Below, piece after piece: positions 1 through 64,000 of a DNA stretch of 64,000 bases. The first letter of the stretch is position 1. Each line of letters begins with the position of its first letter. Source of the stretch: an uncultured Lachnospiraceae bacterium (lineage in GTDB: Bacteria; Bacillota; Clostridia; Lachnospirales; Lachnospiraceae); NCBI GenBank assembly GCA_902789175.1, contig CADANF010000005.1, positions 55,226-119,225 of the forward strand, read 5' to 3'. The notes beneath the pieces were generated by a model, which saw only the letters and a list, made by a program, of their open reading frames with translations, was not told where the DNA came from and ran no database searches. The translations under genes and the position numbers were made by a program.

Positions 1-1
1 A

Positions 2-649
2 AGTGATGATGGAAAGACAGTACTTATCAACTCACCTGAATGGGTAGAGGTTTGGGATTCATTTGGAAAATGGATCAATACTGATAAGACTATGGCTATA
101 CATTCTGGTGGTGAAGGCTGGGAATACTGGTACAGCACAATGGATGACGCTGTAAATGGTGTTGCCGGTGGATACACAGGTTCATCAGGTGATCAGGCTG
201 ATCTTGATTTTACAGTTGTTGCAGCTATGGAACAGCCAGCATGGAAGGAAGGTGGAGTTGCTACTCCTACAGCAGAATCAAAGAACCTTGTATCAGTTAA
301 TGCTTCTTCTGATGAAGAAAAGGCTGGTGCATATGATTTCATGAAGTTCTTTACAAATCCTGAAAATCAGGCTAACTGGTCAATCAATACAGGTTATGTT
401 CCTGTTCGTTCATCAGCAAAGGATACAGAAAGCTATAAGGCATACTCAAGTGAACATCCAGAAATCTTAGTTCCACTTGCACAGGCACAGCATGCTTCAG
501 TTGCACCAATCGATCCAACAGGTGGAGCAATCTATGATGCACTTAAGACAGCTGCAGATAAGGTAGAAATTGAAGGTGTACCTGCCAGGGAAGCTCTTGA
601 CGAAGCTTGCAAAACAGCTCAGGCGGCACTTGATAAATTTAATAAATAA
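2..649 (+). CDS. Extracellular sugar-binding protein of an ABC importer (3' part only)
   Basis: The gene enters the window from the left and its 5' end, including any signal peptide, is missing. The reading frame is open from base 2 to a TAA at 647-649, giving about 215 residues. The visible part looks like the C-terminal lobe of a family 1 (UgpB/MalE-type) solute-binding protein: an aromatic-rich ligand region (GGEGWEYWY), then a helix ending in FMKFFTNPENQANWSINTGYVPVR, the 'DFxxFLtspe...GylPvr' signature typical of these proteins. Such proteins capture sugars or oligosaccharides outside the membrane for import. Which sugar is bound cannot be told, and permease genes do not follow; they may lie upstream of the window. 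The next gene is convergent. Confidence 0.85.
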   Translation, partial: SDDGKTVLINSPEWVEVWDSFGKWINTDKTMAIHSGGEGWEYWYSTMDDAVNGVAGGYTGSSGDQADLDFTVVAAMEQPAWKEGGVATPTAESKNLVSVNASSDEEKAGAYDFMKFFTNPENQANWSINTGYVPVRSSAKDTESYKAYSSEHPEILVPLAQAQHASVAPIDPTGGAIYDALKTAADKVEIEGVPAREALDEACKTAQAALDKFNK

Positions 650-664
650 GTTTAATATTTGCGA

Positions 665-1255
665 TCAGCTTTTTGGATTCTGGATATAGGCATCTATTCT
701 TCCCATAATCTTACCAAGATTTTCAATATCCGTTACCAGGTTGCCTGTTTCTAAGGAGTGGTTCGAGTCCTTTGTGATGAAAAGTGGGAGATTTAAGTTT
801 TCGCAGTTTTTCACTAAAACAGGGGTGTTTATCCAAGGGTCACTAGTGCCATGAAATACGATTCCTGAGGAAGGTCGCATATAATTAAAACTTTGTTCAA
901 CGGGAGTGAGATATATAAATCTTATCTCTTTGGTAGTGAAGGAACAAAGTATTTTAGAAGCATAGGCTGCTGCTACGGCGGTGCCTATGCTTTTTCCGAT
1001 TATAAGGATATCTTTATTATTAAAGTCTATTGAAGAAAGACGTGTTTTTGCCTGCTCAAACGCAATATTAAAGCAAAGCTCCATCTTTTCTTTGTTTCCT
1101 TTTACGTTAGATGGAAAACCGGAATAATTTATCTCGATTATCTGATAACCATATGAAACGGCTATTTTTTTCGGATAATATAGTAAAGGTTTGTCACAGT
1201 TATAACCCAGACCGGGAAAAATAAGAGCGATTTTTTGGGAATTATTTATTGTCAT
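665..1255 (-). CDS. Small alpha/beta-hydrolase-like protein
   Basis: A 196-residue protein with features of a single-domain alpha/beta hydrolase: an N-terminal strand ending IFPGLGYN (oxyanion-hole region), a nucleophile elbow GKSIG (G-x-S-x-G), an acid in HGTSDPW and a histidine in NHSLE near the C-terminus, so the Ser-Asp-His triad is complete. There is no signal peptide, so it is probably cytosolic. The substrate is unknown; carboxylesterase or acyl-hydrolase activity is only a family-level guess. It ends 15 bases from the convergent sugar-binding gene, and its start lies back to back with azlC across a 244-bp gap containing a dyad. Confidence 0.7.
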   Translation of the reverse strand: MTINNSQKIALIFPGLGYNCDKPLLYYPKKIAVSYGYQIIEINYSGFPSNVKGNKEKMELCFNIAFEQAKTRLSSIDFNNKDILIIGKSIGTAVAAAYASKILCSFTTKEIRFIYLTPVEQSFNYMRPSSGIVFHGTSDPWINTPVLVKNCENLNLPLFITKDSNHSLETGNLVTDIENLGKIMGRIDAYIQNPKS

Positions 1256-1293
1256 GATTTGTTTAACAGATTCCTTTCAATAAAATAGATGTT

Positions 1294-1328
1294 GGTGTAA
1301 ATTTTACAATCAAAATTCATGTTACACC
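1294..1328. promoter_or_regulatory. Dyad in the divergent hydrolase/azlC intergenic region
   Basis: GGTGTAA at 1294-1300 is the exact reverse complement of TTACACC at 1322-1328, with 21 bases between. The dyad lies between two divergent genes, where a shared regulator could bind. No regulator gene is adjacent, so the role is inferred from symmetry and position only. Confidence 0.35.
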
Positions 1329-1499
1329 TAAATTTTATGCCTTTCAACTGATGGTATAGTAGCATTGTACTTTTATTAATACAATTTAACGAAATGTACG
1401 TTATTTTGTACAATTAATTTTGTCTGTCGTGTTGCGAATCTTAATTCAAATGAGTAAACTAGAATAGTTGGTTGAAGTTTTAAGCATTAGGAGTAAAAC

Positions 1500-2228
1500 A
1501 TGAAAGGTTATATACGAGGACTTAAGGCCGGGGTTCCTATTGCACTTGGATATCTTTCGGTCTCTTTTACATTTGGTATAAAAGCCGTGTCCTTAGGTTT
1601 TACATGGTGGCAAGCTGTCATTATCTCAATGATGGTAGTCACATCAGCCGGACAGTTTGCTGGCGTTCAGATGATGATGACGCCGGGATTATACTTCGAT
1701 ATGCTGATTTCACAGATAACGATCAATGTTCGTTATTCATTTATGTCAGTATCCATATCTCAGAAAGTTGAAGAGAAATTTAAAGGGGCCTATAGATGGA
1801 TCCTTGGGTTCTTTATGACAGATGAGATATTTGCTGTTGCAGCAGCTGAAGATAAAGTAACGAGAAGCTTCTTCGCAGGACTTTCAACTCTGCCATGGGT
1901 TGGATGGAGTGTGGGAACATTATTTGGCGGACTTCTTGGAGAAGTTCTTCCCAAGGCTGTAATGAACGCACTGGGACTTGCTATTTATGGAATGTTTGTA
2001 GCAATCGTAGTGCCAGAGGTAAAGAAGGTAAAGAAGGTAGCACTCCCGGTTTTTATCGCCGCAGCCTTAAGTATAATGTTTAAATATGTTCCGGTATTCA
2101 AAGAAATATCAGCAGGCATGGTGATCACTATCAGTGCACTGATCAGTGCCGTGGTTGCTGCTATTATTTTTCCGGTAAAAGAAGTTGATGAAGAGTCTTT
2201 AGATGAGACAAAAAAGGAGGATGAGTAA
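1500..2228 (+). CDS. azlC: AzlC-family branched-chain amino acid exporter, large subunit
   Basis: A 242-residue polytopic membrane protein of the AzlC family. With AzlD it forms a small exporter for branched-chain amino acids and analogues. The N-terminus has the family pattern (GLKAGVPIALGYLSVSFTFGI, with the conserved G-x-P-x-x-x-G-Y), followed by a Gln/Gly-rich segment (SAGQFAGVQMM) and NVRYSFMS, which resembles the family NlRh/NvRy motif. Length is normal. The C-terminus is charged (EVDEESLDETKKEDE). The stop overlaps the azlD ATG by one base (TAATG), indicating translational coupling. Confidence in the family is high; the exact substrate is not shown. Confidence 0.88.
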   Translation: MKGYIRGLKAGVPIALGYLSVSFTFGIKAVSLGFTWWQAVIISMMVVTSAGQFAGVQMMMTPGLYFDMLISQITINVRYSFMSVSISQKVEEKFKGAYRWILGFFMTDEIFAVAAAEDKVTRSFFAGLSTLPWVGWSVGTLFGGLLGEVLPKAVMNALGLAIYGMFVAIVVPEVKKVKKVALPVFIAAALSIMFKYVPVFKEISAGMVITISALISAVVAAIIFPVKEVDEESLDETKKEDE

Positions 2229-2545
2229 TGGGTAATAAACAATTCATTATCTATCTTCTTATCATGTCAGGTTCGACCTATCTTATCAGGGCGCTGCCTT
2301 TTGCTCTGGTAAAAAAGAAGATCAAAAACAGATTTATTCAGTCGGTACTTTATTATATTCCATATGCAGTTCTTACTGCTATGACGATACCTGATATATT
2401 TACTGCCACAGGATCGATATATTCTGCAATAGCCGGATTTTTCACAGCCATAGTCCTCGCTCTGTTGGGACGTGGGCTTACAACTGTTGCAATACTTTCG
2501 TGCATAGTTGTATATCTGACTGAGTTATTGATAAGGATCATTTAA
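2228..2545 (+). CDS. azlD: AzlD-family small subunit of amino acid exporter
   Basis: A 105-residue protein with about four hydrophobic helices, typical of AzlD. It starts with a strand/helix containing TYLIRALPFAL, the most conserved AzlD feature, followed by YYIPYAVLTAMTIPDIF. It begins inside the azlC stop codon and is expected to be made with AzlC as a membrane complex. Ribosome binding is helped by AAAAAGGAGG near the azlC end. Confidence 0.88.
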   Translation: MGNKQFIIYLLIMSGSTYLIRALPFALVKKKIKNRFIQSVLYYIPYAVLTAMTIPDIFTATGSIYSAIAGFFTAIVLALLGRGLTTVAILSCIVVYLTELLIRII

Positions 2546-2741
2546 TTCATATTTGGAACAAAAAAAATAAAAAACGATTCTTTATAAAATAATGGTGTGA
2601 AAAACCACAGAAAAATCATATTTTCTGCTTAATACTTCATTCAAATAGTGCTATCATTAAAAATGTGATTTTATGGGATTAAACTATATCACATAGTGTT
2701 TGGGGTACGCATATACATAACTGTAAGAAGGAGAAAGGAAA

Positions 2742-3728
2742 ATGTTTGGTTTCGGACAATTAATCGAAAAACTTAAGAAAGATCCGAAGAAGATCGTATT
2801 AACAGAAGGTACAGATTCAAGAATTCTTGAAGCAGCATCAAGATTGCTGGCAAGTAATTTCCTTGAACCAGTTCTTATTGGAAACGAGGCAGAGGTTTAC
2901 GAGGCTGCAGAAAACTGTGGCTTTAATATAAGGGGAGCAAAGATCATTGATCCTTTAAACTTTCCACAGATAGAGGAAATGATCGATCTCTATTGTGAGC
3001 TTAGAAAGAAAAAAGGTGTTACAAGAGAAGAGGCTAGAGAAGTACTCAAAGCAAATAATTATTTTGGTACTATGCTTGTTAAGATGGGATATGCAGATGC
3101 ACTTCTTGGAGGAGCAACATATTCTACAGCTGATACAGTAAGACCTGCACTTCAGCTTATTAAGACAAGACCTGGAAATACAATTGTTTCATCTTGTTTT
3201 ATCCTGGTAAGGCCGGGAGCTACAGGTGAGAACGAAGTTCTAGCTATGGGCGATTGTGGTCTGAATATTGATCCATCAGAAGATGAATTGGTTGAGATCG
3301 CTGAAGAGACGATCAAGTGTGCCAAGGCATTTGGCGTTGATCCAAAGGTAGCTTTCCTTAGCTATTCAACAAATGGATCTGGAAAGGGCCCAACAGTTGA
3401 TAAGATGAGAAATGCTGCAAAGCGTACAGCAGCTATTCATCCGGATATTCCAATTGATGGTGAGATGCAGTTCGATGCAGCAGTTTCACCTAAGGTTGCA
3501 GCAAAGAAATATCCTGACTCAAATGTAGCAGGACATGCAAATACATTTATTTTCCCTGATATCAATGCAGGTAACATTGGTTACAAAATTGCACAGAGAA
3601 TGGGAAATTTCGAAGCGTTCGGACCGATACTTCTTGGTCTTAATGCACCAGTTAATGATCTTTCAAGAGGATGTACAGCATCTGAAGTATATTCTATGGC
3701 GATCATTACAGCAGCTCTTTCAAACTAA
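2742..3728 (+). CDS. pta: Phosphate acetyltransferase
   Basis: A 328-residue protein matching the short, catalytic-domain-only Pta of Firmicutes. It interconverts acetyl-CoA plus phosphate and acetyl-phosphate plus CoA, giving ATP and acetate with acetate kinase. Recognisable segments are KIVLTEGTDSRILEAA at the N-terminus, a central LGGATYSTADTVRPALQLI, SSCFILV, and the C-terminal NVAGHANTFIFPDINAGNIGYK with QRMGNFEAFGPILLGL. A strong AGGAG precedes the ATG. Unlike many Firmicutes, no ackA follows: a hairpin closes the gene and the Pel operon begins about 50 bases later. A candidate TTAATA-N17-TATCAT promoter lies near 2630-2660. Confidence 0.93.
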   Translation: MFGFGQLIEKLKKDPKKIVLTEGTDSRILEAASRLLASNFLEPVLIGNEAEVYEAAENCGFNIRGAKIIDPLNFPQIEEMIDLYCELRKKKGVTREEAREVLKANNYFGTMLVKMGYADALLGGATYSTADTVRPALQLIKTRPGNTIVSSCFILVRPGATGENEVLAMGDCGLNIDPSEDELVEIAEETIKCAKAFGVDPKVAFLSYSTNGSGKGPTVDKMRNAAKRTAAIHPDIPIDGEMQFDAAVSPKVAAKKYPDSNVAGHANTFIFPDINAGNIGYKIAQRMGNFEAFGPILLGLNAPVNDLSRGCTASEVYSMAIITAALSN

Positions 3729-3741
3729 AAAAAAAGAGAAT

Positions 3742-3777
3742 AACTACCCTCCTTGGCTATAAGGAGGGTAGTTTTAT
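3742..3777 (+). terminator. Terminator hairpin after pta
   Basis: A perfect 13-bp inverted repeat (AACTACCCTCCTT at 3742-3754 and its complement at 3761-3773) with a 6-base loop, followed by a weak T run (GTTTTAT). Because the T tract is poor, readthrough into the Pel operon is possible. Confidence 0.8.
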
Positions 3778-3826
3778 ATAAGTAGTAAGTTGGTTTTAGT
3801 CCTAGATGGGAGAGGGACGAAAAATT

Positions 3827-5992
3827 ATGAATATACTATTTACTGGAAACATTACAAGGTTATCGGCACAGTTTTTTGAGACGGTGGCGGGGTTAGATAA
3901 CAAAGAAAATCTTTTGATTCTTTATAATGAAGAATCCGATGAGCGTGAAAAACAGGATAAAAAAATAAAAGAAAATTTAGACAGGATAAGAGGCCTGTCT
4001 TTTGTTCGTGTATTTGATTCCGGAAAAGGCAAAAGTTTAGAGACTTTATTTAAATCCTATTCCTTTGGAATGATAGTTTATTTTTCTAAGGCTTTGGATG
4101 GAGCAAAGCGTTTCTATGATGAACTTGAGGATCTTGAGGAAAATCTTCATCTGGCAAAAAAATATAATGTTCCTCTTTTTACTCAGGTGGTGACAAATGA
4201 TATTTACCGTGAGGTAAAAGATGCTGATATAAGATTCAGAAACAGAAGAATGCTTCTTATGACTGGAGAAAGGATGGGGTATATCAGCGCGTCCACGGAT
4301 GATATAAAGGTAGTGACTCTAAGGGTCCCAAGACTATATTCTGATAAAGAAAATGACTGGGAATTCAGTTCCTGGGTGGATGAAGCTATATTAAATAAAA
4401 AAATTGTATTTTCAGGTGGAAGACTTGAAGATACAGATTTTTTAAATGATCAGGATTTAGGGGAGCTTATCGAGCGTATTGCAGATCTTCCGCCTAAAGC
4501 TGATTATACTGAGATGGATCTTTCTGGTGGAAATGTATGTAATCTTGAGATCATATATGAAAATATCCAGAAAGTGCAGCCGGATGTGAATGTATTTTAT
4601 AAAAATGACATCGTGATACAGCCTATTATAAAAAGTTCAGAAGTGGCAAGAACAGAATATGGCTGGTATCCAAAACATAATCTATGGAAAGAATTACCGG
4701 TCATATATGAAAAACGGTATGAAGATATAAAGAAAAATAATATTAAAAAAGAAAAAAAAGAAAAACTTCGTAAATTTGGCGAAGCGACCCGTGTGGGTTT
4801 TGAGATCCTTTCCCTTGCTTTTATAGCGGAATGGCTCAATCGACGGGTTAGTGGAAATGCAGTTCTGGGATTTATTGATTTCAGAATGGTTGCTGTTACT
4901 ATCATCGGGTCCATGAATGGACTTATGCCTGGTCTTTTATCGGCTTCTCTTGCTAGCATTGGTTATCTCATAATGAGCCATAAGACCTTATCTTGGCAGA
5001 TCCTTTTACTTAACGTAATGAACTGGCTTCCTTTTGTGTCCTATTTCCTTCTTGGTGCTGTATCTGGTTATGGAAAAGATAAGCATGAAGATGAAAAGAG
5101 AGAGGCAAAACAGGAAAGAAGAGTATTAGAGAAAAAATATGAATTCCTAAATAAGACATATGAAGATGTTTTAAAAAGTGCTGAACAGTATAATAGTCAG
5201 ATCATAGGCTATACGGACAGCTACGGAAAGATCTATGGAGCTATTCAAAGATTAGATTCAATGAAGCCTGAAGAGGTTTATTTTGAAGGAATTCAGGTGT
5301 TAGAAAAATTATTGGAGAATAATTCCATCGCAATTTATAACGTGTATGAAGGTAATATATTTGCGAGACTGGTAGTATGTTCAAAACAGGAAAATGGTAA
5401 TCTGAGTAAATCATTTGATTTAAGGGCATTTCCTCAGATGACTGAAAAAATCCTTAAGGGAGAGTCATTTATCAATAGTAAATGTCTCCCGGATTATCCG
5501 GCTTACTGCTGTCCTATTATGGAAGGTGACACACTTCGTGCCATGGTCCAGATAATCCATGCAAAAGACAGTCAGATGAATAATGAATTCCATAATAAAT
5601 TATTTATAATTTCAAGACTTATCTCAGCTTCTATTGCAAGAGCTGTTTCAGAACAGGAAAGAGAAGATAGATTTATAGAAGGAACTCATGTGCTGAGTAA
5701 AGATAAGTTTTGTGAAACACTAGAAATCTATAAGCAGATGAGTTTAAAGAATTTTATGGACTATACCTTGATCAGGCTTATTCCTGTAAGGCCTGAAGTG
5801 GATATACATGATCCAGGTAATATAAAGGCAGTTGAGTCGGGACTTCAAGGTGTTATAAGAAATAATGATATTTTAGGAATTGGCTCTGATGATGCTATCT
5901 GGCTGCTTTTACTTCAGACAGGAAAAGCTGGAGCGAACGTTGTTAAGGAAAGACTTGCGGAAAGAAAATTTGTGTTTGAGGATGTAAAATGA
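3827..5992 (+). CDS. pelD: SDR-PelD fusion: c-di-GMP receptor of Pel exopolysaccharide synthesis
   Basis: 721 residues from the ATG at 3827, preferred over the ATG at 3806 because GGGAGAGGGA sits just upstream of it. Residues 1-260 look like a Rossmann/SDR (epimerase-like) domain, but the nucleotide-binding glycines are degenerate (TGNITRL). Residues about 322-417 hold several membrane helices, about 418-455 a charged coiled coil, about 455-600 a GAF-like domain and 610-721 a GGDEF-like domain. In the last, RNND at 678-681 is an intact RxxD inhibitory site, five residues before SDDAI (687-691), which replaces GGDEF. This is the known PelD arrangement: a catalytically dead GGDEF that binds cyclic di-GMP to switch on Pel synthesis. 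It heads the operon and overlaps the pelE start by four bases (ATGA). Confidence 0.85.
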   Translation: MNILFTGNITRLSAQFFETVAGLDNKENLLILYNEESDEREKQDKKIKENLDRIRGLSFVRVFDSGKGKSLETLFKSYSFGMIVYFSKALDGAKRFYDELEDLEENLHLAKKYNVPLFTQVVTNDIYREVKDADIRFRNRRMLLMTGERMGYISASTDDIKVVTLRVPRLYSDKENDWEFSSWVDEAILNKKIVFSGGRLEDTDFLNDQDLGELIERIADLPPKADYTEMDLSGGNVCNLEIIYENIQKVQPDVNVFYKNDIVIQPIIKSSEVARTEYGWYPKHNLWKELPVIYEKRYEDIKKNNIKKEKKEKLRKFGEATRVGFEILSLAFIAEWLNRRVSGNAVLGFIDFRMVAVTIIGSMNGLMPGLLSASLASIGYLIMSHKTLSWQILLLNVMNWLPFVSYFLLGAVSGYGKDKHEDEKREAKQERRVLEKKYEFLNKTYEDVLKSAEQYNSQIIGYTDSYGKIYGAIQRLDSMKPEEVYFEGIQVLEKLLENNSIAIYNVYEGNIFARLVVCSKQENGNLSKSFDLRAFPQMTEKILKGESFINSKCLPDYPAYCCPIMEGDTLRAMVQIIHAKDSQMNNEFHNKLFIISRLISASIARAVSEQEREDRFIEGTHVLSKDKFCETLEIYKQMSLKNFMDYTLIRLIPVRPEVDIHDPGNIKAVESGLQGVIRNNDILGIGSDDAIWLLLLQTGKAGANVVKERLAERKFVFEDVK

Positions 5993-7002
5993 TCTTTTTC
6001 ATTTGGGGTCACATGTTGATATGTATACTTGTGGCGGTTCTGCTAAAACTTGATATTGTAAAAACCAGGGAACATCTTATGCCTTTTGTAATTCTTGTGC
6101 CTTATGTGGGAGCGATGGTCTTATTTATAGAACAGTGGCTTCAGAAAAAAAAGATCTATTCTACCAGGGAAACGGGTTATGAGAAGTTAGAAGTTGATGA
6201 TCTAAGGTTTAAAAAGATCATATTGCCTGTAAGTGGCGAAAATACTGATGTTATACCTTTGGAAGAAGCTATGGAAATGAATGGCTCAGGCACCAGAAGA
6301 AGCCTTATCATGGATATATTAAAAGGAAATCCGGAGGAATATGTTTCTGTCCTTGAAAGTGCCAGTCTTTCCAGTGATACAGAATTATCTCATTATGCCA
6401 CTACTTCTATGATCGCGATCCAGACTGGTTATGAAGCAAAATTAGGGGAACTTGAAGCGAGAATGAAGGAGATAAGAGGACTTGATGAGATAGATCCCGC
6501 AAAAGAAGTAGATATTGATGAGTTTGAAAAAACTGTCAGAGAAAAAGAAAACACAGTTGAATTAGTTACTAAAAAAGTAAATATGCCTAGCAAGGGCTAT
6601 ATCAAGCTGTTGGATGAATATATAACGATAATCGATAAATATATGGGAAGTGGTCTTATCTCCGGTGCTGTATATGAGATATACCAGGAGAAATTTGATG
6701 ATTCCCTGGTGGAAATGCTGGGATATGTGAAAGACAATAAGAAGTACTGGCTTATGTTTGTTACCAACAGGATAGAAACAGGAAGACTTAAAAATATGGA
6801 TAAGCTGCTGGAACTTATCAGATGCAGCTGGCCTGAGGATGAGAAGTGTTATATGGCATATATGGCTTATGCTCATAAGACTTCCAATGATGAACTGGCG
6901 TTAGAGGTAATAGAAACTGTTAAGGAAAAAGATATCTATCTCTCTAAGGCGGGAAAGGCCTGGTATAAATTCTGGAAGGGTGAATATGAAAATCCATTTT
7001 AA
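5989..7002 (+). CDS. pelE: PelE-like membrane-anchored scaffold protein
   Basis: A 337-residue protein with two hydrophobic helices in the first 45 residues (IWGHMLICILVAVLLKL and LMPFVILVPYVGAMVLFI) and a long soluble helical remainder reminiscent of the TPR-like domain of PelE. In Pel systems PelE joins PelD, PelF and PelG in an inner-membrane synthase complex. The assignment rests mainly on position between pelD and the pelA-like gene; sequence similarity alone would be weak. It overlaps pelD by four bases and its 3' end overlaps the next start. Confidence 0.72.
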   Translation: MIFFIWGHMLICILVAVLLKLDIVKTREHLMPFVILVPYVGAMVLFIEQWLQKKKIYSTRETGYEKLEVDDLRFKKIILPVSGENTDVIPLEEAMEMNGSGTRRSLIMDILKGNPEEYVSVLESASLSSDTELSHYATTSMIAIQTGYEAKLGELEARMKEIRGLDEIDPAKEVDIDEFEKTVREKENTVELVTKKVNMPSKGYIKLLDEYITIIDKYMGSGLISGAVYEIYQEKFDDSLVEMLGYVKDNKKYWLMFVTNRIETGRLKNMDKLLELIRCSWPEDEKCYMAYMAYAHKTSNDELALEVIETVKEKDIYLSKAGKAWYKFWKGEYENPF

Positions 7003-8845
7003 GAAAGATAAAGAAGAAAATAATACAGGATGGAACAGGGTAGCGGTTCCTGTAGTGGCTATATTTATATTTACATTTCTCGTGATCCTTCAAAGAAGAG
7101 GAGTTGTTCTTGATGATAACAGAGGAGAAGTAAATGGAGATTATTCCTTTACCGAAGATGTAAAAACTACAGCAGAATGTCTGCTTATTGTTGATAAAGA
7201 AGATGTAAATACCTTAGAGATAACTCCAGAGATGGAGATAGTCCTTAAGCAGATGAAGATTCCTTATGACAAGAAGGATGTAACCGAGGTGGATTGGGAT
7301 ACAGACCTTTATAATTACAGGAATGTTGTAATATCTTTTAGTGATTGGGATAAGATGGAAGGCGGGGCAGAAACCTTGTCCAGATGGATCCTCACAGGAG
7401 GACATCTTATGTGTGATACCACACCTTATGTGGGAACGGTATTTAAAGCACTTTTTCCAAGACTTGGCATAGAGAGCTGCGCGGGTTATACAAAGATCAA
7501 AGGGATAACGCTTCTTGATGAGAGGATGATAGGTTCATATGTTAAAAAGAATTTTAAATTCTCTCTTGATGGAGAAGAGGATGGACTTGATATCTCTTTA
7601 GGGATCCAGCTTTCAAAAGACTGTGACAGAGTTGTGGCTTCAGAGGATGGAAGCGTGCCTCTTTTATGGGGATATAAATCTGGCAGTGGTAAGACAGTTA
7701 TCATGAATTATACAATGACAGATAAATTCCAGAGAGGTTTTTACTGCCTTGCTTACAGTATGTTAGATGATGTATGCATTTACCCGGTGATCAATGCCTC
7801 TTCTTATTATATCGATGATTTTCCGTCACCGGTACCTAGTGGTGATTCCACTTATATCATGAGGGATTATGGGGTTGATATTGCTACATTTTATGCCAAT
7901 TACTGGCTGCCACAGGTGATCAAATGGGAAAAAGAGTATGGTATTGTTCATACCGGTTTTATCATTGAGGATTATAACGATAATGTAAATGCACCATTTA
8001 AGAGAAATTATGCTACAGCCCGTTTCTTGATGTTTGGAAATATGCTTCTTAACAATGGTGGAGAATTAGGACTTCATGGATATAACCATCAGCCTTTATG
8101 TATAAAAGGTATAGATGATGACATGCAGTTCGGCACATATAAATTATGGCCTGATTCAAAGAGCATTGTTGAAGCTATTACGGAATTAAAGGATTTTTCA
8201 GGTCAGTTATTCCCAAATGAAACTTTTAGAGTTTATGTACCTCCTTCAAATATCATATCTGAAGAAGGTAAGAAAGCTCTCCTTAATGCGGATAAGGATA
8301 TTACCATTATTTCAAGTATTTATCTTCCGGATGCAGATGTTAACAGTTGTACCCAGGAATTTGGGATAGATGAAGAAAATAATGTTATAGAGACTCCTAG
8401 AATTGTGTCAGGTTGTGATATGGATGAATATATGTATTATACAGCATTTTCAGAACTGAATTTTCATTATGTTCAGTCCCATTTCCTTCATCCGGATGAT
8501 GTTTTAGACCCGGACCGAGGTGCTGAGGCAGGCTGGGCTAAAAATGTAGAGTGGTTCAATGAATATCTGGATTTCTTAAAAGTATCTGTTCCTGATATAA
8601 GGCAGTGTACAGGGTCTGAGATGGGAGATGCTACGCTTAAATATACAAAGCTTTCAGTTGAAAGAATCTATAAAAATGACTGTCTGGAGGTAAATCTGGG
8701 AGGATATGCTGGAGATGCATCATTTTTACTGAGGCTTACAGATAAGGAAATTGTAAATGTTGCCGGAGGAACTGCATATAAGCAGGCGGAAGGTTGCTAT
8801 CTTATAAATGCAACAAGTGACCATTTAAAGATCGAATTTAAGTAG
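6986..8845 (+). CDS. pelA: PelA-like membrane-anchored polysaccharide deacetylase (DUF2194 type)
   Basis: 619 residues from the ATG at 6986, chosen because GGAAGGG immediately precedes it; a GTG at 6980 lies inside that site. One membrane segment near residues 18-36 (VAVPVVAIFIFTFLVIL) anchors a large outside domain. A catenated (beta/alpha) region carries YYIDDFPSP and, at about residue 364, HGYNH, the H-x-x-x-H metal pair of carbohydrate esterase 4-like deacetylases. In Pel systems this step partly deacetylates the GalNAc-rich polymer during export. Unlike Pseudomonas PelA there is no obvious separate glycoside hydrolase domain at the N-terminus, in line with described Gram-positive pelA-DA genes. 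The gene overlaps pelE by 17 bases. Confidence 0.78.
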   Translation: MKIHFKKDKEENNTGWNRVAVPVVAIFIFTFLVILQRRGVVLDDNRGEVNGDYSFTEDVKTTAECLLIVDKEDVNTLEITPEMEIVLKQMKIPYDKKDVTEVDWDTDLYNYRNVVISFSDWDKMEGGAETLSRWILTGGHLMCDTTPYVGTVFKALFPRLGIESCAGYTKIKGITLLDERMIGSYVKKNFKFSLDGEEDGLDISLGIQLSKDCDRVVASEDGSVPLLWGYKSGSGKTVIMNYTMTDKFQRGFYCLAYSMLDDVCIYPVINASSYYIDDFPSPVPSGDSTYIMRDYGVDIATFYANYWLPQVIKWEKEYGIVHTGFIIEDYNDNVNAPFKRNYATARFLMFGNMLLNNGGELGLHGYNHQPLCIKGIDDDMQFGTYKLWPDSKSIVEAITELKDFSGQLFPNETFRVYVPPSNIISEEGKKALLNADKDITIISSIYLPDADVNSCTQEFGIDEENNVIETPRIVSGCDMDEYMYYTAFSELNFHYVQSHFLHPDDVLDPDRGAEAGWAKNVEWFNEYLDFLKVSVPDIRQCTGSEMGDATLKYTKLSVERIYKNDCLEVNLGGYAGDASFLLRLTDKEIVNVAGGTAYKQAEGCYLINATSDHLKIEFK

Positions 8846-8857
8846 GAGATGAATCAT

Positions 8858-10261
8858 ATGAGAGTCTGTATGATACTTGAGGGCTGCTATCCATATGTTT
8901 TTGGTGGCGTTTCAAGCTGGACACATCATTATATAGAGGCTATGCCGGATACAGAATTTTCTCTTTGGACCATCGGAGCGAGTGAGGGGCAGAAGGGAAA
9001 ATTTAAATTTACTCTGCCTGAAAATGTAGTGGAGACAAAAGAACTGTTCCTTGATACAGCACTTAATATAAAGATGGATAAAAAACAAAGAAAACATCCG
9101 GATCTTTCTCATAGCGAATTAGAAGAACTGAGTAACCTGTTTACAGGAGAAAAGGTTAAATGGGATGTGCTTTTTAACCTTTTTAATGTAAAAAAGGCAA
9201 ATCCTATGTCGGTTTTAATGAGCGATGAATTCTTTAGTGTGATAATTAAAGAGTGTAAAGAAAAATATCCCTTTATATCATTTTCAAGTTTTTTCTTTAA
9301 TGTAAGATCGATGCTTTTGCCTGAACTTTATCTGCTTACCAGTGATATTCCGGAGGCGGATATTTATCATTCTGCATCGACGGGATATGCGGGACTTCTG
9401 GGGGCTTTAGCCAGCTGGAAAACTGAGAAGCCATTTATTGTAACGGAACACGGCATTTATACAAGAGAAAGGGAAGAAGAACTGTTATCTGCTAAATGGG
9501 TGCCTTCTTATCTTAGACAGCAGTGGATAGACCTGTTTTATCAGTTTTCTTCATGTGCTTATAATTATGCGGCAAAGGTCACATGTTTATTCAAAAATGC
9601 AATGAAGATCCAGCAGGATATTGGATGTCCTGCTGAAAAACAACTGGTAACCCCGAATGGCATTAATTTTGACAGATTTAAAGATATTCCTGTTAAAGAG
9701 GATAATGGTTTTATAGATATTGGAGCAGTAGTCAGGATTGCGAAGATTAAGGATATTAAGACCATGATATATGCATTTGCAGAAGTAAAGAACAGAGTCA
9801 GTAATGCGAGACTATTTATATTAGGGGATGTGGATGACCCTGAATATAATGAAGAATGTCTTGGACTTATCAAACAGCTTGGGGTTAAAGATATAATCTT
9901 TACCGGTGTTGTAAATGTCTTAGAATATATGCCTAAGTTTGATTTCACGATCTTAACCAGTATATCTGAAGGCCAGCCACTCTCTGTCCTTGAATCATTT
10001 GCAGCGGGACGCCCTGCGGTAACTACAGATGTGGGATGCTGCAGAGAACTGATGGATGGGGAAGATGGACTTGGACCTGCGGGAATAGTAGTTCCTCCAA
10101 TGCATAAAGATCAGCTGGCAGATGCAATGGTCTATATGTGTGTTGATAAGGAAATGAGACTTAGAATGGGTGAGGCTGGAAGAAAAAGAGCAGGAATGTA
10201 TTATACCCAGAAAATGAGTATAGATAAATTTCGAGAGCTTTATAAGGAGGTGAATTCCTGA
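8858..10261 (+). CDS. pelF: PelF-like GT4 glycosyltransferase
   Basis: 467 residues from the ATG at 8858 (TAGGAG nine bases upstream; the ATG at 8849 touches that site and is less likely). It is a cytosolic GT-B enzyme of family GT4 with the long N-terminal domain seen in PelF (DUF3492-like): it opens MRVCMILEGCYPYVFGGVSSWTHHYI. The C-terminal half holds TPNGINFDRF and an E-x7-E motif (SEGQPLSVLESFAAGRPAV) for nucleotide-sugar binding. PelF polymerises the Pel chain from UDP-sugars. It begins four bases after pelA and its TGA overlaps the pelG ATG. Confidence 0.88.
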   Translation: MRVCMILEGCYPYVFGGVSSWTHHYIEAMPDTEFSLWTIGASEGQKGKFKFTLPENVVETKELFLDTALNIKMDKKQRKHPDLSHSELEELSNLFTGEKVKWDVLFNLFNVKKANPMSVLMSDEFFSVIIKECKEKYPFISFSSFFFNVRSMLLPELYLLTSDIPEADIYHSASTGYAGLLGALASWKTEKPFIVTEHGIYTREREEELLSAKWVPSYLRQQWIDLFYQFSSCAYNYAAKVTCLFKNAMKIQQDIGCPAEKQLVTPNGINFDRFKDIPVKEDNGFIDIGAVVRIAKIKDIKTMIYAFAEVKNRVSNARLFILGDVDDPEYNEECLGLIKQLGVKDIIFTGVVNVLEYMPKFDFTILTSISEGQPLSVLESFAAGRPAVTTDVGCCRELMDGEDGLGPAGIVVPPMHKDQLADAMVYMCVDKEMRLRMGEAGRKRAGMYYTQKMSIDKFRELYKEVNS

Positions 10262-11751
10262 TGGCTGGAATAGGTTTTGAACTTAAGAAAGCGTTTAATA
10301 AAAAAGGAATCATCGCCCTCCTTAAAGCATATGGATATTCCGGACTGGTATGTACTGGTCCTATGATACTCGGAATCGTACTTCTTCTCGGTATCAGAAT
10401 GCTTGGAATCATGGCTCATGCTACAAGAGGAGAATTAGGTCTTTTAAATGCCATGGTGACTTATACTCTGCTTTTTTCTCTTGTTATGGTAAATATACTT
10501 GCCATGGTAACTACGAGATATATAGCAGATTGCATTTATATGAAAAGGGAGGAAGACATCATGCCTTCCTTTTATGGAAGCATATCCTGTGTCCTTTTAC
10601 TGGGATGTCCTGTATGGGGAGTGTTTCTTCATTTTTCAGGTGTAAGTTTAAGTGAAAGATTCTGCTGTTATGTATTTTTCGGAGAACTGGTACTTGTATG
10701 GACGGAGATCAATTATCTTACGGCTATTAAGAATTATCGTGAGATTATGAAAGCTTTCCTTGTGGCAGTGGCTGCTTCTCTTATAGTGGGATATATATTC
10801 GGAGTCAGACTTCATATCCTGCCTACTACAATGGCTCTTCTTGCTTCAATGTGTGTAGGATATGGTATTATGGGACTCTGGTATTATGTGCTTCTTACAA
10901 GATATTTTCCTCGTGGAAGATGCAGTGCCATGAAATTTTTAAGATGGCTTTCGGTCTATCCGGAGTTGGGATGCCTTGGAATCTGCATGTCTTTCGGACT
11001 ATATGGACACATTGTACTTATGTGGTCCTCTCCAATAAATAACTGTGTAAAGGGATTATTCTTTGAAGCACCTCAGTACGATGTGCCGGCACTGCTCAGT
11101 TTCCTTTCCATACTTATAACCACCATTAATTTTGTTACGAGTGTAGAAGTTGAATTTTATCCTAAATACAGGAATTTCTTTGGACTGCTGAATTCTGAAA
11201 TGACTTATTCAGATATTGAGCAGGCTCGTATAGAGATGGAACAGACTCTTACTCGTGAGTTATCATATACATTTTTAAAACAGTTTTTTTCAACCCTTCT
11301 TTTTATCATCATAGGAACATTTCTGATACCGAAAATGCCTATGGGATTTAATGATGATATGTTGGGAATATATAATGTACTTTGCTGTGCATATGCATTC
11401 TATGCCATTGGAAATGCTACAATGCTGATCCAGCTTTATTTTGCAGATAATAGCGGAGCTCTTATATCCGGAGCGGTATTTATGTTCTTTTCCTTTGGTG
11501 GTACATTTGCAACTCTGTTTTTAGATATAAAATGGTACGGTTTTGGTTTTTTACTGGGTTCTTTCCTTTTTGCTGTAGTTTCTTTAGTTCAGCTAAAGAG
11601 ATTCTTAGCGAAGATTTTAGAAAATGTATTAAGCCGTCAGCCTATTAAAAATGAGGAAGTCGATGGTATTATGAGCCGTTTTGCAGATAAATGTGAAAGG
11701 GTTTACAGAAATCTATATAGAAAAGACATTCTTAGAGAAGAGGAAGAATGA
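10261..11751 (+). CDS. pelG: PelG-like polysaccharide transporter
   Basis: A 496-residue polytopic protein with about 12 hydrophobic helices, of the MATE/PST flippase-like class to which PelG belongs. The N-terminus MAGIGFELKKAFNKKGIIALLKAYGYSG has the typical PelG start (GIGFeLrk). PelG carries the growing polymer across the membrane with PelF and PelDE. AAGGAGG lies about ten bases upstream of the start, and the start codon overlaps the pelF stop (TGATG). The end is one base from the cotH-like start. Confidence 0.88.
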   Translation: MAGIGFELKKAFNKKGIIALLKAYGYSGLVCTGPMILGIVLLLGIRMLGIMAHATRGELGLLNAMVTYTLLFSLVMVNILAMVTTRYIADCIYMKREEDIMPSFYGSISCVLLLGCPVWGVFLHFSGVSLSERFCCYVFFGELVLVWTEINYLTAIKNYREIMKAFLVAVAASLIVGYIFGVRLHILPTTMALLASMCVGYGIMGLWYYVLLTRYFPRGRCSAMKFLRWLSVYPELGCLGICMSFGLYGHIVLMWSSPINNCVKGLFFEAPQYDVPALLSFLSILITTINFVTSVEVEFYPKYRNFFGLLNSEMTYSDIEQARIEMEQTLTRELSYTFLKQFFSTLLFIIIGTFLIPKMPMGFNDDMLGIYNVLCCAYAFYAIGNATMLIQLYFADNSGALISGAVFMFFSFGGTFATLFLDIKWYGFGFLLGSFLFAVVSLVQLKRFLAKILENVLSRQPIKNEEVDGIMSRFADKCERVYRNLYRKDILREEEE

Positions 11752-11752
11752 T

Positions 11753-13549
11753 ATGAAAAGAAATAGTAAATTGAAAAGGTTTACAGCAGGGCTTTTATCT
11801 TTATCCTTCGTATTTTTAACCTGGGGGTGTGTTGGAATAAAGGTTCCGGACAGATATAAGGAACAACAGGAAGAGGATAAAAAAGACAGAGCTGTAGAAA
11901 AGGCTTCTCCTACTGAAGCAAGATTAAAAGACAATATGGCTCTTTACACTGAAGACGAAGATGAAGTCATCACCATGTATCTTACTGTATCCAAGGGAAA
12001 TTCTTCAGACAGCACAGACCATACATGGCAGGAAGTTAATACCTATTCTACAGATTATTATACAGAACAGGGGCTTGATAGATATAAAGTAAATGGTGTT
12101 CTTCAGGTGGGAGATGAAACGGGACCTGTTCCGGGAGAACTTGGATATGGAAGAACGACTCCTAATTGTACTGTATCAGTCCGTGGGCAGACTTCATCCA
12201 AGGATCCTCAGAAGGGATATAAGATTAAGATTAAAGATAATCAGGGCATGTGGGACGGACAGACTGTGCTGAATCTTAATAAACATGAGATGGAAGGCCT
12301 CAGATTCAGAAATAAGATCATGTATAAGCTTCAGGAAGGACTCCCTGATATGGTGTCTTTAAGGACCAGATTTGTTCATCTTTATGTTAAGGACTTGACC
12401 AAGGACAGCCCTGATACTGTTTTTGTTGATTACGGACTTTATACTCACGTAGAACAGGCTAATAAGAAAATGCTTAAGGCTCATGGACTTGATTCAGAAG
12501 GTTTCCTTTATAAAGAGAATCAGATGTTTGAATTCTATGATTATGAGGATATAAGACTTGTCACAGATCCTTTATATGATGAGGAGAAGTTTGGATACTA
12601 TCTTGAAAGCAAAGGCAGTAATGATCATTCAAAATTAAAAGAGATGCTTAAAGATGTAAACAGCAATGCTATGGATGGAGATGCTTTGTTAGATAAATGG
12701 TTCGACAGGGATAACCTTGCTATGTGGATGGCGTTTAATATCATCACAGGAAATGTTGATACCCAAAGTAGAAATACACTTCTTTACAGTCCTTCAAATA
12801 TAAATAAATGGTATTTTATAAATTGGGATTGTGATGCAGGATTAAGAAGATATGAATGGGCATTAAATAAGCATGATATGTCTTATTATTCTAAGGAATC
12901 TTTTGGCTGGGAGTATGGAATAAGTAATTACTGGTCAAATGTATTATTCCAGAAAGTTCTTAAATCTGATGATTTTAGAAAGCTTCTTGATAGTAAGGTG
13001 GAATATATATATAAGGATTTTCACGGTGGGAAGGTCCAGAGATTAGCAGAATATTATGCAGATATAGTAAGGCCATACTGTTTTGGGGATGCGGATAAGC
13101 TATATGAACCTCTTACAGAAGCAGAATATGATGATATGCTTTCTAAAATTGATGATGAACTTGAATATAACTATTCGCTTTATAAGGATTCATTAAAGAA
13201 TCCGATGCCTTTTTATATAGGAAAACCTGAAGTCTTAGATGGAAAAACAGTATTTGAATGGGATGCGTCCTATCATTTTGGCGGAAGTGATATGTCCTAT
13301 AAGGTAGAAGTGGCTGATAATTATGATTTTAAAAATCCTATAATAAAAGAGGATAGCTTATTCCTTGGACAGGTAGTATATGATAAAAGACTAGAACCTG
13401 GACAGTATTTTATAAAAGTAAAAGCTGTTGATGAAGAAGGTAATGAATGCACTGCATTTGATGTTTACTATAGCGAGAATGGAAAGATTTTTGGTTGTAT
13501 CTGTTTTTATGTAGGAGCAGATGGTTCTATTAAGCTGGAGGGAGAATAA
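11753..13549 (+). CDS. CotH-like secreted protein-kinase-fold protein
   Basis: 598 residues from the ATG at 11753; a longer frame from 11681 overlaps pelG by 70 bases and lacks the signal sequence. The N-terminus has a basic stretch, a hydrophobic core (FTAGLLSLSFVFLTWGC) and a Cys, suggesting a secreted lipoprotein with an atypical lipobox. Family features of CotH are visible: SVRGQTS (the usual RGnsS), GYKIKI, a VDYGLYTHVEQ segment, NVDTQSRNTLLY and NWDCDAG, which match the catalytic N/D residues of CotH kinases. The C-terminus (about 500-598) resembles a fibronectin-like beta domain. CotH kinases phosphorylate spore coat proteins in Bacillus; here it sits inside a Pel operon, so its substrate may be a surface polymer or protein. 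Confidence 0.8.
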   Translation: MKRNSKLKRFTAGLLSLSFVFLTWGCVGIKVPDRYKEQQEEDKKDRAVEKASPTEARLKDNMALYTEDEDEVITMYLTVSKGNSSDSTDHTWQEVNTYSTDYYTEQGLDRYKVNGVLQVGDETGPVPGELGYGRTTPNCTVSVRGQTSSKDPQKGYKIKIKDNQGMWDGQTVLNLNKHEMEGLRFRNKIMYKLQEGLPDMVSLRTRFVHLYVKDLTKDSPDTVFVDYGLYTHVEQANKKMLKAHGLDSEGFLYKENQMFEFYDYEDIRLVTDPLYDEEKFGYYLESKGSNDHSKLKEMLKDVNSNAMDGDALLDKWFDRDNLAMWMAFNIITGNVDTQSRNTLLYSPSNINKWYFINWDCDAGLRRYEWALNKHDMSYYSKESFGWEYGISNYWSNVLFQKVLKSDDFRKLLDSKVEYIYKDFHGGKVQRLAEYYADIVRPYCFGDADKLYEPLTEAEYDDMLSKIDDELEYNYSLYKDSLKNPMPFYIGKPEVLDGKTVFEWDASYHFGGSDMSYKVEVADNYDFKNPIIKEDSLFLGQVVYDKRLEPGQYFIKVKAVDEEGNECTAFDVYYSENGKIFGCICFYVGADGSIKLEGE

Positions 13550-14271
13550 TGGCCGAAGAGATCGTTAGAAAATTCCGGCATGAACTTAAATATATGATAT
13601 CGGAATCAGAAGCTCTTATATTAAAACAACGATTTAAAGGGATAATGTCTCTTGATAAAAATGCTGGTGAAACAGGATATCTTATAAGAAGTCTTTATTT
13701 TGATGATGAGAAGGAGTCAGCCATTATGGATAAGATGGCCGGTACTGCGGCTCGTGCTAAGTTCAGGATAAGGATATATAATTATAAAGATGGTTTTATT
13801 ATGCTGGAAAGAAAAGCAAAGCAGGGACAGTATATTCAAAAAACCTCAGTTTCACTTACAAAGGAAGAGTATTATAAAGTTTATGATAAGGATTACAGAT
13901 TCCTTCTTGATAGAAAAGAAGACTTATGTAAGGACTTTTATTTTGAACTTGTATCTAATAATCTTAAACCTGTAGTAATAGTTGATTATGACAGAGTGCC
14001 ATTTGTATATGAATATGGAGATGTGAGAGTAACTTTTGATGAAAATATCAGAAGTGCAGGTGCCACAAGAGAAATATTTAGTGATAGGCTGGATACTTAT
14101 AGTGTGATGCCGCCACAAACTCTTATCCTGGAAGTTAAATTCACGGAATTTTTGCCGCAGATAATAAGAGATATGCTGGATATAAGAAGTTCAACTTATG
14201 TATCTGCTTCAAAATATGTAATGTGTCTTGAAAGAAGACTGGAAAATATCATGAGAAAAAAAGCTGAGTAG
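13549..14271 (+). CDS. VTC-domain protein (polyphosphate polymerase-like)
   Basis: A 240-residue protein of the VTC domain family. Landmarks are RKFRHELKYMIS at the N-terminus, LIRSLYFDDEKESA, RAKFRIRIYNYKDGFIMLERKAKQGQYIQKTS (the basic tunnel residues R, R, E, K) and ILEVKFTEFLP near the end (acidic metal residue). In yeast the VTC4 homologue makes polyphosphate inside a tunnel domain; bacterial single-domain members are common next to cotH and DUF4956 genes but are poorly characterised. Its ATG overlaps the cotH stop (TAATG), so it is translationally coupled to it. Confidence 0.85.
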   Translation: MAEEIVRKFRHELKYMISESEALILKQRFKGIMSLDKNAGETGYLIRSLYFDDEKESAIMDKMAGTAARAKFRIRIYNYKDGFIMLERKAKQGQYIQKTSVSLTKEEYYKVYDKDYRFLLDRKEDLCKDFYFELVSNNLKPVVIVDYDRVPFVYEYGDVRVTFDENIRSAGATREIFSDRLDTYSVMPPQTLILEVKFTEFLPQIIRDMLDIRSSTYVSASKYVMCLERRLENIMRKKAE

Positions 14272-14285
14272 GGAGGAAAAAAGAT

Positions 14286-14954
14286 ATGTCTATTGAGGAT
14301 ATCATAAAAGATTCGGATGCATTTCAACAGGCTATAACACCTGGAGTTGCCCTTACTATTGCATTGGATCTTCTGTTTGCACTGGTAATGGGAGTTTTGA
14401 TCTATTTTGTATATAAAAAATATTTCTCAGGGGTTGTTTATAGCAGAAACTATGCTATAACCCTTATTGGAATGAGTGTGCTTACCTGTATGGTAACCCT
14501 TGCTATCAGTACTAATATTGTTATCTCTCTTGGTATGGTAGGTGCTCTTTCTATTGTCCGTTTCAGAACTGCCATAAAGGAGCCCCTTGATCTTATGTAT
14601 CTTTTCTGGGCTATAACCTGTGGTATCACAGCGGGAGCAAGTATGTATATCCTTGCTATTGCGGCTTTTATCATAATGCTTATCATTATTATGATCTTTG
14701 GACGTAGAAATGCTACAGGAAAAACATATGTAATGATAGTTCATTATAATGGGGCTGATACAGAAGGTCGTATTGTAAGAGAGATCTCAGATCTTAAGTA
14801 TAATATCAGATCTAAGATAGAAAGAAAGGAAGATACAGAACTTACTATCCAACTTCAGATTAGAAAGGGAAACTTAAGCTTCACTGAAAAGATAAAATCT
14901 CTGGATGAAGTAAAAGATGTGGCTGTTCTTAACTTTGATGGAGAATATCATTAA
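14286..14954 (+). CDS. DUF4956 family membrane protein
   Basis: A 222-residue protein with four hydrophobic helices in its first two thirds (ALTIALDLLFALVMGVLIYF, YAITLIGMSVLTCMVTLAI, a GMVGALSIVRFRTAIKEPLDL stretch, and YILAIAAFIIMLIIIMIF) and a small soluble C-terminal domain. The GALSIVRFRtaiKeP segment is the hallmark of DUF4956 proteins, which are typically found beside VTC and CotH genes. Function is unknown; a partner membrane component for the VTC protein is a reasonable inference. It is the last gene of the Pel operon, 14 bases after the VTC gene with AGGGAGG in the gap. Confidence 0.85.
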   Translation: MSIEDIIKDSDAFQQAITPGVALTIALDLLFALVMGVLIYFVYKKYFSGVVYSRNYAITLIGMSVLTCMVTLAISTNIVISLGMVGALSIVRFRTAIKEPLDLMYLFWAITCGITAGASMYILAIAAFIIMLIIIMIFGRRNATGKTYVMIVHYNGADTEGRIVREISDLKYNIRSKIERKEDTELTIQLQIRKGNLSFTEKIKSLDEVKDVAVLNFDGEYH

Positions 14955-15079
14955 TATAAAAATTTTGATATGAAGATTAATAAATTTCGTTTAAAGCTAT
15001 CGTGATAATTGAAACGTTTATGCCATAAAAATATCATATTTATATAAATTTTTAGGCATTTAAATTTTTGAGACATCTG

Positions 15080-15147
15080 ACCGCGCCAAAGAAAGGGTAA
15101 AGAGTTTTCTTAAACTCAAAGAAATCCTTTTAAGGTGCGGTTTTCTT
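15080..15147 (+). terminator. Probable terminator of the Pel operon
   Basis: ACCGCGCC at 15080-15087 pairs with GGTGCGGT at 15134-15141 and is followed by TTTTCTT. The loop contains a smaller hairpin (GAGTTTT...AAACTC). The arms are long-range for a simple terminator, so a structured 3' element is an alternative. The rest of the 381-base gap 14955-15335 holds an A/T-rich dyad near 15021-15061 and the malQ control region. Confidence 0.55.
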
Positions 15148-15217
15148 ATGTTTTAAAGGGGGAGAAAGACATTTTTTTGAAATGGAAAAATCATTTAAAT
15201 TTTTAAGTGAAAGTTGG

Positions 15218-15314
15218 TTTTGTTATACTAAATGTCATAAAGTTGATATATACGCTTATTTAAAAATTTGTTAGAGTTGACTTAAATCGAAAACGTTTCC
15301 GGCTAAAGAGCCGG
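15218..15314 (+). promoter_or_regulatory. malQ-glgP control region: extended -10, AACGTT operator and leader hairpin
   Basis: TGTTATACT near 15222 fits an extended -10 without a clear -35. GAAAACGTTTCC at 15289-15300 is a LacI-type near-palindrome similar to motifs upstream of the sugar-binding gene at 20259 and the LacI gene at 25356. It is followed by a perfect hairpin (CCGGCT-AAAG-AGCCGG, 15299-15314) just before the GTG start. A repressor here would act downstream of the start of transcription. The operator assignment is an inference from recurrence. Confidence 0.5.
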
Positions 15315-15335
15315 TAATATGAAAGAGGGGAAAAC

Positions 15336-16898
15336 GTGAAAGAAAGACTTAAACAAAGAGGAGCAGGCATCCTTATGTCAATTACCAGTCTCCCATCTCC
15401 ATACGGTATTGGAACAATGGGTAAGGCAGCATATCACTTTGTTGATCAGTTAGCAAAGGCTGGACAGAGTTATTGGCAGGTGCTTCCTATTGGACCAACA
15501 AGTTTAGGAGACAGCCCATATCAGGCGTGTTCTTCATTTGCAGGAAATCCATATTTCATCGATCTTGATATGCTTATCGAGGATGGATTACTGAAAAAAA
15601 ACGATCTCAAGGGCTATGATTTCGGAAATGATGAAGCAAATGTAGATTATGAAAAAATCTGGAATTACAGATTCAAGGTGCTTCGCACAGCTTATGAAAA
15701 CAGCAAGGATATGCATGATGATGCCCAGGATTACTTCGAGAAGAAGAATCGTGAATGGCTTGATGATTATGCTCTTTTCATGGCAGTTAAGAACCATTTT
15801 GATAATCATGAATGGCTCATGTGGGATGAGGATATCAGATTCCGTGAGAGAAAGGCTATGATCTCTTATAAGAAGGCTCTTTCAGAAGAAATCGGATTCT
15901 GGAAATTCATTCAGTTTGAGTTCTACAAGCAGTGGGACAGCTTAAAGAAGTATGCTAACGAGAAAGGTATTTCCATCATTGGTGATATCCCAATCTACGT
16001 TGCTTTAGACAGTGTTGATGTATGGAAGAATCCGGAACAGTTCCTTTTAGATGAGGACAGAAGACCAACGCTTGTAGCAGGATGTCCTCCAGATGCATTT
16101 TCTGATGAAGGTCAGAAATGGGGAAATCCTATTTATGACTGGAAGAAGATGGAAGAGGATAATTTCTCATGGTGGAAAAAGAGAATCGAAGGTTCTGCTA
16201 AGCTTTATGACATCATAAGGATCGATCATTTCATCGGTGTTGTAAGATACTACACAATTCCTGTAAATGAAAGCGCTAAACATGGTAAGTTCGAGTGGGG
16301 ACCTGGGGAAAAACTCACAAAGGCTATCGACAGTGCAAAGGGTGAAGCTGAAATAATTGCTGAAGACCTTGGTGTTGTTATTCCAGAAGTTCAGCAGCTT
16401 ATTGAAAAAACAGGATATCCTGGAATGAAGATACTTGAGTTTGCTTTTGATCAGAATCCTGATAATGAACACCTTCCACAGAATTACACTAAGAATTTTG
16501 TTGTGTATGGTGGAACTCATGATAATGACACACTTAAGAGTTATTATAAGTCTATTGATAAGCGTTCAAGACAGTATGCTTATAACTATGTTGGGGCTCA
16601 TACAGAGGATGAACTTCTTGATAATGTTCTTCGTCTGGCATATGGAAGCGTAGCGAATACTGTAATCTGGCAGATGCAGGACGTACTTAAACTTGATGGT
16701 GATGCAAGAATGAACCTTCCTTCAACAATCGGCACAAACTGGAAGTGGCGTATGAAGAAGGGTGAATTCACAAATGACATGGTAAAGAAATTGGCTATGC
16801 TGTCAAAACTTTATGGCAGAAAAAGGGATATACCAGTCAAAAATGCATCAAAGACTGCAGAAGCTAAAAAGACAACAAAGAAAAAAGAAAAGAAATAA
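15336..16898 (+). CDS. malQ: 4-alpha-glucanotransferase (GH77), copy 1
   Basis: A 520-residue cytosolic amylomaltase that moves glucan segments between maltodextrins, releasing glucose. It starts with GTG at 15336, preceded by GAAAGAGGGG. GH77 features are all present: the N-terminal SLPSPYGIGTMG, the SYWQVLPIGPTSLGDSPYQ substrate loop, the nucleophile in IRIDHFIG, the acid/base Glu in IIAEDLG and the transition-state Asp in GTHDND, plus NLPSTIGTNWKWR. Compared with the second copy at 23596 it has a longer lysine-rich tail (KTAEAKKTTKKKEKK). glgP follows after 46 bases without a terminator, so the two form a maltodextrin-breakdown operon. Confidence 0.95.
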   Translation: MKERLKQRGAGILMSITSLPSPYGIGTMGKAAYHFVDQLAKAGQSYWQVLPIGPTSLGDSPYQACSSFAGNPYFIDLDMLIEDGLLKKNDLKGYDFGNDEANVDYEKIWNYRFKVLRTAYENSKDMHDDAQDYFEKKNREWLDDYALFMAVKNHFDNHEWLMWDEDIRFRERKAMISYKKALSEEIGFWKFIQFEFYKQWDSLKKYANEKGISIIGDIPIYVALDSVDVWKNPEQFLLDEDRRPTLVAGCPPDAFSDEGQKWGNPIYDWKKMEEDNFSWWKKRIEGSAKLYDIIRIDHFIGVVRYYTIPVNESAKHGKFEWGPGEKLTKAIDSAKGEAEIIAEDLGVVIPEVQQLIEKTGYPGMKILEFAFDQNPDNEHLPQNYTKNFVVYGGTHDNDTLKSYYKSIDKRSRQYAYNYVGAHTEDELLDNVLRLAYGSVANTVIWQMQDVLKLDGDARMNLPSTIGTNWKWRMKKGEFTNDMVKKLAMLSKLYGRKRDIPVKNASKTAEAKKTTKKKEKK

Positions 16899-16944
16899 GC
16901 AGCTGTTATAGCGCGAAAATATTATATAAAAGGGAGTTTGGATA

Positions 16945-19200
16945 ATGTTAGAGAATTACTTAAAGAAACATTTCAACAAGACAATCGCTGAATGTACTGA
17001 CGAAGAAATTTATGCAGCTCTTCTTCTTCTCACAAAGGAGAAAGCAGAGAAGCGTGTTAGTACAAATGGTAAGAAGAAGCTTTATTATATCTCAGCTGAG
17101 TTCCTTATTGGTAAGCTTCTTAGTAATAACCTTATTAACCTTGGAATTTATGATGCAATAGCAAATGAGCTTAGTGCTAATGGTAAGTCTATCACTCTTA
17201 TTGAAGAAGTTGAGCAGGAGCCATCGCTTGGTAATGGTGGTCTTGGAAGACTTGCAGCTTGCTTCCTTGATTCTATTGCAACACTTGGACTTAACGGTGA
17301 CGGTATCGGACTTAACTACCATCTTGGACTTTTCAAGCAGGTATTTGAGAAGAACCTTCAGAAGGAAACTATCAATCCATGGATCGATGATCATAGCTGG
17401 CTTACAAAGAGAAAAGAGAATTATACAGTTGAATTCGGTGATTTCAAGGTAAAATCAACCCTTTATGATATTGCTGTAACAGGTTATGAAAACAGAACAA
17501 ATGAGCTTCATCTTTTCGATATCGACTCAGTAGATGAAAGTATCGTAAAGAAGGATTCAATCTCATTCGATAAGGAAGCAATTAAGAAGAATCTTACACT
17601 TTTCCTTTATCCAGATGATAGTGATGAAGCAGGAAATCTCCTTCGTGTATATCAGCAGTACTTCATGGTATCAAATGCTGCACAGTTCATCATTGCTGAA
17701 GCTAAGGAAAGGGGTTCTAACTTACATGACCTTGCAGATTATGTTGCTGTTCAGATCAATGATACACATCCATCAATGGTAATTCCTGAACTTATCAGAC
17801 TCCTTGATAAGGAAGGAATCAAGTTCGAAGAGGCTGTAGAGATCGTAACAAATACATGTGCATATACTAACCATACAATCCTTGCAGAGGCTCTTGAGAA
17901 ATGGCCTATCAAGTTCATTGAAAAGGTTGCACCAGCTATCGTTCCTATCATTAAGAAGCTTAATGACATTGTTGTTAAGAAGTTCGATGATCCATCAGTA
18001 GCGATCATTGATGAAGACGAAAGAGTACACATGGCTCATATGGACATCCATTTTGGTCACAGCGTAAATGGTGTTGCTTACCTTCATACAGAAATCTTAA
18101 AGAACACAGAATTAAACAAGTTCTATAAGTTATATCCAGAGAAGTTCAACAACAAGACAAATGGTATCACATTCCGTAGATGGCTTCTTCACTGTGATCA
18201 TGATCTTACAAAGTTCATCGAGGCGCATATCGGAACAGGATTTAAGAATGACGCTACAGAGCTTGAGAACCTTCTTGAGTATATCGATGATGAAAAGACA
18301 CTTTATGATCTTCTTTCAGTAAAGGCTGAAAATAAGAAAATCTTAAAGAACTTCCTTAAGAGAACAGATAATATGGAATTAAATGAAAATTCTATCTTTG
18401 ACGTTCAGGTTAAGAGACTTCATGAGTATAAGAGACAGCAGCTTAACTGCCTCTATGCTATTCATAAATATTTAGAGATCAAGGCAGGTAAGAAGCCAAC
18501 AACTCCTATCACAATGCTTTTCGGAGCTAAGGCAGCCCCTGCATATACAATCGCTAAGGATATCATTCACCTTATCCTTTGCCTTCAGGAACTTACAGCA
18601 AATGATCCGGATGTAGCTCCATACTTCAGAGTTGTTATGGTTGAGAACTATAACGTATCAAAGGCTGAGAAGGTTATCCCAGCTGCTGATATCTCAGAAC
18701 AGATCTCACTTGCTTCTAAGGAAGCTTCAGGAACAGGTAACATGAAGTTCATGTTAAATGGTGCTATCACAGTTGGTACAATGGACGGAGCTAATGTTGA
18801 GATTGCTCAGTTCGTTGGAGAGGACAATATCTATATCTTCGGTGAGGATTCAGATACAGTTATTAAGAGATATGCTGAAGCTTCTTATGTATCAAAAGAT
18901 TATTACAAGAAGAATACAGTTATCAAGGAAGCTGTTGACTTCATCGTAGGTAAAGAAATGATGAAGATCGGAAATAAGGAGAACTTAGAGAGACTCTATA
19001 ATGAACTTCTTAACAAAGACTGGTTCATGACATTCCCTGATGTTGATGATTATTTTGCAACAAAGGAAAAGGCATATAAGGATTATGAGGACCGTCTTGG
19101 ATGGGCTCGTAAGATGCTTGTAAATATTGCCAAGGCTGGTTTCTTCTCATCAGATAGAACTATTGAAGAATACAACAGAGATATCTGGAAGTTATCATAA
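16945..19200 (+). CDS. glgP: Glycogen/maltodextrin phosphorylase
   Basis: A 751-residue GT35 phosphorylase that releases glucose-1-phosphate from alpha-1,4-glucans. Conserved parts include [32 protein letters not shown] (phosphate-binding and N-terminal core), the VQINDTHPS segment, [27 protein letters not shown] and [15 protein letters not shown], in which the Lys forms the pyridoxal-phosphate link. Length is slightly below the 800-plus residues of E. coli enzymes, as is common in Clostridia. AAGGGAG precedes the ATG. It completes a pathway with malQ and the nearby maltodextrin importers. Confidence 0.95.
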
Positions 19201-19241
19201 TTACAAAAATTACGTATATTAGGCTAGAATATGTTACTATT

Positions 19242-19271
19242 AGTGTGGTCCGATTTGGGCCACACTTTTTT
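19242..19271 (+). terminator. Rho-independent terminator after glgP
   Basis: A GTGTGG-TCC / GGG-CCACAC stem followed by seven or more T, 42 bases after the glgP stop. It closes the malQ-glgP operon. Confidence 0.85.
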
Positions 19272-19319
19272 TAACAGAAATATATACAGGATTTTATATA
19301 GAAAAATACAGGAGTTAAA

Positions 19320-19967
19320 ATGTTACAGATATTTTCGATGGATGGACCACTTTATAAGTTCTTATCTACGTTAGCTAATATTGTCATCATCAATATACTT
19401 TGGCTTATAACGGTAATCCCGGTGATTACTTTTGGCCCGGCTACAGAGGCTGCTATTTACACACTTACAAAAGTGTATAAGGGTGAAGATTCAAAGCTGA
19501 TACGTAAATACTTTAAAGAATTTAGAGATGGATTTAAGAAAAATATGGCAGCTGGACTTATAGTTCTTATATCAGCTGCAGTGGTAGCAATGGATCTTTT
19601 TATTTTTTATAATCTGCTAAAGAGTGATGATTACAGCAAAAGTAAAGAGATGATAAAGATCATTGGTATAGCGTTTGTTATTCTTTATATCATTTTGTTT
19701 TCATTTTTCATGCCATTAATGGCAACATTTGAAAATTCTATAAGGCAAAATCTTAAAAACAGTCTGCTTTTAGGGGTAAGAAGATTTTATATAGCACTTC
19801 CTATGGGGCTTATAACTTTCATACCTCTTATGATATTCTTATATGATCAGCAGTTTTTTATGAAGATATTTATGCTTTTTCTCATGCTGGGGTTTGCTGG
19901 ACCGGAATATATCAATGTGATACTGTTCAGGTTTGGAGTAAAAGAATATCTCCCTAAAGAGGACTAA
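19320..19967 (+). CDS. YesL-like DUF624 membrane protein
   Basis: A 215-residue membrane protein with five or six helices. The start MLQIFSMDGPLYKFLSTLANIVIINILWLITVIPVITFGPATEA is the standard opening of the DUF624/YesL family, where a WL-x-x-P-x-x-TxGpatta stretch is conserved. These proteins are habitually encoded beside carbohydrate ABC importers in Firmicutes; their function is unknown. It lies between the glgP terminator and its own strong hairpin, so it seems to be a single-gene unit. TACAGGAG gives a ribosome site six bases before the ATG. Confidence 0.82.
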   Translation: MLQIFSMDGPLYKFLSTLANIVIINILWLITVIPVITFGPATEAAIYTLTKVYKGEDSKLIRKYFKEFRDGFKKNMAAGLIVLISAAVVAMDLFIFYNLLKSDDYSKSKEMIKIIGIAFVILYIILFSFFMPLMATFENSIRQNLKNSLLLGVRRFYIALPMGLITFIPLMIFLYDQQFFMKIFMLFLMLGFAGPEYINVILFRFGVKEYLPKED

Positions 19968-20027
19968 ATATACTTAAATGCTGGATTTATACAATTTAGA
20001 GGTTTTGTACAAAAAAATGGATTGTGG

Positions 20028-20064
20028 AAAAAGAGGTTTCCGGGAAATGGGAACCTCTTTTTGT
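20028..20064 (+). terminator. Terminator after the YesL-like gene
   Basis: AAAAAGAGGTT (20028-20038) pairs fully with AACCTCTTTTT (20052-20062), with additional C-G/T-G pairs toward the loop. The A-rich and T-rich flanks allow termination on both strands. Confidence 0.8.
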
Positions 20065-20136
20065 GTATAATGCACTAAGAAAAAACAAAAACTTTGTAAA
20101 TCCATAACAAATATGTGAAAATGTGAAAAAAGGATG

Positions 20137-20220
20137 TTGAAATCGTATGTGTAAAGTGCTAACATCGGACTTAGTTGGGAACGTTACCGAAATCGTTGTA
20201 CGAAAACAGTTCCGGTTTCG
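20137..20220 (+). promoter_or_regulatory. Promoter and two operator-like dyads of the sugar-binding gene
   Basis: TTGAAA (20137-20142), 17-base spacer, TAACAT (20160-20165). Immediately downstream lie GGGAACGTTACC (20177-20188) and the near-palindrome CGAAAACAGTTCCGGTTTCG (20201-20220). The first shares its AACGTT core with sites upstream of malQ and of the LacI gene at 25356. Both would block or respond at the start of transcription if bound by that regulator. Confidence 0.6.
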
Positions 20221-20258
20221 ATACCATGAGTTCATTATATTAAAAGGAGCGGGTAAAA

Positions 20259-21704
20259 ATGAGAAAATTTAAGAAGGCAGCAGCTTTATCAATGGCACTT
20301 GCTATGTCAGCTACTATGGCTGTCGGCTGCGGATCAAAAAACGAAGGAACAACAGCAGCTACAGCAAAGCAGGACCAGAACCAAACAACAACTGATACAG
20401 ATAAGAAGGATGATAAGGCGTCATCTGGTAAGGGATCAGTTTATATGCTTAACTTCAAGCCGGAAACAGATGAAGTTTGGCAGGATCTTGCAAAGACATA
20501 CAAAGATCAGACAGGCGTTGAGGTGACAGTACTTACGGCTGCTGAAGGTCAGTATTCAACAACACTTCAGTCAGAAATGGCAAAGGGCGCTGATGCACCA
20601 ACAATCTTTAATATTGGTAATACAACAGCTGCTCAGACATGGAATGATTATACATATGATTTAAAAGACTCAGATATCTACAATCATCTTTCAGATAAGT
20701 CACTTTCTATCAATTTCGATGGAAAGGTTGCAGGTGTTGCTAACTGCTACGAAGCATTTGGTATCATTTACAACAAGAAGATCATTGCTGATTACTGCAA
20801 ATTAGATAACGCAGTTGTTAAGTCAGCAGATGAGATCGACAGCTTCGATAAGTTAAAGGCTGTTGCTGAAGATATCAACAAGAGAGTTGATGAGATGAAT
20901 GAGAAGTATGGTTATGAACTTACAGAAGCATTTGCTTCATCAGGTCTTGATAGTGGTTCGTCATGGAGATTCTCAGGACACCTTTCATGCATTCCTCTTT
21001 ACTATGAATTTAAGGATGCAGGATGTGACCTTATAGCAGGTCAGGGTGAGATCACAGGTAAGTATCTTGACAGCTTCAAGAATATGTGGGATCTTTACGT
21101 TTCAACATCATCAGCTGATCCTAAGACTCTTACATCAGGTACATATAATGCTGAGACAGAGTTCGGTATGGAACAGGCTGTATTCTATCAGAATGGTAAC
21201 TGGGAGTATGCTCCTCTCACAAATGAAGAGAATGGTTACCTTGTACAGGCAGAAGATCTTGGTATGATGCCAATCTACGGCGGAGTTGATGATGCTAATC
21301 AGGGACTTTGCGTTGGTACAGAAAACTATTGGGCAGTTAACAGCCAGGCTTCAGAAGAAAACATTCAGGCTACACTTGATTTCCTTACATGGGTTATCAC
21401 TTCAGATGAAGGCCGTGATGCAGTAACAAATAAGATGGGACTTTCAGCTCCATTTGATACATTTACAGGTGAATATGCTCCATCAAATGTATTCTCACAG
21501 GATGCTCAGAAGTATATGGATGCTGGTAAGACATCAGTTGCATGGTCATTCAATGCTACACCAAACGTTGATGACTGGAGAGCAGATGTAGTTACAGCGC
21601 TTACAGCTTATACAGATGGATCAGGTGACTGGTCAGCAGTACAGACAGCATTTGTTGATGGTTGGGCTAAGCAGTGGAAACTTGCTGAAGAAGCAGCTAA
21701 GTAA
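20259..21704 (+). CDS. Sugar-binding lipoprotein of ABC importer 1 (maltodextrin-type)
   Basis: A 481-residue solute-binding lipoprotein. The signal peptide MRKFKKAAALSMALAMSATMAVGC ends at a lipobox (A-V-G-C), followed by a Thr/Gln/Lys-rich linker, so the protein is anchored outside the membrane. The mature domain has the family 1 fold with APTIFNIGNTTAAQTW and a C-terminal tryptophan-rich stretch. It is followed after an attenuator-like hairpin by two permeases and malQ copy 2, which points to maltodextrins. No ATPase gene is present, so a shared MsiK/UgpC-like ATPase encoded elsewhere is inferred. A strong AAAAGGAGCGGG ribosome site precedes it. Confidence 0.92.
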   Translation: MRKFKKAAALSMALAMSATMAVGCGSKNEGTTAATAKQDQNQTTTDTDKKDDKASSGKGSVYMLNFKPETDEVWQDLAKTYKDQTGVEVTVLTAAEGQYSTTLQSEMAKGADAPTIFNIGNTTAAQTWNDYTYDLKDSDIYNHLSDKSLSINFDGKVAGVANCYEAFGIIYNKKIIADYCKLDNAVVKSADEIDSFDKLKAVAEDINKRVDEMNEKYGYELTEAFASSGLDSGSSWRFSGHLSCIPLYYEFKDAGCDLIAGQGEITGKYLDSFKNMWDLYVSTSSADPKTLTSGTYNAETEFGMEQAVFYQNGNWEYAPLTNEENGYLVQAEDLGMMPIYGGVDDANQGLCVGTENYWAVNSQASEENIQATLDFLTWVITSDEGRDAVTNKMGLSAPFDTFTGEYAPSNVFSQDAQKYMDAGKTSVAWSFNATPNVDDWRADVVTALTAYTDGSGDWSAVQTAFVDGWAKQWKLAEEAAK

Positions 21705-21732
21705 TTAACAAACTGATTGAATATGAATTGTG

Positions 21733-21760
21733 TAGGGTGGGCTAAGTCCACCCTATTTTT
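21733..21760 (+). terminator. Intra-operon attenuator hairpin (binding protein / permease)
   Basis: TAGGGTGG (21733-21740) pairs perfectly with CCACCCTA (21748-21755) and is followed by TTTTT. It lies in the gap between the binding protein and the first permease, a usual arrangement for making more binding protein than permease. Confidence 0.75.
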
Positions 21761-21776
21761 AAAAAAGGAGCAAATG

Positions 21777-22631
21777 ATGGAAAAATCAATCAAGAGATAT
21801 TGGCCACTTTTTGTTCTACCAACCATGGCGGCATTCACAATTGGATTCCTTATTCCATTTGTTTACGGTATCTTCCTTTCGTTCTGCAAGTTTACAACTG
21901 TTGTTGATTGGAAGTGGGTAGGATTTAAGAATTATACAAAAATTTTTGTGGTTAATGGAGAAGTGGATAAGACATTCATTCACTCACTCTGGTATACCAC
22001 TTTATTTACAGTAGTTACTATGATAATCATCAATGTGGTTGCATTTGCAATCGCTTGGTGTCTTACAAAGGGAATAAAGGGAACCTCACTTTTCAGAACG
22101 GTTTTCTTTCTTCCAAACCTCATCGGTGGTATAGTACTTAGTTACGTATGGCTGATGATATTTAATTCATTTCTTCAGAAATATTCACAGACGATCGTTA
22201 CATCTCAGTGGCATGCATTCTGGGGAATGGTCATCGTTGTCTGCTGGCAGCAGATCGGTTATATGATGATCATCTATGTAGCAGGTATTCAGAGTATTTC
22301 AGGTGATGTGCTGGAAGCTGCAAAGATCGACGGAGCTACAGGAAAGAGCATGTTATTTAAGATCATTCTCCCAATGCTTGCACCAACGATCACAGTTTGT
22401 TCATTCCTTACAATGACAAATGGATTTAAGCTTTTCGATCAGAACCTGGCTCTTACAGGTGGTAACCCTGGTAAGATGTCTCAGTTACTTGCACTTAATA
22501 TTTATGACACTATGTATGGAACTACAGGATGGCAGGGAGTAGGACAGGCGAAGGCTGTTATCTTCTTCCTTTTAGTTGCTGTAATTTCAATCATTCAGAA
22601 TAAGATATCAAGAAGCAGGGAGGTGCAGTAG
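21777..22631 (+). CDS. Sugar ABC permease 1, MalF-type
   Basis: 284 residues from the ATG at 21777, chosen because AAAAAAGGAG lies six bases upstream; an in-frame ATG at 21717 would put the terminator hairpin inside the gene. Six membrane helices are visible, and the EAA loop reads EAAKIDGATGKSMLFKIILPML, the contact point for the ATPase. It pairs with the permease at 22634 to form the channel of importer 1. Its stop is two bases from the next start. Confidence 0.92.
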   Translation: MEKSIKRYWPLFVLPTMAAFTIGFLIPFVYGIFLSFCKFTTVVDWKWVGFKNYTKIFVVNGEVDKTFIHSLWYTTLFTVVTMIIINVVAFAIAWCLTKGIKGTSLFRTVFFLPNLIGGIVLSYVWLMIFNSFLQKYSQTIVTSQWHAFWGMVIVVCWQQIGYMMIIYVAGIQSISGDVLEAAKIDGATGKSMLFKIILPMLAPTITVCSFLTMTNGFKLFDQNLALTGGNPGKMSQLLALNIYDTMYGTTGWQGVGQAKAVIFFLLVAVISIIQNKISRSREVQ

Positions 22632-22633
22632 AA

Positions 22634-23548
22634 ATGGCTAAGCAAGAAAAAAAAGAAAGCAATGTTTCGACTGTAAGACAGTCAAAGCATTCTGGGCTTC
22701 TTACTGTTTTTTTCACTATCATATCAGTGATATGGCTGCTTCCTATGTTCCTTGTAGCACTTAACTCATTTAAGAGAAAAGCATATATCTTCTCTAATCC
22801 ATATGGAATAAGTTCAAAGAACTTATCAGATGGATATAAAGCATGGAAAGCCGGAATAAGCAGAGTAATGGTGGGATTCCTTAACTATAAAAATGCTCTT
22901 AAGAAGACAGATTTCTTCAAGGCTTTTGGATATTCATTATTTATAACTATTGCATCAGTACTACTTATCATAATTTGTACATCAATGTGTGCATGGTTTA
23001 TCGTAAGAGTACACGGTAAAGTCACAATGATGATTTATTATTTATGTATATTCGCCATGGTAGTACCATTCCAGATGGTTATGTTTACATTGTCAAAATT
23101 TGCAAACATGCTTCATCTTGGAAATCCTCTGGGTATAGTTATAGTTTATCTGGGTTTTGGAGCCAGTACCTGTGTCTTTATGTTTACGGGATTTGTTAAA
23201 GCAATCCCTGTAGAGATAGAGGAGGCTGCCCTTATTGATGGATGTAATCCATTGCAGACATATTTCCTTGTGGTTTTCCCAATGATGAAACCAACAACAG
23301 TTACTGTTGCAATTCTTCAGGCAATGTGGGTATGGAACGATTATCTTCTTCCTTGTCTTGTATTAAATATCAATAAATACAGGACAATACCAATTGCTAT
23401 TCAGTTTTTGAAACAGAGTCATGGACAGCTGGACTGGGGGGCTATGATGGCTGCACTTGTACTTGCAATTTTACCAATAGTTATTTTTTACATAGCAGGT
23501 CAGAAATACATTATAGAAGGTGTGCTGACTGGTGCTGTAAAAGGTTAA
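22634..23548 (+). CDS. Sugar ABC permease 2, MalG-type
   Basis: A 304-residue inner-membrane permease with six helices and an EAA loop (EIEEAALIDGCNPLQTYFLVVFPMM). It has the C-terminal QKYIIEGVLTGAVKG ending common to MalG-like proteins. It forms the importer 1 channel with the preceding protein. Compared with the second MalG-like gene at 33474 it carries an insertion after the first helix (residues about 50-85). malQ copy 2 follows after 47 bases with no terminator, which supports maltodextrin as the cargo. Confidence 0.92.
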   Translation: MAKQEKKESNVSTVRQSKHSGLLTVFFTIISVIWLLPMFLVALNSFKRKAYIFSNPYGISSKNLSDGYKAWKAGISRVMVGFLNYKNALKKTDFFKAFGYSLFITIASVLLIIICTSMCAWFIVRVHGKVTMMIYYLCIFAMVVPFQMVMFTLSKFANMLHLGNPLGIVIVYLGFGASTCVFMFTGFVKAIPVEIEEAALIDGCNPLQTYFLVVFPMMKPTTVTVAILQAMWVWNDYLLPCLVLNINKYRTIPIAIQFLKQSHGQLDWGAMMAALVLAILPIVIFYIAGQKYIIEGVLTGAVKG

Positions 23549-23595
23549 ATGTTATAATTACGATATGATTTTTAAAGAAAGGCAGGGAAAAAAGA

Positions 23596-25107
23596 ATGAG
23601 AACAAGCGGAATACTTTTCCCAATATTTAGTCTGCCATCACCATATGGAATAGGCTGTTTTTCAAAGGAGGCTTATGACTTTGTAGATTACCTTAAGGAA
23701 TGTGGACAGAGTTATTGGCAGATACTTCCATTAGGCCCGACAGGCTATGGGGATTCACCCTACCAGAGCTTTTCAACATTTGCGGGGAATCCATATTTTA
23801 TCGATCTTACCGCGCTTATTGAAGAGGGCTTACTTACTAAAAAAGAATGTGAATCAGCAGATTTAGGAAATGACGAAAAGTCTATTGATTATTACAAACT
23901 TTATAAAAACAGATGGCCTTTACTTAGAAAGGCTTACGACAGGTATGATAAGGAAGGGGATGCAGAATTCCGTAAGTTTCAGGAAGAACAGGCATACTGG
24001 CTCAAAGATTACTCGCTTTTCATGGCTGTAAAAGACAGATTTGAAGGAGTTGAATGGCGAAAATGGGCTGATGATATCCGTTACAGACATAAAAATGCTA
24101 TGGAATATTATCAGACAGAAGAATATTTCAATATTGAGTTTTATCAGTTTGTACAGTATCTGTTTTTTAAACAGTGGTACAAGCTTAAGGCTTATGCAAA
24201 TGAACAGGGAATAAAGATAATTGGTGATATTCCAATCTATGTATCACCAGACTCATCAGATGCATGGGCAAATCCAGAATTATTCCAGATGGATGAAACC
24301 GGAAATTTTGCCAGAGTTGCAGGATGTCCTCCGGATGGCTTTGCAGCTGAGGGTCAGCTCTGGGGTAATCCTTTGTACAGATGGGATTATCATCGTGATA
24401 CTGGCTATGAATGGTGGGTTAAGAGACTTGCTGCCTGCTACAATATGTATGATGGTGTAAGGATCGATCATTTCAGAGGCTTTGATGAATATTATTCAAT
24501 CCCAGCTGGAGATAAGAATGCAGTAAATGGTGTCTGGGTCAAGGGACCGGGTATTGATCTTTTTAATACGGTCAAATATAGACTCGGTAACGATAAGATG
24601 ATCATTGCTGAGGACCTTGGCTATATGACAGAGACAGTAAAACAGTTAGTGAAAGATTCTGGTTATCCGGGAATGAAAGTAATTGAATTTGCTTTCGATG
24701 AAAGAGATTCTTCCGGGCCTGTTGCATATCTTCCACATAACTATAATGAAAATTGTGCTGCTTATACAGGAACACATGATAATGAAACTCTTGCTCAATG
24801 GATTTCAGGTATTTCTAAACGTGAATTATCAAAGGTAAAGAAATATATTGGCATTGAAACAGATGATGTTGATGTGATCGTAGATGGACTTATCAGGGTG
24901 CTTCAGATGAGTGTTGCGAAGTACTGTATAATTCCATTACAGGATTATCTTAAACTGGGTAAAGAAGCAAGGATCAATACTCCATCAACTCAGGGTGGAA
25001 ACTGGATATGGAGAATTGACAAGAAACTTCTTACTAAGAAAAATGCAAAATATATTAGAGATTTTGCTGAAACTTACGGTAGAATCGAGACAGAAGAGGA
25101 ACTTTAA
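23596..25107 (+). CDS. malQ: 4-alpha-glucanotransferase (GH77), copy 2
   Basis: A 503-residue GH77 enzyme clearly diverged from copy 1 at 15336. All key motifs are intact: SLPSPYGIGCFS, SYWQILPLGPTGYGDSPYQ, nucleophile in VRIDHFRGFDEYY, acid/base in IIAEDLG, and TGTHDNET. It begins MRTSGILFPIFSL with AGAAAGGCAGGG upstream. As the last gene of the importer 1 operon, it probably processes imported maltodextrins at once. Two paralogues under different promoters suggest different chain-length preference or different regulation rather than simple redundancy. Confidence 0.95.
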   Translation: MRTSGILFPIFSLPSPYGIGCFSKEAYDFVDYLKECGQSYWQILPLGPTGYGDSPYQSFSTFAGNPYFIDLTALIEEGLLTKKECESADLGNDEKSIDYYKLYKNRWPLLRKAYDRYDKEGDAEFRKFQEEQAYWLKDYSLFMAVKDRFEGVEWRKWADDIRYRHKNAMEYYQTEEYFNIEFYQFVQYLFFKQWYKLKAYANEQGIKIIGDIPIYVSPDSSDAWANPELFQMDETGNFARVAGCPPDGFAAEGQLWGNPLYRWDYHRDTGYEWWVKRLAACYNMYDGVRIDHFRGFDEYYSIPAGDKNAVNGVWVKGPGIDLFNTVKYRLGNDKMIIAEDLGYMTETVKQLVKDSGYPGMKVIEFAFDERDSSGPVAYLPHNYNENCAAYTGTHDNETLAQWISGISKRELSKVKKYIGIETDDVDVIVDGLIRVLQMSVAKYCIIPLQDYLKLGKEARINTPSTQGGNWIWRIDKKLLTKKNAKYIRDFAETYGRIETEEEL

Positions 25108-25112
25108 TGATT

Positions 25113-25149
25113 TGCGGATATATCCTAAGGGTATATCCGCATTTATTTA
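25113..25149 (+). terminator. Terminator of importer 1-malQ operon
   Basis: TGCGGATATA (25113-25122) pairs with TATATCCGCA (25132-25141), followed by TTTATTTAT. Confidence 0.75.
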
Positions 25150-25249
25150 TGTTTTAAATATCTTAGGGCTGTTTATATATTTTTAATCTGAATAATTTCG
25201 GTTCGTTAGAAATCTCTTGAATATTGCACATTTTTCATATGTTTTTTAA

Positions 25250-25296
25250 TTGACAGATTGTAAATTGGTAACGTATAATTATTTCCGGTAACGTTT
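25250..25296 (+). promoter_or_regulatory. Promoter with two GGTAACGT operators upstream of lacI-type gene 1
   Basis: TTGACA (25250-25255), 18-base spacer, TATAAT (25274-25279). GGTAACGT overlaps the -10 (25267-25274), and CCGGTAACGTTT sits just after it (25285-25296). The placement suggests autorepression by the LacI-type protein encoded downstream. Confidence 0.65.
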
Positions 25297-25355
25297 TTTT
25301 GTAGCATTTTTGTACAAAAAAATCAGGTACGAAAACTAAGAAAAAGGGTAAAGTA

Positions 25356-26417
25356 ATGGCTTCTATCACGATAAAAGATGTAGCGCGACTTAGCGGCTAC
25401 AGCATTAGTACGGTTTCCAGAGCACTTAATGATCATAGGGACATTAGTCCTGAAACAAAGGAAAAAATCCAGAAAGTAATAAAAGAATATGGATATATTC
25501 CTAATAACAGTGCAAGAAACCTTAAGAAAAAAGATTCAAATACTATTTCGATCATTGTAAAAGGTATCTCTAATCCATTTTTCCAGGATATGTATACTAT
25601 GTTTGAACATAGCCAGCAGATGAGAAATTATACACTTTCACTGACTCAGGTAGCGGAAGATGAGAGCGAGATATTTGCAGCTATTGAGGCTGAAAAAGAG
25701 AAAAAACTCTGTGGTGTCATTTTCTTCGGAGGTTATTTCGATGAAAAGGCCAGAGATTATTTAAAGAGGATCAATGTTCCTTATGTTCTTTGTACAGCCA
25801 AGATGGACGGTGATGCTGATCCGGCTACTTATACTGAGGTTGGTATCGATGATGAATTAGAAAGCTATAAAGTTGTTAAATATCTTACTGAGCTTGGACA
25901 TAAACGAATTGCCATAATAGGTGGTAAGAAGACAGATAGAAATATCGGAAGATACAGACTTCAGGGCTATTATAAGGCTTTAAAAGATGCGGGTATCACT
26001 CCGGATGAAAGTCTTGTTTTTTACATGGATGATAATTATCCTGAACATACACCAGAAAATGGCTATGCTGTAATGAACAGTATGCTTGACAGCGGAGTGG
26101 ATTTCAGTGCTGTATATGTTATCTCAGATAACACAGCTTACGGTGCATGTAAGGCAATGTTAGACAGAGGACTTAAGATTCCTGAGGATTATTCTCTTGC
26201 ATCTTTCGATGGGCTTGAGATGTCAAGATATTACCATCCATCTCTTACAACTATGAAGCAGCCTTGTCAGAGAATGGTAGATGAAGTAGTTAAACAGCTT
26301 CTTATGCTTATGAATGCAGAAGATGGAGAAGAAGTTCAGCATGTTCATAAGATATTCCCTGCGAAGCTTATAATAGGGCAGTCAACAGCACCTTATAAGC
26401 CAAAGAAAAAGAAATAG
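25356..26417 (+). CDS. LacI/GalR-family regulator 1 (probable maltodextrin regulator)
   Basis: A 353-residue transcription factor. The DNA-binding domain is at residues 3-50 (SITIKDVARLSGYSISTVSRALND with the hinge helix at NNSARNLKKK), followed by a periplasmic-binding-like sensor domain with GVIFFGGYFD, KRIAIIGGKK and FDGLEMSRYYHPSLTTMKQP. It most likely senses an intracellular maltodextrin or sugar phosphate. It lies directly downstream of the importer 1-malQ operon, and AACGTT-core dyads occur in its own promoter, in that of the binding protein at 20259 and upstream of malQ at 15336, which suggests one regulon. Confidence 0.9.
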   Translation: MASITIKDVARLSGYSISTVSRALNDHRDISPETKEKIQKVIKEYGYIPNNSARNLKKKDSNTISIIVKGISNPFFQDMYTMFEHSQQMRNYTLSLTQVAEDESEIFAAIEAEKEKKLCGVIFFGGYFDEKARDYLKRINVPYVLCTAKMDGDADPATYTEVGIDDELESYKVVKYLTELGHKRIAIIGGKKTDRNIGRYRLQGYYKALKDAGITPDESLVFYMDDNYPEHTPENGYAVMNSMLDSGVDFSAVYVISDNTAYGACKAMLDRGLKIPEDYSLASFDGLEMSRYYHPSLTTMKQPCQRMVDEVVKQLLMLMNAEDGEEVQHVHKIFPAKLIIGQSTAPYKPKKKK

Positions 26418-26550
26418 ATGATAATGCCAAAATAGATAGTGGCAAACAAACGCCAAAATGGTATAGATGCGAAAGTAAATCCCTCCAGCGGTAAAATAAG
26501 CCCTTTGGAGGGATTCTTTCGCTTTTTTTACACTATTTTGGCTGATGATC
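26417..26550. repeat. Palindromic intergenic element, type A, copy 1
   Basis: Outer arms around GCCAAAATAG (26426-26435) and CTATTTTGGC (26533-26542), and an inner hairpin of ATCCCTCCAG and CCCTTTGGAGGGAT (26480-26514), followed by TCTTTCGCTTTTTTT. The inner hairpin and the outer CGCCAAAATxxTATAGA stretch recur at 39701-39798. It lies at the convergent ends of the LacI gene and the GH42 gene and probably also works as a bidirectional terminator. Confidence 0.65.
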
Positions 26551-26561
26551 AAAAAACACTT

Positions 26562-28592
26562 TTAGAGCTCGGAAAGGATTATAAGATTCCAAGGTTCTAT
26601 CCTGAGTATATCTCCCGGGCGGACTACTTCATTTCCATCCAGAGGAAGTAAGGTGTTGTTGTTTAGCAATACTTTAAGATTGCCTTTGTCATGGCAGTAT
26701 TCTTCGGAATGACTGGAATAGTTGAAAATGTAACGGATCTTTTTACTATTCTGTCCTACGCCCTCTTTGATTACTATTGGAAAATGCTCATTTCTTAAAG
26801 TTATATCTATCTTTTCTTCCTGGATTAATTTTCTTATGGTCATTTCAAGTTCTCTTTCTTCAAAATAACATCCAAGATATGTTACAGAACCTTTGTTATT
26901 TTTTTTATGGGTTATTGCAGCATATTCTTTCCAGAAGAAATTGTCATAACGGGCCCAGACTTCAGCATCAGAAGGGATAAGTAATTCAATCCATTTTGAC
27001 AATGAAGCTTTATATTCATTTCCTGAAATGTCTCTTAGGCGTAGACCAGTGTTTTTCGGATAAGTAAAGTCAGAATAGCTGGCACCGATTAAATCTGTCA
27101 TCATAAATGGCTGGTCATCAGCGTATATTTTTAATTCTTCATCAGAAAAACAGGATTTAAATCCAAGGATTAAATGACCTCCGGATAAGACATAGGCTCT
27201 TAACTTTTCAATCGTTTCTTTCTTAGCGCTGTATAGTGCAGGAACAAAAAGAAGCTTATAATCAGAAAAGTCACTGTCTTTATAAACAATATCCGTTTCC
27301 AGGTTCATTTTATAGCAGGTGTCATGCATCCATCTGAAAATCTGGTTGTAATTAAGACCGGAATTTATTGGAAATTCGTCCAGTCCTGTAAGGCTACGCT
27401 GGTCTAAAAGGATGGCAGCTTCTGATTTTTTATTAAGATGCAGCAGGTGTTTTTTTAAGATATTCATTTCTCCTGCATATTCTTTAATTTCATAATACTC
27501 TCTGTTAGGCTTCAGATTGTGAGAAAGGATACCTTTCCAGTAGGATTCAATAGCGTTGTGGATAGAGTGCCAGTGCCAATACATTATAGAATCTGCACCT
27601 GAGGAAAGGTGGCTGTAGGCCTGGAGTCTTAGTTGTCCCGGGTAAGGAAGCCACTGGGTAAGTCCCTGGCAGGCTGTTTCTAAAACGAGATAGTTGTCAT
27701 TTTTAAGTGATCTTGCGATGGCACCACCGAAATCAATTTCGATACCGGTAAGATCTTCATTGGATTCGTGGTAAATGTCACAACCGGCAATGTCCATACA
27801 TACGGCAGCTTCTGGCTGATCTACCAGTGGCTGGAGACCTACGGAGTGATCGTCCCATGCAAAATCAAAGTTGTGAGTTATAAATTGATCAGGACGCATA
27901 TACTCTCTTACGATGGAAGAAAGAAAAGTAAGGAAGTCAGTGATGGTATCTCTTAGAAATTTTTTATAGGCTGCGGAAAGGCTGCCGTTGATAGTTCCTC
28001 TTATATCAGGAAAATCCTCCCAGCTGTTTATGCGGTTGCTCCAGTAATCCAGACCGAACTTGCGGTTGAATTCATTTATATCTGGATATTTTTTCTTCAG
28101 GGATTCTACAAATAATTTCTGAGTACCGGGATTTGCGGCATCAGCAGCGCGGGTTTCATTGTCTAACTGGAAGCCGATGACACATTTATAATTTTTTTGC
28201 TCTTCCATAAGACGCCTGGTGATGCGTTCGCAGTATTTTCTAAAAGTAGGATTTGTAAGATCAAAATGCTGTCTTCCGCCATATATTTCCTGGCCGTGTT
28301 TGGTAATTGCCATTATGTCCGGATATTTTTTGATGAGCCAGGATGGAACGGCATATGTAGGTGTTCCAATGATGACATTAAGGCCGTTTTTTTCGGCCAT
28401 TGAAAGTACGTGATGGAGCTGTGAAAAGTCAAAGGTATTGTCATGAGGTTCCCAGGTGCTCCAGGTGGATTCGGCAATCCTTATGGTATTTATGCCTGCT
28501 TCTTTCATGAGCTGCATATCTTTCTCGACGCGCTCATAAGGCATATATTCAGTATAGTAGGCGGCTCCTATAAGTAGGTCATTAACTTTCAT
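26562..28592 (-). CDS. Beta-galactosidase, GH42
   Basis: A 676-residue GH42 enzyme without signal peptide, so it acts on imported galactosides. Domain A is a TIM barrel: GAAYYTEYMP at the N-terminus, RIAESTWSTWEP, GTPTYAVPSWL and the acid/base Glu in IGFQLDNETR; the nucleophile Glu is probably in NYLVLETACQGLTQW. The trimerisation-type domain B (LLFVPALYSAKKE...SGGHLILGF) and the C-terminal beta domain follow. The length is typical. It is transcribed alone and divergently from LacI-type gene 2, whose promoter region lies in the shared 302-bp gap. The ribosome site is GGGAGG 10 bases before the start. Confidence 0.9.
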   Translation of the reverse strand: MKVNDLLIGAAYYTEYMPYERVEKDMQLMKEAGINTIRIAESTWSTWEPHDNTFDFSQLHHVLSMAEKNGLNVIIGTPTYAVPSWLIKKYPDIMAITKHGQEIYGGRQHFDLTNPTFRKYCERITRRLMEEQKNYKCVIGFQLDNETRAADAANPGTQKLFVESLKKKYPDINEFNRKFGLDYWSNRINSWEDFPDIRGTINGSLSAAYKKFLRDTITDFLTFLSSIVREYMRPDQFITHNFDFAWDDHSVGLQPLVDQPEAAVCMDIAGCDIYHESNEDLTGIEIDFGGAIARSLKNDNYLVLETACQGLTQWLPYPGQLRLQAYSHLSSGADSIMYWHWHSIHNAIESYWKGILSHNLKPNREYYEIKEYAGEMNILKKHLLHLNKKSEAAILLDQRSLTGLDEFPINSGLNYNQIFRWMHDTCYKMNLETDIVYKDSDFSDYKLLFVPALYSAKKETIEKLRAYVLSGGHLILGFKSCFSDEELKIYADDQPFMMTDLIGASYSDFTYPKNTGLRLRDISGNEYKASLSKWIELLIPSDAEVWARYDNFFWKEYAAITHKKNNKGSVTYLGCYFEERELEMTIRKLIQEEKIDITLRNEHFPIVIKEGVGQNSKKIRYIFNYSSHSEEYCHDKGNLKVLLNNNTLLPLDGNEVVRPGDILRIEPWNLIILSEL

Positions 28593-28787
28593 TCTTTATC
28601 CTCCCGGTTTTTATTGATCGATCTAATATAAATTATAATTTAAAAATATACAGTTTCTTAGATTTTATATAACTTAAAAGACATTTGTGTATTTTTACGT
28701 ACAAAAGTTGCGCAGGATAAATGCTTGAATTTGCAAGGATTAGAGGCGTTTAAGATTTAAAAACGTAACACTTTTGTAAAGAAAAAC

Positions 28788-28838
28788 TTGACATGTCTAG
28801 TAAAAATTGCTAATATTTCAAATGACAACCGATTGCGC
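28788..28838 (+). promoter_or_regulatory. Promoter and ACAACCGATTGCGC operator, site 1
   Basis: TTGACA (28788-28793), 17-base spacer, TAATAT (28811-28816), then the 14-mer ACAACCGATTGCGC (28825-28838), eight bases beyond the -10. The same 14-mer lies in the same place at two other promoters (30494 and 36346). Here it precedes the second LacI-type gene and suggests autoregulation. A partial match TTGCGCA also lies at 28708-28714 between the divergent genes. Confidence 0.75.
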
Positions 28839-28894
28839 ATAATATAGCACACTGGGATTGAAATGTAAAGTTAAAGGTTTTTGGGAAAATCAGA

Positions 28895-29926
28895 ATGAGT
28901 GAAGAAAAAAATACAGTTCAGTTTAAAGAAGAGAACTCAAAGATAACTATATCTGATGTGGCTGATGCTTTAGGTATTTCAAAAACTACAGTATCAAGAG
29001 CAATTTCTGGCAAGGGCAGGATTGGTGAAGCTACAAGACAGAGAGTTCTTGAATACATTTCTAAGAATCATTACAGACCAAGCATCATAGCTAAAGGCCT
29101 TGCTAATTCTAAAACATACAATATTGGCTGGATCATTCCGGGAGATTCATCATCTTCTGATCTGCCATTCTTCCAGAGATGTATGATGGGTGTCAGTGAA
29201 GTGGCAGCAACGGAAAACTATGATCTTTTAATGACCATGGTGTTCAGTAAGGATATATCGCAGCTTGAAAGAGTTGTTAGAAATAGAAAAGTAGATGGAA
29301 TTGTAGTTGGAAGAACTCTTATGGATGATCCGACAGTGGCGTTCCTTAAGAAAAATGATATTCCATTTGTGGTTATAGGAAGCTGTAATGATAATTCGGT
29401 CGTTCAGATTGATAATGATCATGTAAATGCTTGTAGAGAGATTACATCAATACTCCTTATGAAGGGTGTTAAGAAGCCTGTTCTGATCGGAGGAAGTGAG
29501 AATCATATTGTTAACAGAAGCAGAAAGAATGGATATATATTAGGACTTGAAAGTCAGGGGATGCACCCATCAGATGATCTGATCTTTATGAACATGGATA
29601 CAGATGTGATGATAGAAAGAGCAGTTGATGAAGCTGTAAGTAATAAGGCAGACTGCATTTTCTGTATGGATGACAGGATATGTGCAACTGTACTTTCAAA
29701 ATTAAGAGACGATGGAATTGGTATTCCAGGACAGATGAAGGTTGCATCTTTTTATAACAGCAAGCTTCTTCAGTCAAATCAGCCACAGATCACAACTCTT
29801 CAGTATGATCCAAAAGAACTTGGAGCTGTAGCATGTAAGACGTTGTTTGATTATATGGCTGGTAAAGAAATACAACGCAAAGTATATCTTGGTTATGAAG
29901 TAGTACTTAAGGGTTCTACAAAATAG
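28895..29926 (+). CDS. LacI/GalR-family regulator 2
   Basis: A 343-residue regulator with an N-terminal tail before the HTH (residues about 16-38, KITISDVADALGISKTTVSRAISGKGRIG; hinge PSIIAKGLANSKTYNIGWIIPG) and a sensor domain with KVDGIVVGRT, VKKPVLIGGSENHIVNRSRKNGY and a dimerisation C-terminus. It is divergent from GH42 and upstream of importer 2. The shared 14-mer at its own promoter, at importer 2 and at the 36460 gene makes it the best candidate for the protein that binds that 14-mer. The ligand is probably a sugar from starch or galactoside breakdown; the sequence does not tell which. Confidence 0.9.
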   Translation: MSEEKNTVQFKEENSKITISDVADALGISKTTVSRAISGKGRIGEATRQRVLEYISKNHYRPSIIAKGLANSKTYNIGWIIPGDSSSSDLPFFQRCMMGVSEVAATENYDLLMTMVFSKDISQLERVVRNRKVDGIVVGRTLMDDPTVAFLKKNDIPFVVIGSCNDNSVVQIDNDHVNACREITSILLMKGVKKPVLIGGSENHIVNRSRKNGYILGLESQGMHPSDDLIFMNMDTDVMIERAVDEAVSNKADCIFCMDDRICATVLSKLRDDGIGIPGQMKVASFYNSKLLQSNQPQITTLQYDPKELGAVACKTLFDYMAGKEIQRKVYLGYEVVLKGSTK

Positions 29927-29971
29927 CTAAAGATTATACATATATAACCCCCTTTTTAATATAATGAGCTT

Positions 29972-30030
29972 GAAAGACTTCATTGCAGAATTTACCGTTT
30001 TTGTTCTGCAATGGAGTCTTTCTTTATTTT
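29972..30030 (+). terminator. Strong terminator after LacI-type gene 2
   Basis: A 19-bp stem with one G-T pair, arms 29972-29990 and 30004-30022, followed by TTTATTTTTATTTT. Confidence 0.9.
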
Positions 30031-30610
30031 TATTTTCAGTTTAAACGTTTTTTTAGGCAAAATAACGGAAAACTATCGGAAAATAGTATGGTTAAAGTAT
30101 GTCTTAAATATGACCGGGCGGTCATTGAAAGCAGATTAATGATATTTTGGGTGCAGAAATTTAACACTTTTTTATTGTGTATTTTTGCTATAAAACATGC
30201 ATTTTAGACCAGGGGTAATTGGTAAAAACCGCGTAAAATCCCCCCTTTTTACCGATTCGACAATTTTACCAATGACGGGCGCCAGATACTTGACAATTAT
30301 GTTAAATATGTGCTAAAATTCGTGAAAACGGTACCAATAACGGTGCCATTTTAACCAAATGTTATTGTTTATTAGCGTTTAAACGTTTTTTCAAGCGAAA
30401 TTATGGTTGTGAAAATGCACAAAAATAAATTTCCGGGGGAGAGAAAACTGGCTATTGACAACAAAAACTATGTTTGATATCATCAAAAACAGAACAACCG
30501 ATTGCGCGTACGGCTAGGGAACCTATTTATGATTGTTTATGATGGAAACCAACCCATTTCATCATTTAACAATAAATATTTTTCAAAACATTATTATGGA
30601 GGAAATGTTA
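30031..30610 (+). promoter_or_regulatory. Long control region of importer 2 with two promoters and operator site 2
   Basis: The gap holds an inverted repeat ATTGGTAAAA (30218-30227) / TTTTACCAAT (30264-30273); a first promoter TTGACA (30290-30295), 18 bases, TAAAAT (30314-30319), followed by a dyad GGTACC...GGTGCC; a GTTTAAACGTTTT stretch near 30379; and a second promoter TTGACA (30455-30460), 17 bases, TATCAT (30478-30483), with the 14-mer ACAACCGATTGCGC at 30494-30507. No convincing gene is seen. The region looks like a multi-input switch, possibly with catabolite control. Confidence 0.65.
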
Positions 30611-31930
30611 ATGAGAAAGAAGAGTTTACTCGCACTTACACTTGCAACAGCTATGACAGCAGGTGTGCTTGCAGGATGCGGAAACAAGAATGAAACAACA
30701 ACAGCAGCACCTGAAAAGAATTCAGAAGTTGCATCAGAGGCAACAGGCGATGCAGAAAAGAATGTAGATGCATCAACATATGATGGAAAGACTGTTAAGG
30801 TTTGGGTAGCTAATGAAATCGTTGGATTTACAGAGAAGCAGATCGCAGACTTCCAGGAAAAGTACCCACAGTACAAAGGCGTTACTTTCACAGTTGAAGC
30901 AGTAGGCGAAGGCGATGCAGCTTCAAACGTTATCACAGACGTTAAGGCAGCAGCTGATATTTACGGTTTCGCACAGGATCAGTTAACACGTCTTGTTACA
31001 GCTGGTGCTCTTGAAGAAGTTAACCCAGATTACAAGGAAGCAGTTTTAACTTCTAACGATGATGGAGCTGTTAAGTCAGCTACAGTTGGTGATGTAATGT
31101 ATGCATACCCAATCACATCAGATAATGGCTATTTCTTATATTATGATAAGTCAGTAGTTAAGGATCCTTCAACTCTTGAAGGTATCGTTAAGGATTGTGA
31201 AGCAGCAGGAAAGAACTTCTACTTCGAAATCAATTCAGGTTGGTATCAGACAGCATTCTTCTTCGGAACAGGATGCACACTTACATATGATACAGATAAA
31301 GATGGTAACTTTACAGGATGTAACGTTGACTACGCTTCAGATAAGGGTATCGTAGCTCTTAAGAAGATAATCGAGCTTAAGTCATCATCATCATTCCAGA
31401 ATGGTTCATCACTTTCAAATGCAACAAACGTTGGTGCTATCGTTGATGGTACATGGGATGCTTCAGCAGCTAAGGAACTCTTCGGAGACAATTATGCAAC
31501 AGCTAAGCTTCCTACATTCCAGGGTTCAGATGGAAAGACATATCAGCTTTCAGGTTTCTCAGGAAACAAGCTTCTTGGTGTTAAGCCACAGGAAGATACA
31601 GATAAGCTTCAGATCTGTGATGATCTTGCTTTCTATCTTTCATCAGAAGAAGTACAGCTTGCTAGATTTGATGAAGTAGGTTGGGGCCCATCAAACAAGA
31701 ATGCTCAGGCAAACGAAAAGGTTGCAGCTGATGAAGCTCTTAAGGCTCTTGGTGAGCAGATCGCATTTGATATTCCACAGGGACAGTATCCTGGTGAGTA
31801 TTGGTCACTTGCTACAGGTCTTGGTGATAGCGTAATTTCAGATACACTTACAGCTAACACAAGCGATGATGATCTTCTCAAGGCTCTTACAGATTTCCAG
31901 AATACATGTAAGTCATACGCTGGTCAGTAA
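30611..31930 (+). CDS. Sugar-binding lipoprotein of ABC importer 2 (maltodextrin-type)
   Basis: 439 residues from the ATG at 30611, preceded by ATGGAGGAAATGTTA; a longer frame from 30533 is rejected because it would precede the signal peptide with 26 unrelated residues. Lipoprotein signal MRKKSLLALTLATAMTAGVLAGC with lipobox L-A-G-C. The mature domain resembles MalE: KTVKVWVANEIVGFTEKQIADFQEKYP at the N-terminus, DIYGFAQDQLTRLVTAGAL, YPITSDNGYFLYYDKS and GTWDASAAKELFGDNYATAKLPTF. Strongly biased codon use suggests high expression. It is followed by a hairpin, two permeases and a secreted amylase. Confidence 0.93.
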   Translation: MRKKSLLALTLATAMTAGVLAGCGNKNETTTAAPEKNSEVASEATGDAEKNVDASTYDGKTVKVWVANEIVGFTEKQIADFQEKYPQYKGVTFTVEAVGEGDAASNVITDVKAAADIYGFAQDQLTRLVTAGALEEVNPDYKEAVLTSNDDGAVKSATVGDVMYAYPITSDNGYFLYYDKSVVKDPSTLEGIVKDCEAAGKNFYFEINSGWYQTAFFFGTGCTLTYDTDKDGNFTGCNVDYASDKGIVALKKIIELKSSSSFQNGSSLSNATNVGAIVDGTWDASAAKELFGDNYATAKLPTFQGSDGKTYQLSGFSGNKLLGVKPQEDTDKLQICDDLAFYLSSEEVQLARFDEVGWGPSNKNAQANEKVAADEALKALGEQIAFDIPQGQYPGEYWSLATGLGDSVISDTLTANTSDDDLLKALTDFQNTCKSYAGQ

Positions 31931-31985
31931 GATCAATATAAATTAAAAAATTTTATGTGGTTCACGGAATCATAAAATGATTAAT

Positions 31986-32021
31986 GCGGACCGGTAAAAT
32001 ATATTACCGGCCCGCTTTTTT
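31986..32021 (+). terminator. Intra-operon attenuator hairpin of importer 2
   Basis: GCGGACCGGTAA pairs with TTACCGGCCCGC (one mismatch) and is followed by TTTTTT. It lies between the binding protein and the permeases, as in importer 1. Confidence 0.78.
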
Positions 32022-32070
32022 AAGGAAAATGTTTGTTTAGAATTTGTAATTAAAGCGGAGGAAGAACGTT

Positions 32071-33474
32071 ATGTCAAACGTTAAGGCTGCTTCTGCTGTT
32101 AAAGTTAATCCGGTAGGTGCTTTTTTCAAAGCATTAGGTAATGATCTTAAAGAATTAGGTGTAACATTCGTAAAGGGCGATTTTGCAACTAAGATTTCAT
32201 TTCTTATCATGGGATTTGGCCAGTTTATCAGAGGTCAGATTGTCAAAGGAATTGCTTTTCTTGCAGCGGAAGTTTTATTTTTCTATTATTTATTCGCAAT
32301 CGGTTTAGGGTATTTAAAGAAATTTAATACTCTTGGTACAGTACAGACTCAGAAGATTCGTAGAAAGACTGTTTATGGTGATAACAGTTTCATGATTCTT
32401 CTTTTTGGTATTTTAACAATTATTGCAATCATTGCATTTATCTTTGTTTGGAGATTAAATGTAAAAGATAATTATAACGAAGAGAAAATTCTCAGAGCCG
32501 GAAAGGCTTTGCCTAAGAATAAAAAGGTGCTTGCATCACTTCTTGATCAGAATTTTGATAAGACACTTCTTACACTTCCAGTAGCTGGTATTTTTGTATT
32601 TACAGTGCTTCCTATCATCTTCATGATCTGTGTTGCATTCACAAATTATGATAAGAACCATCAGTCTCCTACAAACCTTTTCACATGGACAGGTCTTAAA
32701 AACTTTAAGGAACTTGTTTCATTTGGTGGTGACGGTTTTGGTTCAACATTCTTTAAAGTATTATTATGGACACTCGTTTGGGCATTCTTTGCAACATTTA
32801 TTGACTATTTCATCGGTATTGCGGTTGCTATGCTCATTAATAAAAAGGGAATTAAGTTTAAGAAGCTTTGGAGAACAATCCTTGTTCTTACAATCGCTAT
32901 CCCACAGTTTATCTCACTCCTTTATGTTTCAAAGATGTTTGCAGCAGATGGACTTATAAACGGAGTATTAATGAGGTGGGGATGGATCAGTAAAGCTATA
33001 CCATTCTGGACAAATCCAACACTTGCAAAGATAACAGTTATCGTTATCAATATATGGATCGGTATTCCTTACATGATGCTTATTGCAACAGGTCTTCTTA
33101 TGAATATTCCTGCAGATCTTTATGAATCAGCACGTATTGATGGTGCAAACGCATGGGAGATGTTCAGATATATCACACTTCCATATATGTTATTCGTAAC
33201 AGGACCATTCCTTCTTACAACATATACAAGTAACCTGAACAACTTCAACGTTATATACCTTCTTACAGGTGGTGGACCACAGAGTATCAAGTTCGCGGGA
33301 AATGCAGGTCAGACAGACCTTCTTGTAACATGGCTCTATAAGACAACTGTAAATGATACAAACTACAGAATGGCTGCGGTTATTGGTATCATGGTATTCG
33401 TTGTAACAGCTGTTATATCTCTTATTGTTTATAACATGTTACCTTCAGTTAAAGATGAGGAGGGATTCCAGTAA
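32071..33474 (+). CDS. Sugar ABC permease, MalF-type, with N-terminal extension
   Basis: A 467-residue permease with a long N-terminal part (about residues 1-170, including two or three helices and soluble loops) before the ABC permease domain. MalF of maltose importers also has extra N-terminal helices. The EAA loop is DLYESARIDGANAWEMFRYITLPYM, and the C-terminal region has YLLTGGGPQS. It overlaps the MalG-type gene by one base (TAATG). AAAGCGGAGGAAGAACG precedes the ATG. Confidence 0.92.
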   Translation: MSNVKAASAVKVNPVGAFFKALGNDLKELGVTFVKGDFATKISFLIMGFGQFIRGQIVKGIAFLAAEVLFFYYLFAIGLGYLKKFNTLGTVQTQKIRRKTVYGDNSFMILLFGILTIIAIIAFIFVWRLNVKDNYNEEKILRAGKALPKNKKVLASLLDQNFDKTLLTLPVAGIFVFTVLPIIFMICVAFTNYDKNHQSPTNLFTWTGLKNFKELVSFGGDGFGSTFFKVLLWTLVWAFFATFIDYFIGIAVAMLINKKGIKFKKLWRTILVLTIAIPQFISLLYVSKMFAADGLINGVLMRWGWISKAIPFWTNPTLAKITVIVINIWIGIPYMMLIATGLLMNIPADLYESARIDGANAWEMFRYITLPYMLFVTGPFLLTTYTSNLNNFNVIYLLTGGGPQSIKFAGNAGQTDLLVTWLYKTTVNDTNYRMAAVIGIMVFVVTAVISLIVYNMLPSVKDEEGFQ

Positions 33475-34352
33475 TGAGCAAAACATATAAGCCAAGATCA
33501 ATGTCAGGAAAAAGAAGAGCTGGAAACATTGCTGCATATATAGCACTTATACTTATCAGTATCATCTGGCTTTTCCCATTCTTTGGAATAGTAATGCAGT
33601 CTTTCCGTTCATATCATGAAATGGGCGGTGGTATGGTTGATTATATAATTCCAAAAAAGTTCTCACTTGACAGTTATAAAGCGATTTTATCAGGCGAAAC
33701 AAACTTCTTACTTTGGTATAAAAATACAGTAATCATTGCTTTCTGCGTAGCAGTATTACAGACAATCATCATTGTTTGTGTAAGTTATGTTCTTTCAAGA
33801 TCAAGATTTAAAGGAAGAACTCTTCTTATGAGATTCTGGCTTGTACTTGGTATGTTCCCAGGATTCCTTACAATGATCTGCCTTTACTTCCTTTTAAAGC
33901 AGTTTGGACTTACACAGGCTGGTGCTATCCCTGGACTGATCCTTGTATCAGTTGCAAGTTCAGGTATGGGATACTATGTATGTAAAGGTTTCTTTGATAC
34001 TATTCCTAAGGAAATTGATGAAGCTGCAAAAATAGATGGTGCTACAAGTTCACAGGTCATGGTAAAGATGATCCTTCCACTTTCAAAGCCTATCCTTATC
34101 TATACAGCTCTTACAGCTTTCATGGCTCCTTGGAATGATTATATCTTCGCATCATACATTGCATTCGGTAATGATAAGTCTTACAACGTTGCCGTAGCTA
34201 TGTACAGATGGGTTAAGACAAATGACTATCAGGGTTATTTCACAAGATTCTGCGCCGGCGGTGTTTTGATCGCTATTCCAGTAACAATACTCTTCATGGC
34301 TCTTCAGAGATATTATGTTGAAGGTGTTACAGGCGGTGCTGTTAAAGGTTAA
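33474..34352 (+). CDS. Sugar ABC permease, MalG-type
   Basis: A 292-residue permease with six helices, the EAA loop EIDEAAKIDGATSSQVMVKMILPLSKP and the C-terminal QRYYVEGVTGGAVKG. With the MalF-type protein it forms the importer 2 channel. The MalG-like VKTNDYQGYFTRFCAGGVLIAIP segment agrees with maltose/maltodextrin transport. No ATPase gene follows; a strong terminator closes the operon. Confidence 0.93.
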   Translation: MSKTYKPRSMSGKRRAGNIAAYIALILISIIWLFPFFGIVMQSFRSYHEMGGGMVDYIIPKKFSLDSYKAILSGETNFLLWYKNTVIIAFCVAVLQTIIIVCVSYVLSRSRFKGRTLLMRFWLVLGMFPGFLTMICLYFLLKQFGLTQAGAIPGLILVSVASSGMGYYVCKGFFDTIPKEIDEAAKIDGATSSQVMVKMILPLSKPILIYTALTAFMAPWNDYIFASYIAFGNDKSYNVAVAMYRWVKTNDYQGYFTRFCAGGVLIAIPVTILFMALQRYYVEGVTGGAVKG

Positions 34353-34382
34353 TTATTTAAAAACAGGGTTTGACATAACAAG

Positions 34383-34411
34383 TGGCCGGCCGATTTGGCC
34401 GGCCATTTTTT
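34383..34411 (+). terminator. Terminator of importer 2 operon
   Basis: TGGCCGGCC pairs with GGCCGGCCA over a five-base loop and is followed by TTTTTT. It separates the permeases from the amylase gene, whose expression may depend on readthrough or its own promoter. Confidence 0.88.
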
Positions 34412-34472
34412 ATAAAAATATAGCGGGTAAAGATGAACTTATCAACATTAGATTTTTTTGAAAAGGGGAATT

Positions 34473-36140
34473 ATGTTTAAGAAAAGATTATTAGCAGCAG
34501 CGATGTCATTTGCCTTGGTATTAGGAATCAGTGGATGCGCAAATACTAAAAATACAGGTAACACTGAAAACATTGAAAAGACTGTAAATACTAATGCAGA
34601 TGCTGCATCAACAGAAGCTTCAACTGGTTCACAGCTCGCAACAGAAATGGTTAAAGTTGAAGCTCTGGATGACAATTACAGAAACTATTACGAAATTTTT
34701 GTAAGATCCTATTGTGATTCGAATGGTGATCATATAGGGGATCTGAATGGCGTGACAAGCAAATTGGATTATATTGCAGATCTGGGTATAAATGGAATCT
34801 GGTTTATGCCTGTGACACAGTCAACAACATATCATAAATATGACGTTGTTGATTATAAGTCGATTGATAAAGAATATGGCACAATGGAGGACTTTGATAA
34901 TCTTACTCAGGAGGCTCATAAGAGAGGAATCCGTGTTATCATAGATTTAGTCATCAATCATACATCTTCACAGCATGAATGGTTTAAGACGGCCTGTGAA
35001 TATCTTAAAGGTCTTGGTGACAATGAACCCGATGTTTCGGAATGCAAATATTTTGGTTATTACAATTTTGCAAAAGAAAAGGTGAATGGTTCATATTATA
35101 ATGTTCCGGGAACAAACTGGTATTATGAAGGATCATTTTGGTCAGAGATGCCAGATTTAAACCTTAAAAATGAAACACTTATGGCAGAAATTAAAGAAAT
35201 TGCTGATTTCTGGATGGAACACGGAGTTGATGGTTTCAGAATGGATGCAGCTCTTCATTTTGAAGAAGGAGATACAGCAAAGAATACAGCAATATTAAAT
35301 GATCTTTTCACTTACTGTAAAGAAAAGAATCCAAACTTTTATATGGTTTCAGAAATCTGGGCGGATCAGAGTACTATCGCTTCTTATTATGCAAGTTTAA
35401 CTCCTAGTATGTTTAACTTTGCTGTATCAGGTGGAGAAGGACCGATTGTTAAAGCAGGAAGAGGTAAATATAGTGCAGAACGCTTTGTAACTACAATGGT
35501 TAAATCAGAGGAAACTTATGTCCTGGAGAATCCTGAGTTTATTGATGCACCATTTATTTCAAATCATGATCAGCCTCGAGTATCAAATAATCTTAATGGG
35601 AAAACAGATGATATGAAGTATGCAGGCGGTCTGCTTCTTTCTATGGGTGGAAGTCCATTTGTATATTATGGAGAAGAAATCGGAATGGCAAGTTCCGGAC
35701 AAAAGGATGAAAACAAGAGACTTCCAATGGTCTGGTCAAAGGATGATACAACAGGTATTACAAATGCTCCAGCAGGTGCAGATAAAATAGAGCAGGATAT
35801 TGATGGAGTTGATAAACAGTTAAAGGATGAAAGCTCATTACTTAATTATTATAAGAAGGCTCTTAGGATAAGAAATGAGAATCCTGAGATAGCAAGAGGA
35901 AAGACTGTCATTGTTGATAGCCTTACAAAGGATGATCAGGCGGCAATAATTCGTACATGGAATGATAAAAAGATCGCAGTGATATATAATACAGATGATG
36001 TTTCATATGAGATGGATCTTAAGGGAACAGAACTTGAAAACCTTAAGATAGTAGAAAGCTTAACTTGTGATGGAACTAGTGCTGAGTTAAATGGTACAAA
36101 GATAATACTTCCTGCAAGAAGTATTATCTATCTTAAATAA
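34473..36140 (+). CDS. Secreted GH13 alpha-amylase-like lipoprotein
   Basis: 555 residues from the ATG at 34473 (AAAAGGGG seven bases upstream; an in-frame TTG at 34458 is unlikely). Signal MFKKRLLAAAMSFALVLGISGC with lipobox I-S-G-C and an Asn/Thr-rich linker, so it is anchored on the outer face. The GH13 barrel has all four regions: DLVINHTS, GFRMDAALHF (nucleophile Asp), MVSEIWAD (acid/base Glu) and ISNHDQPR (third acid). The YYEIFVRSYCDSNGDHIGDLNG start points to the oligosaccharide/neopullulanase-like subfamilies. It likely cuts maltodextrins near the cell surface for the adjacent importer. Confidence 0.92.
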   Translation: MFKKRLLAAAMSFALVLGISGCANTKNTGNTENIEKTVNTNADAASTEASTGSQLATEMVKVEALDDNYRNYYEIFVRSYCDSNGDHIGDLNGVTSKLDYIADLGINGIWFMPVTQSTTYHKYDVVDYKSIDKEYGTMEDFDNLTQEAHKRGIRVIIDLVINHTSSQHEWFKTACEYLKGLGDNEPDVSECKYFGYYNFAKEKVNGSYYNVPGTNWYYEGSFWSEMPDLNLKNETLMAEIKEIADFWMEHGVDGFRMDAALHFEEGDTAKNTAILNDLFTYCKEKNPNFYMVSEIWADQSTIASYYASLTPSMFNFAVSGGEGPIVKAGRGKYSAERFVTTMVKSEETYVLENPEFIDAPFISNHDQPRVSNNLNGKTDDMKYAGGLLLSMGGSPFVYYGEEIGMASSGQKDENKRLPMVWSKDDTTGITNAPAGADKIEQDIDGVDKQLKDESSLLNYYKKALRIRNENPEIARGKTVIVDSLTKDDQAAIIRTWNDKKIAVIYNTDDVSYEMDLKGTELENLKIVESLTCDGTSAELNGTKIILPARSIIYLK

Positions 36141-36159
36141 TTAAAAAACGAAATAAATA

Positions 36160-36213
36160 AAAAAACCTCTTTATTCGGGATCAAAGCTTGTTCTGGATAA
36201 GGAGGTTTTTTTA
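36160..36213 (+). terminator. Terminator after the GH13 gene
   Basis: AAAAAACCTC pairs with GAGGTTTTTT, with partial pairing inward (TTATTC/GATAAG), followed by TTAA. It may act on both strands. Confidence 0.8.
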
Positions 36214-36307
36214 ATAGAAGGATTTATAGAATCGGTATAAGGATTGATATGAAAACTTAAATTTTTTATAACACAGATTTTTCATATATAAAACAATAAA
36301 AACTCAG

Positions 36308-36411
36308 TTGACATTAGAAAAGCTATTTGTTATATTTATAACAGAACAACCGATTGCGCAAAAATGAAAGTCAGGTGTTTCGAGTCGACAGGAACAGTAA
36401 ACTTTCATTTT
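36308..36411 (+). promoter_or_regulatory. Promoter and ACAACCGATTGCGC operator, site 3
   Basis: TTGACA (36308-36313), 17-base spacer, TATATT (36331-36336), then ACAACCGATTGCGC (36346-36359), nine bases beyond the -10. With site 2 the identity extends to CAGAACAACCGATTGCGC. A leader hairpin follows (ATGAAAG near 36364 with CTTTCAT near 36405). Confidence 0.78.
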
Positions 36412-36459
36412 GAGAGAGAGATAACAAAATTATTATTTTAGTAACTGGAGAGGATAAAG

Positions 36460-38301
36460 ATGGAAAATACATTTGTTGTAAATATCATTCACAGACCGGA
36501 ACTTATGCCGGAGTATTCAGCCACAGTTACAGGACAGGGCAAAGAAGAAGACATTGCTGATAAGAAGATCTTAAATGAGTCACTGGATATCTTTAAATTC
36601 CAGCAGAAGACAGCTCATGATAATGGTCTTAAAGTTACAATTCAGATGACTTATGCCAGCCTGTTTAATGATGAGGCAATTGAGATCGCAAAACATGACC
36701 ATGATACATATGGAGATGAGATCTCACTTTCACTTTTAGGACTTCCTTGCGAGCAGTTCAGAGATAAGTATAAGACTAAGGACTTCTGCATCTGGATGTT
36801 CTCTATGGAAGATAAGAAGAAGATAGTAAAAGACGTATTTGAAAAATTCCATGAGAAGTTCGGTTTCTATCCGGAATCAACAGGTTCATACTATATGGAT
36901 GCAGATCTTACAAATTATATCAAGAAAGAGTATCCATCAGTAAAATGTGCCATTGCAACCTGCTGGGAAGAAGGTCCAAAGGCTTATCACACATGCAACA
37001 ACTCCTGGTATACACTTTTTGACGGAGGCCCATGGGCTCCATGGATCCCTTCAAAGCAGAACACTCACGCACCAGCTGCAAATGAAGCAGAAGATAGTGG
37101 AATAGTAGCTATACCACATCTTTCAAGAGACCTTATAGCATGTTATGACGGAAACGGATCTAACTTCGGAACTCATCCACAGAATGTACTTCGTGGAATG
37201 ATCTATGATACAAAGACCTGGGAATTCCCTTATCTTTTTAACCTTATCGATCAGTTCAGACATCTTGCAAAGTATAACAATGGTTATTCATATAACATGA
37301 TGTTTGTTGGACCAGGCTGGTTAAATAAGATGGGACGCTGGGAAGCTCCATATGAACTTCTTAAGAAGTCTTATGAAGAAGGAATGGGATACTACGGACA
37401 GTTAAAGAAGGAAGGCAAATTAGTTGATATGACAATGGCTGAATTTGCCGACTTCTATAGAGCAAATAAGACTTATGAAGAACCTGAATGTGCTCTCTGG
37501 AAGGATATTCTCTATGGTTCAGATAAGCAGCTCTTCTGGTATACAGACCCATATATGAGGGCCTGCGTAAATATGGAACAGGGTGGAGCGATAGTTGACC
37601 TTCGTCCATATGCAGCTAAGTTGGAATGGCCTGTAGGAATCGGAACAAAGCATGTACAGGATGCTTCATATCCATTCCTTATTCAGGAGAAATACAGAGC
37701 GGGATACTTCACACATTATGCCGGAGAAGGAACATTAAGAAGTGCAAAGGTTTGCCACAATGGGGAAGAAGTTGATCTTGCCCTTTGCAGAAGCCATGCA
37801 TCATTCAGCCAGGAAGGAAAAGACAGGATTCTTACTTTAGATCCTGTAGATATTGAGTTTAAGGATCTTACAGTTAAACTAGAGACAAAGATTCATTTCC
37901 TTGAGGGATCATCATCAATCAGAGTTGAGAGAAATATCCTTTCAATGACAGATCCTGATGCAGAAGTTATCATTAAGGAATATATCACAGCCTGCTACGG
38001 AACAACAGAATATCCTGAAGACATGACAGGAATCCTTCTTTCTGTAACAGACGGTGAAAAGACTGAAAATATAGAATATGAATATAAGTGCAGAGAGGCA
38101 TTTGTAGAAGGTGCAAATTGTGCCAAGGCTGTTATTAATGCCATCGATACAGAAGTTACACTTACTACAGATGTTAAGGATGCTAAGGGATTTATCCGTG
38201 AAGGATATGCATTCAGCCCAATGTTTACTCTCGGATTTGAGAAGAAGATTTCTTTAAAGGAGGTATATTCAACATGGCTCAATCTAGCAAAGGCAAATTA
38301 A
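36460..38301 (+). CDS. Uncharacterised putative carbohydrate-active protein (613 residues)
   Basis: I do not recognise this family. It is cytosolic (no signal peptide). Residues about 1-400 look like an alpha/beta barrel with acidic and histidine residues of the kind found in NodB/GH57-type folds: KHDHDTYGDEISLS, GFYPESTGSYYMDAD, CAIATCWEEG, many aromatic residues (GGPWAPWIPS, FVGPGWLNKMGRWEAPYE). Residues about 400-613 are beta-rich (YRAGYFTHYAGEGTLRSAKV, IHFLEGSSSIRVERNIL), like the C-terminal beta domain of glycoside hydrolases or lyases. It has its own strong promoter with the operator shared with importer 2, which suggests a part in the same sugar pathway. An enzyme acting on an oligosaccharide is inferred, not shown. 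Confidence 0.6.
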   Translation: MENTFVVNIIHRPELMPEYSATVTGQGKEEDIADKKILNESLDIFKFQQKTAHDNGLKVTIQMTYASLFNDEAIEIAKHDHDTYGDEISLSLLGLPCEQFRDKYKTKDFCIWMFSMEDKKKIVKDVFEKFHEKFGFYPESTGSYYMDADLTNYIKKEYPSVKCAIATCWEEGPKAYHTCNNSWYTLFDGGPWAPWIPSKQNTHAPAANEAEDSGIVAIPHLSRDLIACYDGNGSNFGTHPQNVLRGMIYDTKTWEFPYLFNLIDQFRHLAKYNNGYSYNMMFVGPGWLNKMGRWEAPYELLKKSYEEGMGYYGQLKKEGKLVDMTMAEFADFYRANKTYEEPECALWKDILYGSDKQLFWYTDPYMRACVNMEQGGAIVDLRPYAAKLEWPVGIGTKHVQDASYPFLIQEKYRAGYFTHYAGEGTLRSAKVCHNGEEVDLALCRSHASFSQEGKDRILTLDPVDIEFKDLTVKLETKIHFLEGSSSIRVERNILSMTDPDAEVIIKEYITACYGTTEYPEDMTGILLSVTDGEKTENIEYEYKCREAFVEGANCAKAVINAIDTEVTLTTDVKDAKGFIREGYAFSPMFTLGFEKKISLKEVYSTWLNLAKAN

Positions 38302-38495
38302 ATTTCAGATGTCCATCATGTTTCCTCCGTGACCTGGATATCGATATGTTTTATGATAAGGATAAGAAGCAGTACTACTGTTTAAGATGTCAGTATGAAG
38401 GTACTGAAGAGGATGTATTAAGAGATAATGAGATAGTAAGATTCCGCTATAAGCTTATGCATACTCGTATTACAGATCCTAAATTTTTTGATTAA
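38274..38495 (+). CDS. Small zinc-ribbon protein
   Basis: A 73-residue protein with two CxxC knuckles (CPSC at 13-16 and CLRC at 37-40) spaced as in a zinc ribbon. The start overlaps the preceding gene by 28 bases and has its own strong ribosome site (AAAGGAGG, 38258-38265), so it is translated from the same mRNA. Its function is unknown; small zinc ribbons often serve in protein or nucleic acid contacts. It does not look like a shadow frame because of the motif spacing and ribosome site. Confidence 0.75.
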   Translation: MAQSSKGKLNFRCPSCFLRDLDIDMFYDKDKKQYYCLRCQYEGTEEDVLRDNEIVRFRYKLMHTRITDPKFFD

Positions 38496-38570
38496 TATTT
38501 ACTCCATAATTATTAATAGAATAAAGGGGCGTGTTATGCACGTCCCTAAAATACTATAAGGAGGCTTTTG

Positions 38571-39692
38571 ATGAAGATAGATAGATTTATAAAGGGTATG
38601 GATGTTTCCACCATAATTGAAGAAGAAGCCTGCGGAGCCAGATTCTTTAAGGATGGAAAAGAAGATGACCTTTTTAATATATTAAAGGAATATGGAACAA
38701 ATTCCATAAGGATCCGCCTTTGGAATGATCCATATGATGAAAATAAAAATCCTTACGGAGCAGGAACCAATGATTATGAAAAAGCTGTTCTTATATCAAG
38801 AAGAGCAAAAGAAGTGGGAATGAGCACGCTTCTTGACTTTCATTACAGTGATTTCTGGGCTGATCCGGGAAAGCAGATCCTGCCTAAGGCCTGGAAGGAT
38901 TTTAATGAAGATCAGCTTGCTGATGCAGTTTACACATATACTAAGAAGGTTCTCCTTGATCTAAAGAAAGAAGGGCTTCTCCCTGATATGGTCCAGATAG
39001 GAAATGAGATAACTAACGGACTTTTATGGCCGACAGGTTTAAAGCCTAATTTTGATCAGATAAAAAGATATGTCAGCGCAGGACTTAAGGCTGTTAAGGA
39101 AGTAAGCAAAGATATCATTACCATGATCCATCTTGATAATGGTGGAAATGCACCAATGTATAAAGAATGGTTTGATGAATACTTTAAGAGAGATGGGGAA
39201 GACTTTGATATTATTGGTCTTTCTTATTATCCTTTCTGGCATGGGACTTTGGATGACCTTAGAGCAAATATGCTTGCTCTTGCTGAAAGATATGGAAAAG
39301 AAATGATAATCGATGAAGTTTCTACTGGCTTTTCCATGGAAGACTATTCTAGTTATGAAGGCCTTAAAGCAGAGGAAAGAAAGGGGTATGCTACAAAGAA
39401 AGAACTTGTGGCAAAGGTTCCCTATCCAATGACAAAAGAAGGCCAGGCTGCATTTATGAAAGATATTATGGAGCTGATTGTATCTATAAAAGGGGGAAGA
39501 GGTTTTTATTATTGGGAACCAGCCTGGATCCCTGTTCCAGGATGTGGATGGGCCAGTGATGCTGCTTTAGAATATACTAAGGAAAAAGGACCTGGCGGAA
39601 ATGAATGGGCTAATCAGGCGCTGTTTGATTATGAAGGAAATAGTTTGCCGGCGCTTGCAGTAATTAGAGATTTTGAGGGCGAAATAATATAG
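38571..39692 (+). CDS. Arabinogalactan endo-beta-1,4-galactanase, GH53
   Basis: 373 residues from the ATG at 38571, preceded by AAGGAGG. A complete GH53 domain: IKGMDVSTIIEEE at the start, SIRIRLWNDPYD, TLLDFHYSDFWADPGKQ, the acid/base Glu in VQIGNEITNG, IGLSYYPFWHGTL, the nucleophile Glu in IIDEVSTGF and GRGFYYWEPAWIPVPG. There is no signal peptide, so it acts on imported galacto-oligosaccharides rather than polymeric galactan. It may share the transcript that starts at the 36308 promoter, since only a weak hairpin (near 38525-38547) lies between. The 3' end runs into a repeated palindromic element. Confidence 0.92.
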   Translation: MKIDRFIKGMDVSTIIEEEACGARFFKDGKEDDLFNILKEYGTNSIRIRLWNDPYDENKNPYGAGTNDYEKAVLISRRAKEVGMSTLLDFHYSDFWADPGKQILPKAWKDFNEDQLADAVYTYTKKVLLDLKKEGLLPDMVQIGNEITNGLLWPTGLKPNFDQIKRYVSAGLKAVKEVSKDIITMIHLDNGGNAPMYKEWFDEYFKRDGEDFDIIGLSYYPFWHGTLDDLRANMLALAERYGKEMIIDEVSTGFSMEDYSSYEGLKAEERKGYATKKELVAKVPYPMTKEGQAAFMKDIMELIVSIKGGRGFYYWEPAWIPVPGCGWASDAALEYTKEKGPGGNEWANQALFDYEGNSLPALAVIRDFEGEII

Positions 39693-39798
39693 ACGACGAA
39701 CGGACGCCAAAATAATATAGACACTCAAGCAATTCCTCCAGCGGGCTAAAACATGCCCTTTGGAGGGATTCTTTCGTGTCTATTTTATTATTTTTGCT
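39681..39798. repeat. Palindromic intergenic element, type A, copy 2
   Basis: Shares with the element at 26417-26550 the outer GCCAAAAT-xx-TATAGA arm (39706 on) and the inner hairpin (CCTCCAGCGG at 39735-39744, CCCTTTGGAGGGATTCTTTCG at 39756-39776). The outer arms pair with GTGTCTATTTTATTATTTTTGC. The left arm is itself doubled (GCGAAATAATATAGAC then GCCAAAATAATATAGAC) and its first half overlaps the end of the GH53 gene. Confidence 0.65.
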
Positions 39799-39818
39799 GG
39801 TTATGTATGCTTTATTTG

Positions 39819-39983
39819 CTAGTATAATGTTCGCAAAATAACTGGACTAATGCGCTGAATGCCTGTTCGAGAGTGCGTCTCAAAAAACGTAGGCGCAGCG
39901 GGCTACGCTGAGGATTTTTGAGGCGTGCTATCGATGTAAGCAGGCAAGCCTTCGGTCCAGTTATTTAAGTGACGTTATACTAG
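39819..39983. mobile_element. 165-bp MITE-like palindromic element, copy 1
   Basis: Terminal inverted repeats of about 29 bp begin CTAGTATAAT (39819) and end CGTTATACTAG (39983), containing AATAACTGGAC / GTCCAGTTATT. Inner arms pair further (GCCTG/CAGGC; TCTCAAAAA/TTTTTGAG; CGTAG/CTACG). A near-identical stretch in the opposite orientation starts at 63911. No coding capacity, so it would depend on a transposase elsewhere. The murI stop codon (complement of CTA at 39980-39982) lies in the end repeat. Confidence 0.75.
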
Positions 39984-40792
39984 ATATTTCTCACGGACTC
40001 CAGGCGTTTGTGGAGGCGGAGGATATGTTCTAATTTTTCTTTAGATGCTTTTCTTCCGGAGAAGTAATAGGTTGTATTTCCAGAAAGAAGCATGTCATCC
40101 ACATCTTTAAAATCTACATTTATTTCATTATTAGTAAGACTGATATTTAATACATCAGCAATATGGTGAATGGTTCCTCTGTTTCCATCGATAAAAGAAG
40201 TTGTCTCATCGAAATATTTACGATAGTAAGGCTTAAAATAATTAAAATGAGTGCATCCTAAAACTAAAGAGGAATAGTTTTTAGATGAGCGGTTAAAAAA
40301 CTGCTTATCTAAATATTCTGTTAATTTATCCTCGTCAAAGGTTTCATTTTCTGCAAAATTAACCAACTGTGGCATAGGAAGAAGGTCTACTATATGATCT
40401 TCATCAACCCTGTCGATAAGCTTTTTTAATTTTGTTTCTCTTAAGGTAACGGGAGTTGCCATGACAAGTATCCTGCGGGAATCATTTGTCTCTACAGCAG
40501 GTTTTACAGCAGGTTCCATTCCGATTATTGGAAGTGAATATTTTGATCTTAGGAACTTTGCAGAACAGCTTGTTGCAGTATTGCAGGCTATGATTATAGC
40601 GTCACAGGATTCATTTATTAAAAATTTAACTATATCATCTGAGAAATGTCGGATCTCATCCGGAGTTCTTGAACCATATGGAACATGGTCTGTATCGGCA
40701 TAGAATATATATTCTGTGTCCTTTAACATATGGTATGCTTCGTGAAGAACTGAGAGACCTCCTATTCCAGAATCAAAAATACCAATTTTCAT
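39980..40792 (-). CDS. murI: Glutamate racemase
   Basis: A 270-residue racemase that makes D-glutamate for peptidoglycan. Landmarks: IGIFDSGIGGLSVL, YADTDHVPYGSRT, the first catalytic Cys in IIACNTATS, IIGMEPAVKPA, and the second catalytic Cys in LVLGCTHFNYF. It is full length, but its stop codon and last bases fall inside the end repeat of the MITE-like element, so the C-terminus (RLESVRNI) may have been reset by the insertion. Single gene, transcribed away from the DUF6472-thiG-map group. Confidence 0.92.
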   Translation of the reverse strand: MKIGIFDSGIGGLSVLHEAYHMLKDTEYIFYADTDHVPYGSRTPDEIRHFSDDIVKFLINESCDAIIIACNTATSCSAKFLRSKYSLPIIGMEPAVKPAVETNDSRRILVMATPVTLRETKLKKLIDRVDEDHIVDLLPMPQLVNFAENETFDEDKLTEYLDKQFFNRSSKNYSSLVLGCTHFNYFKPYYRKYFDETTSFIDGNRGTIHHIADVLNISLTNNEINVDFKDVDDMLLSGNTTYYFSGRKASKEKLEHILRLHKRLESVRNI

Positions 40793-40937
40793 ATCAATGC
40801 CTTCATTTTTCTAAGAATAATAAACAGTATATCATAATAAGGAAATATTTGCTTCTTTTATCTTATAAAAAGGTTAAAAAATAAAGAGAAATGGTGTACA
40901 ATAGTGAGGTATGTTTAAAAAAATATAGAGGTCTGTT

Positions 40938-41132
40938 ATGGAAAATAAGAAAAAAATAGCTGCATCATGTGATACATGTGCATACTATGTATATGATGAT
41001 GATTATGAAGGCTACGTATGTGATATAGATATGGATGAAGATGACTTTGGAAGGCTTATGCAGGACAGATCATTTCAGTGCCCATATTATACAAATGGTG
41101 ATGAATATAGAGTTGTAAGGAGACAGGCATAA
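40938..41132 (+). CDS. Small cysteine-containing protein (DUF6472-like)
   Basis: A 64-residue acidic protein with four Cys (CDTC, VCDID, QCPYY) in a pattern that resembles the short DUF6472 proteins of Clostridia (CxxCxxYxYDxDYExYxC...CPYYxxGDEYRxVRRQ). Zinc or iron binding is plausible. The stop overlaps the ATG of the ThiG-like gene by one base (TAATG), so the two are coupled. Function unknown. Confidence 0.75.
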   Translation: MENKKKIAASCDTCAYYVYDDDYEGYVCDIDMDEDDFGRLMQDRSFQCPYYTNGDEYRVVRRQA

Positions 41133-41854
41133 TGGCTGATGAACTTTGTATTGGTGAACTTCGCCTTAAGTCAAGATTTATGTTGGGCTCAGGGAAAACT
41201 TCTGTCTATACCCCTGAACTTATAAAGGCAGCGGTAGAATATGCCGGTGTTGAAATGATTTCCGTTGCGATCGCCAAGCTGGATACAGAGGAAAATCCTA
41301 TTCCTTTTATTCCTGAAAGTGTGGTGATACTTCCTAATACTTTAGGTGCGAGAGATTCGGAGTCAGCTGTTGCTATGGCAAGACATGCCGCAGATTCAGG
41401 ACTTGGAAAGATAGTAAAACTAGAAATAATGCAGGATTCGAAATACTTCCTTCCAGATGCACCGGAAACATTAAGAGCAACAGAGATTCTTACTAATGAA
41501 GGTTTTACAGTTCTTCCTTATATGTATCCCGAACTGGTTACAGCAAAAGAATTATATAATGCCGGTGCAAAGGCATTGATCCCTCTTGCTTCACCAAGCG
41601 GATCCAATAAGGGACTGCAGACAAAGGATTTTATCGAAGTGTTGATAAGAGAGATAGATCTTCCGATTATTGTTGATGCAGGAATTGGAAAACCATCTCA
41701 AGCCTGTGAAGCGATGGAAATGGGATGTGCGGCTGTAATGGCCAAAACTGCTCTTTCTACTGCAGGTAATATCAGGATAATGGCAAGATCTTTTAAGAAA
41801 GCTATTGAAGCTGGAAGAGAGGCTTATCTCTCCCAGGAGAGTCAGAGATTATAG
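41132..41854 (+). CDS. thiG: Thiazole synthase-like protein, without neighbouring thi genes
   Basis: A 240-residue TIM-barrel protein matching ThiG, which forms the thiazole phosphate of thiamine from DXP, a glycine imine and thiocarboxylated ThiS. The Schiff-base lysine is K96 in IVKLEIM, with SRFMLGSGK, ILPNTLGARD, PDAPETLRATEIL, VLPYMYPE, PLASPSGSNKGLQ and IIVDAGIGKPSQA as further landmarks. No thiS, thiF or thiH lies nearby; they may be elsewhere, or this copy has a special role. Several canonical residues vary (for example AIAKLDTEENP in place of the usual ALRR segment). Confidence 0.85.
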   Translation: MADELCIGELRLKSRFMLGSGKTSVYTPELIKAAVEYAGVEMISVAIAKLDTEENPIPFIPESVVILPNTLGARDSESAVAMARHAADSGLGKIVKLEIMQDSKYFLPDAPETLRATEILTNEGFTVLPYMYPELVTAKELYNAGAKALIPLASPSGSNKGLQTKDFIEVLIREIDLPIIVDAGIGKPSQACEAMEMGCAAVMAKTALSTAGNIRIMARSFKKAIEAGREAYLSQESQRL

Positions 41855-41868
41855 TATAGGAGAAATGT

Positions 41869-42762
41869 ATGAATTTATTAAATGGAAGAGAAAAGAAGAT
41901 AGGAAGAAATGATCCATGCTGGTGTGGTAGTGGAAAGAAGTATAAGGTATGCCATGAAGAATTTGACAGAAAGATTGATATGGCACGTCTTGCTGGACAT
42001 ATAGTACCAGCAAGAAAACTTATCAAAACTCCAGAACAGATTGCTCTTATCAAAGAAAGTGCAAAAGTAAATGTGGAGTGTCTTGATGTAGTAGCAGATA
42101 AAATCTGTGCCGGAATGAGTACAGAAGAGATAAATGATATCATCAATGAAGTCTGCAAAAAGCATGGCGCTATTCCTGCACCTCTTAATTATTGCGGATT
42201 TCCAAAGAGTGTATGTACATCAATAAATGATGCAGTATGTCATGGTATTCCATCAAAGGATGAAATTCTTATGGATGGAGATATTATAAATGTTGACTGC
42301 TCAACAATACTTAATGGATATTTCTCAGATTCATCCAGAATGTTCTGCATTGGAAATGTAGATCCTGAGGTTAAAAAATTAGTTGATGTATGTAAGGAAT
42401 GTGTTGAGCTTGGCTTAAAAGAAGTTAAGCCATGGGGATTCCTTGGAGATATGGGCCAGGTTATAAATGACCATGCCAAGGCTAATGGTTACAGTGTTGT
42501 AAGAGAGATCGGTGGTCATGGAGTTGGACTTGAGTTCCATGAAGATCCATGGGTAGGTTATACAACAAAGCGTGGAACAGATATGCTTATGGCTCCTGGA
42601 ATGATGTTTACTATTGAGCCAATGCTTAATGCAGGTGAGCCAGATGTATTTGAAGATTCAGAAAATAACTGGACAATCTATACAGAAGATGGTTCTCCTT
42701 CAGCTCAGTGGGAGATTCAGGTTCTTGTTACGGAAACAGGACATGAAGTAATAGCATGGTAG
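41869..42762 (+). CDS. map: Type I methionine aminopeptidase with SEC-C zinc motif
   Basis: A 297-residue enzyme removing N-terminal Met. Residues about 10-30 hold the SEC-C motif (GRNDPCWCGSGKKYKVCH) that binds zinc and may dock the protein to the ribosome or other partners; the peptidase domain follows (about 45-297). Metal ligands are visible: Asp in INVDCSTILNGYFSDSSR, His in IGGHGVGLEFHEDP, Glu in FTIEPM and Glu in QWEIQVLV. The SEC-C type is common in Clostridia as a second Map. It follows thiG by 14 bases. Confidence 0.94.
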   Translation: MNLLNGREKKIGRNDPCWCGSGKKYKVCHEEFDRKIDMARLAGHIVPARKLIKTPEQIALIKESAKVNVECLDVVADKICAGMSTEEINDIINEVCKKHGAIPAPLNYCGFPKSVCTSINDAVCHGIPSKDEILMDGDIINVDCSTILNGYFSDSSRMFCIGNVDPEVKKLVDVCKECVELGLKEVKPWGFLGDMGQVINDHAKANGYSVVREIGGHGVGLEFHEDPWVGYTTKRGTDMLMAPGMMFTIEPMLNAGEPDVFEDSENNWTIYTEDGSPSAQWEIQVLVTETGHEVIAW

Positions 42763-42780
42763 TTTTATATAATTGATGAT

Positions 42781-42817
42781 AAAAAAGGAAGTACATTGTG
42801 CGTACTTCCTTTTTTTG
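42781..42817. terminator. Bidirectional terminator between map and the HD-GYP gene
   Basis: A perfect 14-bp stem (AAAAAAGGAAGTAC with GTACTTCCTTTTTT) with A and T tracts on both sides, between convergent genes. Confidence 0.9.
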
Positions 42818-42847
42818 GCAGATGGCCCCTTTCGACCTTGTCCTCTT

Positions 42848-44113
42848 TTATGGTGTAGATTTAAGGATCTCAGTTACTGTATCCTCTTCTTTTTCGTTGT
42901 AATTCTTAAATACTTTATCTAATTCGTTGAGTATATCACCGTCGATCTCTCCTTTGTCAACGCCTTCCTGAAGGATTGCAATAGCTTTTTCGTGAGGGAA
43001 GCCTTTCTTATAGGCTCTTTCTTCAGTTAAGGCCTGATAGATATCACAGCAGCAAAGCATTCTTTCTTCAAGAGAAAGCTGTTTTGCAGGAAGTCCGAAA
43101 GGATATCCGTTACCATCTAATTTTTCATGATGGTGAGAAGCCCATTTGGCAACATTTTTCATGCCTTTTAAATCCTTAAGGATGAGATAGGTATAATAGG
43201 CATGCTGTTTCATGATCTCATATTCATCATCAGAAAGCTTTGCGGGTTTCTTTAGGATATAGTTTGGGATCATCAGCTTTCCTACATCGTGAAGTGCACC
43301 GGCAAGATAATACTGGATGGTCTTATCCTGATCAAAATTATAATGAATGGCCATTATCTCGGCTTTTCTGGCTACACCTAAAGAATGCTTACAGGTGTAG
43401 TGAGATTTAAAGTCGATGATACGAGCCATAAGGGTTGCAAGATTATGAACTTCCTGTGGGAAGTATTCATCTTCATAATGCTTAATGGAAGAACGAAGGA
43501 AGCCGTCTAATTTAAGCGGATTCATGAATTTCATGTCCTTTTGTCTGAAGCTTCCTACAAATGCATCTGCCACTTCTCTTGAGAAGAGGGAAGAAGTATT
43601 GGATCTTACATAATAAATGATATCTGAATAATTAGAATCCTCTGCACGGGTGAGATTAAAATTAGTCTCAACCATATCAGCAAGATGGATTATCTGTGCT
43701 TTAACCGGAGTTCTGTCAGCTATACGGCCAAAAGGTCCGGATCCATCAGCATTTTCATGATGAAGAAGAATTACATCACGGTTATTTGTTCTGAATGGAA
43801 GAAGCTTTGTGTTTATTTCACCTATGGTACAATGACGCACAAGGAAATCATGGTCTGAATATCTCATACCATTGTTATAATTCATATATTCAATCTGTTC
43901 CTGGTCAAATTCGGTAAGTGCATTATCATGAAGAATGGCATATGCAGCAAGATCTATCAGGTCTTTATCGGAAAGACCAAGAGCCTTACCCATGATGATA
44001 GAGATAGCTGCAATCCTCTTACTATGACCTGCTGTAACGCCAAGATATTCGCCTTCAGCAGCATCCAGACCGGATGATACAGCATATAAAATTTCATTTA
44101 GATTTATTTTCAT
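42848..44113 (-). CDS. Tandem HD / HD-GYP phosphodiesterase-like protein
   Basis: 421 residues with two HD-type repeats. The C-terminal one is a full HD-GYP: HD at 275-276 (GALHDVGKLMIPNYIL), HHE at 328-330 and GYP at 336-338 (HHEKLDGNGYPFG), the features of c-di-GMP phosphodiesterases. The N-terminal one (1-160) keeps HD at 62-63 and HHENADGSGPFG at 118-129 but lacks the GYP tyrosine, so it is probably degenerate. There is no membrane segment or sensor domain. A c-di-GMP role would link it to the PelD receptor in the same window. Single gene. Confidence 0.85.
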   Translation of the reverse strand: MKINLNEILYAVSSGLDAAEGEYLGVTAGHSKRIAAISIIMGKALGLSDKDLIDLAAYAILHDNALTEFDQEQIEYMNYNNGMRYSDHDFLVRHCTIGEINTKLLPFRTNNRDVILLHHENADGSGPFGRIADRTPVKAQIIHLADMVETNFNLTRAEDSNYSDIIYYVRSNTSSLFSREVADAFVGSFRQKDMKFMNPLKLDGFLRSSIKHYEDEYFPQEVHNLATLMARIIDFKSHYTCKHSLGVARKAEIMAIHYNFDQDKTIQYYLAGALHDVGKLMIPNYILKKPAKLSDDEYEIMKQHAYYTYLILKDLKGMKNVAKWASHHHEKLDGNGYPFGLPAKQLSLEERMLCCCDIYQALTEERAYKKGFPHEKAIAILQEGVDKGEIDGDILNELDKVFKNYNEKEEDTVTEILKSTP

Positions 44114-44202
44114 AACTCATCCTTTATAATGCGTCGCATAAAGCTATTTTCACTCCTAAATGATACCAAAATATTAAGTATATGTAAAGAAAGAAGAATT
44201 AC

Positions 44203-44413
44203 TTGAGTCAGTTACTTTTTTTGCTGGTCGCTTCGCGTCTAAGGCTGTCCCTTCGTTTCATTACGGTCGCTCCGTGCGTCAAAAGAGGAGCTACAAAATA
44301 TTAGATAATGCTAATCTATTCCAATAGCTCCTCTTTTGCGTACTCGCCTGACCTATTCAACTCAGGACAGCCTAAGAGCTACGCTTATTCGCAGAAAAAA
44401 GTAACTGTCTCAA
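44203..44413. repeat. 211-bp palindromic element, type B
   Basis: Outer arms CTTGAG-T-CAGTTACTTTTTTT and AAAAAAGTAACTG-T-CTCAA; middle arms TCTAAGGCTGTCC (44238-44250) and GGACAGCCTAAGA (44365-44377); inner arms AAAAGAGGAGCTA (44281-44293) and TAGCTCCTCTTTT (44325-44337). No coding capacity. It is upstream of the HD-GYP gene (which is on the minus strand) and of the small membrane protein. A MITE or a structured RNA are both possible. Confidence 0.65.
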
Positions 44414-44502
44414 TGAGTTGGTGAACCCCGGAAAGGATTGTAAGGCTAGATGTGAGGCATATTAGATAAAACTACATGATAGAAATCGTACCAACGATTA
44501 AT

Positions 44503-44554
44503 TGACAGTATCATAAGTATGATATTTATGACAGTATCATAAGTATGATATTTA
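44503..44554 (+). repeat. Tandem duplication of a 26-bp unit
   Basis: Two exact copies, 44503-44528 and 44529-44554, each beginning TGACAGTATCAT and holding the inverted repeat ATCAT-AAGT-ATGAT. It lies 120 bases upstream of the small membrane protein. An operator pair is possible; a chance slip duplication is equally possible. Confidence 0.7.
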
Positions 44555-44675
44555 TTGATGTAAATAATTAGGTGGATTATCCTTACGAAGGAATGTAATA
44601 GATAGAGTTAAGGTGTCATTAGAGAAAAAAGGAGGCCTGGATAGAAATTATTATGAAGATAAGAGGAGATTAGCA

Positions 44676-45008
44676 ATGGATGAGGATATGTTATGTTTAA
44701 CAATTTTTGGGATTATATTTTTTATTTTTACTAGGTTTATTTTTAGAAGATTGTCAGATTCTTTCAAAAAAACAATGATAATAATATCGACCGTATTAGT
44801 TATAGTTATATTTTTATTTTTACGTATCAATAAAGGAATTTTAAAATCTTTAATTGTACCGGGGCTATATTTTGAGATGTTTACTCTTTATTTGGTATGT
44901 ACATGTATGGAGAGGTATCCAATTTTAAAAAAAGAGTATGACGATTGGCAAGGAATATTTTTTTTCTCCAATATCATGACTTTTATTGGAGGAATAATAT
45001 TTTATTAA
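44676..45008 (+). CDS. Small hypothetical membrane protein
   Basis: 110 residues from the ATG at 44676 (AGAGGAG ten bases upstream; an in-frame GTG at 44613 gives a longer hydrophilic start and is less likely). Four hydrophobic segments: LCLTIFGIIFFIFTRFIF, MIIISTVLVIVIFLFL, LIVPGLYFEMFTLYLVCTC and IFFFSNIMTFIGGIIF. No family recognised. It sits alone between two palindromic elements and has high A/T content and more Phe/Ile than its neighbours, suggesting accessory DNA. Confidence 0.5.
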   Translation: MDEDMLCLTIFGIIFFIFTRFIFRRLSDSFKKTMIIISTVLVIVIFLFLRINKGILKSLIVPGLYFEMFTLYLVCTCMERYPILKKEYDDWQGIFFFSNIMTFIGGIIFY

Positions 45009-45211
45009 TTTTATATGACCTAGTTGCATAGGGAGAGGCTTTTAAATGGACACTAAAGAATTAATATCGTGCAATTCTAAAAACATTCGGAGAACGCAGA
45101 TTTTCTTCGAAAATCGCTAACTCCTCATGTTTTTGGCGTATCTAAAAGTCAAAATACTTTTTCTGCAAGCAGAATCGTATTTTGACTTTTGATACTTATG
45201 TCATATAATTA
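45008..45211. repeat. 204-bp palindromic element, type C
   Basis: Outer arms TTATATGAC (45011-45019) and GTCATATAA (45200-45208). The inner hairpin has arms 45138-45157 and 45177-45195 (GTATCTAAAAGTCAAAATAC with GTATTTTGACTTTTGATAC), with TCTGCAAGCAGA in the loop. A second inner hairpin is GATTTTCTTCGAAAATC near 45099. No open frame of note. It lies directly upstream of lon. Confidence 0.6.
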
Positions 45212-45266
45212 AATATGTAAATGAAGTAAATGGTGAAGTAGTATTTTTAAAGATGAGGTAGACGCT

Positions 45267-47537
45267 ATGAGATTAATTCCTTTATATGACATTATTATTC
45301 TACCTGACGTAACATTCTATTTTAAAAAAGAAATAGTAGAAGAATGGCAAACCAGTGATCTTAAAGAAGGAGAAGAAATTGTTTTTGCCATTTTAAAGTC
45401 AGAAATTGAGCCCCAAAAAGCAGAAGTCAGCGATATATGTGAGATTGGCGTAAAAGCTGTAGTGGATATAGTTGATGCTGAAAGAGATATAAAGATTTGT
45501 ACCAAAGAAAGAGTAAATATCTTTAATTGTACAAAGACAGAGAATGGTTTATTTGAGGCAGAGATAGAAACAAGACATGAAACCGTGGATATTACTGAGG
45601 ATGAGGAAAATGAAAGATTTGAGAAGATAAAAAGCGAATATCTTAAATTTATTCAGCAATATCAGTGGGGACTTTGGGCAAGATCATTTATGCTTCATTG
45701 GAAGAATATAAATGAACTTTGCTGTTCTATGTCTGGATATTTTGTTATTACTCCAGAAGAAAAATATAAGATTGTTGAGATAGATTCAAAAAAAGAAAGA
45801 TTTGAACATATTGAAACTATCGCATATGAATTTATGGAGATGGCAAAAGTCCATAATGAAGCTGAAGATGAACAGCAAAAGGCTAATGAAAGTATCTATC
45901 GTGAAAGTGCTTTAAAAAAGCAGATTGATATACTTCAGAAGCAGTTAGATGAGATGCATCCGGAAAATATATCTGATGTTAGAATGTTTCAGAAGAAGAT
46001 AGAAGAATCTGGTATGAATGAACAGGCTCTTAAAGAGGCTGAGAAAATCTTAAACAGAATGAAGCATGAAGGGCAAGATGGGCATGAGTATGGAATGCTT
46101 TATGATTATTTGGATTTTGTAACTTCCCTTAATTGGAAGAAGCAGGATACAAATGAGATAGATTTAGATAAGGCTGATGAGGTTCTTAATAAAGATCATT
46201 ACGGCTTAAAGAAAGTAAAGAATAGAATTATTCAGCAGCTGGCGGTTATGGCTCTTAATAAAAAACAATCAGGTTCTATTCTTCTTTTTGTAGGACCTCC
46301 TGGAACAGGAAAAACCAGTATAGGACAGAGTATTGCTGAAGCTTTAGGAAGAAAGTATGTAAGAATATCTCTTGGTGGTATAAGAGATGAGGCAGAAATT
46401 AGAGGTCACAGAAGGACTTACATAGGAGCAATGCCTGGAAGAATAATGGAAGGTATTAAACAGTCAGGAACTTCGAATCCTGTAATGGTTTTAGATGAAG
46501 TGGACAAATTAGTCAGGGATTTCAGTGGAGATCCGGGAAGCGCCCTTTTGGAAGTGTTAGATCCTGAACAGAATTTTAGTTTTACAGACCATTACATGAA
46601 TGTACCTTACGACCTTTCGGATGTGTTTTTTATATGCACTGCTAATTCATTAGATACAATACCTGAACCACTTCTTAACAGAATGGAAGTTATTAGCTTT
46701 AGTGGTTACACAGCAGTGGATAAGTTTAATATTGCAAAGAAACATCTTGTTCCAAAGGCTATGAAAATGGCGGGTTTAAAGAAAAATCAGATAAAGATAA
46801 CAGATGCAGCTATTAAAAAGATTATTTCTGATTATACCGCAGAGGCAGGAGTAAGAGGACTTAAGAAAAGAATAGATGATGTAATGCGATATGCAGCAGT
46901 TAAGGTTGTTAAAGGGGAAGAAAATCTCTCTGTAAAACCAGAAATGTTACATGAATATCTTGGAAGAAGAGGAATAATAAGAGAAGATGTTCCAAAACAA
47001 GCAGTTCCGGGGATTGTAACGGGACTTGCATGGACAGAAGCTGGTGGTGAAATTCTATATATTGAGACAAAAAAAGTAAAAGGCCAGGGAAAAGTAATTA
47101 TAACAGGACAACTTGGAGATGTAATGAGAGAATCTGTGGAGATAGCTCTTACTATTGTAAGAGGAATGTTTCCTGAAGAAACAAAGGATATAGAAAAACA
47201 AGATATTCATATCCATGTTCCGGAAGGTGCTGTGCCAAAAGATGGTCCTTCAGCGGGAATCACTATCGTTACTGCACTTACATCACTTTTTACAAAGAAA
47301 AAAGTTGATCCACATATTGCTATGACTGGAGAAGTCAGCCTCAGGGGTTATGTAATGCCGATAGGGGGACTTACCGAAAAGCTTATGGCAGCAACAAGAG
47401 CTGGTGTAAAGAAGGTATTTATACCAGATAAGAATAAAGAAGACCTGGAAGATGTTCCTGATGAAGTAAAGGAAAAATTAGAGATAGTTTCTATTAAAAA
47501 GATAACAGATGTTCTTTCTGATTTAGGACTGAAATGA
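45267..47537 (+). CDS. lon: ATP-dependent protease Lon
   Basis: A 756-residue Lon: N-terminal LON domain (LIPLYDIIILPDVTFYFKKE), coiled-coil/linker region with IDILQKQLDEMHPEN, AAA+ domain with Walker A GPPGTGKTS and Walker B VMVLDEVDK, sensor region LLNRMEV, and a C-terminal peptidase domain with catalytic Ser in PKDGPSAGIT and the Lys near TEKLMAATRAGVKKVFIP. It degrades damaged and regulatory proteins. Slightly shorter than the 770-810 residues of most Lon proteins. ATG at 45267 follows AGATGAGG. Its 5' region is the palindromic element C. Confidence 0.95.
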   Translation: MRLIPLYDIIILPDVTFYFKKEIVEEWQTSDLKEGEEIVFAILKSEIEPQKAEVSDICEIGVKAVVDIVDAERDIKICTKERVNIFNCTKTENGLFEAEIETRHETVDITEDEENERFEKIKSEYLKFIQQYQWGLWARSFMLHWKNINELCCSMSGYFVITPEEKYKIVEIDSKKERFEHIETIAYEFMEMAKVHNEAEDEQQKANESIYRESALKKQIDILQKQLDEMHPENISDVRMFQKKIEESGMNEQALKEAEKILNRMKHEGQDGHEYGMLYDYLDFVTSLNWKKQDTNEIDLDKADEVLNKDHYGLKKVKNRIIQQLAVMALNKKQSGSILLFVGPPGTGKTSIGQSIAEALGRKYVRISLGGIRDEAEIRGHRRTYIGAMPGRIMEGIKQSGTSNPVMVLDEVDKLVRDFSGDPGSALLEVLDPEQNFSFTDHYMNVPYDLSDVFFICTANSLDTIPEPLLNRMEVISFSGYTAVDKFNIAKKHLVPKAMKMAGLKKNQIKITDAAIKKIISDYTAEAGVRGLKKRIDDVMRYAAVKVVKGEENLSVKPEMLHEYLGRRGIIREDVPKQAVPGIVTGLAWTEAGGEILYIETKKVKGQGKVIITGQLGDVMRESVEIALTIVRGMFPEETKDIEKQDIHIHVPEGAVPKDGPSAGITIVTALTSLFTKKKVDPHIAMTGEVSLRGYVMPIGGLTEKLMAATRAGVKKVFIPDKNKEDLEDVPDEVKEKLEIVSIKKITDVLSDLGLK

Positions 47538-47571
47538 TCATCGTAGGAAACTGAATATCTAACGTGTAAAC

Positions 47572-47612
47572 AAAAGTGTCTGGATTTAGTAAGAAACCAG
47601 ACACTTTTTTTG
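47572..47612 (+). terminator. Terminator after lon
   Basis: AAAAGTGTCTGG pairs perfectly with CCAGACACTTTT, followed by TTT. The next 264 bases hold no convincing gene and contain the TetR control region. Confidence 0.88.
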
Positions 47613-47726
47613 GCGTTTTTTCGATTTATTTTAGGCTGAATATATCACATGTTTTCACTGGATTTGTGATATTGTATAAGATAAGTGAATATATTTTGAA
47701 TGCTTTGTCATATTGCACAAAAAAAC

Positions 47727-47830
47727 GAAACCAATATTGTTTAAATGGTTTCTTGTTAGGTTAGTTAAGGTGTTATATTATAAAATTACAGAAACTAAAA
47801 AGACGAAAACTAGTTTCTTTTTGGGAAACT
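47727..47830 (+). promoter_or_regulatory. TetR operon promoter with GAAACT dyads
   Basis: TTGTTA (47753-47758), 17 bases, TATTAT (47776-47781). Around it lie a dyad GAAACCA...TGGTTTC (47727-47752) and a dyad AGAAACT...AGTTTCT (47790-47818), plus GGGAAACT at 47823. These are likely operators for the adjacent TetR-type protein. The second dyad covers the start of transcription. Confidence 0.55.
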
Positions 47831-47876
47831 GAGAAGTAATACGCCACAAATATACATACTAAAGGAGAGTGCAAAT

Positions 47877-48449
47877 ATGGGAAGAGAATTAAGAGAGAAA
47901 GTACTTGCGGGAGCTCTTATAGTTTACAACCAGAAAGGTGTTAAATTTACAATGGATGATCTGGCAAAGGAACTCAAAATGAGTAAAAAGACTATCTATA
48001 CAGTATTTAACGGAAAAGAAGAAATATTTCTTATGGCTGTAGATTATCTCTTTAATTCAATTAAAGAAAGTGAGAGCGAAGTGCTTCGTGATGGAAGTCT
48101 TAGCACACTTGATAAGTTAAAGAAACTTTTAGGAGTTTTTCCAGATGCTTATGCAAATGTTAATTTCAGAGATCTTGCGCTTATCAGAGCTAAATTCCCT
48201 TCTGTATATGAAAAAGTAAGAGAGAGATTAGAAACAGGATGGGATCCTACACTTAACCTTATCAATAAGGGAATCAAGGAAGGTTCTATCAGAAAGGATT
48301 TAAATGTTCAGTTATTTAAGTCTATGTTCCAGGCGTCTCTTGAAAGATTCTTCCAGGATGATTTTCTTAAGGAGAATGGTATTTCATATCAGACAGCGTT
48401 AAATGATGTTACAGAGATATTAGTAGAAGGTATCAAACCAGCAGAATAA
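47877..48449 (+). CDS. TetR/AcrR-family regulator
   Basis: A 190-residue regulator. The HTH is near residues 23-47 (KFTMDDLAKELKMSKKTIYTVFNGKEEIF), followed by a helical ligand domain. It opens the alpha-galactoside cluster and probably controls it; 17 bases separate it from the next gene. The inducer is unknown. AAAGGAG precedes the ATG. Confidence 0.9.
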   Translation: MGRELREKVLAGALIVYNQKGVKFTMDDLAKELKMSKKTIYTVFNGKEEIFLMAVDYLFNSIKESESEVLRDGSLSTLDKLKKLLGVFPDAYANVNFRDLALIRAKFPSVYEKVRERLETGWDPTLNLINKGIKEGSIRKDLNVQLFKSMFQASLERFFQDDFLKENGISYQTALNDVTEILVEGIKPAE

Positions 48450-48466
48450 TTGGGAGGATAAGCAAG

Positions 48467-49930
48467 ATGATTGAGCGTTCAAAGATTATATTCGGTAATG
48501 AGATGAAAAACAGCACATATAAAAAAGCTGTCAGATCAAAGCAAAAGTATATAAAGAAATTTGGTGATGATTCTGATCGTGATTATCCTGCATATACTGA
48601 GGAAAATCCATATATTGGAAATACACTTGGGGTAAGAAATGTTAGTCTTGTTAAGAAGGAGGACCAGGCAGGATTTGATACTGAGAAAGGTATCATAGTT
48701 GGCAATATCCGTATGGGTTTTGGCCATTACAGAATATCAATGGCTATGGCATCTTGCGCTAATGCCTTGGGATACCAGCCATATTGGATGGATCTTAATT
48801 CTTATCCGGAGACCACCTGTACAAAGGTGATTTCAGCCCAGAATGATCTTTATTCACTTGGATCCAGACTCTCACAAAAGAGCAGATTATTTAATAAATT
48901 TGTTTGGGAGCCGATTAATTATGAGGGTTTCAGACAGCTCTCATACAATGCTGCAGACCAGAAAAATGCAGAGCTTATGGCTCCGGTCTTTAAAAATGTA
49001 CCTAAGGATATTCCTGTAATTGGTACTCATGTATGGCCTGCTCAGGCTGCGATACATGCAGGTATGAAATATGTAGTAAATGCTATTCCTGATAACTGGC
49101 CTATGGCGCTTCATCTTGCAGAAGGATCAGTTCATACGATCCAGACACATTATGCATATCAGGGATATCGTGTTCTTAATGGTTTTAATAAGAACAGGGT
49201 TAATAAACCTATGCCAGAAAAGGATATTATCTATACAGGGCATTATGTTGATGATGAACTTGTAAAAAATATAGAAATTGACTGTGAAAGAAGAATTGAA
49301 AGAAAGAAATCTAAAGCTCCTATGAGGTTCCTTCTTACTATAGGAGGAGCTGGTGCTCAGGGGGAGATCTTTAAAGCTATAATCGAAAAATTAATACCTT
49401 ATATTAAATCAGGTAAAGCAGCACTTTACGTAAATGTAGGCGATTATAAGAAGGTCTGGGATAGCCTTGTGGCAGATATTAAAGAGCTTAACGGTCTTTC
49501 AACAAAACATTTTGATGACTGGGCAGGAACTATTAAATTTGCAGAAGATGCTCTTACAGGCGAAGTAAAAGGAGTTCATGCATTCTATCATTCAAATATC
49601 TTTGAAGCAGTTTATTGCACAAATCTTCTTATGAGAAGTGCAGATGTACTGGTTACAAAACCAAGTGAACTTGCCTTCTATCCTATTCCAAAACTTTTTA
49701 TTAAGAGAGTAGGAGGACATGAGATGTGGGGAGCAATCCATTCTGCTGAGATAGGAGATGGAACTCTTGAAACAAGAGATATTCCACATACACTGCAGAT
49801 GGTGGAGCTTTTCCTTAATGATAATGTGACATTAAAAGATATGTGCGATAACATAATCCGTAACAAGAATTCAGGACTTTATAACGGGGCTTATGAAGTT
49901 ATAAAACTTGCTATGGGACTTAAAAAGTAG
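48467..49930 (+). CDS. GT-B-fold protein, possibly a glycosyltransferase
   Basis: 487 residues, no signal peptide or membrane helix. IIVGNIRMGFGHYRISMAMASCANALG near residue 77 resembles the N-terminal glycine loop of GT28/MurG and monogalactosyl-diacylglycerol synthase-type enzymes (G-x-G-H-x-x-x-A). RFLLTIGGAGAQGEIFKAII near 285 marks the second Rossmann domain, and ADVLVTKPSELAFYPIPKLFIKRVGGHEMWGA near 407 matches the sugar-nucleotide region of GT-B enzymes (a xxTKPS-x-xxF pattern). I cannot name the substrate. Its place between a TetR and a galactoside symporter suggests it acts on a galactose-containing glycan or glycolipid. Confidence 0.5.
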   Translation: MIERSKIIFGNEMKNSTYKKAVRSKQKYIKKFGDDSDRDYPAYTEENPYIGNTLGVRNVSLVKKEDQAGFDTEKGIIVGNIRMGFGHYRISMAMASCANALGYQPYWMDLNSYPETTCTKVISAQNDLYSLGSRLSQKSRLFNKFVWEPINYEGFRQLSYNAADQKNAELMAPVFKNVPKDIPVIGTHVWPAQAAIHAGMKYVVNAIPDNWPMALHLAEGSVHTIQTHYAYQGYRVLNGFNKNRVNKPMPEKDIIYTGHYVDDELVKNIEIDCERRIERKKSKAPMRFLLTIGGAGAQGEIFKAIIEKLIPYIKSGKAALYVNVGDYKKVWDSLVADIKELNGLSTKHFDDWAGTIKFAEDALTGEVKGVHAFYHSNIFEAVYCTNLLMRSADVLVTKPSELAFYPIPKLFIKRVGGHEMWGAIHSAEIGDGTLETRDIPHTLQMVELFLNDNVTLKDMCDNIIRNKNSGLYNGAYEVIKLAMGLKK

Positions 49931-49949
49931 TGACCAGGGAGGGGATTTT

Positions 49950-51353
49950 ATGAATTTAGGTTTTAAAGAAAAGGCTTCTTATGGCCTTGGTGCAATAGGA
50001 AAGGATATGGTATATATGCTTTCCGCAAGTTATATACTTTATTATTTCCAGGATACACTTGGAGTTAGTTCAGTGGCAATGGGTATCATACTTCTTGTTG
50101 CCCGTATATTTGATGCGTTTAACGATCCTATCATGGGAGTTATCGTTGCAAAAACCAACACCAGATGGGGTAAATTCAGACCTTGGTTATTTATTGGAAC
50201 TCTTACAAATGCAGTGATACTTTATCTGATGTTTGCCGCTCCGGTCTCACTTACACCGGGAGGACTTGTAGCTTATGCAGCTGTAACATATATATTATGG
50301 GGTGTTACCTATACAATGATGGACATTCCATACTGGTCAATGATACCTGCATTTACAAAGTCAGGTAAAGAACGTGAAGGACTTACAACTTTAGCAAGAT
50401 CTTGTGCAGGTGTAGGTTCATCACTGGTTGTAGTATTTACAATGATGATCGTTAAGATGATCGGTGGTGCAGACGAAGTAAAGGGATTTAAATATTTTGC
50501 CCTTATCGTTGCTGTACTTTTCGTTGTATTCATTACGATCACCTGTATCAATATTAAGGAAGAAGCAGACGTAAATATGGAAACAGCTACTGTTAAGCAG
50601 ATGTTTAAGTCACTTCTTTCAAATGATCAGGCTATGACAATAGTTATTGCCATTGTCCTTATTAATTCATCAATCTATCTTACATCAAACCTTGTTATCT
50701 ATTTCTTTAAATATGACTTTGGTGGAACTGGCTGGTATAACAGCTATACACTTTTTAATATGTTTGGTGGAGCTATACAGATCCTTTCTATGATGGTTGC
50801 TTATCCTTTACTTCGTAAGAAGTTCTCAAATATTAAGATCTTCTACATCACACTTGCCAGTGCGATCATTGGATATGCAGTACTTTTAGGAATCGCATTT
50901 ACAAATATGCAGCAGGTATATGTGCTTTTCATTCCTGCATTCTTCATATTTGCAGCTAATGGTGTACTTCAGGTCCTTACAACTGTTTTCCTTGCAAACA
51001 CCGTTGATTATGGAGATTTAAAGAATAATAGAAGAGATGAATCAGTAATCTTTTCAATGCAGACTTTTGTAGTAAAACTTGCTTCAGGACTTGCAGCATT
51101 TATCGCAGCAATGTGCCTTGCAGTTAACAGCCTTAAGTCAGGTACAGAGGTATCAGATACTGATCAAAAAATCGATTTTTCTTTAAATGTTGCAGCATCA
51201 TCAAAGACTGGACTTAGAATGACAATGACAATCCTTCCTGTTATAGGTCTTATCATTGCCATCATGATATTTAGAAAGAGATTTATCCTTACAGAAGAAA
51301 AGATGGTTGAGATAGAAAGTGAGATAAAGACAAGAAACTCAGCGAAAAAATAA
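49950..51353 (+). CDS. GPH-family sugar:cation symporter (melibiose/raffinose-type)
   Basis: 467 residues from the ATG at 49950 (GGGAGGGG seven bases upstream; a frame from 49908 overlaps the previous gene). Twelve hydrophobic helices with the GPH signature near the N-terminus, KASYGLGAIGKDMVYML and ARIFDAFNDPIMGVIVAKTNTRWGKFRPWL (conserved D, D and R residues that bind cation and sugar), as in MelB. With GH36 next door, alpha-galactosides such as melibiose are the likely cargo. It follows the GT-B-like gene and precedes GH36 by 22 bases. Confidence 0.9.
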   Translation: MNLGFKEKASYGLGAIGKDMVYMLSASYILYYFQDTLGVSSVAMGIILLVARIFDAFNDPIMGVIVAKTNTRWGKFRPWLFIGTLTNAVILYLMFAAPVSLTPGGLVAYAAVTYILWGVTYTMMDIPYWSMIPAFTKSGKEREGLTTLARSCAGVGSSLVVVFTMMIVKMIGGADEVKGFKYFALIVAVLFVVFITITCINIKEEADVNMETATVKQMFKSLLSNDQAMTIVIAIVLINSSIYLTSNLVIYFFKYDFGGTGWYNSYTLFNMFGGAIQILSMMVAYPLLRKKFSNIKIFYITLASAIIGYAVLLGIAFTNMQQVYVLFIPAFFIFAANGVLQVLTTVFLANTVDYGDLKNNRRDESVIFSMQTFVVKLASGLAAFIAAMCLAVNSLKSGTEVSDTDQKIDFSLNVAASSKTGLRMTMTILPVIGLIIAIMIFRKRFILTEEKMVEIESEIKTRNSAKK

Positions 51354-51375
51354 GATTAAAGATAGGGATACTAGA

Positions 51376-53775
51376 ATGATAAAAAAACTTGGTAATACAT
51401 TTGTTCTTGAAACAGAAAAAACTACATATGCATTTCAGGTTACAGAAACAAAGCATCTTGCACATCTTTATTATGGAAGAAAGATAAGACTTTCAGAGGA
51501 TGCAGCGGGTGTTAAAGAAGTGCATATCTTCCAGCCGGGAAATGGTATTTCTTATGATAAAGAGCATCAGAATTTTACCCTGGACGATCTTAAACTTGAA
51601 ATGTCATCTTATGGTAAGGGTGATGCCAGAGAACCATTTATCTGTTTAACTCATGAAGATGGTTCAGTTACATCAGATTTCTTATATGAAAAATATGAGA
51701 TAAAAGAAAATAAAGAAGAGATATGCGGCATGCCATCATCTTATGATGATGAAGGAAATGCGGGCACTCTTCTTATAACTCTTAAAGATAAAGCTTATGA
51801 TCTCATATTGGTATTAAAATACAGCGTTTATCCAAAAGAGAATGTTATAACAAGATCAGCAGAATTAATAAATGACAGCGAAAATACTGTAAAGATAAGA
51901 CGTATAATGTCAAACCAGCTGGATCTTGATGCAGGAGATTTCAATTTTACAAATTTCACCGGTGCATGGACAAGAGAGATGAAAAAATCTGTTATGCCAC
52001 TTAAAGCCGGAAAGATAGTAAATAGCACTTATGTGGGAGTATCTTCAAACAGAGCAAATCCATTTACGATGATCTCGAGAAGAAATGCTACAGAGGACTA
52101 TGGTGATGTTTATGGATTTAATCTTATCTATAGTGGAAATCACTATAGTGCTGCTGAGGTTTCTCCTTACGGAAAGATCAGATTTGTATCAGGTATAAAT
52201 CCAGAAGGATTTGAATGGACTCTTGATAAAAAAGATACTTTCCAGACTCCTGAAGCTGTAATGACATATTCAGCAGAAGGATTCACAGGAATGAGCCATA
52301 ATATGCATCGATTTGTTAGAAAGCATATTGTAAGAGGACAGTGGAGAGATAAGGAAAGACCTATCCTTCTTAACAGCTGGGAAGCGTGCTATTTTGATAT
52401 CAGTGAATCTAAACTTCTTCGCCTTGCCAAGGCAGGAAAAGAAGAGGGAATTGAACTCTTTGTTATGGATGATGGCTGGTTTAAAGGAAGAAATGATGAT
52501 AAGAGAGCTTTGGGTGACTGGGAGCCTGATCCAAAGAAACTTCCAGGCGGATTAAAGAGCCTCGCAGATAAGGTTAAACGCCTCGGACTTGATTTCGGTA
52601 TCTGGGTTGAGCCGGAAATGATAAATGAAGACAGTGATCTCTTTAGAGCACATCCAGACTGGTCTCTTGCTATTCCTGGAAAGGATCATTCAGAAGGAAG
52701 AAATGAAAGATTCCTTGATCTTACAAGAACAGAAGTTCAGGATTATATAATTGAAAAAATGTCAAAAGTGTTTGGCTCTGCTGACATTTCCTATGTTAAA
52801 TGGGACATGAACAGAAATATGTCAGATGTATATTCTGCTTCTCTTGATAGAGAAAGACAGGGAGAAGTAGCTCATAGATATATGCTGGGTATGTATAGAG
52901 TTATGAAGACTCTTACAGAGAAATTCCCACAGATCCTCTTTGAAGGATGTGCTGCGGGAGGAGACAGATTTGACCTGGGTATTCTTTCTTACTTCCCTCA
53001 GATCTGGGCCAGTGATGATACTGACGCCTTTGTCAGAAGTGAAGTTGAGACAAATTATAGTTATGGATATCCAATGTCGGTTATCTCAAGCCATGTATCT
53101 GCAACACCTAATCATCAGACACTTCGCCGTACACCACTTGAAACCAGATTTAATGTGGCGGCCTTTGGAGTCCTGGGTTATGAGTACAATTTCCCTGATC
53201 TTTACGCAGATGAATTAAATCAGATCAAGGCAGATATTGAATTTTATAAGCAGTGGAGAGAATTGTTCTTCTTTGGTGATTTCTACAGAGGAAGAAAATA
53301 TCAGGATGCGTCAGATATTACAGCTCTTGCTAATTTTACTGGAAATGAGCTTGAGTGGACTGTGGTATCACCTGATAAGAAAAAAGCAGCAGGGATGCTG
53401 ATGCAGATGCTGGTTCATCCAAATTCAGAAACAGCAATATTTACTCCTAAAGGACTTGACCCTGAAAAGGATTATCATTTTTATAACAGAGCATTAAAGT
53501 ATAATATAAAAGACTTTGGAAGCCTTATAAATGCTGTTTCACCGGTACATGTAAGACCGGATTCATTTGCCCATAATATGCTGGCAAAGAAGTTTCATAT
53601 GGATGGAGAATTGGAAGATATCAAGTCTTCAGGAAGTGCACTTATGTATGCAGGTGTGCATCTTAAACCATCTTTTGCTTCCGTTGGCTACAATAATGAT
53701 GTAAGATATTATCCAGATTTTGGATCAAGAATTTATCTTGTGGAGGAGTTGGATAATGGAGACGAAGAAAAATAA
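51376..53775 (+). CDS. Alpha-galactosidase, GH36
   Basis: A 799-residue, cytosolic GH36 enzyme that removes terminal alpha-galactose from melibiose, raffinose and similar sugars. The N-terminal beta domain (about 1-310) is followed by the catalytic barrel: LLNSWEACYFDISE, FVMDDGWFKGRNDDKRALGDWEPDP, WVEPEMIN, the nucleophile Asp in YVKWDMNRNMSD, LFEGCAAGGDRFDLG and the acid/base Asp in IWASDDTDAFVR. Slightly longer than the common 720-750. Its 3' end overlaps the rhomboid gene by 20 bases. Confidence 0.94.
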   Translation: MIKKLGNTFVLETEKTTYAFQVTETKHLAHLYYGRKIRLSEDAAGVKEVHIFQPGNGISYDKEHQNFTLDDLKLEMSSYGKGDAREPFICLTHEDGSVTSDFLYEKYEIKENKEEICGMPSSYDDEGNAGTLLITLKDKAYDLILVLKYSVYPKENVITRSAELINDSENTVKIRRIMSNQLDLDAGDFNFTNFTGAWTREMKKSVMPLKAGKIVNSTYVGVSSNRANPFTMISRRNATEDYGDVYGFNLIYSGNHYSAAEVSPYGKIRFVSGINPEGFEWTLDKKDTFQTPEAVMTYSAEGFTGMSHNMHRFVRKHIVRGQWRDKERPILLNSWEACYFDISESKLLRLAKAGKEEGIELFVMDDGWFKGRNDDKRALGDWEPDPKKLPGGLKSLADKVKRLGLDFGIWVEPEMINEDSDLFRAHPDWSLAIPGKDHSEGRNERFLDLTRTEVQDYIIEKMSKVFGSADISYVKWDMNRNMSDVYSASLDRERQGEVAHRYMLGMYRVMKTLTEKFPQILFEGCAAGGDRFDLGILSYFPQIWASDDTDAFVRSEVETNYSYGYPMSVISSHVSATPNHQTLRRTPLETRFNVAAFGVLGYEYNFPDLYADELNQIKADIEFYKQWRELFFFGDFYRGRKYQDASDITALANFTGNELEWTVVSPDKKKAAGMLMQMLVHPNSETAIFTPKGLDPEKDYHFYNRALKYNIKDFGSLINAVSPVHVRPDSFAHNMLAKKFHMDGELEDIKSSGSALMYAGVHLKPSFASVGYNNDVRYYPDFGSRIYLVEELDNGDEEK

Positions 53776-54349
53776 AGCGGTACTAAGTATTACCTACAAT
53801 GCACCTGTAGTGCTTACATTTGCTCTGCTGGCACTTATTGTTTTGTTTGTGAACCAGATGACAAAAGGAGCTGCTAATCATCAGTTCTTTTCAGTTTATA
53901 GAAGCAGATTAAGCGTTGCATGGTTTATAAGACTTTTTTGCTATGTGCTGGGACATTCATCATTTGCTCATTTTGCAGGCAATATGACACTGTTTCTTCT
54001 TTTAGGACCTATTCTTGAAGAAAAGTATGGCAGCAAAAATCTTCTGGAAATGATTGCTATTACAGCAGTAGTATCTGGAATTATCAATATGATATTCTTC
54101 CCTCACATCGCTCTTTTAGGTGCCAGTGGAATAGTATTTATGATGATAATACTTGTATCAAGTTCGGGCCTTTCCAAGGGAAAGATTCCGCTTACCATGA
54201 TACTTGTGGCGGTTATATACCTTGGATCTGAAGTTTATTCAGCAATATTTGCAAAGGATAATATATCTCAGTTTGCGCATATTGTAGGTGGTGTCTGCGG
54301 AGCACTTTTTGCATTTGCATATGAGAGACTTGGAATAAAGAAAAACTAA
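53756..54349 (+). CDS. Rhomboid-family intramembrane serine protease
   Basis: 197 residues from the ATG at 53756, with GGAGGAG upstream inside the GH36 gene; a longer frame from 53720 lacks a ribosome site. Six helices, with the rhomboid pattern: HSSFAHFAGNMTLFLLLGPILEEKYG, catalytic Ser in LGASGIVFMM and His in FAHIVGGVCGALF, all intact. Rhomboids cut single-pass membrane proteins inside the bilayer. The overlap with GH36 suggests translational coupling, but the substrate and any link to galactoside use are unknown. Confidence 0.9.
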   Translation: METKKNKAVLSITYNAPVVLTFALLALIVLFVNQMTKGAANHQFFSVYRSRLSVAWFIRLFCYVLGHSSFAHFAGNMTLFLLLGPILEEKYGSKNLLEMIAITAVVSGIINMIFFPHIALLGASGIVFMMIILVSSSGLSKGKIPLTMILVAVIYLGSEVYSAIFAKDNISQFAHIVGGVCGALFAFAYERLGIKKN

Positions 54350-54364
54350 AAAATATTTAATCTA

Positions 54365-54395
54365 AGACAGAAGTTGATAGCTTCTGTCTTTTTAA
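54365..54395 (+). terminator. Terminator after the rhomboid gene
   Basis: AGACAGAAG pairs with CTTCTGTCT over seven bases, followed by TTTTT. Confidence 0.85.
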
Positions 54396-54452
54396 ATATA
54401 TTTTCTTATTTTATAGATAAAAAATGTGGTAAGATTTATGAGTAATTATTAC

Positions 54453-54481
54453 TTGTATATTTTTGTATACAGGAATAAAAT
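54453..54481 (+). promoter_or_regulatory. Candidate promoter of the ATP synthase operon
   Basis: TTGTAT (54453-54458), 17 bases, TAAAAT (54476-54481), 42 bases upstream of atpB. A good but not perfect sigma-A match in the only gap before the operon. Confidence 0.5.
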
Positions 54482-54523
54482 ATATCACTAGTTCAATAAT
54501 TCTAGGAAAGGAGATAGATTTAG

Positions 54524-55381
54524 TTGACTAAAAAACAAAAAATAAGAACACTTGTAATCCTTGGAGTTCTGCTTGTCCTAATCATCATTGGAATAATTCT
54601 TACTAATGGTCAATATGAGAAGCACGAAACCATTAAAGAGGTTATGAGGGATGCTGTTCTTCATGAGGATGGTAAGATCAGATTCTTTGGTCTTAGTGCT
54701 AATCCATCGGTAGTATCGGGCTTTATAGTAACATGTATCATACTGTTATTTGCTTTGATAGTTAGACTTTTCTTTCTTCCAAGATTTAAAGAGGTACCTG
54801 GAAAATTTCAGCTGCTTATAGAAACTTGGGTAGAGACATTCAGAAATCTTGCTGAGGGTAATAGCAAACATATCAATAAATTTCTTGGAGCTTATGTATT
54901 TGCGGCAGGAAGTTATATATTTGTTGGAACTTGTTTTGAACTTTTTGGAATTCAGTTTGAAACTATCAAAGGAAATTCAATAGCTTTACCAGCACCTTTA
55001 GCAGATATTAATGGAGCCATTTCCATTGGCGTACTTTCATATCTCGTGATTCTTTCAGGAGGTATAGCCGGAAATAAACTTAAGGGCGTTGGACTTACAT
55101 TAAAGGAATTTTCACTTCCTATTTCTATGAGTTTCAGATTATTTGGTGCACTTCTTTCAGGAGCCTTAGTAACTGAACTTGTTTATTTCTATATTAATCT
55201 TAGTTTTGGACTGCCGGTTGTGGTAGGACTTCTTTTCACTGCTTTACATGCATTGATTCAGGCATATGTATTATGCATGTTAACAACAGTTTTCTATGGA
55301 GAAGTTTCAGAACCTGTTGCTAAGAAAGAAAAGAAGAAAAAAGATAAGAAGACAAAAGCAAAAGTAATGGAGGAATTATAA
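54524..55381 (+). CDS. atpB: ATP synthase subunit a
   Basis: A 285-residue Fo stator membrane protein, TTG start at 54524 with AAAGGAG upstream. The conserved helix with the essential Arg is MSFRLFGALLSGALV, followed by HALIQAYVLCMLTTVFYGE. The lysine-rich tail (KKEKKKKDKKTKAKVMEEL) is unusual. No atpI precedes it. With subunit c it forms the ion channel. Confidence 0.94.
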   Translation: MTKKQKIRTLVILGVLLVLIIIGIILTNGQYEKHETIKEVMRDAVLHEDGKIRFFGLSANPSVVSGFIVTCIILLFALIVRLFFLPRFKEVPGKFQLLIETWVETFRNLAEGNSKHINKFLGAYVFAAGSYIFVGTCFELFGIQFETIKGNSIALPAPLADINGAISIGVLSYLVILSGGIAGNKLKGVGLTLKEFSLPISMSFRLFGALLSGALVTELVYFYINLSFGLPVVVGLLFTALHALIQAYVLCMLTTVFYGEVSEPVAKKEKKKKDKKTKAKVMEEL

Positions 55382-55382
55382 A

Positions 55383-55790
55383 ATGAAAAATATTTCTAAG
55401 ATATTTACAATACTTGCAGTTGTTGTGCTGGTAATGGCATTAGTACCATTTAATAAGGTTAAGGCAGCAGGCCCGGTAGATGGAGGATCTTCAATAACTG
55501 TACTTCGTGATGAATCACCAGAAGTTCCAGTTGAAACAGCTAAAGAAACTGAGGCAAAGGATTCAAATGTTGGTTCTAAGGCTGTAGCAGCAGCTATCGC
55601 TGTTGGTCTTGCAGCAGCAGCAGGTGCTATAGGTATGGGTCTTGCCATTGGAAAATCAGCTGAGGGTATCTCACGTCAGCCGGAAGCAGATGGTAAGATA
55701 AGAACAACTCTTATGCTTGGTCTTGTATTCATAGAGACAGCTATTATTTATGCACTTGTTGTCGCAATTCTTATCATATTCGTAATGTAA
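55383..55790 (+). CDS. atpE: ATP synthase subunit c with N-terminal signal-like extension
   Basis: A 135-residue c subunit, against the usual 75-90. Residues 1-29 look like a signal peptide (MKNISKIFTILAVVVLVMALVPFNKVKA) with a likely signal peptidase I site after AKVKAA; 30-64 is an acidic linker (EVPVETAKETEAKD). The c domain is 65-135. The ion-binding carboxylate is E118 in VFIETAIIY. Compared with Na+-type rotors, Tyr123 and Thr119 are kept, but the Gln of helix 1 is Met85, so H+ coupling is more likely. RQPEA (98-102) is the loop that contacts F1. It starts one base after atpB. Confidence 0.9.
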   Translation: MKNISKIFTILAVVVLVMALVPFNKVKAAGPVDGGSSITVLRDESPEVPVETAKETEAKDSNVGSKAVAAAIAVGLAAAAGAIGMGLAIGKSAEGISRQPEADGKIRTTLMLGLVFIETAIIYALVVAILIIFVM

Positions 55791-55826
55791 TGAATAGAAA
55801 GAATGGTTTAAGAGAGGAGAATTCTA

Positions 55827-56336
55827 ATGAGTGATTTACCACTTAATATAGATGTTCAGCAAATCCTTTTACATTTCTTTAACTTTGCTATTTTATTTGT
55901 AGGACTTTATCTTATCCTTTATAAACCTGTTAAGGATTTCATGGATAACAGAACTGCAAAATATAATAAAGATAAAGAAGAAGCAGAAAATTTACTTAAT
56001 TCGGCTGCAGAAAAGGAAAAATTATATCAGGAGAAATTAGAAGCTGCTGATAAAGAGATTGCAGATAAGAAGAGAAAAGCTGATGCAGAGATAGATGAAT
56101 TAAGATCTACTGGCGTTGCACAGGCTAAGAAGGAAGCTGAATCAATCGTTGAAAATGCCCGTAAGGAAGCATTTACACTTAAGGAAAATATCATAAAGAG
56201 TGCCGAGAAGGATATTACTGAGATGGTTGAACAGGCATCAAGAAAGATGATGCTTGAAGAGAGCACAGAAGATGTTTATGATGCATTCCTTAAAGAGGCG
56301 AAAAGGAGTGTAAAGGATGGAAAAGCTGGAAAATAA
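55827..56336 (+). CDS. atpF: ATP synthase subunit b
   Basis: A 169-residue b subunit: one N-terminal membrane helix ([29 protein letters not shown]) and a long charged helix (about 40-165) that forms the peripheral stalk. Length and N-terminal RYKPV-type motif are normal. Its stop overlaps the start of the next gene by 20 bases, which is worth noting because the standalone delta gene usually found here is missing. Confidence 0.93.
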
Positions 56337-58092
56337 TGAAAAAGAAATAGCATATCTTTATTCATCCTTATGTCCGGATGAAGCAAGACAGGCTGAGTTC
56401 GTTTCTTTCCTTGAAAATAAATATAATAAAGAATTTGACCTTGAATGGGTTGAAGATAATACTGTTGGAAATGGCTTTAAGTTAGAAGTCTTAGACGAAG
56501 TTTATGACTGGACTCCAGAAGGACGTTATCAGCAGTTAAAAGAAATGTTCGACAGAGTAGCATCCAAGAAGAAAAAAGGCGATGCTAAAGACTTTATAGC
56601 TTCTATAAAGAAGGCTGAAAACGAATGGCATGTTATGCCAATCCCTGAAGAAGAGGGAGTTGTAAAAACTGTAGGTGATGGTGTTGTTAATGCTACAGGA
56701 CTTGATTCAGCAGTTTATGGCGAGGTTGTTATTTTTGAATCAGGTGTTAAGGGAATGGTACAGGATCTTAGACCTGATGATATAGGTATCATCCTTTTTG
56801 GTGACGATAACGATATTACAGAGGGAAGCCGTGTAAGAAGAACAAAGAAGACAGCAGGTATCCCTGTTGGCGAAGGATTCCTTGGAAGAGTAATCGATGC
56901 TCTTGGTAATCCAATCGACGGTTTAGGTGAGATCGAAGCTGATGAGTATAGACCAATAGAGACACCTGCTCCAGGAATAATAGATAGACAGCCTGTAAAT
57001 ACTCCTATGGATACAGGACTTCTTGCCATCGACTCTATGTTCCCTATCGGTAGAGGTCAAAGAGAACTTATCATAGGTGACAGGCAGACTGGAAAAACAG
57101 CTATAGCGTTAGATACTATCCTTAATCAGAAGGGCAAAGATGTAATATGTATTTATGTTGCCATAGGTCAGAAGGCAAGCTCTATTGCGCATTTAGTAGG
57201 AACATTAAGAAAAAATGATGCTATGAAATATACTATAGTTGTTGCAGCTACAGCTAGTGATCCTGCACCACTTCAGTACATTTCTCCATATGCCGGTACT
57301 GCAATGGGAGAATATTTCATGAATAGGGGTAAAGATGTACTTATCGTATATGATGACCTTTCAAAACATGCTATTGCTTATCGTGCCATGAGTCTTCTGC
57401 TTGAGAGATCTCCCGGACGTGAAGCTTATCCTGGAGACGTTTTCTATCTTCATTCAAGACTTCTTGAAAGATCAGCACATCTTTCAGCAGAAAGGGGAGG
57501 CGGGTCACTTACAGCCCTTCCTATTGTTGAGACTCAGGCAGGGGACGTATCAGCCTACATCCCAACAAATATAATTTCTATTACAGATGGACAGATATTC
57601 CTTGAGTCAGATCTTTTCTTCTCAGGTCAGAGACCAGCTGTAAATGTAGGACTTTCAGTATCCCGTGTAGGTGGAGCAGCGCAGACAAAGGCTATGAAGA
57701 AAGCAGCAGGTGGTATTAGACTTGATCTGGCTCAGTATAGAGAAATGGAAGTATTTACTCAGTTCTCCAGTGATCTGGATGAAGCAACAAAGAAACAGCT
57801 GAATTATGGTCAGGGACTTATGAGACTCTTAAGACAGCAGCAGAGTAATCCATTAAGTCTTCATCAGCAGGTTATAATCCTCATATCTGCAACAGCTAAA
57901 GTTATGGTGGATATTCCTGTGGAAAAGGTCCTTTTATTCAGGGAATATCTTTTAAATGCATTTGAAGCAGATGAGAAGAGCCTTTGCGACAGAATAGATG
58001 AGTCAGGGGTATTCTCAGATGATGATAAAGAATACATTATAGAAAAAGCAAAAGAGATCAGAGATAGATATAAACAGGAAAAGAATCTTTAA
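56317..58092 (+). CDS. atpA: ATP synthase subunit alpha with fused delta C-terminal-like domain
   Basis: 591 residues, about 90 more than a normal alpha. Residues 1-80 ([61 protein letters not shown]) align by eye with the C-terminal domain of subunit delta (v-D-p-x-l-x-G-G-f-x-v-x-v-g-d-x-v-x-D-x-S-v-x-x-r-L). Residues about 90-591 are a full alpha: [15 protein letters not shown], Walker [10 protein letters not shown] at 254-262, [13 protein letters not shown], and [15 protein letters not shown]. No separate atpH lies in the operon. It overlaps atpF by 20 bases and has its own ribosome site (AAAAGGAG). Confidence 0.92.
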
Positions 58093-58106
58093 GGTGGTGA
58101 AGTGAT

Positions 58107-60439
<2,333 letters not shown>

Positions 60440-60446
60440 TCTTAAT

Positions 60447-60857
60447 TTGAAGACATTTAAGACAAGAATATACGAGGCAGACAGTACTTTCTTTGAAGGC
60501 GAATTAGAGTCCCTTATAATCCCTACCAGCGGAGGAGAATATGGTGTTCTTGCAAGCCACAGAAATGCAGTTTTTGCTATCGTACCGGGAATAATAAAAT
60601 ACAGACCTAAAGATAGCGAGATGCTCTTTGCTGCTGTTTCAGAAGGTATGATGCGTATTGAGAATGGAGATGTCCTTATCTTAGTAAATACAGCTGAACA
60701 TCCTGATGAAATAGATGAAATGAGGGCAAGAGAAAGAGCTGAAGAAGCTAAAGAAATTATGCTTCAAAAGAAGAGTATTGAGGAATACTATCAGGCAGAG
60801 GCAACACTTCGCCGTGCCATGATAAGACTTAGAGTTAAGAATCATGATATTAAGTAA
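60447..60857 (+). CDS. atpC: ATP synthase subunit epsilon
   Basis: A 136-residue epsilon subunit, TTG start at 60447. Beta-sandwich domain (FEGELESLIIPTSGGEYGVLASHRNAVFAIVPG) and C-terminal helical domain (RARERAEEAKEIMLQ...ATLRRAMIRLRV) that can inhibit ATP hydrolysis. Last gene of the operon, closed by a strong hairpin. Confidence 0.93.
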   Translation: MKTFKTRIYEADSTFFEGELESLIIPTSGGEYGVLASHRNAVFAIVPGIIKYRPKDSEMLFAAVSEGMMRIENGDVLILVNTAEHPDEIDEMRARERAEEAKEIMLQKKSIEEYYQAEATLRRAMIRLRVKNHDIK

Positions 60858-60918
60858 GCGTAACTAAATTGATTAGAAAAGCTTATAGTTAACTGAATCA
60901 GATATAAATACTTATATT

Positions 60919-60961
60919 AAAAATCAGGTGATGGAGAGGAATGCTGTCACCTGATTTTTTA
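60919..60961 (+). terminator. Terminator of the ATP synthase operon
   Basis: AAAAATCAGGTGA pairs with TCACCTGATTTTT, closing a loop of about 16 bases, then T. The A and T tracts could work on both strands. Confidence 0.88.
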
Positions 60962-61013
60962 TTTACGTGAGTTGTGTTATCATATAAAGCATAATAGGAA
61001 AAAGGAGAAGACT

Positions 61014-62084
61014 ATGAGGATCATTCATACAGCAGATCTGCATCTTTATTCATCTTTTGGCAGTTATAAGGATAAAGAAAAAGCGAAGATAAGAAAAAAT
61101 GAGACGGATTCCTGCCTCGAAAGAATAATAGAATATGCAGGTAATAACCAGGTTAAAGCAATTCTTATCTCAGGAGATATGTTTGATAAAGAGATAGTAT
61201 CTTCAAAAGATATGGCTCAGGTATGTCATCTTATCAGAGCAAACCGGAATATAGAATTCTTCTTTGTCCCAGGTAATCATGATATGAATATCAGTCTCCC
61301 TGAAATGACGAACTTTCATATATTTGGAAATAAACCTGTTTTTTATTCCATAGGAAAGGTACGTATTGCAGGAATGGCAATAAATGATAATACTTTAAAA
61401 ATGGATTATTATGATATAAGTTTTGATGAAGATAGTATAAATATCCTTATGCTTCATGGGAATATCATTCCAGGAGAAATAAGAGGGGCTAAGGATATAC
61501 CTGTAGAATCATTAAAATATAAGAATATCGATTATCTGGCCCTAGGTCATATCCATACATTTAGAGAAGGAAGTATTGATAAGAGATGTGTCTATTGTTA
61601 CCCGGGATGTATGTCGGGAAGAGGATTTGATGAGACAGGGGATAAGGGCTTTGTTCTTCTTGATATTGATGAAGAAACCAGAGAGATAAGAAGACATTTT
61701 ATCAAGGACAAGACAAGGATAATAGAAGATATAAAGATGGATATTTCTTCATGTGATGATATCTATGAAGCAATGGATATGATAAGAAATGGGTTACAAA
61801 ATAAGGATAACATCATTAAGGTAAGACTCACAGGAAACAGGAGTGAAGAATTGCTTCTTGATACAGACTTTATGGAAGAACGTCTTTCAAAGGATTTTTT
61901 TTATATAAAGATAGTGGATGAAACAAAAACTGTAGTAGATGAAGAATCTTATAGATATGATGAGTCATTAAAGGGTGAATTTATAAGAAATGTTGCTTTT
62001 CACGAGTGCGATAAAGATGAGAGAAGCGAAATAATAAGATATGGGCTTAAGGCTCTCAGGGGAGAAGACTTATATTTAGATTAG
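61014..62084 (+). CDS. SbcD/YhaO-like metallophosphoesterase
   Basis: 356 residues from the ATG at 61014 (AAAGGAG seven bases upstream; the frame from 60972 has no ribosome site). A calcineurin-type nuclease domain with the five metal motifs: IIHTADLHLYSSF (D-x-H), ILISGDMFD (G-D), VPGNHDM (G-N-H-D), MLHGNI and ALGHIHTFRE (G-H-x-H). The N-terminal and C-terminal lengths fit YhaO/SbcD-type exonucleases that pair with an SMC-like ATPase in DNA repair. It is 16 bases upstream of the ATPase gene. Confidence 0.88.
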   Translation: MRIIHTADLHLYSSFGSYKDKEKAKIRKNETDSCLERIIEYAGNNQVKAILISGDMFDKEIVSSKDMAQVCHLIRANRNIEFFFVPGNHDMNISLPEMTNFHIFGNKPVFYSIGKVRIAGMAINDNTLKMDYYDISFDEDSINILMLHGNIIPGEIRGAKDIPVESLKYKNIDYLALGHIHTFREGSIDKRCVYCYPGCMSGRGFDETGDKGFVLLDIDEETREIRRHFIKDKTRIIEDIKMDISSCDDIYEAMDMIRNGLQNKDNIIKVRLTGNRSEELLLDTDFMEERLSKDFFYIKIVDETKTVVDEESYRYDESLKGEFIRNVAFHECDKDERSEIIRYGLKALRGEDLYLD

Positions 62085-62100
62085 ATCAAGGTGAGAGAAA

Positions 62101-63885
62101 TTGAGGATTATTAGTTGTCATATAGATAATTTTGGAAAATTACATAATTATGATGTATGCTTTTCAGATCTTACAGAGGTAATAGAAAAGAACGGCTGGG
62201 GAAAGTCTACTCTGGCTCAGTTTATAAAGGCTATGTTTTATGGACTTTCAGGAAATGCAAGAAAGAGTATAACTGATAATGAATTTATGCATTATACCCC
62301 ATGGAGTAATGAATCATTTACAGGAAGACTGGTATTTGAAGCTAATGGAAAAACCTATATTATAATAAGGGATTTTTCATATGGAAAAAAAGGATTCTTT
62401 GAATTAAGAGATGCTATTACCAATAAAATTTCTAATGATTTTTCTGAAAAGATTGGAGAAGAATTATTCGGGATGGACAGAGAATCATTTGAAAGAACTG
62501 TCTTTATAGACGAAAGCTCTAAAGTCCTTCTTGGGGCAACGAATGATATCAATGCCCATATTGGAAATCTCAGCAGCGCGATAGATGATATCAATAATTA
62601 TGATGTTGCTGAGGAAAATCTAAATGATTATCTGAATAAGATGTCGCCTACAAGAAAGACAGGCCGCATCAGGATAATGAAAGATGAGCTGCTTTTAAAA
62701 AAAGAGAAGATTAAAACGAAAGAAATGTTAGAAAGAAGGATTCATGAATGTGATAAGGAAATTGCTTCTTTAAGAGCAAATGTTGAGAACATAAGTCAAA
62801 AGAAAAAAATCGTATTAGAAAAATATAAAAAGACCACAGAAATGAAGATAAAGCAGCTGGAAGAAGAAAAACTGGCTGCAAAAAATGCTTCGTCTATAAA
62901 GGCTGAAAATGAGGCTGAAGATGGTTTGGTTATAAGAAGACTTTTGCTTTTTATATGCTGCTGCATGGCGGGAGTTATATGCATCATAACAGGTTGTATG
63001 TGCTTAGTGGTGATTCCTTATGGAGGGAAAGATTTAAATCCAGTCCGTATTTTAGGAATAGTTTCTTTAATAATTGGAATCCTTATGTTTACGGCAGGAC
63101 TCCTTAATAAAAGGCTTATTAGGAAGAAAAAGAAAAATGATATCAAGACTAAGACAGGCAAAGATGGAGTGATTATAGATGCAAGCACTGGTGAAGACAG
63201 TGGGATAAAGGAAGATTTTAATAGCGCAGGTGAAGATGGTGCGCGAAATGCAGTTTTTAGGGGCACTGGCGAAGAAAATGCGATAGATCATATCCTGGCA
63301 GATCTGGATAAAAGATATGAGATTGCCATAAGAAATATAGAAGTTATATCTAAAGAAAAAGAAAAGCTGATCGAGGAATATGAAGCTATACTTGAATTAA
63401 GTGACAAGGCCAAAGATTTAGAGATGGAAATAGAAAAGGCATTGGACAAATATAAAAAAATTGAAAAAACCAGAGATTATTTAAGAAAAGCAAAAGATAA
63501 TTTCCTTTCAAAATATCTTAATCCCGTGAAGAAGAATTTTGATCATTACTATAAAGTGCTTTCATCTAATGAGCTTTCTTCTAATGCGAAGTATTCGGAT
63601 AGTATCAGCATGGACACAGATGTGACTCTTTTAGTAATGGATGAAGGAAGACAAAGAGAAATATCTTATATGAGTGATGGCATTAAGAGTCTTATGGGAT
63701 TGGCCCTAAGATTTGCTTTATGTGATGCGATATTTAAAAATGAAAAGCCATTTATATTATTAGATGATCCTTTTACAGACCTGGATGATGATAATCTTTT
63801 AAGAGCAAAAAGACTTGTGAAGGACATGGCAAAGGATTATCAGGTGATCTATCTAAGCTGCAGCAAAGTAAGAGGACTTTCGTGA
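62101..63885 (+). CDS. Short YhaN/SbcC-like ATPase with two membrane segments
   Basis: 594 residues, TTG start at 62101. N-terminal ATPase half with MRIISCHIDNFGKLHNYDV and Walker A EKNGWGKST (30-38); coiled coil about 190-270 (LLLKKEKIKTKEMLERRIHECDKEI...); two hydrophobic helices about 279-305 and 317-337; second coiled coil about 400-480; then the signature SYMSDGIKSLMGLALRFA and Walker B FILLDDPFTDLDDDN (about 550-564). YhaN of Bacillus has the same plan but is near 960 residues, so this has much shorter coiled coils. With the SbcD-like gene it likely forms a membrane-linked nuclease complex. Confidence 0.85.
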   Translation: MRIISCHIDNFGKLHNYDVCFSDLTEVIEKNGWGKSTLAQFIKAMFYGLSGNARKSITDNEFMHYTPWSNESFTGRLVFEANGKTYIIIRDFSYGKKGFFELRDAITNKISNDFSEKIGEELFGMDRESFERTVFIDESSKVLLGATNDINAHIGNLSSAIDDINNYDVAEENLNDYLNKMSPTRKTGRIRIMKDELLLKKEKIKTKEMLERRIHECDKEIASLRANVENISQKKKIVLEKYKKTTEMKIKQLEEEKLAAKNASSIKAENEAEDGLVIRRLLLFICCCMAGVICIITGCMCLVVIPYGGKDLNPVRILGIVSLIIGILMFTAGLLNKRLIRKKKKNDIKTKTGKDGVIIDASTGEDSGIKEDFNSAGEDGARNAVFRGTGEENAIDHILADLDKRYEIAIRNIEVISKEKEKLIEEYEAILELSDKAKDLEMEIEKALDKYKKIEKTRDYLRKAKDNFLSKYLNPVKKNFDHYYKVLSSNELSSNAKYSDSISMDTDVTLLVMDEGRQREISYMSDGIKSLMGLALRFALCDAIFKNEKPFILLDDPFTDLDDDNLLRAKRLVKDMAKDYQVIYLSCSKVRGLS

Positions 63886-63910
63886 TATGTTTTTTTCGCT
63901 GGACGTTATA

Positions 63911-64000
63911 CTAGTATAACGTCACTTAAATAACTGGACCGAATGCTTGCCTGCTTACATCGATAGCACGCCTCAAAAATCCTCAGCGTAGCCCGCTACG
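63911..64000. mobile_element. MITE-like palindromic element, copy 2 (partial, inverted)
   Basis: From CTAGTATAAC at 63911 to the window end the sequence is the reverse complement of about 39895-39983, nearly identical (one clear substitution, GAATGC in place of GAAGGC, plus differences near the edge). It begins 26 bases after the ATPase stop. Its end makes a perfect 22-bp palindrome with the preceding GACGTTATA (63902-63923). The other half lies outside the window. Confidence 0.75.

Follow-up and report, generated by a model that had tools for sequence, protein, structure and literature searches.

A natural delta C-terminal domain–alpha fusion in the F-type ATP synthase of Lachnospiraceae, a likely multi-stalk enzyme

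By the stated rule, an F-type ATP synthase has a single a subunit and a single peripheral stalk; engineering has broken this rule in Bacillus PS3, where the N-terminal domain (NTD) of delta was removed and its C-terminal domain (CTD) fused to alpha (Ueno 2025; PMC12229609). In the PS3 enzyme the delta NTD fills the concavity at the centre, along the pseudo-threefold axis, where it is thought to cap the number of stalks at one; two alpha N-termini touch this domain and one touches the C-terminal region of delta (PMC12229609). The engineered enzyme (deltaDeltaN-alpha), also stripped of the epsilon C-terminal domain, had a and b contents of 2.2 and 1.8 times, about two stalks on average, and by cryo-EM carried as many as three stalks, with three a subunits (PMC12229609). 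Its H+/ATP ratio was 5.8 and its equilibrium proton-motive force (pmf) was halved (68 mV in place of 133 mV under one set of conditions), the ions moved per turn being given as the number of c times the number of a subunits (PMC12229609). The Discussion of the same paper remarks on a natural delta–alpha fusion without NTD in Acidaminococcus fermentans, along with UniProt G4Q3K6 and A0A1I2C5T3. This kind of protein is therefore already known, as an engineered enzyme and from that remark on A. fermentans and two other UniProt entries.

Covalent attachment of delta to a neighbouring subunit is also seen in the mycobacterial b-delta protein (PDB 7jg5 chain d), but there the partner is b. N-type ATPases, with the gene order quoted as beta-epsilon-a-c-b-alpha-gamma, have no delta gene (PMC5709465); delta-less clostridial units were noted in the same paper, Fig. 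6B of which may include delta-less fused operons. Our literature search, which left most subscription papers and all preprints outside, found no published delta–alpha fusion from Lachnospiraceae; the spread in this family, a full-length delta–alpha fusion and repeated loss of the NTD were likewise not found in the literature searched. The same search returned no publication on the Chloroflexus synthase of PDB 9itj, which has two delta chains per entry, as a double-stalk enzyme.

Here we analysed a stretch of 64,000 nucleotides (the window) from the genome of an uncultured Lachnospiraceae bacterium (2.75 Mb, 78 contigs, 99.6% complete). Open reading frames and Pfam matches define an F-type operon in the order a-c-b-alpha-gamma-beta-epsilon with no atpH between b and alpha, as an earlier sequence-only reading of this DNA had proposed. 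The canonical operon (a-c-b-delta-alpha-gamma-beta-epsilon) shares the other subunits and their order, but the window has neither a separate delta nor a delta NTD. The features are:

54524..55381, plus strand: atpB, subunit a, 285 aa as listed (PF00119, 59.5 bits)
55383..55790, plus strand: atpE, subunit c, with an N-terminal extension of ~64 aa (PF00137 at aa 69–131, 57.1 bits)
55827..56336, plus strand: atpF, subunit b, 169 aa, overlapping the alpha start (PF00430, 59.1 bits)
56317..58092, plus strand: delta CTD–alpha fusion protein, 591 aa (ORF, Pfam, TIGR00962 and structure matches)
56344..56565, plus strand: delta C-terminal domain within the fusion, aa ~10–83, beta-alpha-beta-beta-beta-alpha (PF00213 at aa 10–76; AlphaFold2, Foldseek)
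56566..56583, plus strand: linker, aa ~84–89 (pLDDT <50 at aa 85–89; no backed start codon at the junction)
56584..56625, plus strand: alpha N-terminal helix, aa ~90–103 (secondary structure; column counts)
56626..58089, plus strand: alpha body with barrel, nucleotide-binding and C-terminal domains (PF02874, PF00006, PF00306)
58107..59042, plus strand: atpG, gamma (PF00231, 295 bits)
59039..60439, plus strand: atpD, beta (ORF; PF00006 match in the genome at C5:114654-115295)
60447..60857, plus strand: atpC, epsilon (PF02823 and PF00401)

The fusion frame starts with an ATG at 56317, overlapping the 3' end of b, and an AAGGAG ends 8 nt upstream. TIGR00962, the alpha model, spans aa 91–584 at 739.7 bits against a cut-off of 484.45 and, because the match begins at aa 91, about 90 residues are extra at the N-terminus, as the sequence-only reading had stated. 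With this score, and with PF02874, PF00006 and PF00306 all present, the protein has the attributes of an F-type alpha. The delta CTD is thus covalently part of alpha in one reading frame: a single ORF of 591 aa holds the PF00213 match and a complete alpha, as had been claimed for the b-binding part of delta. A mycobacterial type of b-delta fusion was ruled out, since the window b has 169 aa and only PF00430 reaches its cut-off. Membership of the N-ATPases was also rejected, as the gene order differs and the protein scores 616.8 against a cut-off of 750.5 for TIGR03324 ('alternate F1F0 ATPase'), a model that we take to stand for N-ATPases.

Assignment of the N-terminal segment to delta relies on profiles and on predicted structure. 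PF00213 (OSCP/delta) matches aa 10–76 at profile positions 103–170 of 172, which correspond to the CTD. The match scores 21.3 bits (E 3e-4) on the isolated 100-aa N-terminal fragment, about 1 bit below the curated cut-off of 22.3, and 16.8 bits (E 0.008) on the whole 591-aa protein. When the segments of the window and 55 relatives were scanned singly, 52 of the 56 matched PF00213 at E ≤ 1e-3 (best E 1.7e-11), and no other Pfam family was listed for them at that threshold. Profile A4, built from 8 separate and 12 fused deltas and less independent than Pfam because of these fused rows, matches the window segment at E 1.5e-11 over positions 92–185 of 192 in the scan of its own genome. It also matches both delta domains of 7jg5 chain d (profile 20–161 at residues 292–438 of 445; one chain per entry). 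The top profile match among PDB sequences is 9jc1, the engineered PS3 enzyme, which alone among the matches listed covers domain, linker and alpha together; an alignment profile was needed, phmmer with the single 100-aa segment giving only chance-level matches to PDB sequences.

AlphaFold2 predicts a beta-alpha-beta-beta-beta-alpha fold for the segment, with a mean pLDDT of 64 and ~82 over aa 11–50. In a Foldseek search of the PDB with this model, ranks 1–46 are all delta, OSCP, b-delta or 9jc1 fusion chains (best E 2.5e-4), as identified from chain names and the A4 search of PDB sequences, and the first non-ATP-synthase protein appears at rank 47. The structural check on delta/OSCP suggested by the sequence-only reading thus gave a clear match for aa ~10–83, close to the residues of about 18–80 that it had assigned to the delta CTD. 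The models have moderate confidence around the junction (pLDDT of about 52–55 over linker and helix), so that the geometry with which the fused domain would dock the b stalk is tentative.

For the full-length alpha model, the top three Foldseek matches are chains I, K and J of 9jc1 (570 columns, 48–50% identity), with TM-scores by query length of 0.74–0.77 versus 0.66–0.71 for the other chains listed; aa 9–572 of the window protein align with 9jc1 residues 5–566. Like the engineered protein, it consists of the delta CTD (residues 105–178 in PS3 delta), a short linker and alpha, with no NTD and no separate delta. The two differ in that the epsilon C-terminal helix domain, removed in engineered PS3, is present in the window, and in that the stalk number was measured for PS3, whereas the window fusion is natural and known here from sequence alone. 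Acidaminococcus fermentans, compared by description only, resembles the window in its delta–alpha fusion without NTD.

No second delta was detected in the genome. PF00213 gave no match at E ≤ 0.001, A4 gave nothing at E ≤ 10 besides the fused CTD of the window, and neither profile scan found the six-helix NTD; a delta hidden elsewhere, which would have counted against the original claim, was therefore rejected as far as these profiles reach. Apart from alpha and beta of the window, PF00006 matches three frames in the genome: two neighbours on contig C9, 591 and 467 aa long, which appear to be laid out like the A and B subunits of a V/A-type enzyme, and one of 631 aa on contig C28, perhaps Rho.

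The surroundings of related loci were equally devoid of the NTD. HMMs for delta NTD, delta CTD and alpha were run on 229 loci, and 227 alpha ORFs were classed into three gene ARRANGEMENTS: 172 CTD–alpha fusions, 31 full delta–alpha fusions (from 28 genomes, a single frame of 669–758 aa encoding NTD, CTD and alpha) and 24 with separate genes, the last comprising 21 and a further 3 labelled NONE that have a delta ORF apart from alpha. NTD profiles found nothing upstream of the CTD in any of the 172 CTD-type loci, within up to 700 bases (less where a locus is cut), and the same scan, as a positive control, detected the domain in 29 of the 31 full fusions. These 172 loci include repeats of the same genome and represent 129 distinct junctions. 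The median distance from the b stop to the delta domain is 9 nt in CTD-type loci (n=165) versus 278 nt in full fusions (n=30). A shift of the NTD onto b or a neighbouring frame was rejected on the same upstream scan; by these profiles the NTD is deleted in CTD-type loci, not relocated nearby, in agreement with the initial view that it had been discarded. With the NTD gone and no other delta detected, the fused domain is the sole recognisable candidate dock for the b2 stalk. The alpha N-terminal helix nevertheless keeps its pattern in CTD-only proteins, with spaced hydrophobics and K/R followed by W or F in 120 of 127, and this conservation without an NTD fits a role of the helix against the CTD.

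The fusion is widespread in the family. The N-terminal extension occurs in 35 of 36 same-genus genomes (the exception being G036), at 36–96% identity and with no internal stops. Among 396 family genomes, 171 match the N-terminal profile A1, separate deltas included, and the survey that the sequence-only reading had called for yields at least 53 CTD–alpha fusions (three of them short-framed: G185, G359 and G134) and at least 26 full fusions, both minima because they come from reading the listed rows. The 26 longer frames are stop-free and 669–758 aa long, and HMMs confirmed 25 of them as full fusions (G416 being the remaining one). PF00213 gives a single weak match in each of 15 CTD–alpha carriers among the 396 genomes, the result that would follow from their having no delta but the fused CTD. 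Two same-genus genomes, G023 and G009, give two matches each, and in G023 the second operon is complete and standard, with a full delta of 188 aa (L035).

Among loci from named records (the best 80 of 144), 79 carry the CTD–alpha fusion, and the remaining one (L100) ends before alpha. Named carriers include Eubacterium ruminantium FB3002 (L149) and the Lachnospiraceae bacteria AC2029 (L101), XPB1003, NE2001, LC2019, AC2031 and AB2028; the metagenome-assembled genome Eubacterium sp. RGIG507 (L075) is identical to the window across the 116-residue query. A search of a plasmid collection gave no match. When 398 genomes sampled across the phylum were scanned, A1 matched 63 at E ≤ 1e-6, and seven of these, by reading of the rows and with the window's own genome included, have stop-free fused frames; in the others delta is separate or is divided from alpha by stops. 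One of the seven, G877, places inside the clade of the window's kind. G884 and G711, from other families, group with alphas of the separate-gene type (these 2 and 32 separate ones, SH-aLRT 100 in a quick tree), outside the Lachnospiraceae fused clade; the architecture therefore has at least one further origin in the phylum.

The arrangements and the trees together suggest a path. Of the 24 loci with separate genes, 13 have delta and alpha in frame with each other and parted by exactly one stop codon, a share biased by the partial selection of this set for A1 matches across an in-frame stop; loss of one stop codon would therefore yield a full fusion. The careful alpha tree (LG+G4 without mixtures) holds 83 of 135 rows, thinned from 225 of the 227 alpha ORFs; after a quick tree, 11 rows that were long, distant or in odd positions had been dropped, together with 41 CTD-only rows from the large clade to which the window belongs. 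On it the CTD-only label changes 13 times (bootstrap 12–14), well-supported, starred branches forcing at least 6 of these changes; the full-fusion label also changes 13 times (at least 6 forced) and the separate label twice, counts that give no direction and come from a tree whose bootstrap had not settled. Mixed groupings recur: the full fusion L191 groups with the CTD-only L205 (100/98), and the CTD-only L074 with the full fusions L060, L072 and L195 (99/99). A single origin of CTD-only proteins was rejected by the AU test (p 9.8e-8), as was a single clade of full fusions (p 5e-5), whereas one clade of all fused proteins was not (p 0.177). The simplest fit to these trees would be one fusion followed by repeated NTD loss. 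We accordingly infer, from gene structures and trees, that separate in-frame delta and alpha genes probably lost the stop codon between them to give a full delta–alpha fusion, from which the NTD would have been deleted repeatedly to leave CTD-only fusions, a similar design appearing again elsewhere in the phylum.

What such a protein implies for stalk number was raised at the outset as a stoichiometry question; it is a real one, to which the engineered enzyme gives an answer in principle, namely up to three stalks. Because each of the three alphas carries the CTD, an F1 would offer three stalk-docking sites, and absence of the NTD would remove the element on the pseudo-threefold axis that limits stalks to one; given these docks and the missing limiter, we propose that two to three b2-a units are assembled at least part of the time. 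With ions per ATP equal to the c number times the a number divided by 3, a second a subunit would double the ion/ATP ratio and a third would triple it, and the higher ratio would permit ATP synthesis at low pmf. We regard it as slightly better than an even bet that the fused CTD docks b2, that the enzyme is multi-stalk part of the time with a raised ion/ATP ratio, and that fusion preceded repeated NTD loss; on this analysis a natural multi-stalk enzyme is likely. The main rival is a single stalk, in which one fused CTD binds b2 and two stay idle, the limit being set by the c-ring, by packing in the membrane or by how much a and b is available, and the fusion merely securing delta:alpha supply and tight attachment. 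In the full fusions each alpha still bears an NTD, and these proteins have clearly survived, so that fusion alone need not require symmetry or several stalks; in their 28 genomes they presumably run on one stalk, and idle copies would thus be tolerated. The operon has one a and one b gene, as a single stalk would suggest, although this is compatible with one stalk or several, and the triple-stalk class of the engineered enzyme was rare on the grids, which its authors ascribe to detachment (PMC12229609). Yet that enzyme, which shares the architecture, averaged about two stalks (PMC12229609), and the very domain thought to limit stalks was apparently lost repeatedly after fusion; we therefore hold a single stalk to be a serious possibility but the less probable outcome.

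Other explanations alter the composition of the enzyme rather than its docking. Internal initiation or proteolysis could produce a mixture, for example of one fused and two unfused alphas, restoring the stoichiometry of a single delta, and in-frame ATG, GTG or TTG codons with at least 4 matching Shine-Dalgarno (SD) bases do occur at 32 of the 129 distinct CTD-type junctions and at 6 of 28 full ones. In separate alphas, however, the best start candidate per locus is backed by 5 or more SD bases in 21 of 24 loci and always lies 21 to 23 codons before the barrel, whereas starts so backed are found at only 13/129 CTD-type and 2/28 full junctions, at scattered positions, and no in-frame start codon whatsoever exists at 39/129 and 14/28, respectively. 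Because junction starts are scattered or missing, unfused alpha is probably not a conserved product, although proteolysis could still yield some; the window junction itself has no SD-backed internal start, an internal alpha start near residue 90 is unsupported across the relatives, and we consider a mixture improbable. An unrecognised, fast-evolving protein encoded elsewhere might instead replace the delta NTD as the F1 cap: the alpha N-helix is conserved without any NTD and so should have some partner, and profile searches can overlook very divergent proteins. The genome holds nothing else at E ≤ 10, however, the upstream regions are empty in all 172 loci, and the helix can bind the CTD region, as one of the three PS3 alphas does (PMC12229609), which makes such a substitute very unlikely. 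A sequencing or assembly artefact, or a pseudogene, might be suspected in a window from a 78-contig draft, and in one relative, L041, the alpha frame ends prematurely (519 aa); conservation of the stop-free extension across the genus refutes this in practice, and the fusion also occurs in isolates assembled into very long contigs, AC2029 among them, so that we give this explanation next to no weight.

The c subunits offer a further contrast between operons. The ion-site motif of the window atpE is M...FIETAIIY, and in CTD-type loci the corresponding position is M in 126/148 and I in 18/148, mostly with a FIETAIIY-like motif; full-fusion c subunits have I and LAEATAIY in 16/16, and standard-operon c subunits (L031–L035) have Q in 5/5 with VAETTGLY. 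By general sodium-site rules, the standard-operon enzyme looks Na+-type and the fused enzyme H+-type, and G023 may run one synthase of each type. The genome of the window holds one strong NqrB/RnfD/RnfE-family gene. In rumen butyrivibrios, Ech and Rnf have been proposed to drive an F-type synthase, and all 62 of 62 butyrivibrio genomes were predicted to encode every synthase subunit including delta (ATPF1D) (PMC4478896), a prediction that may reflect either a standard operon or the way fused genes were annotated.

Because apparent intermediates coexist, namely in-frame neighbours, full fusions and CTD-only fusions, the evolutionary route can be studied directly, and because a named isolate, E. 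ruminantium FB3002, carries the CTD–alpha fusion, the proposal can be put to the test. The rule-breaking change made by engineers has been made by nature too, apparently many times. The ion/ATP ratio is ordinarily set by the c-ring, and extra a subunits, if present, would alter that. If several stalks are indeed assembled, ATP yields based on ordinary ratios would need revision, and ATP synthesis in fermenting gut bacteria could proceed at a pmf too low for ordinary synthases.

Almost every same-genus genome carries a match to the fused extension, the ~90 extra N-terminal residues of the window alpha; G036 (97% complete) is the only one of the 36 searched in which none was found. Two delta-family matches each were recovered from the same-genus genomes G023 and G009, and G023 combines a fused-type operon with a complete standard operon (L035), which has its own delta and a c subunit bearing the motif Q...VAETTGLY. 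By motif comparison, the ion site of the window c subunit is unlike that of the standard Lachnospiraceae operon c, which we take to be Na+-type. The window c and a second rotary ATPase of the window's own genome, probably V/A-type, are located as follows.

55383-55790, subunit c, with a ~64-residue N-terminal extension containing a signal-like hydrophobic stretch
Contig C9, 36363-38545, second rotary ATPase, frames of 591 and 467 aa

Fusions of the delta C-terminal domain (CTD) to alpha also occur in other families of the phylum (L265 in genome G884 and L266 in G711). Their alphas cluster with ordinary alphas in a quick tree, and these fusions appear to be of separate origin from those of Lachnospiraceae. 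At L222 (genome G114), HMM classing resolved a 787-aa frame into ~200 upstream residues, the delta CTD and alpha; the upstream residues may be mere open frame and not protein.

HMM classing of loci further identified full-length fusions, in which the delta N-terminal domain (NTD), CTD and alpha share one frame of 669–758 aa.

Full fusions: L059-L062, L065, L067, L071-L073, L155, L165, L166, L190-L202, L224-L226

Alignment of 12 of these fusions placed the NTD shortening at the same positions as in the separate delta of L175. One delta NTD is normal in the ATP synthase crown; by gene structure, a complete delta on every alpha implies three NTDs per enzyme in the full fusions. For the Chloroflexus aurantiacus ATP synthase (PDB 9itj-9itu), no publication was found in a literature search covering few subscription papers and no preprints. 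Its six entries hold 12 delta chains, a mean of two per entry, each delta being only 157 aa, and the complex is possibly a natural two-stalk enzyme.
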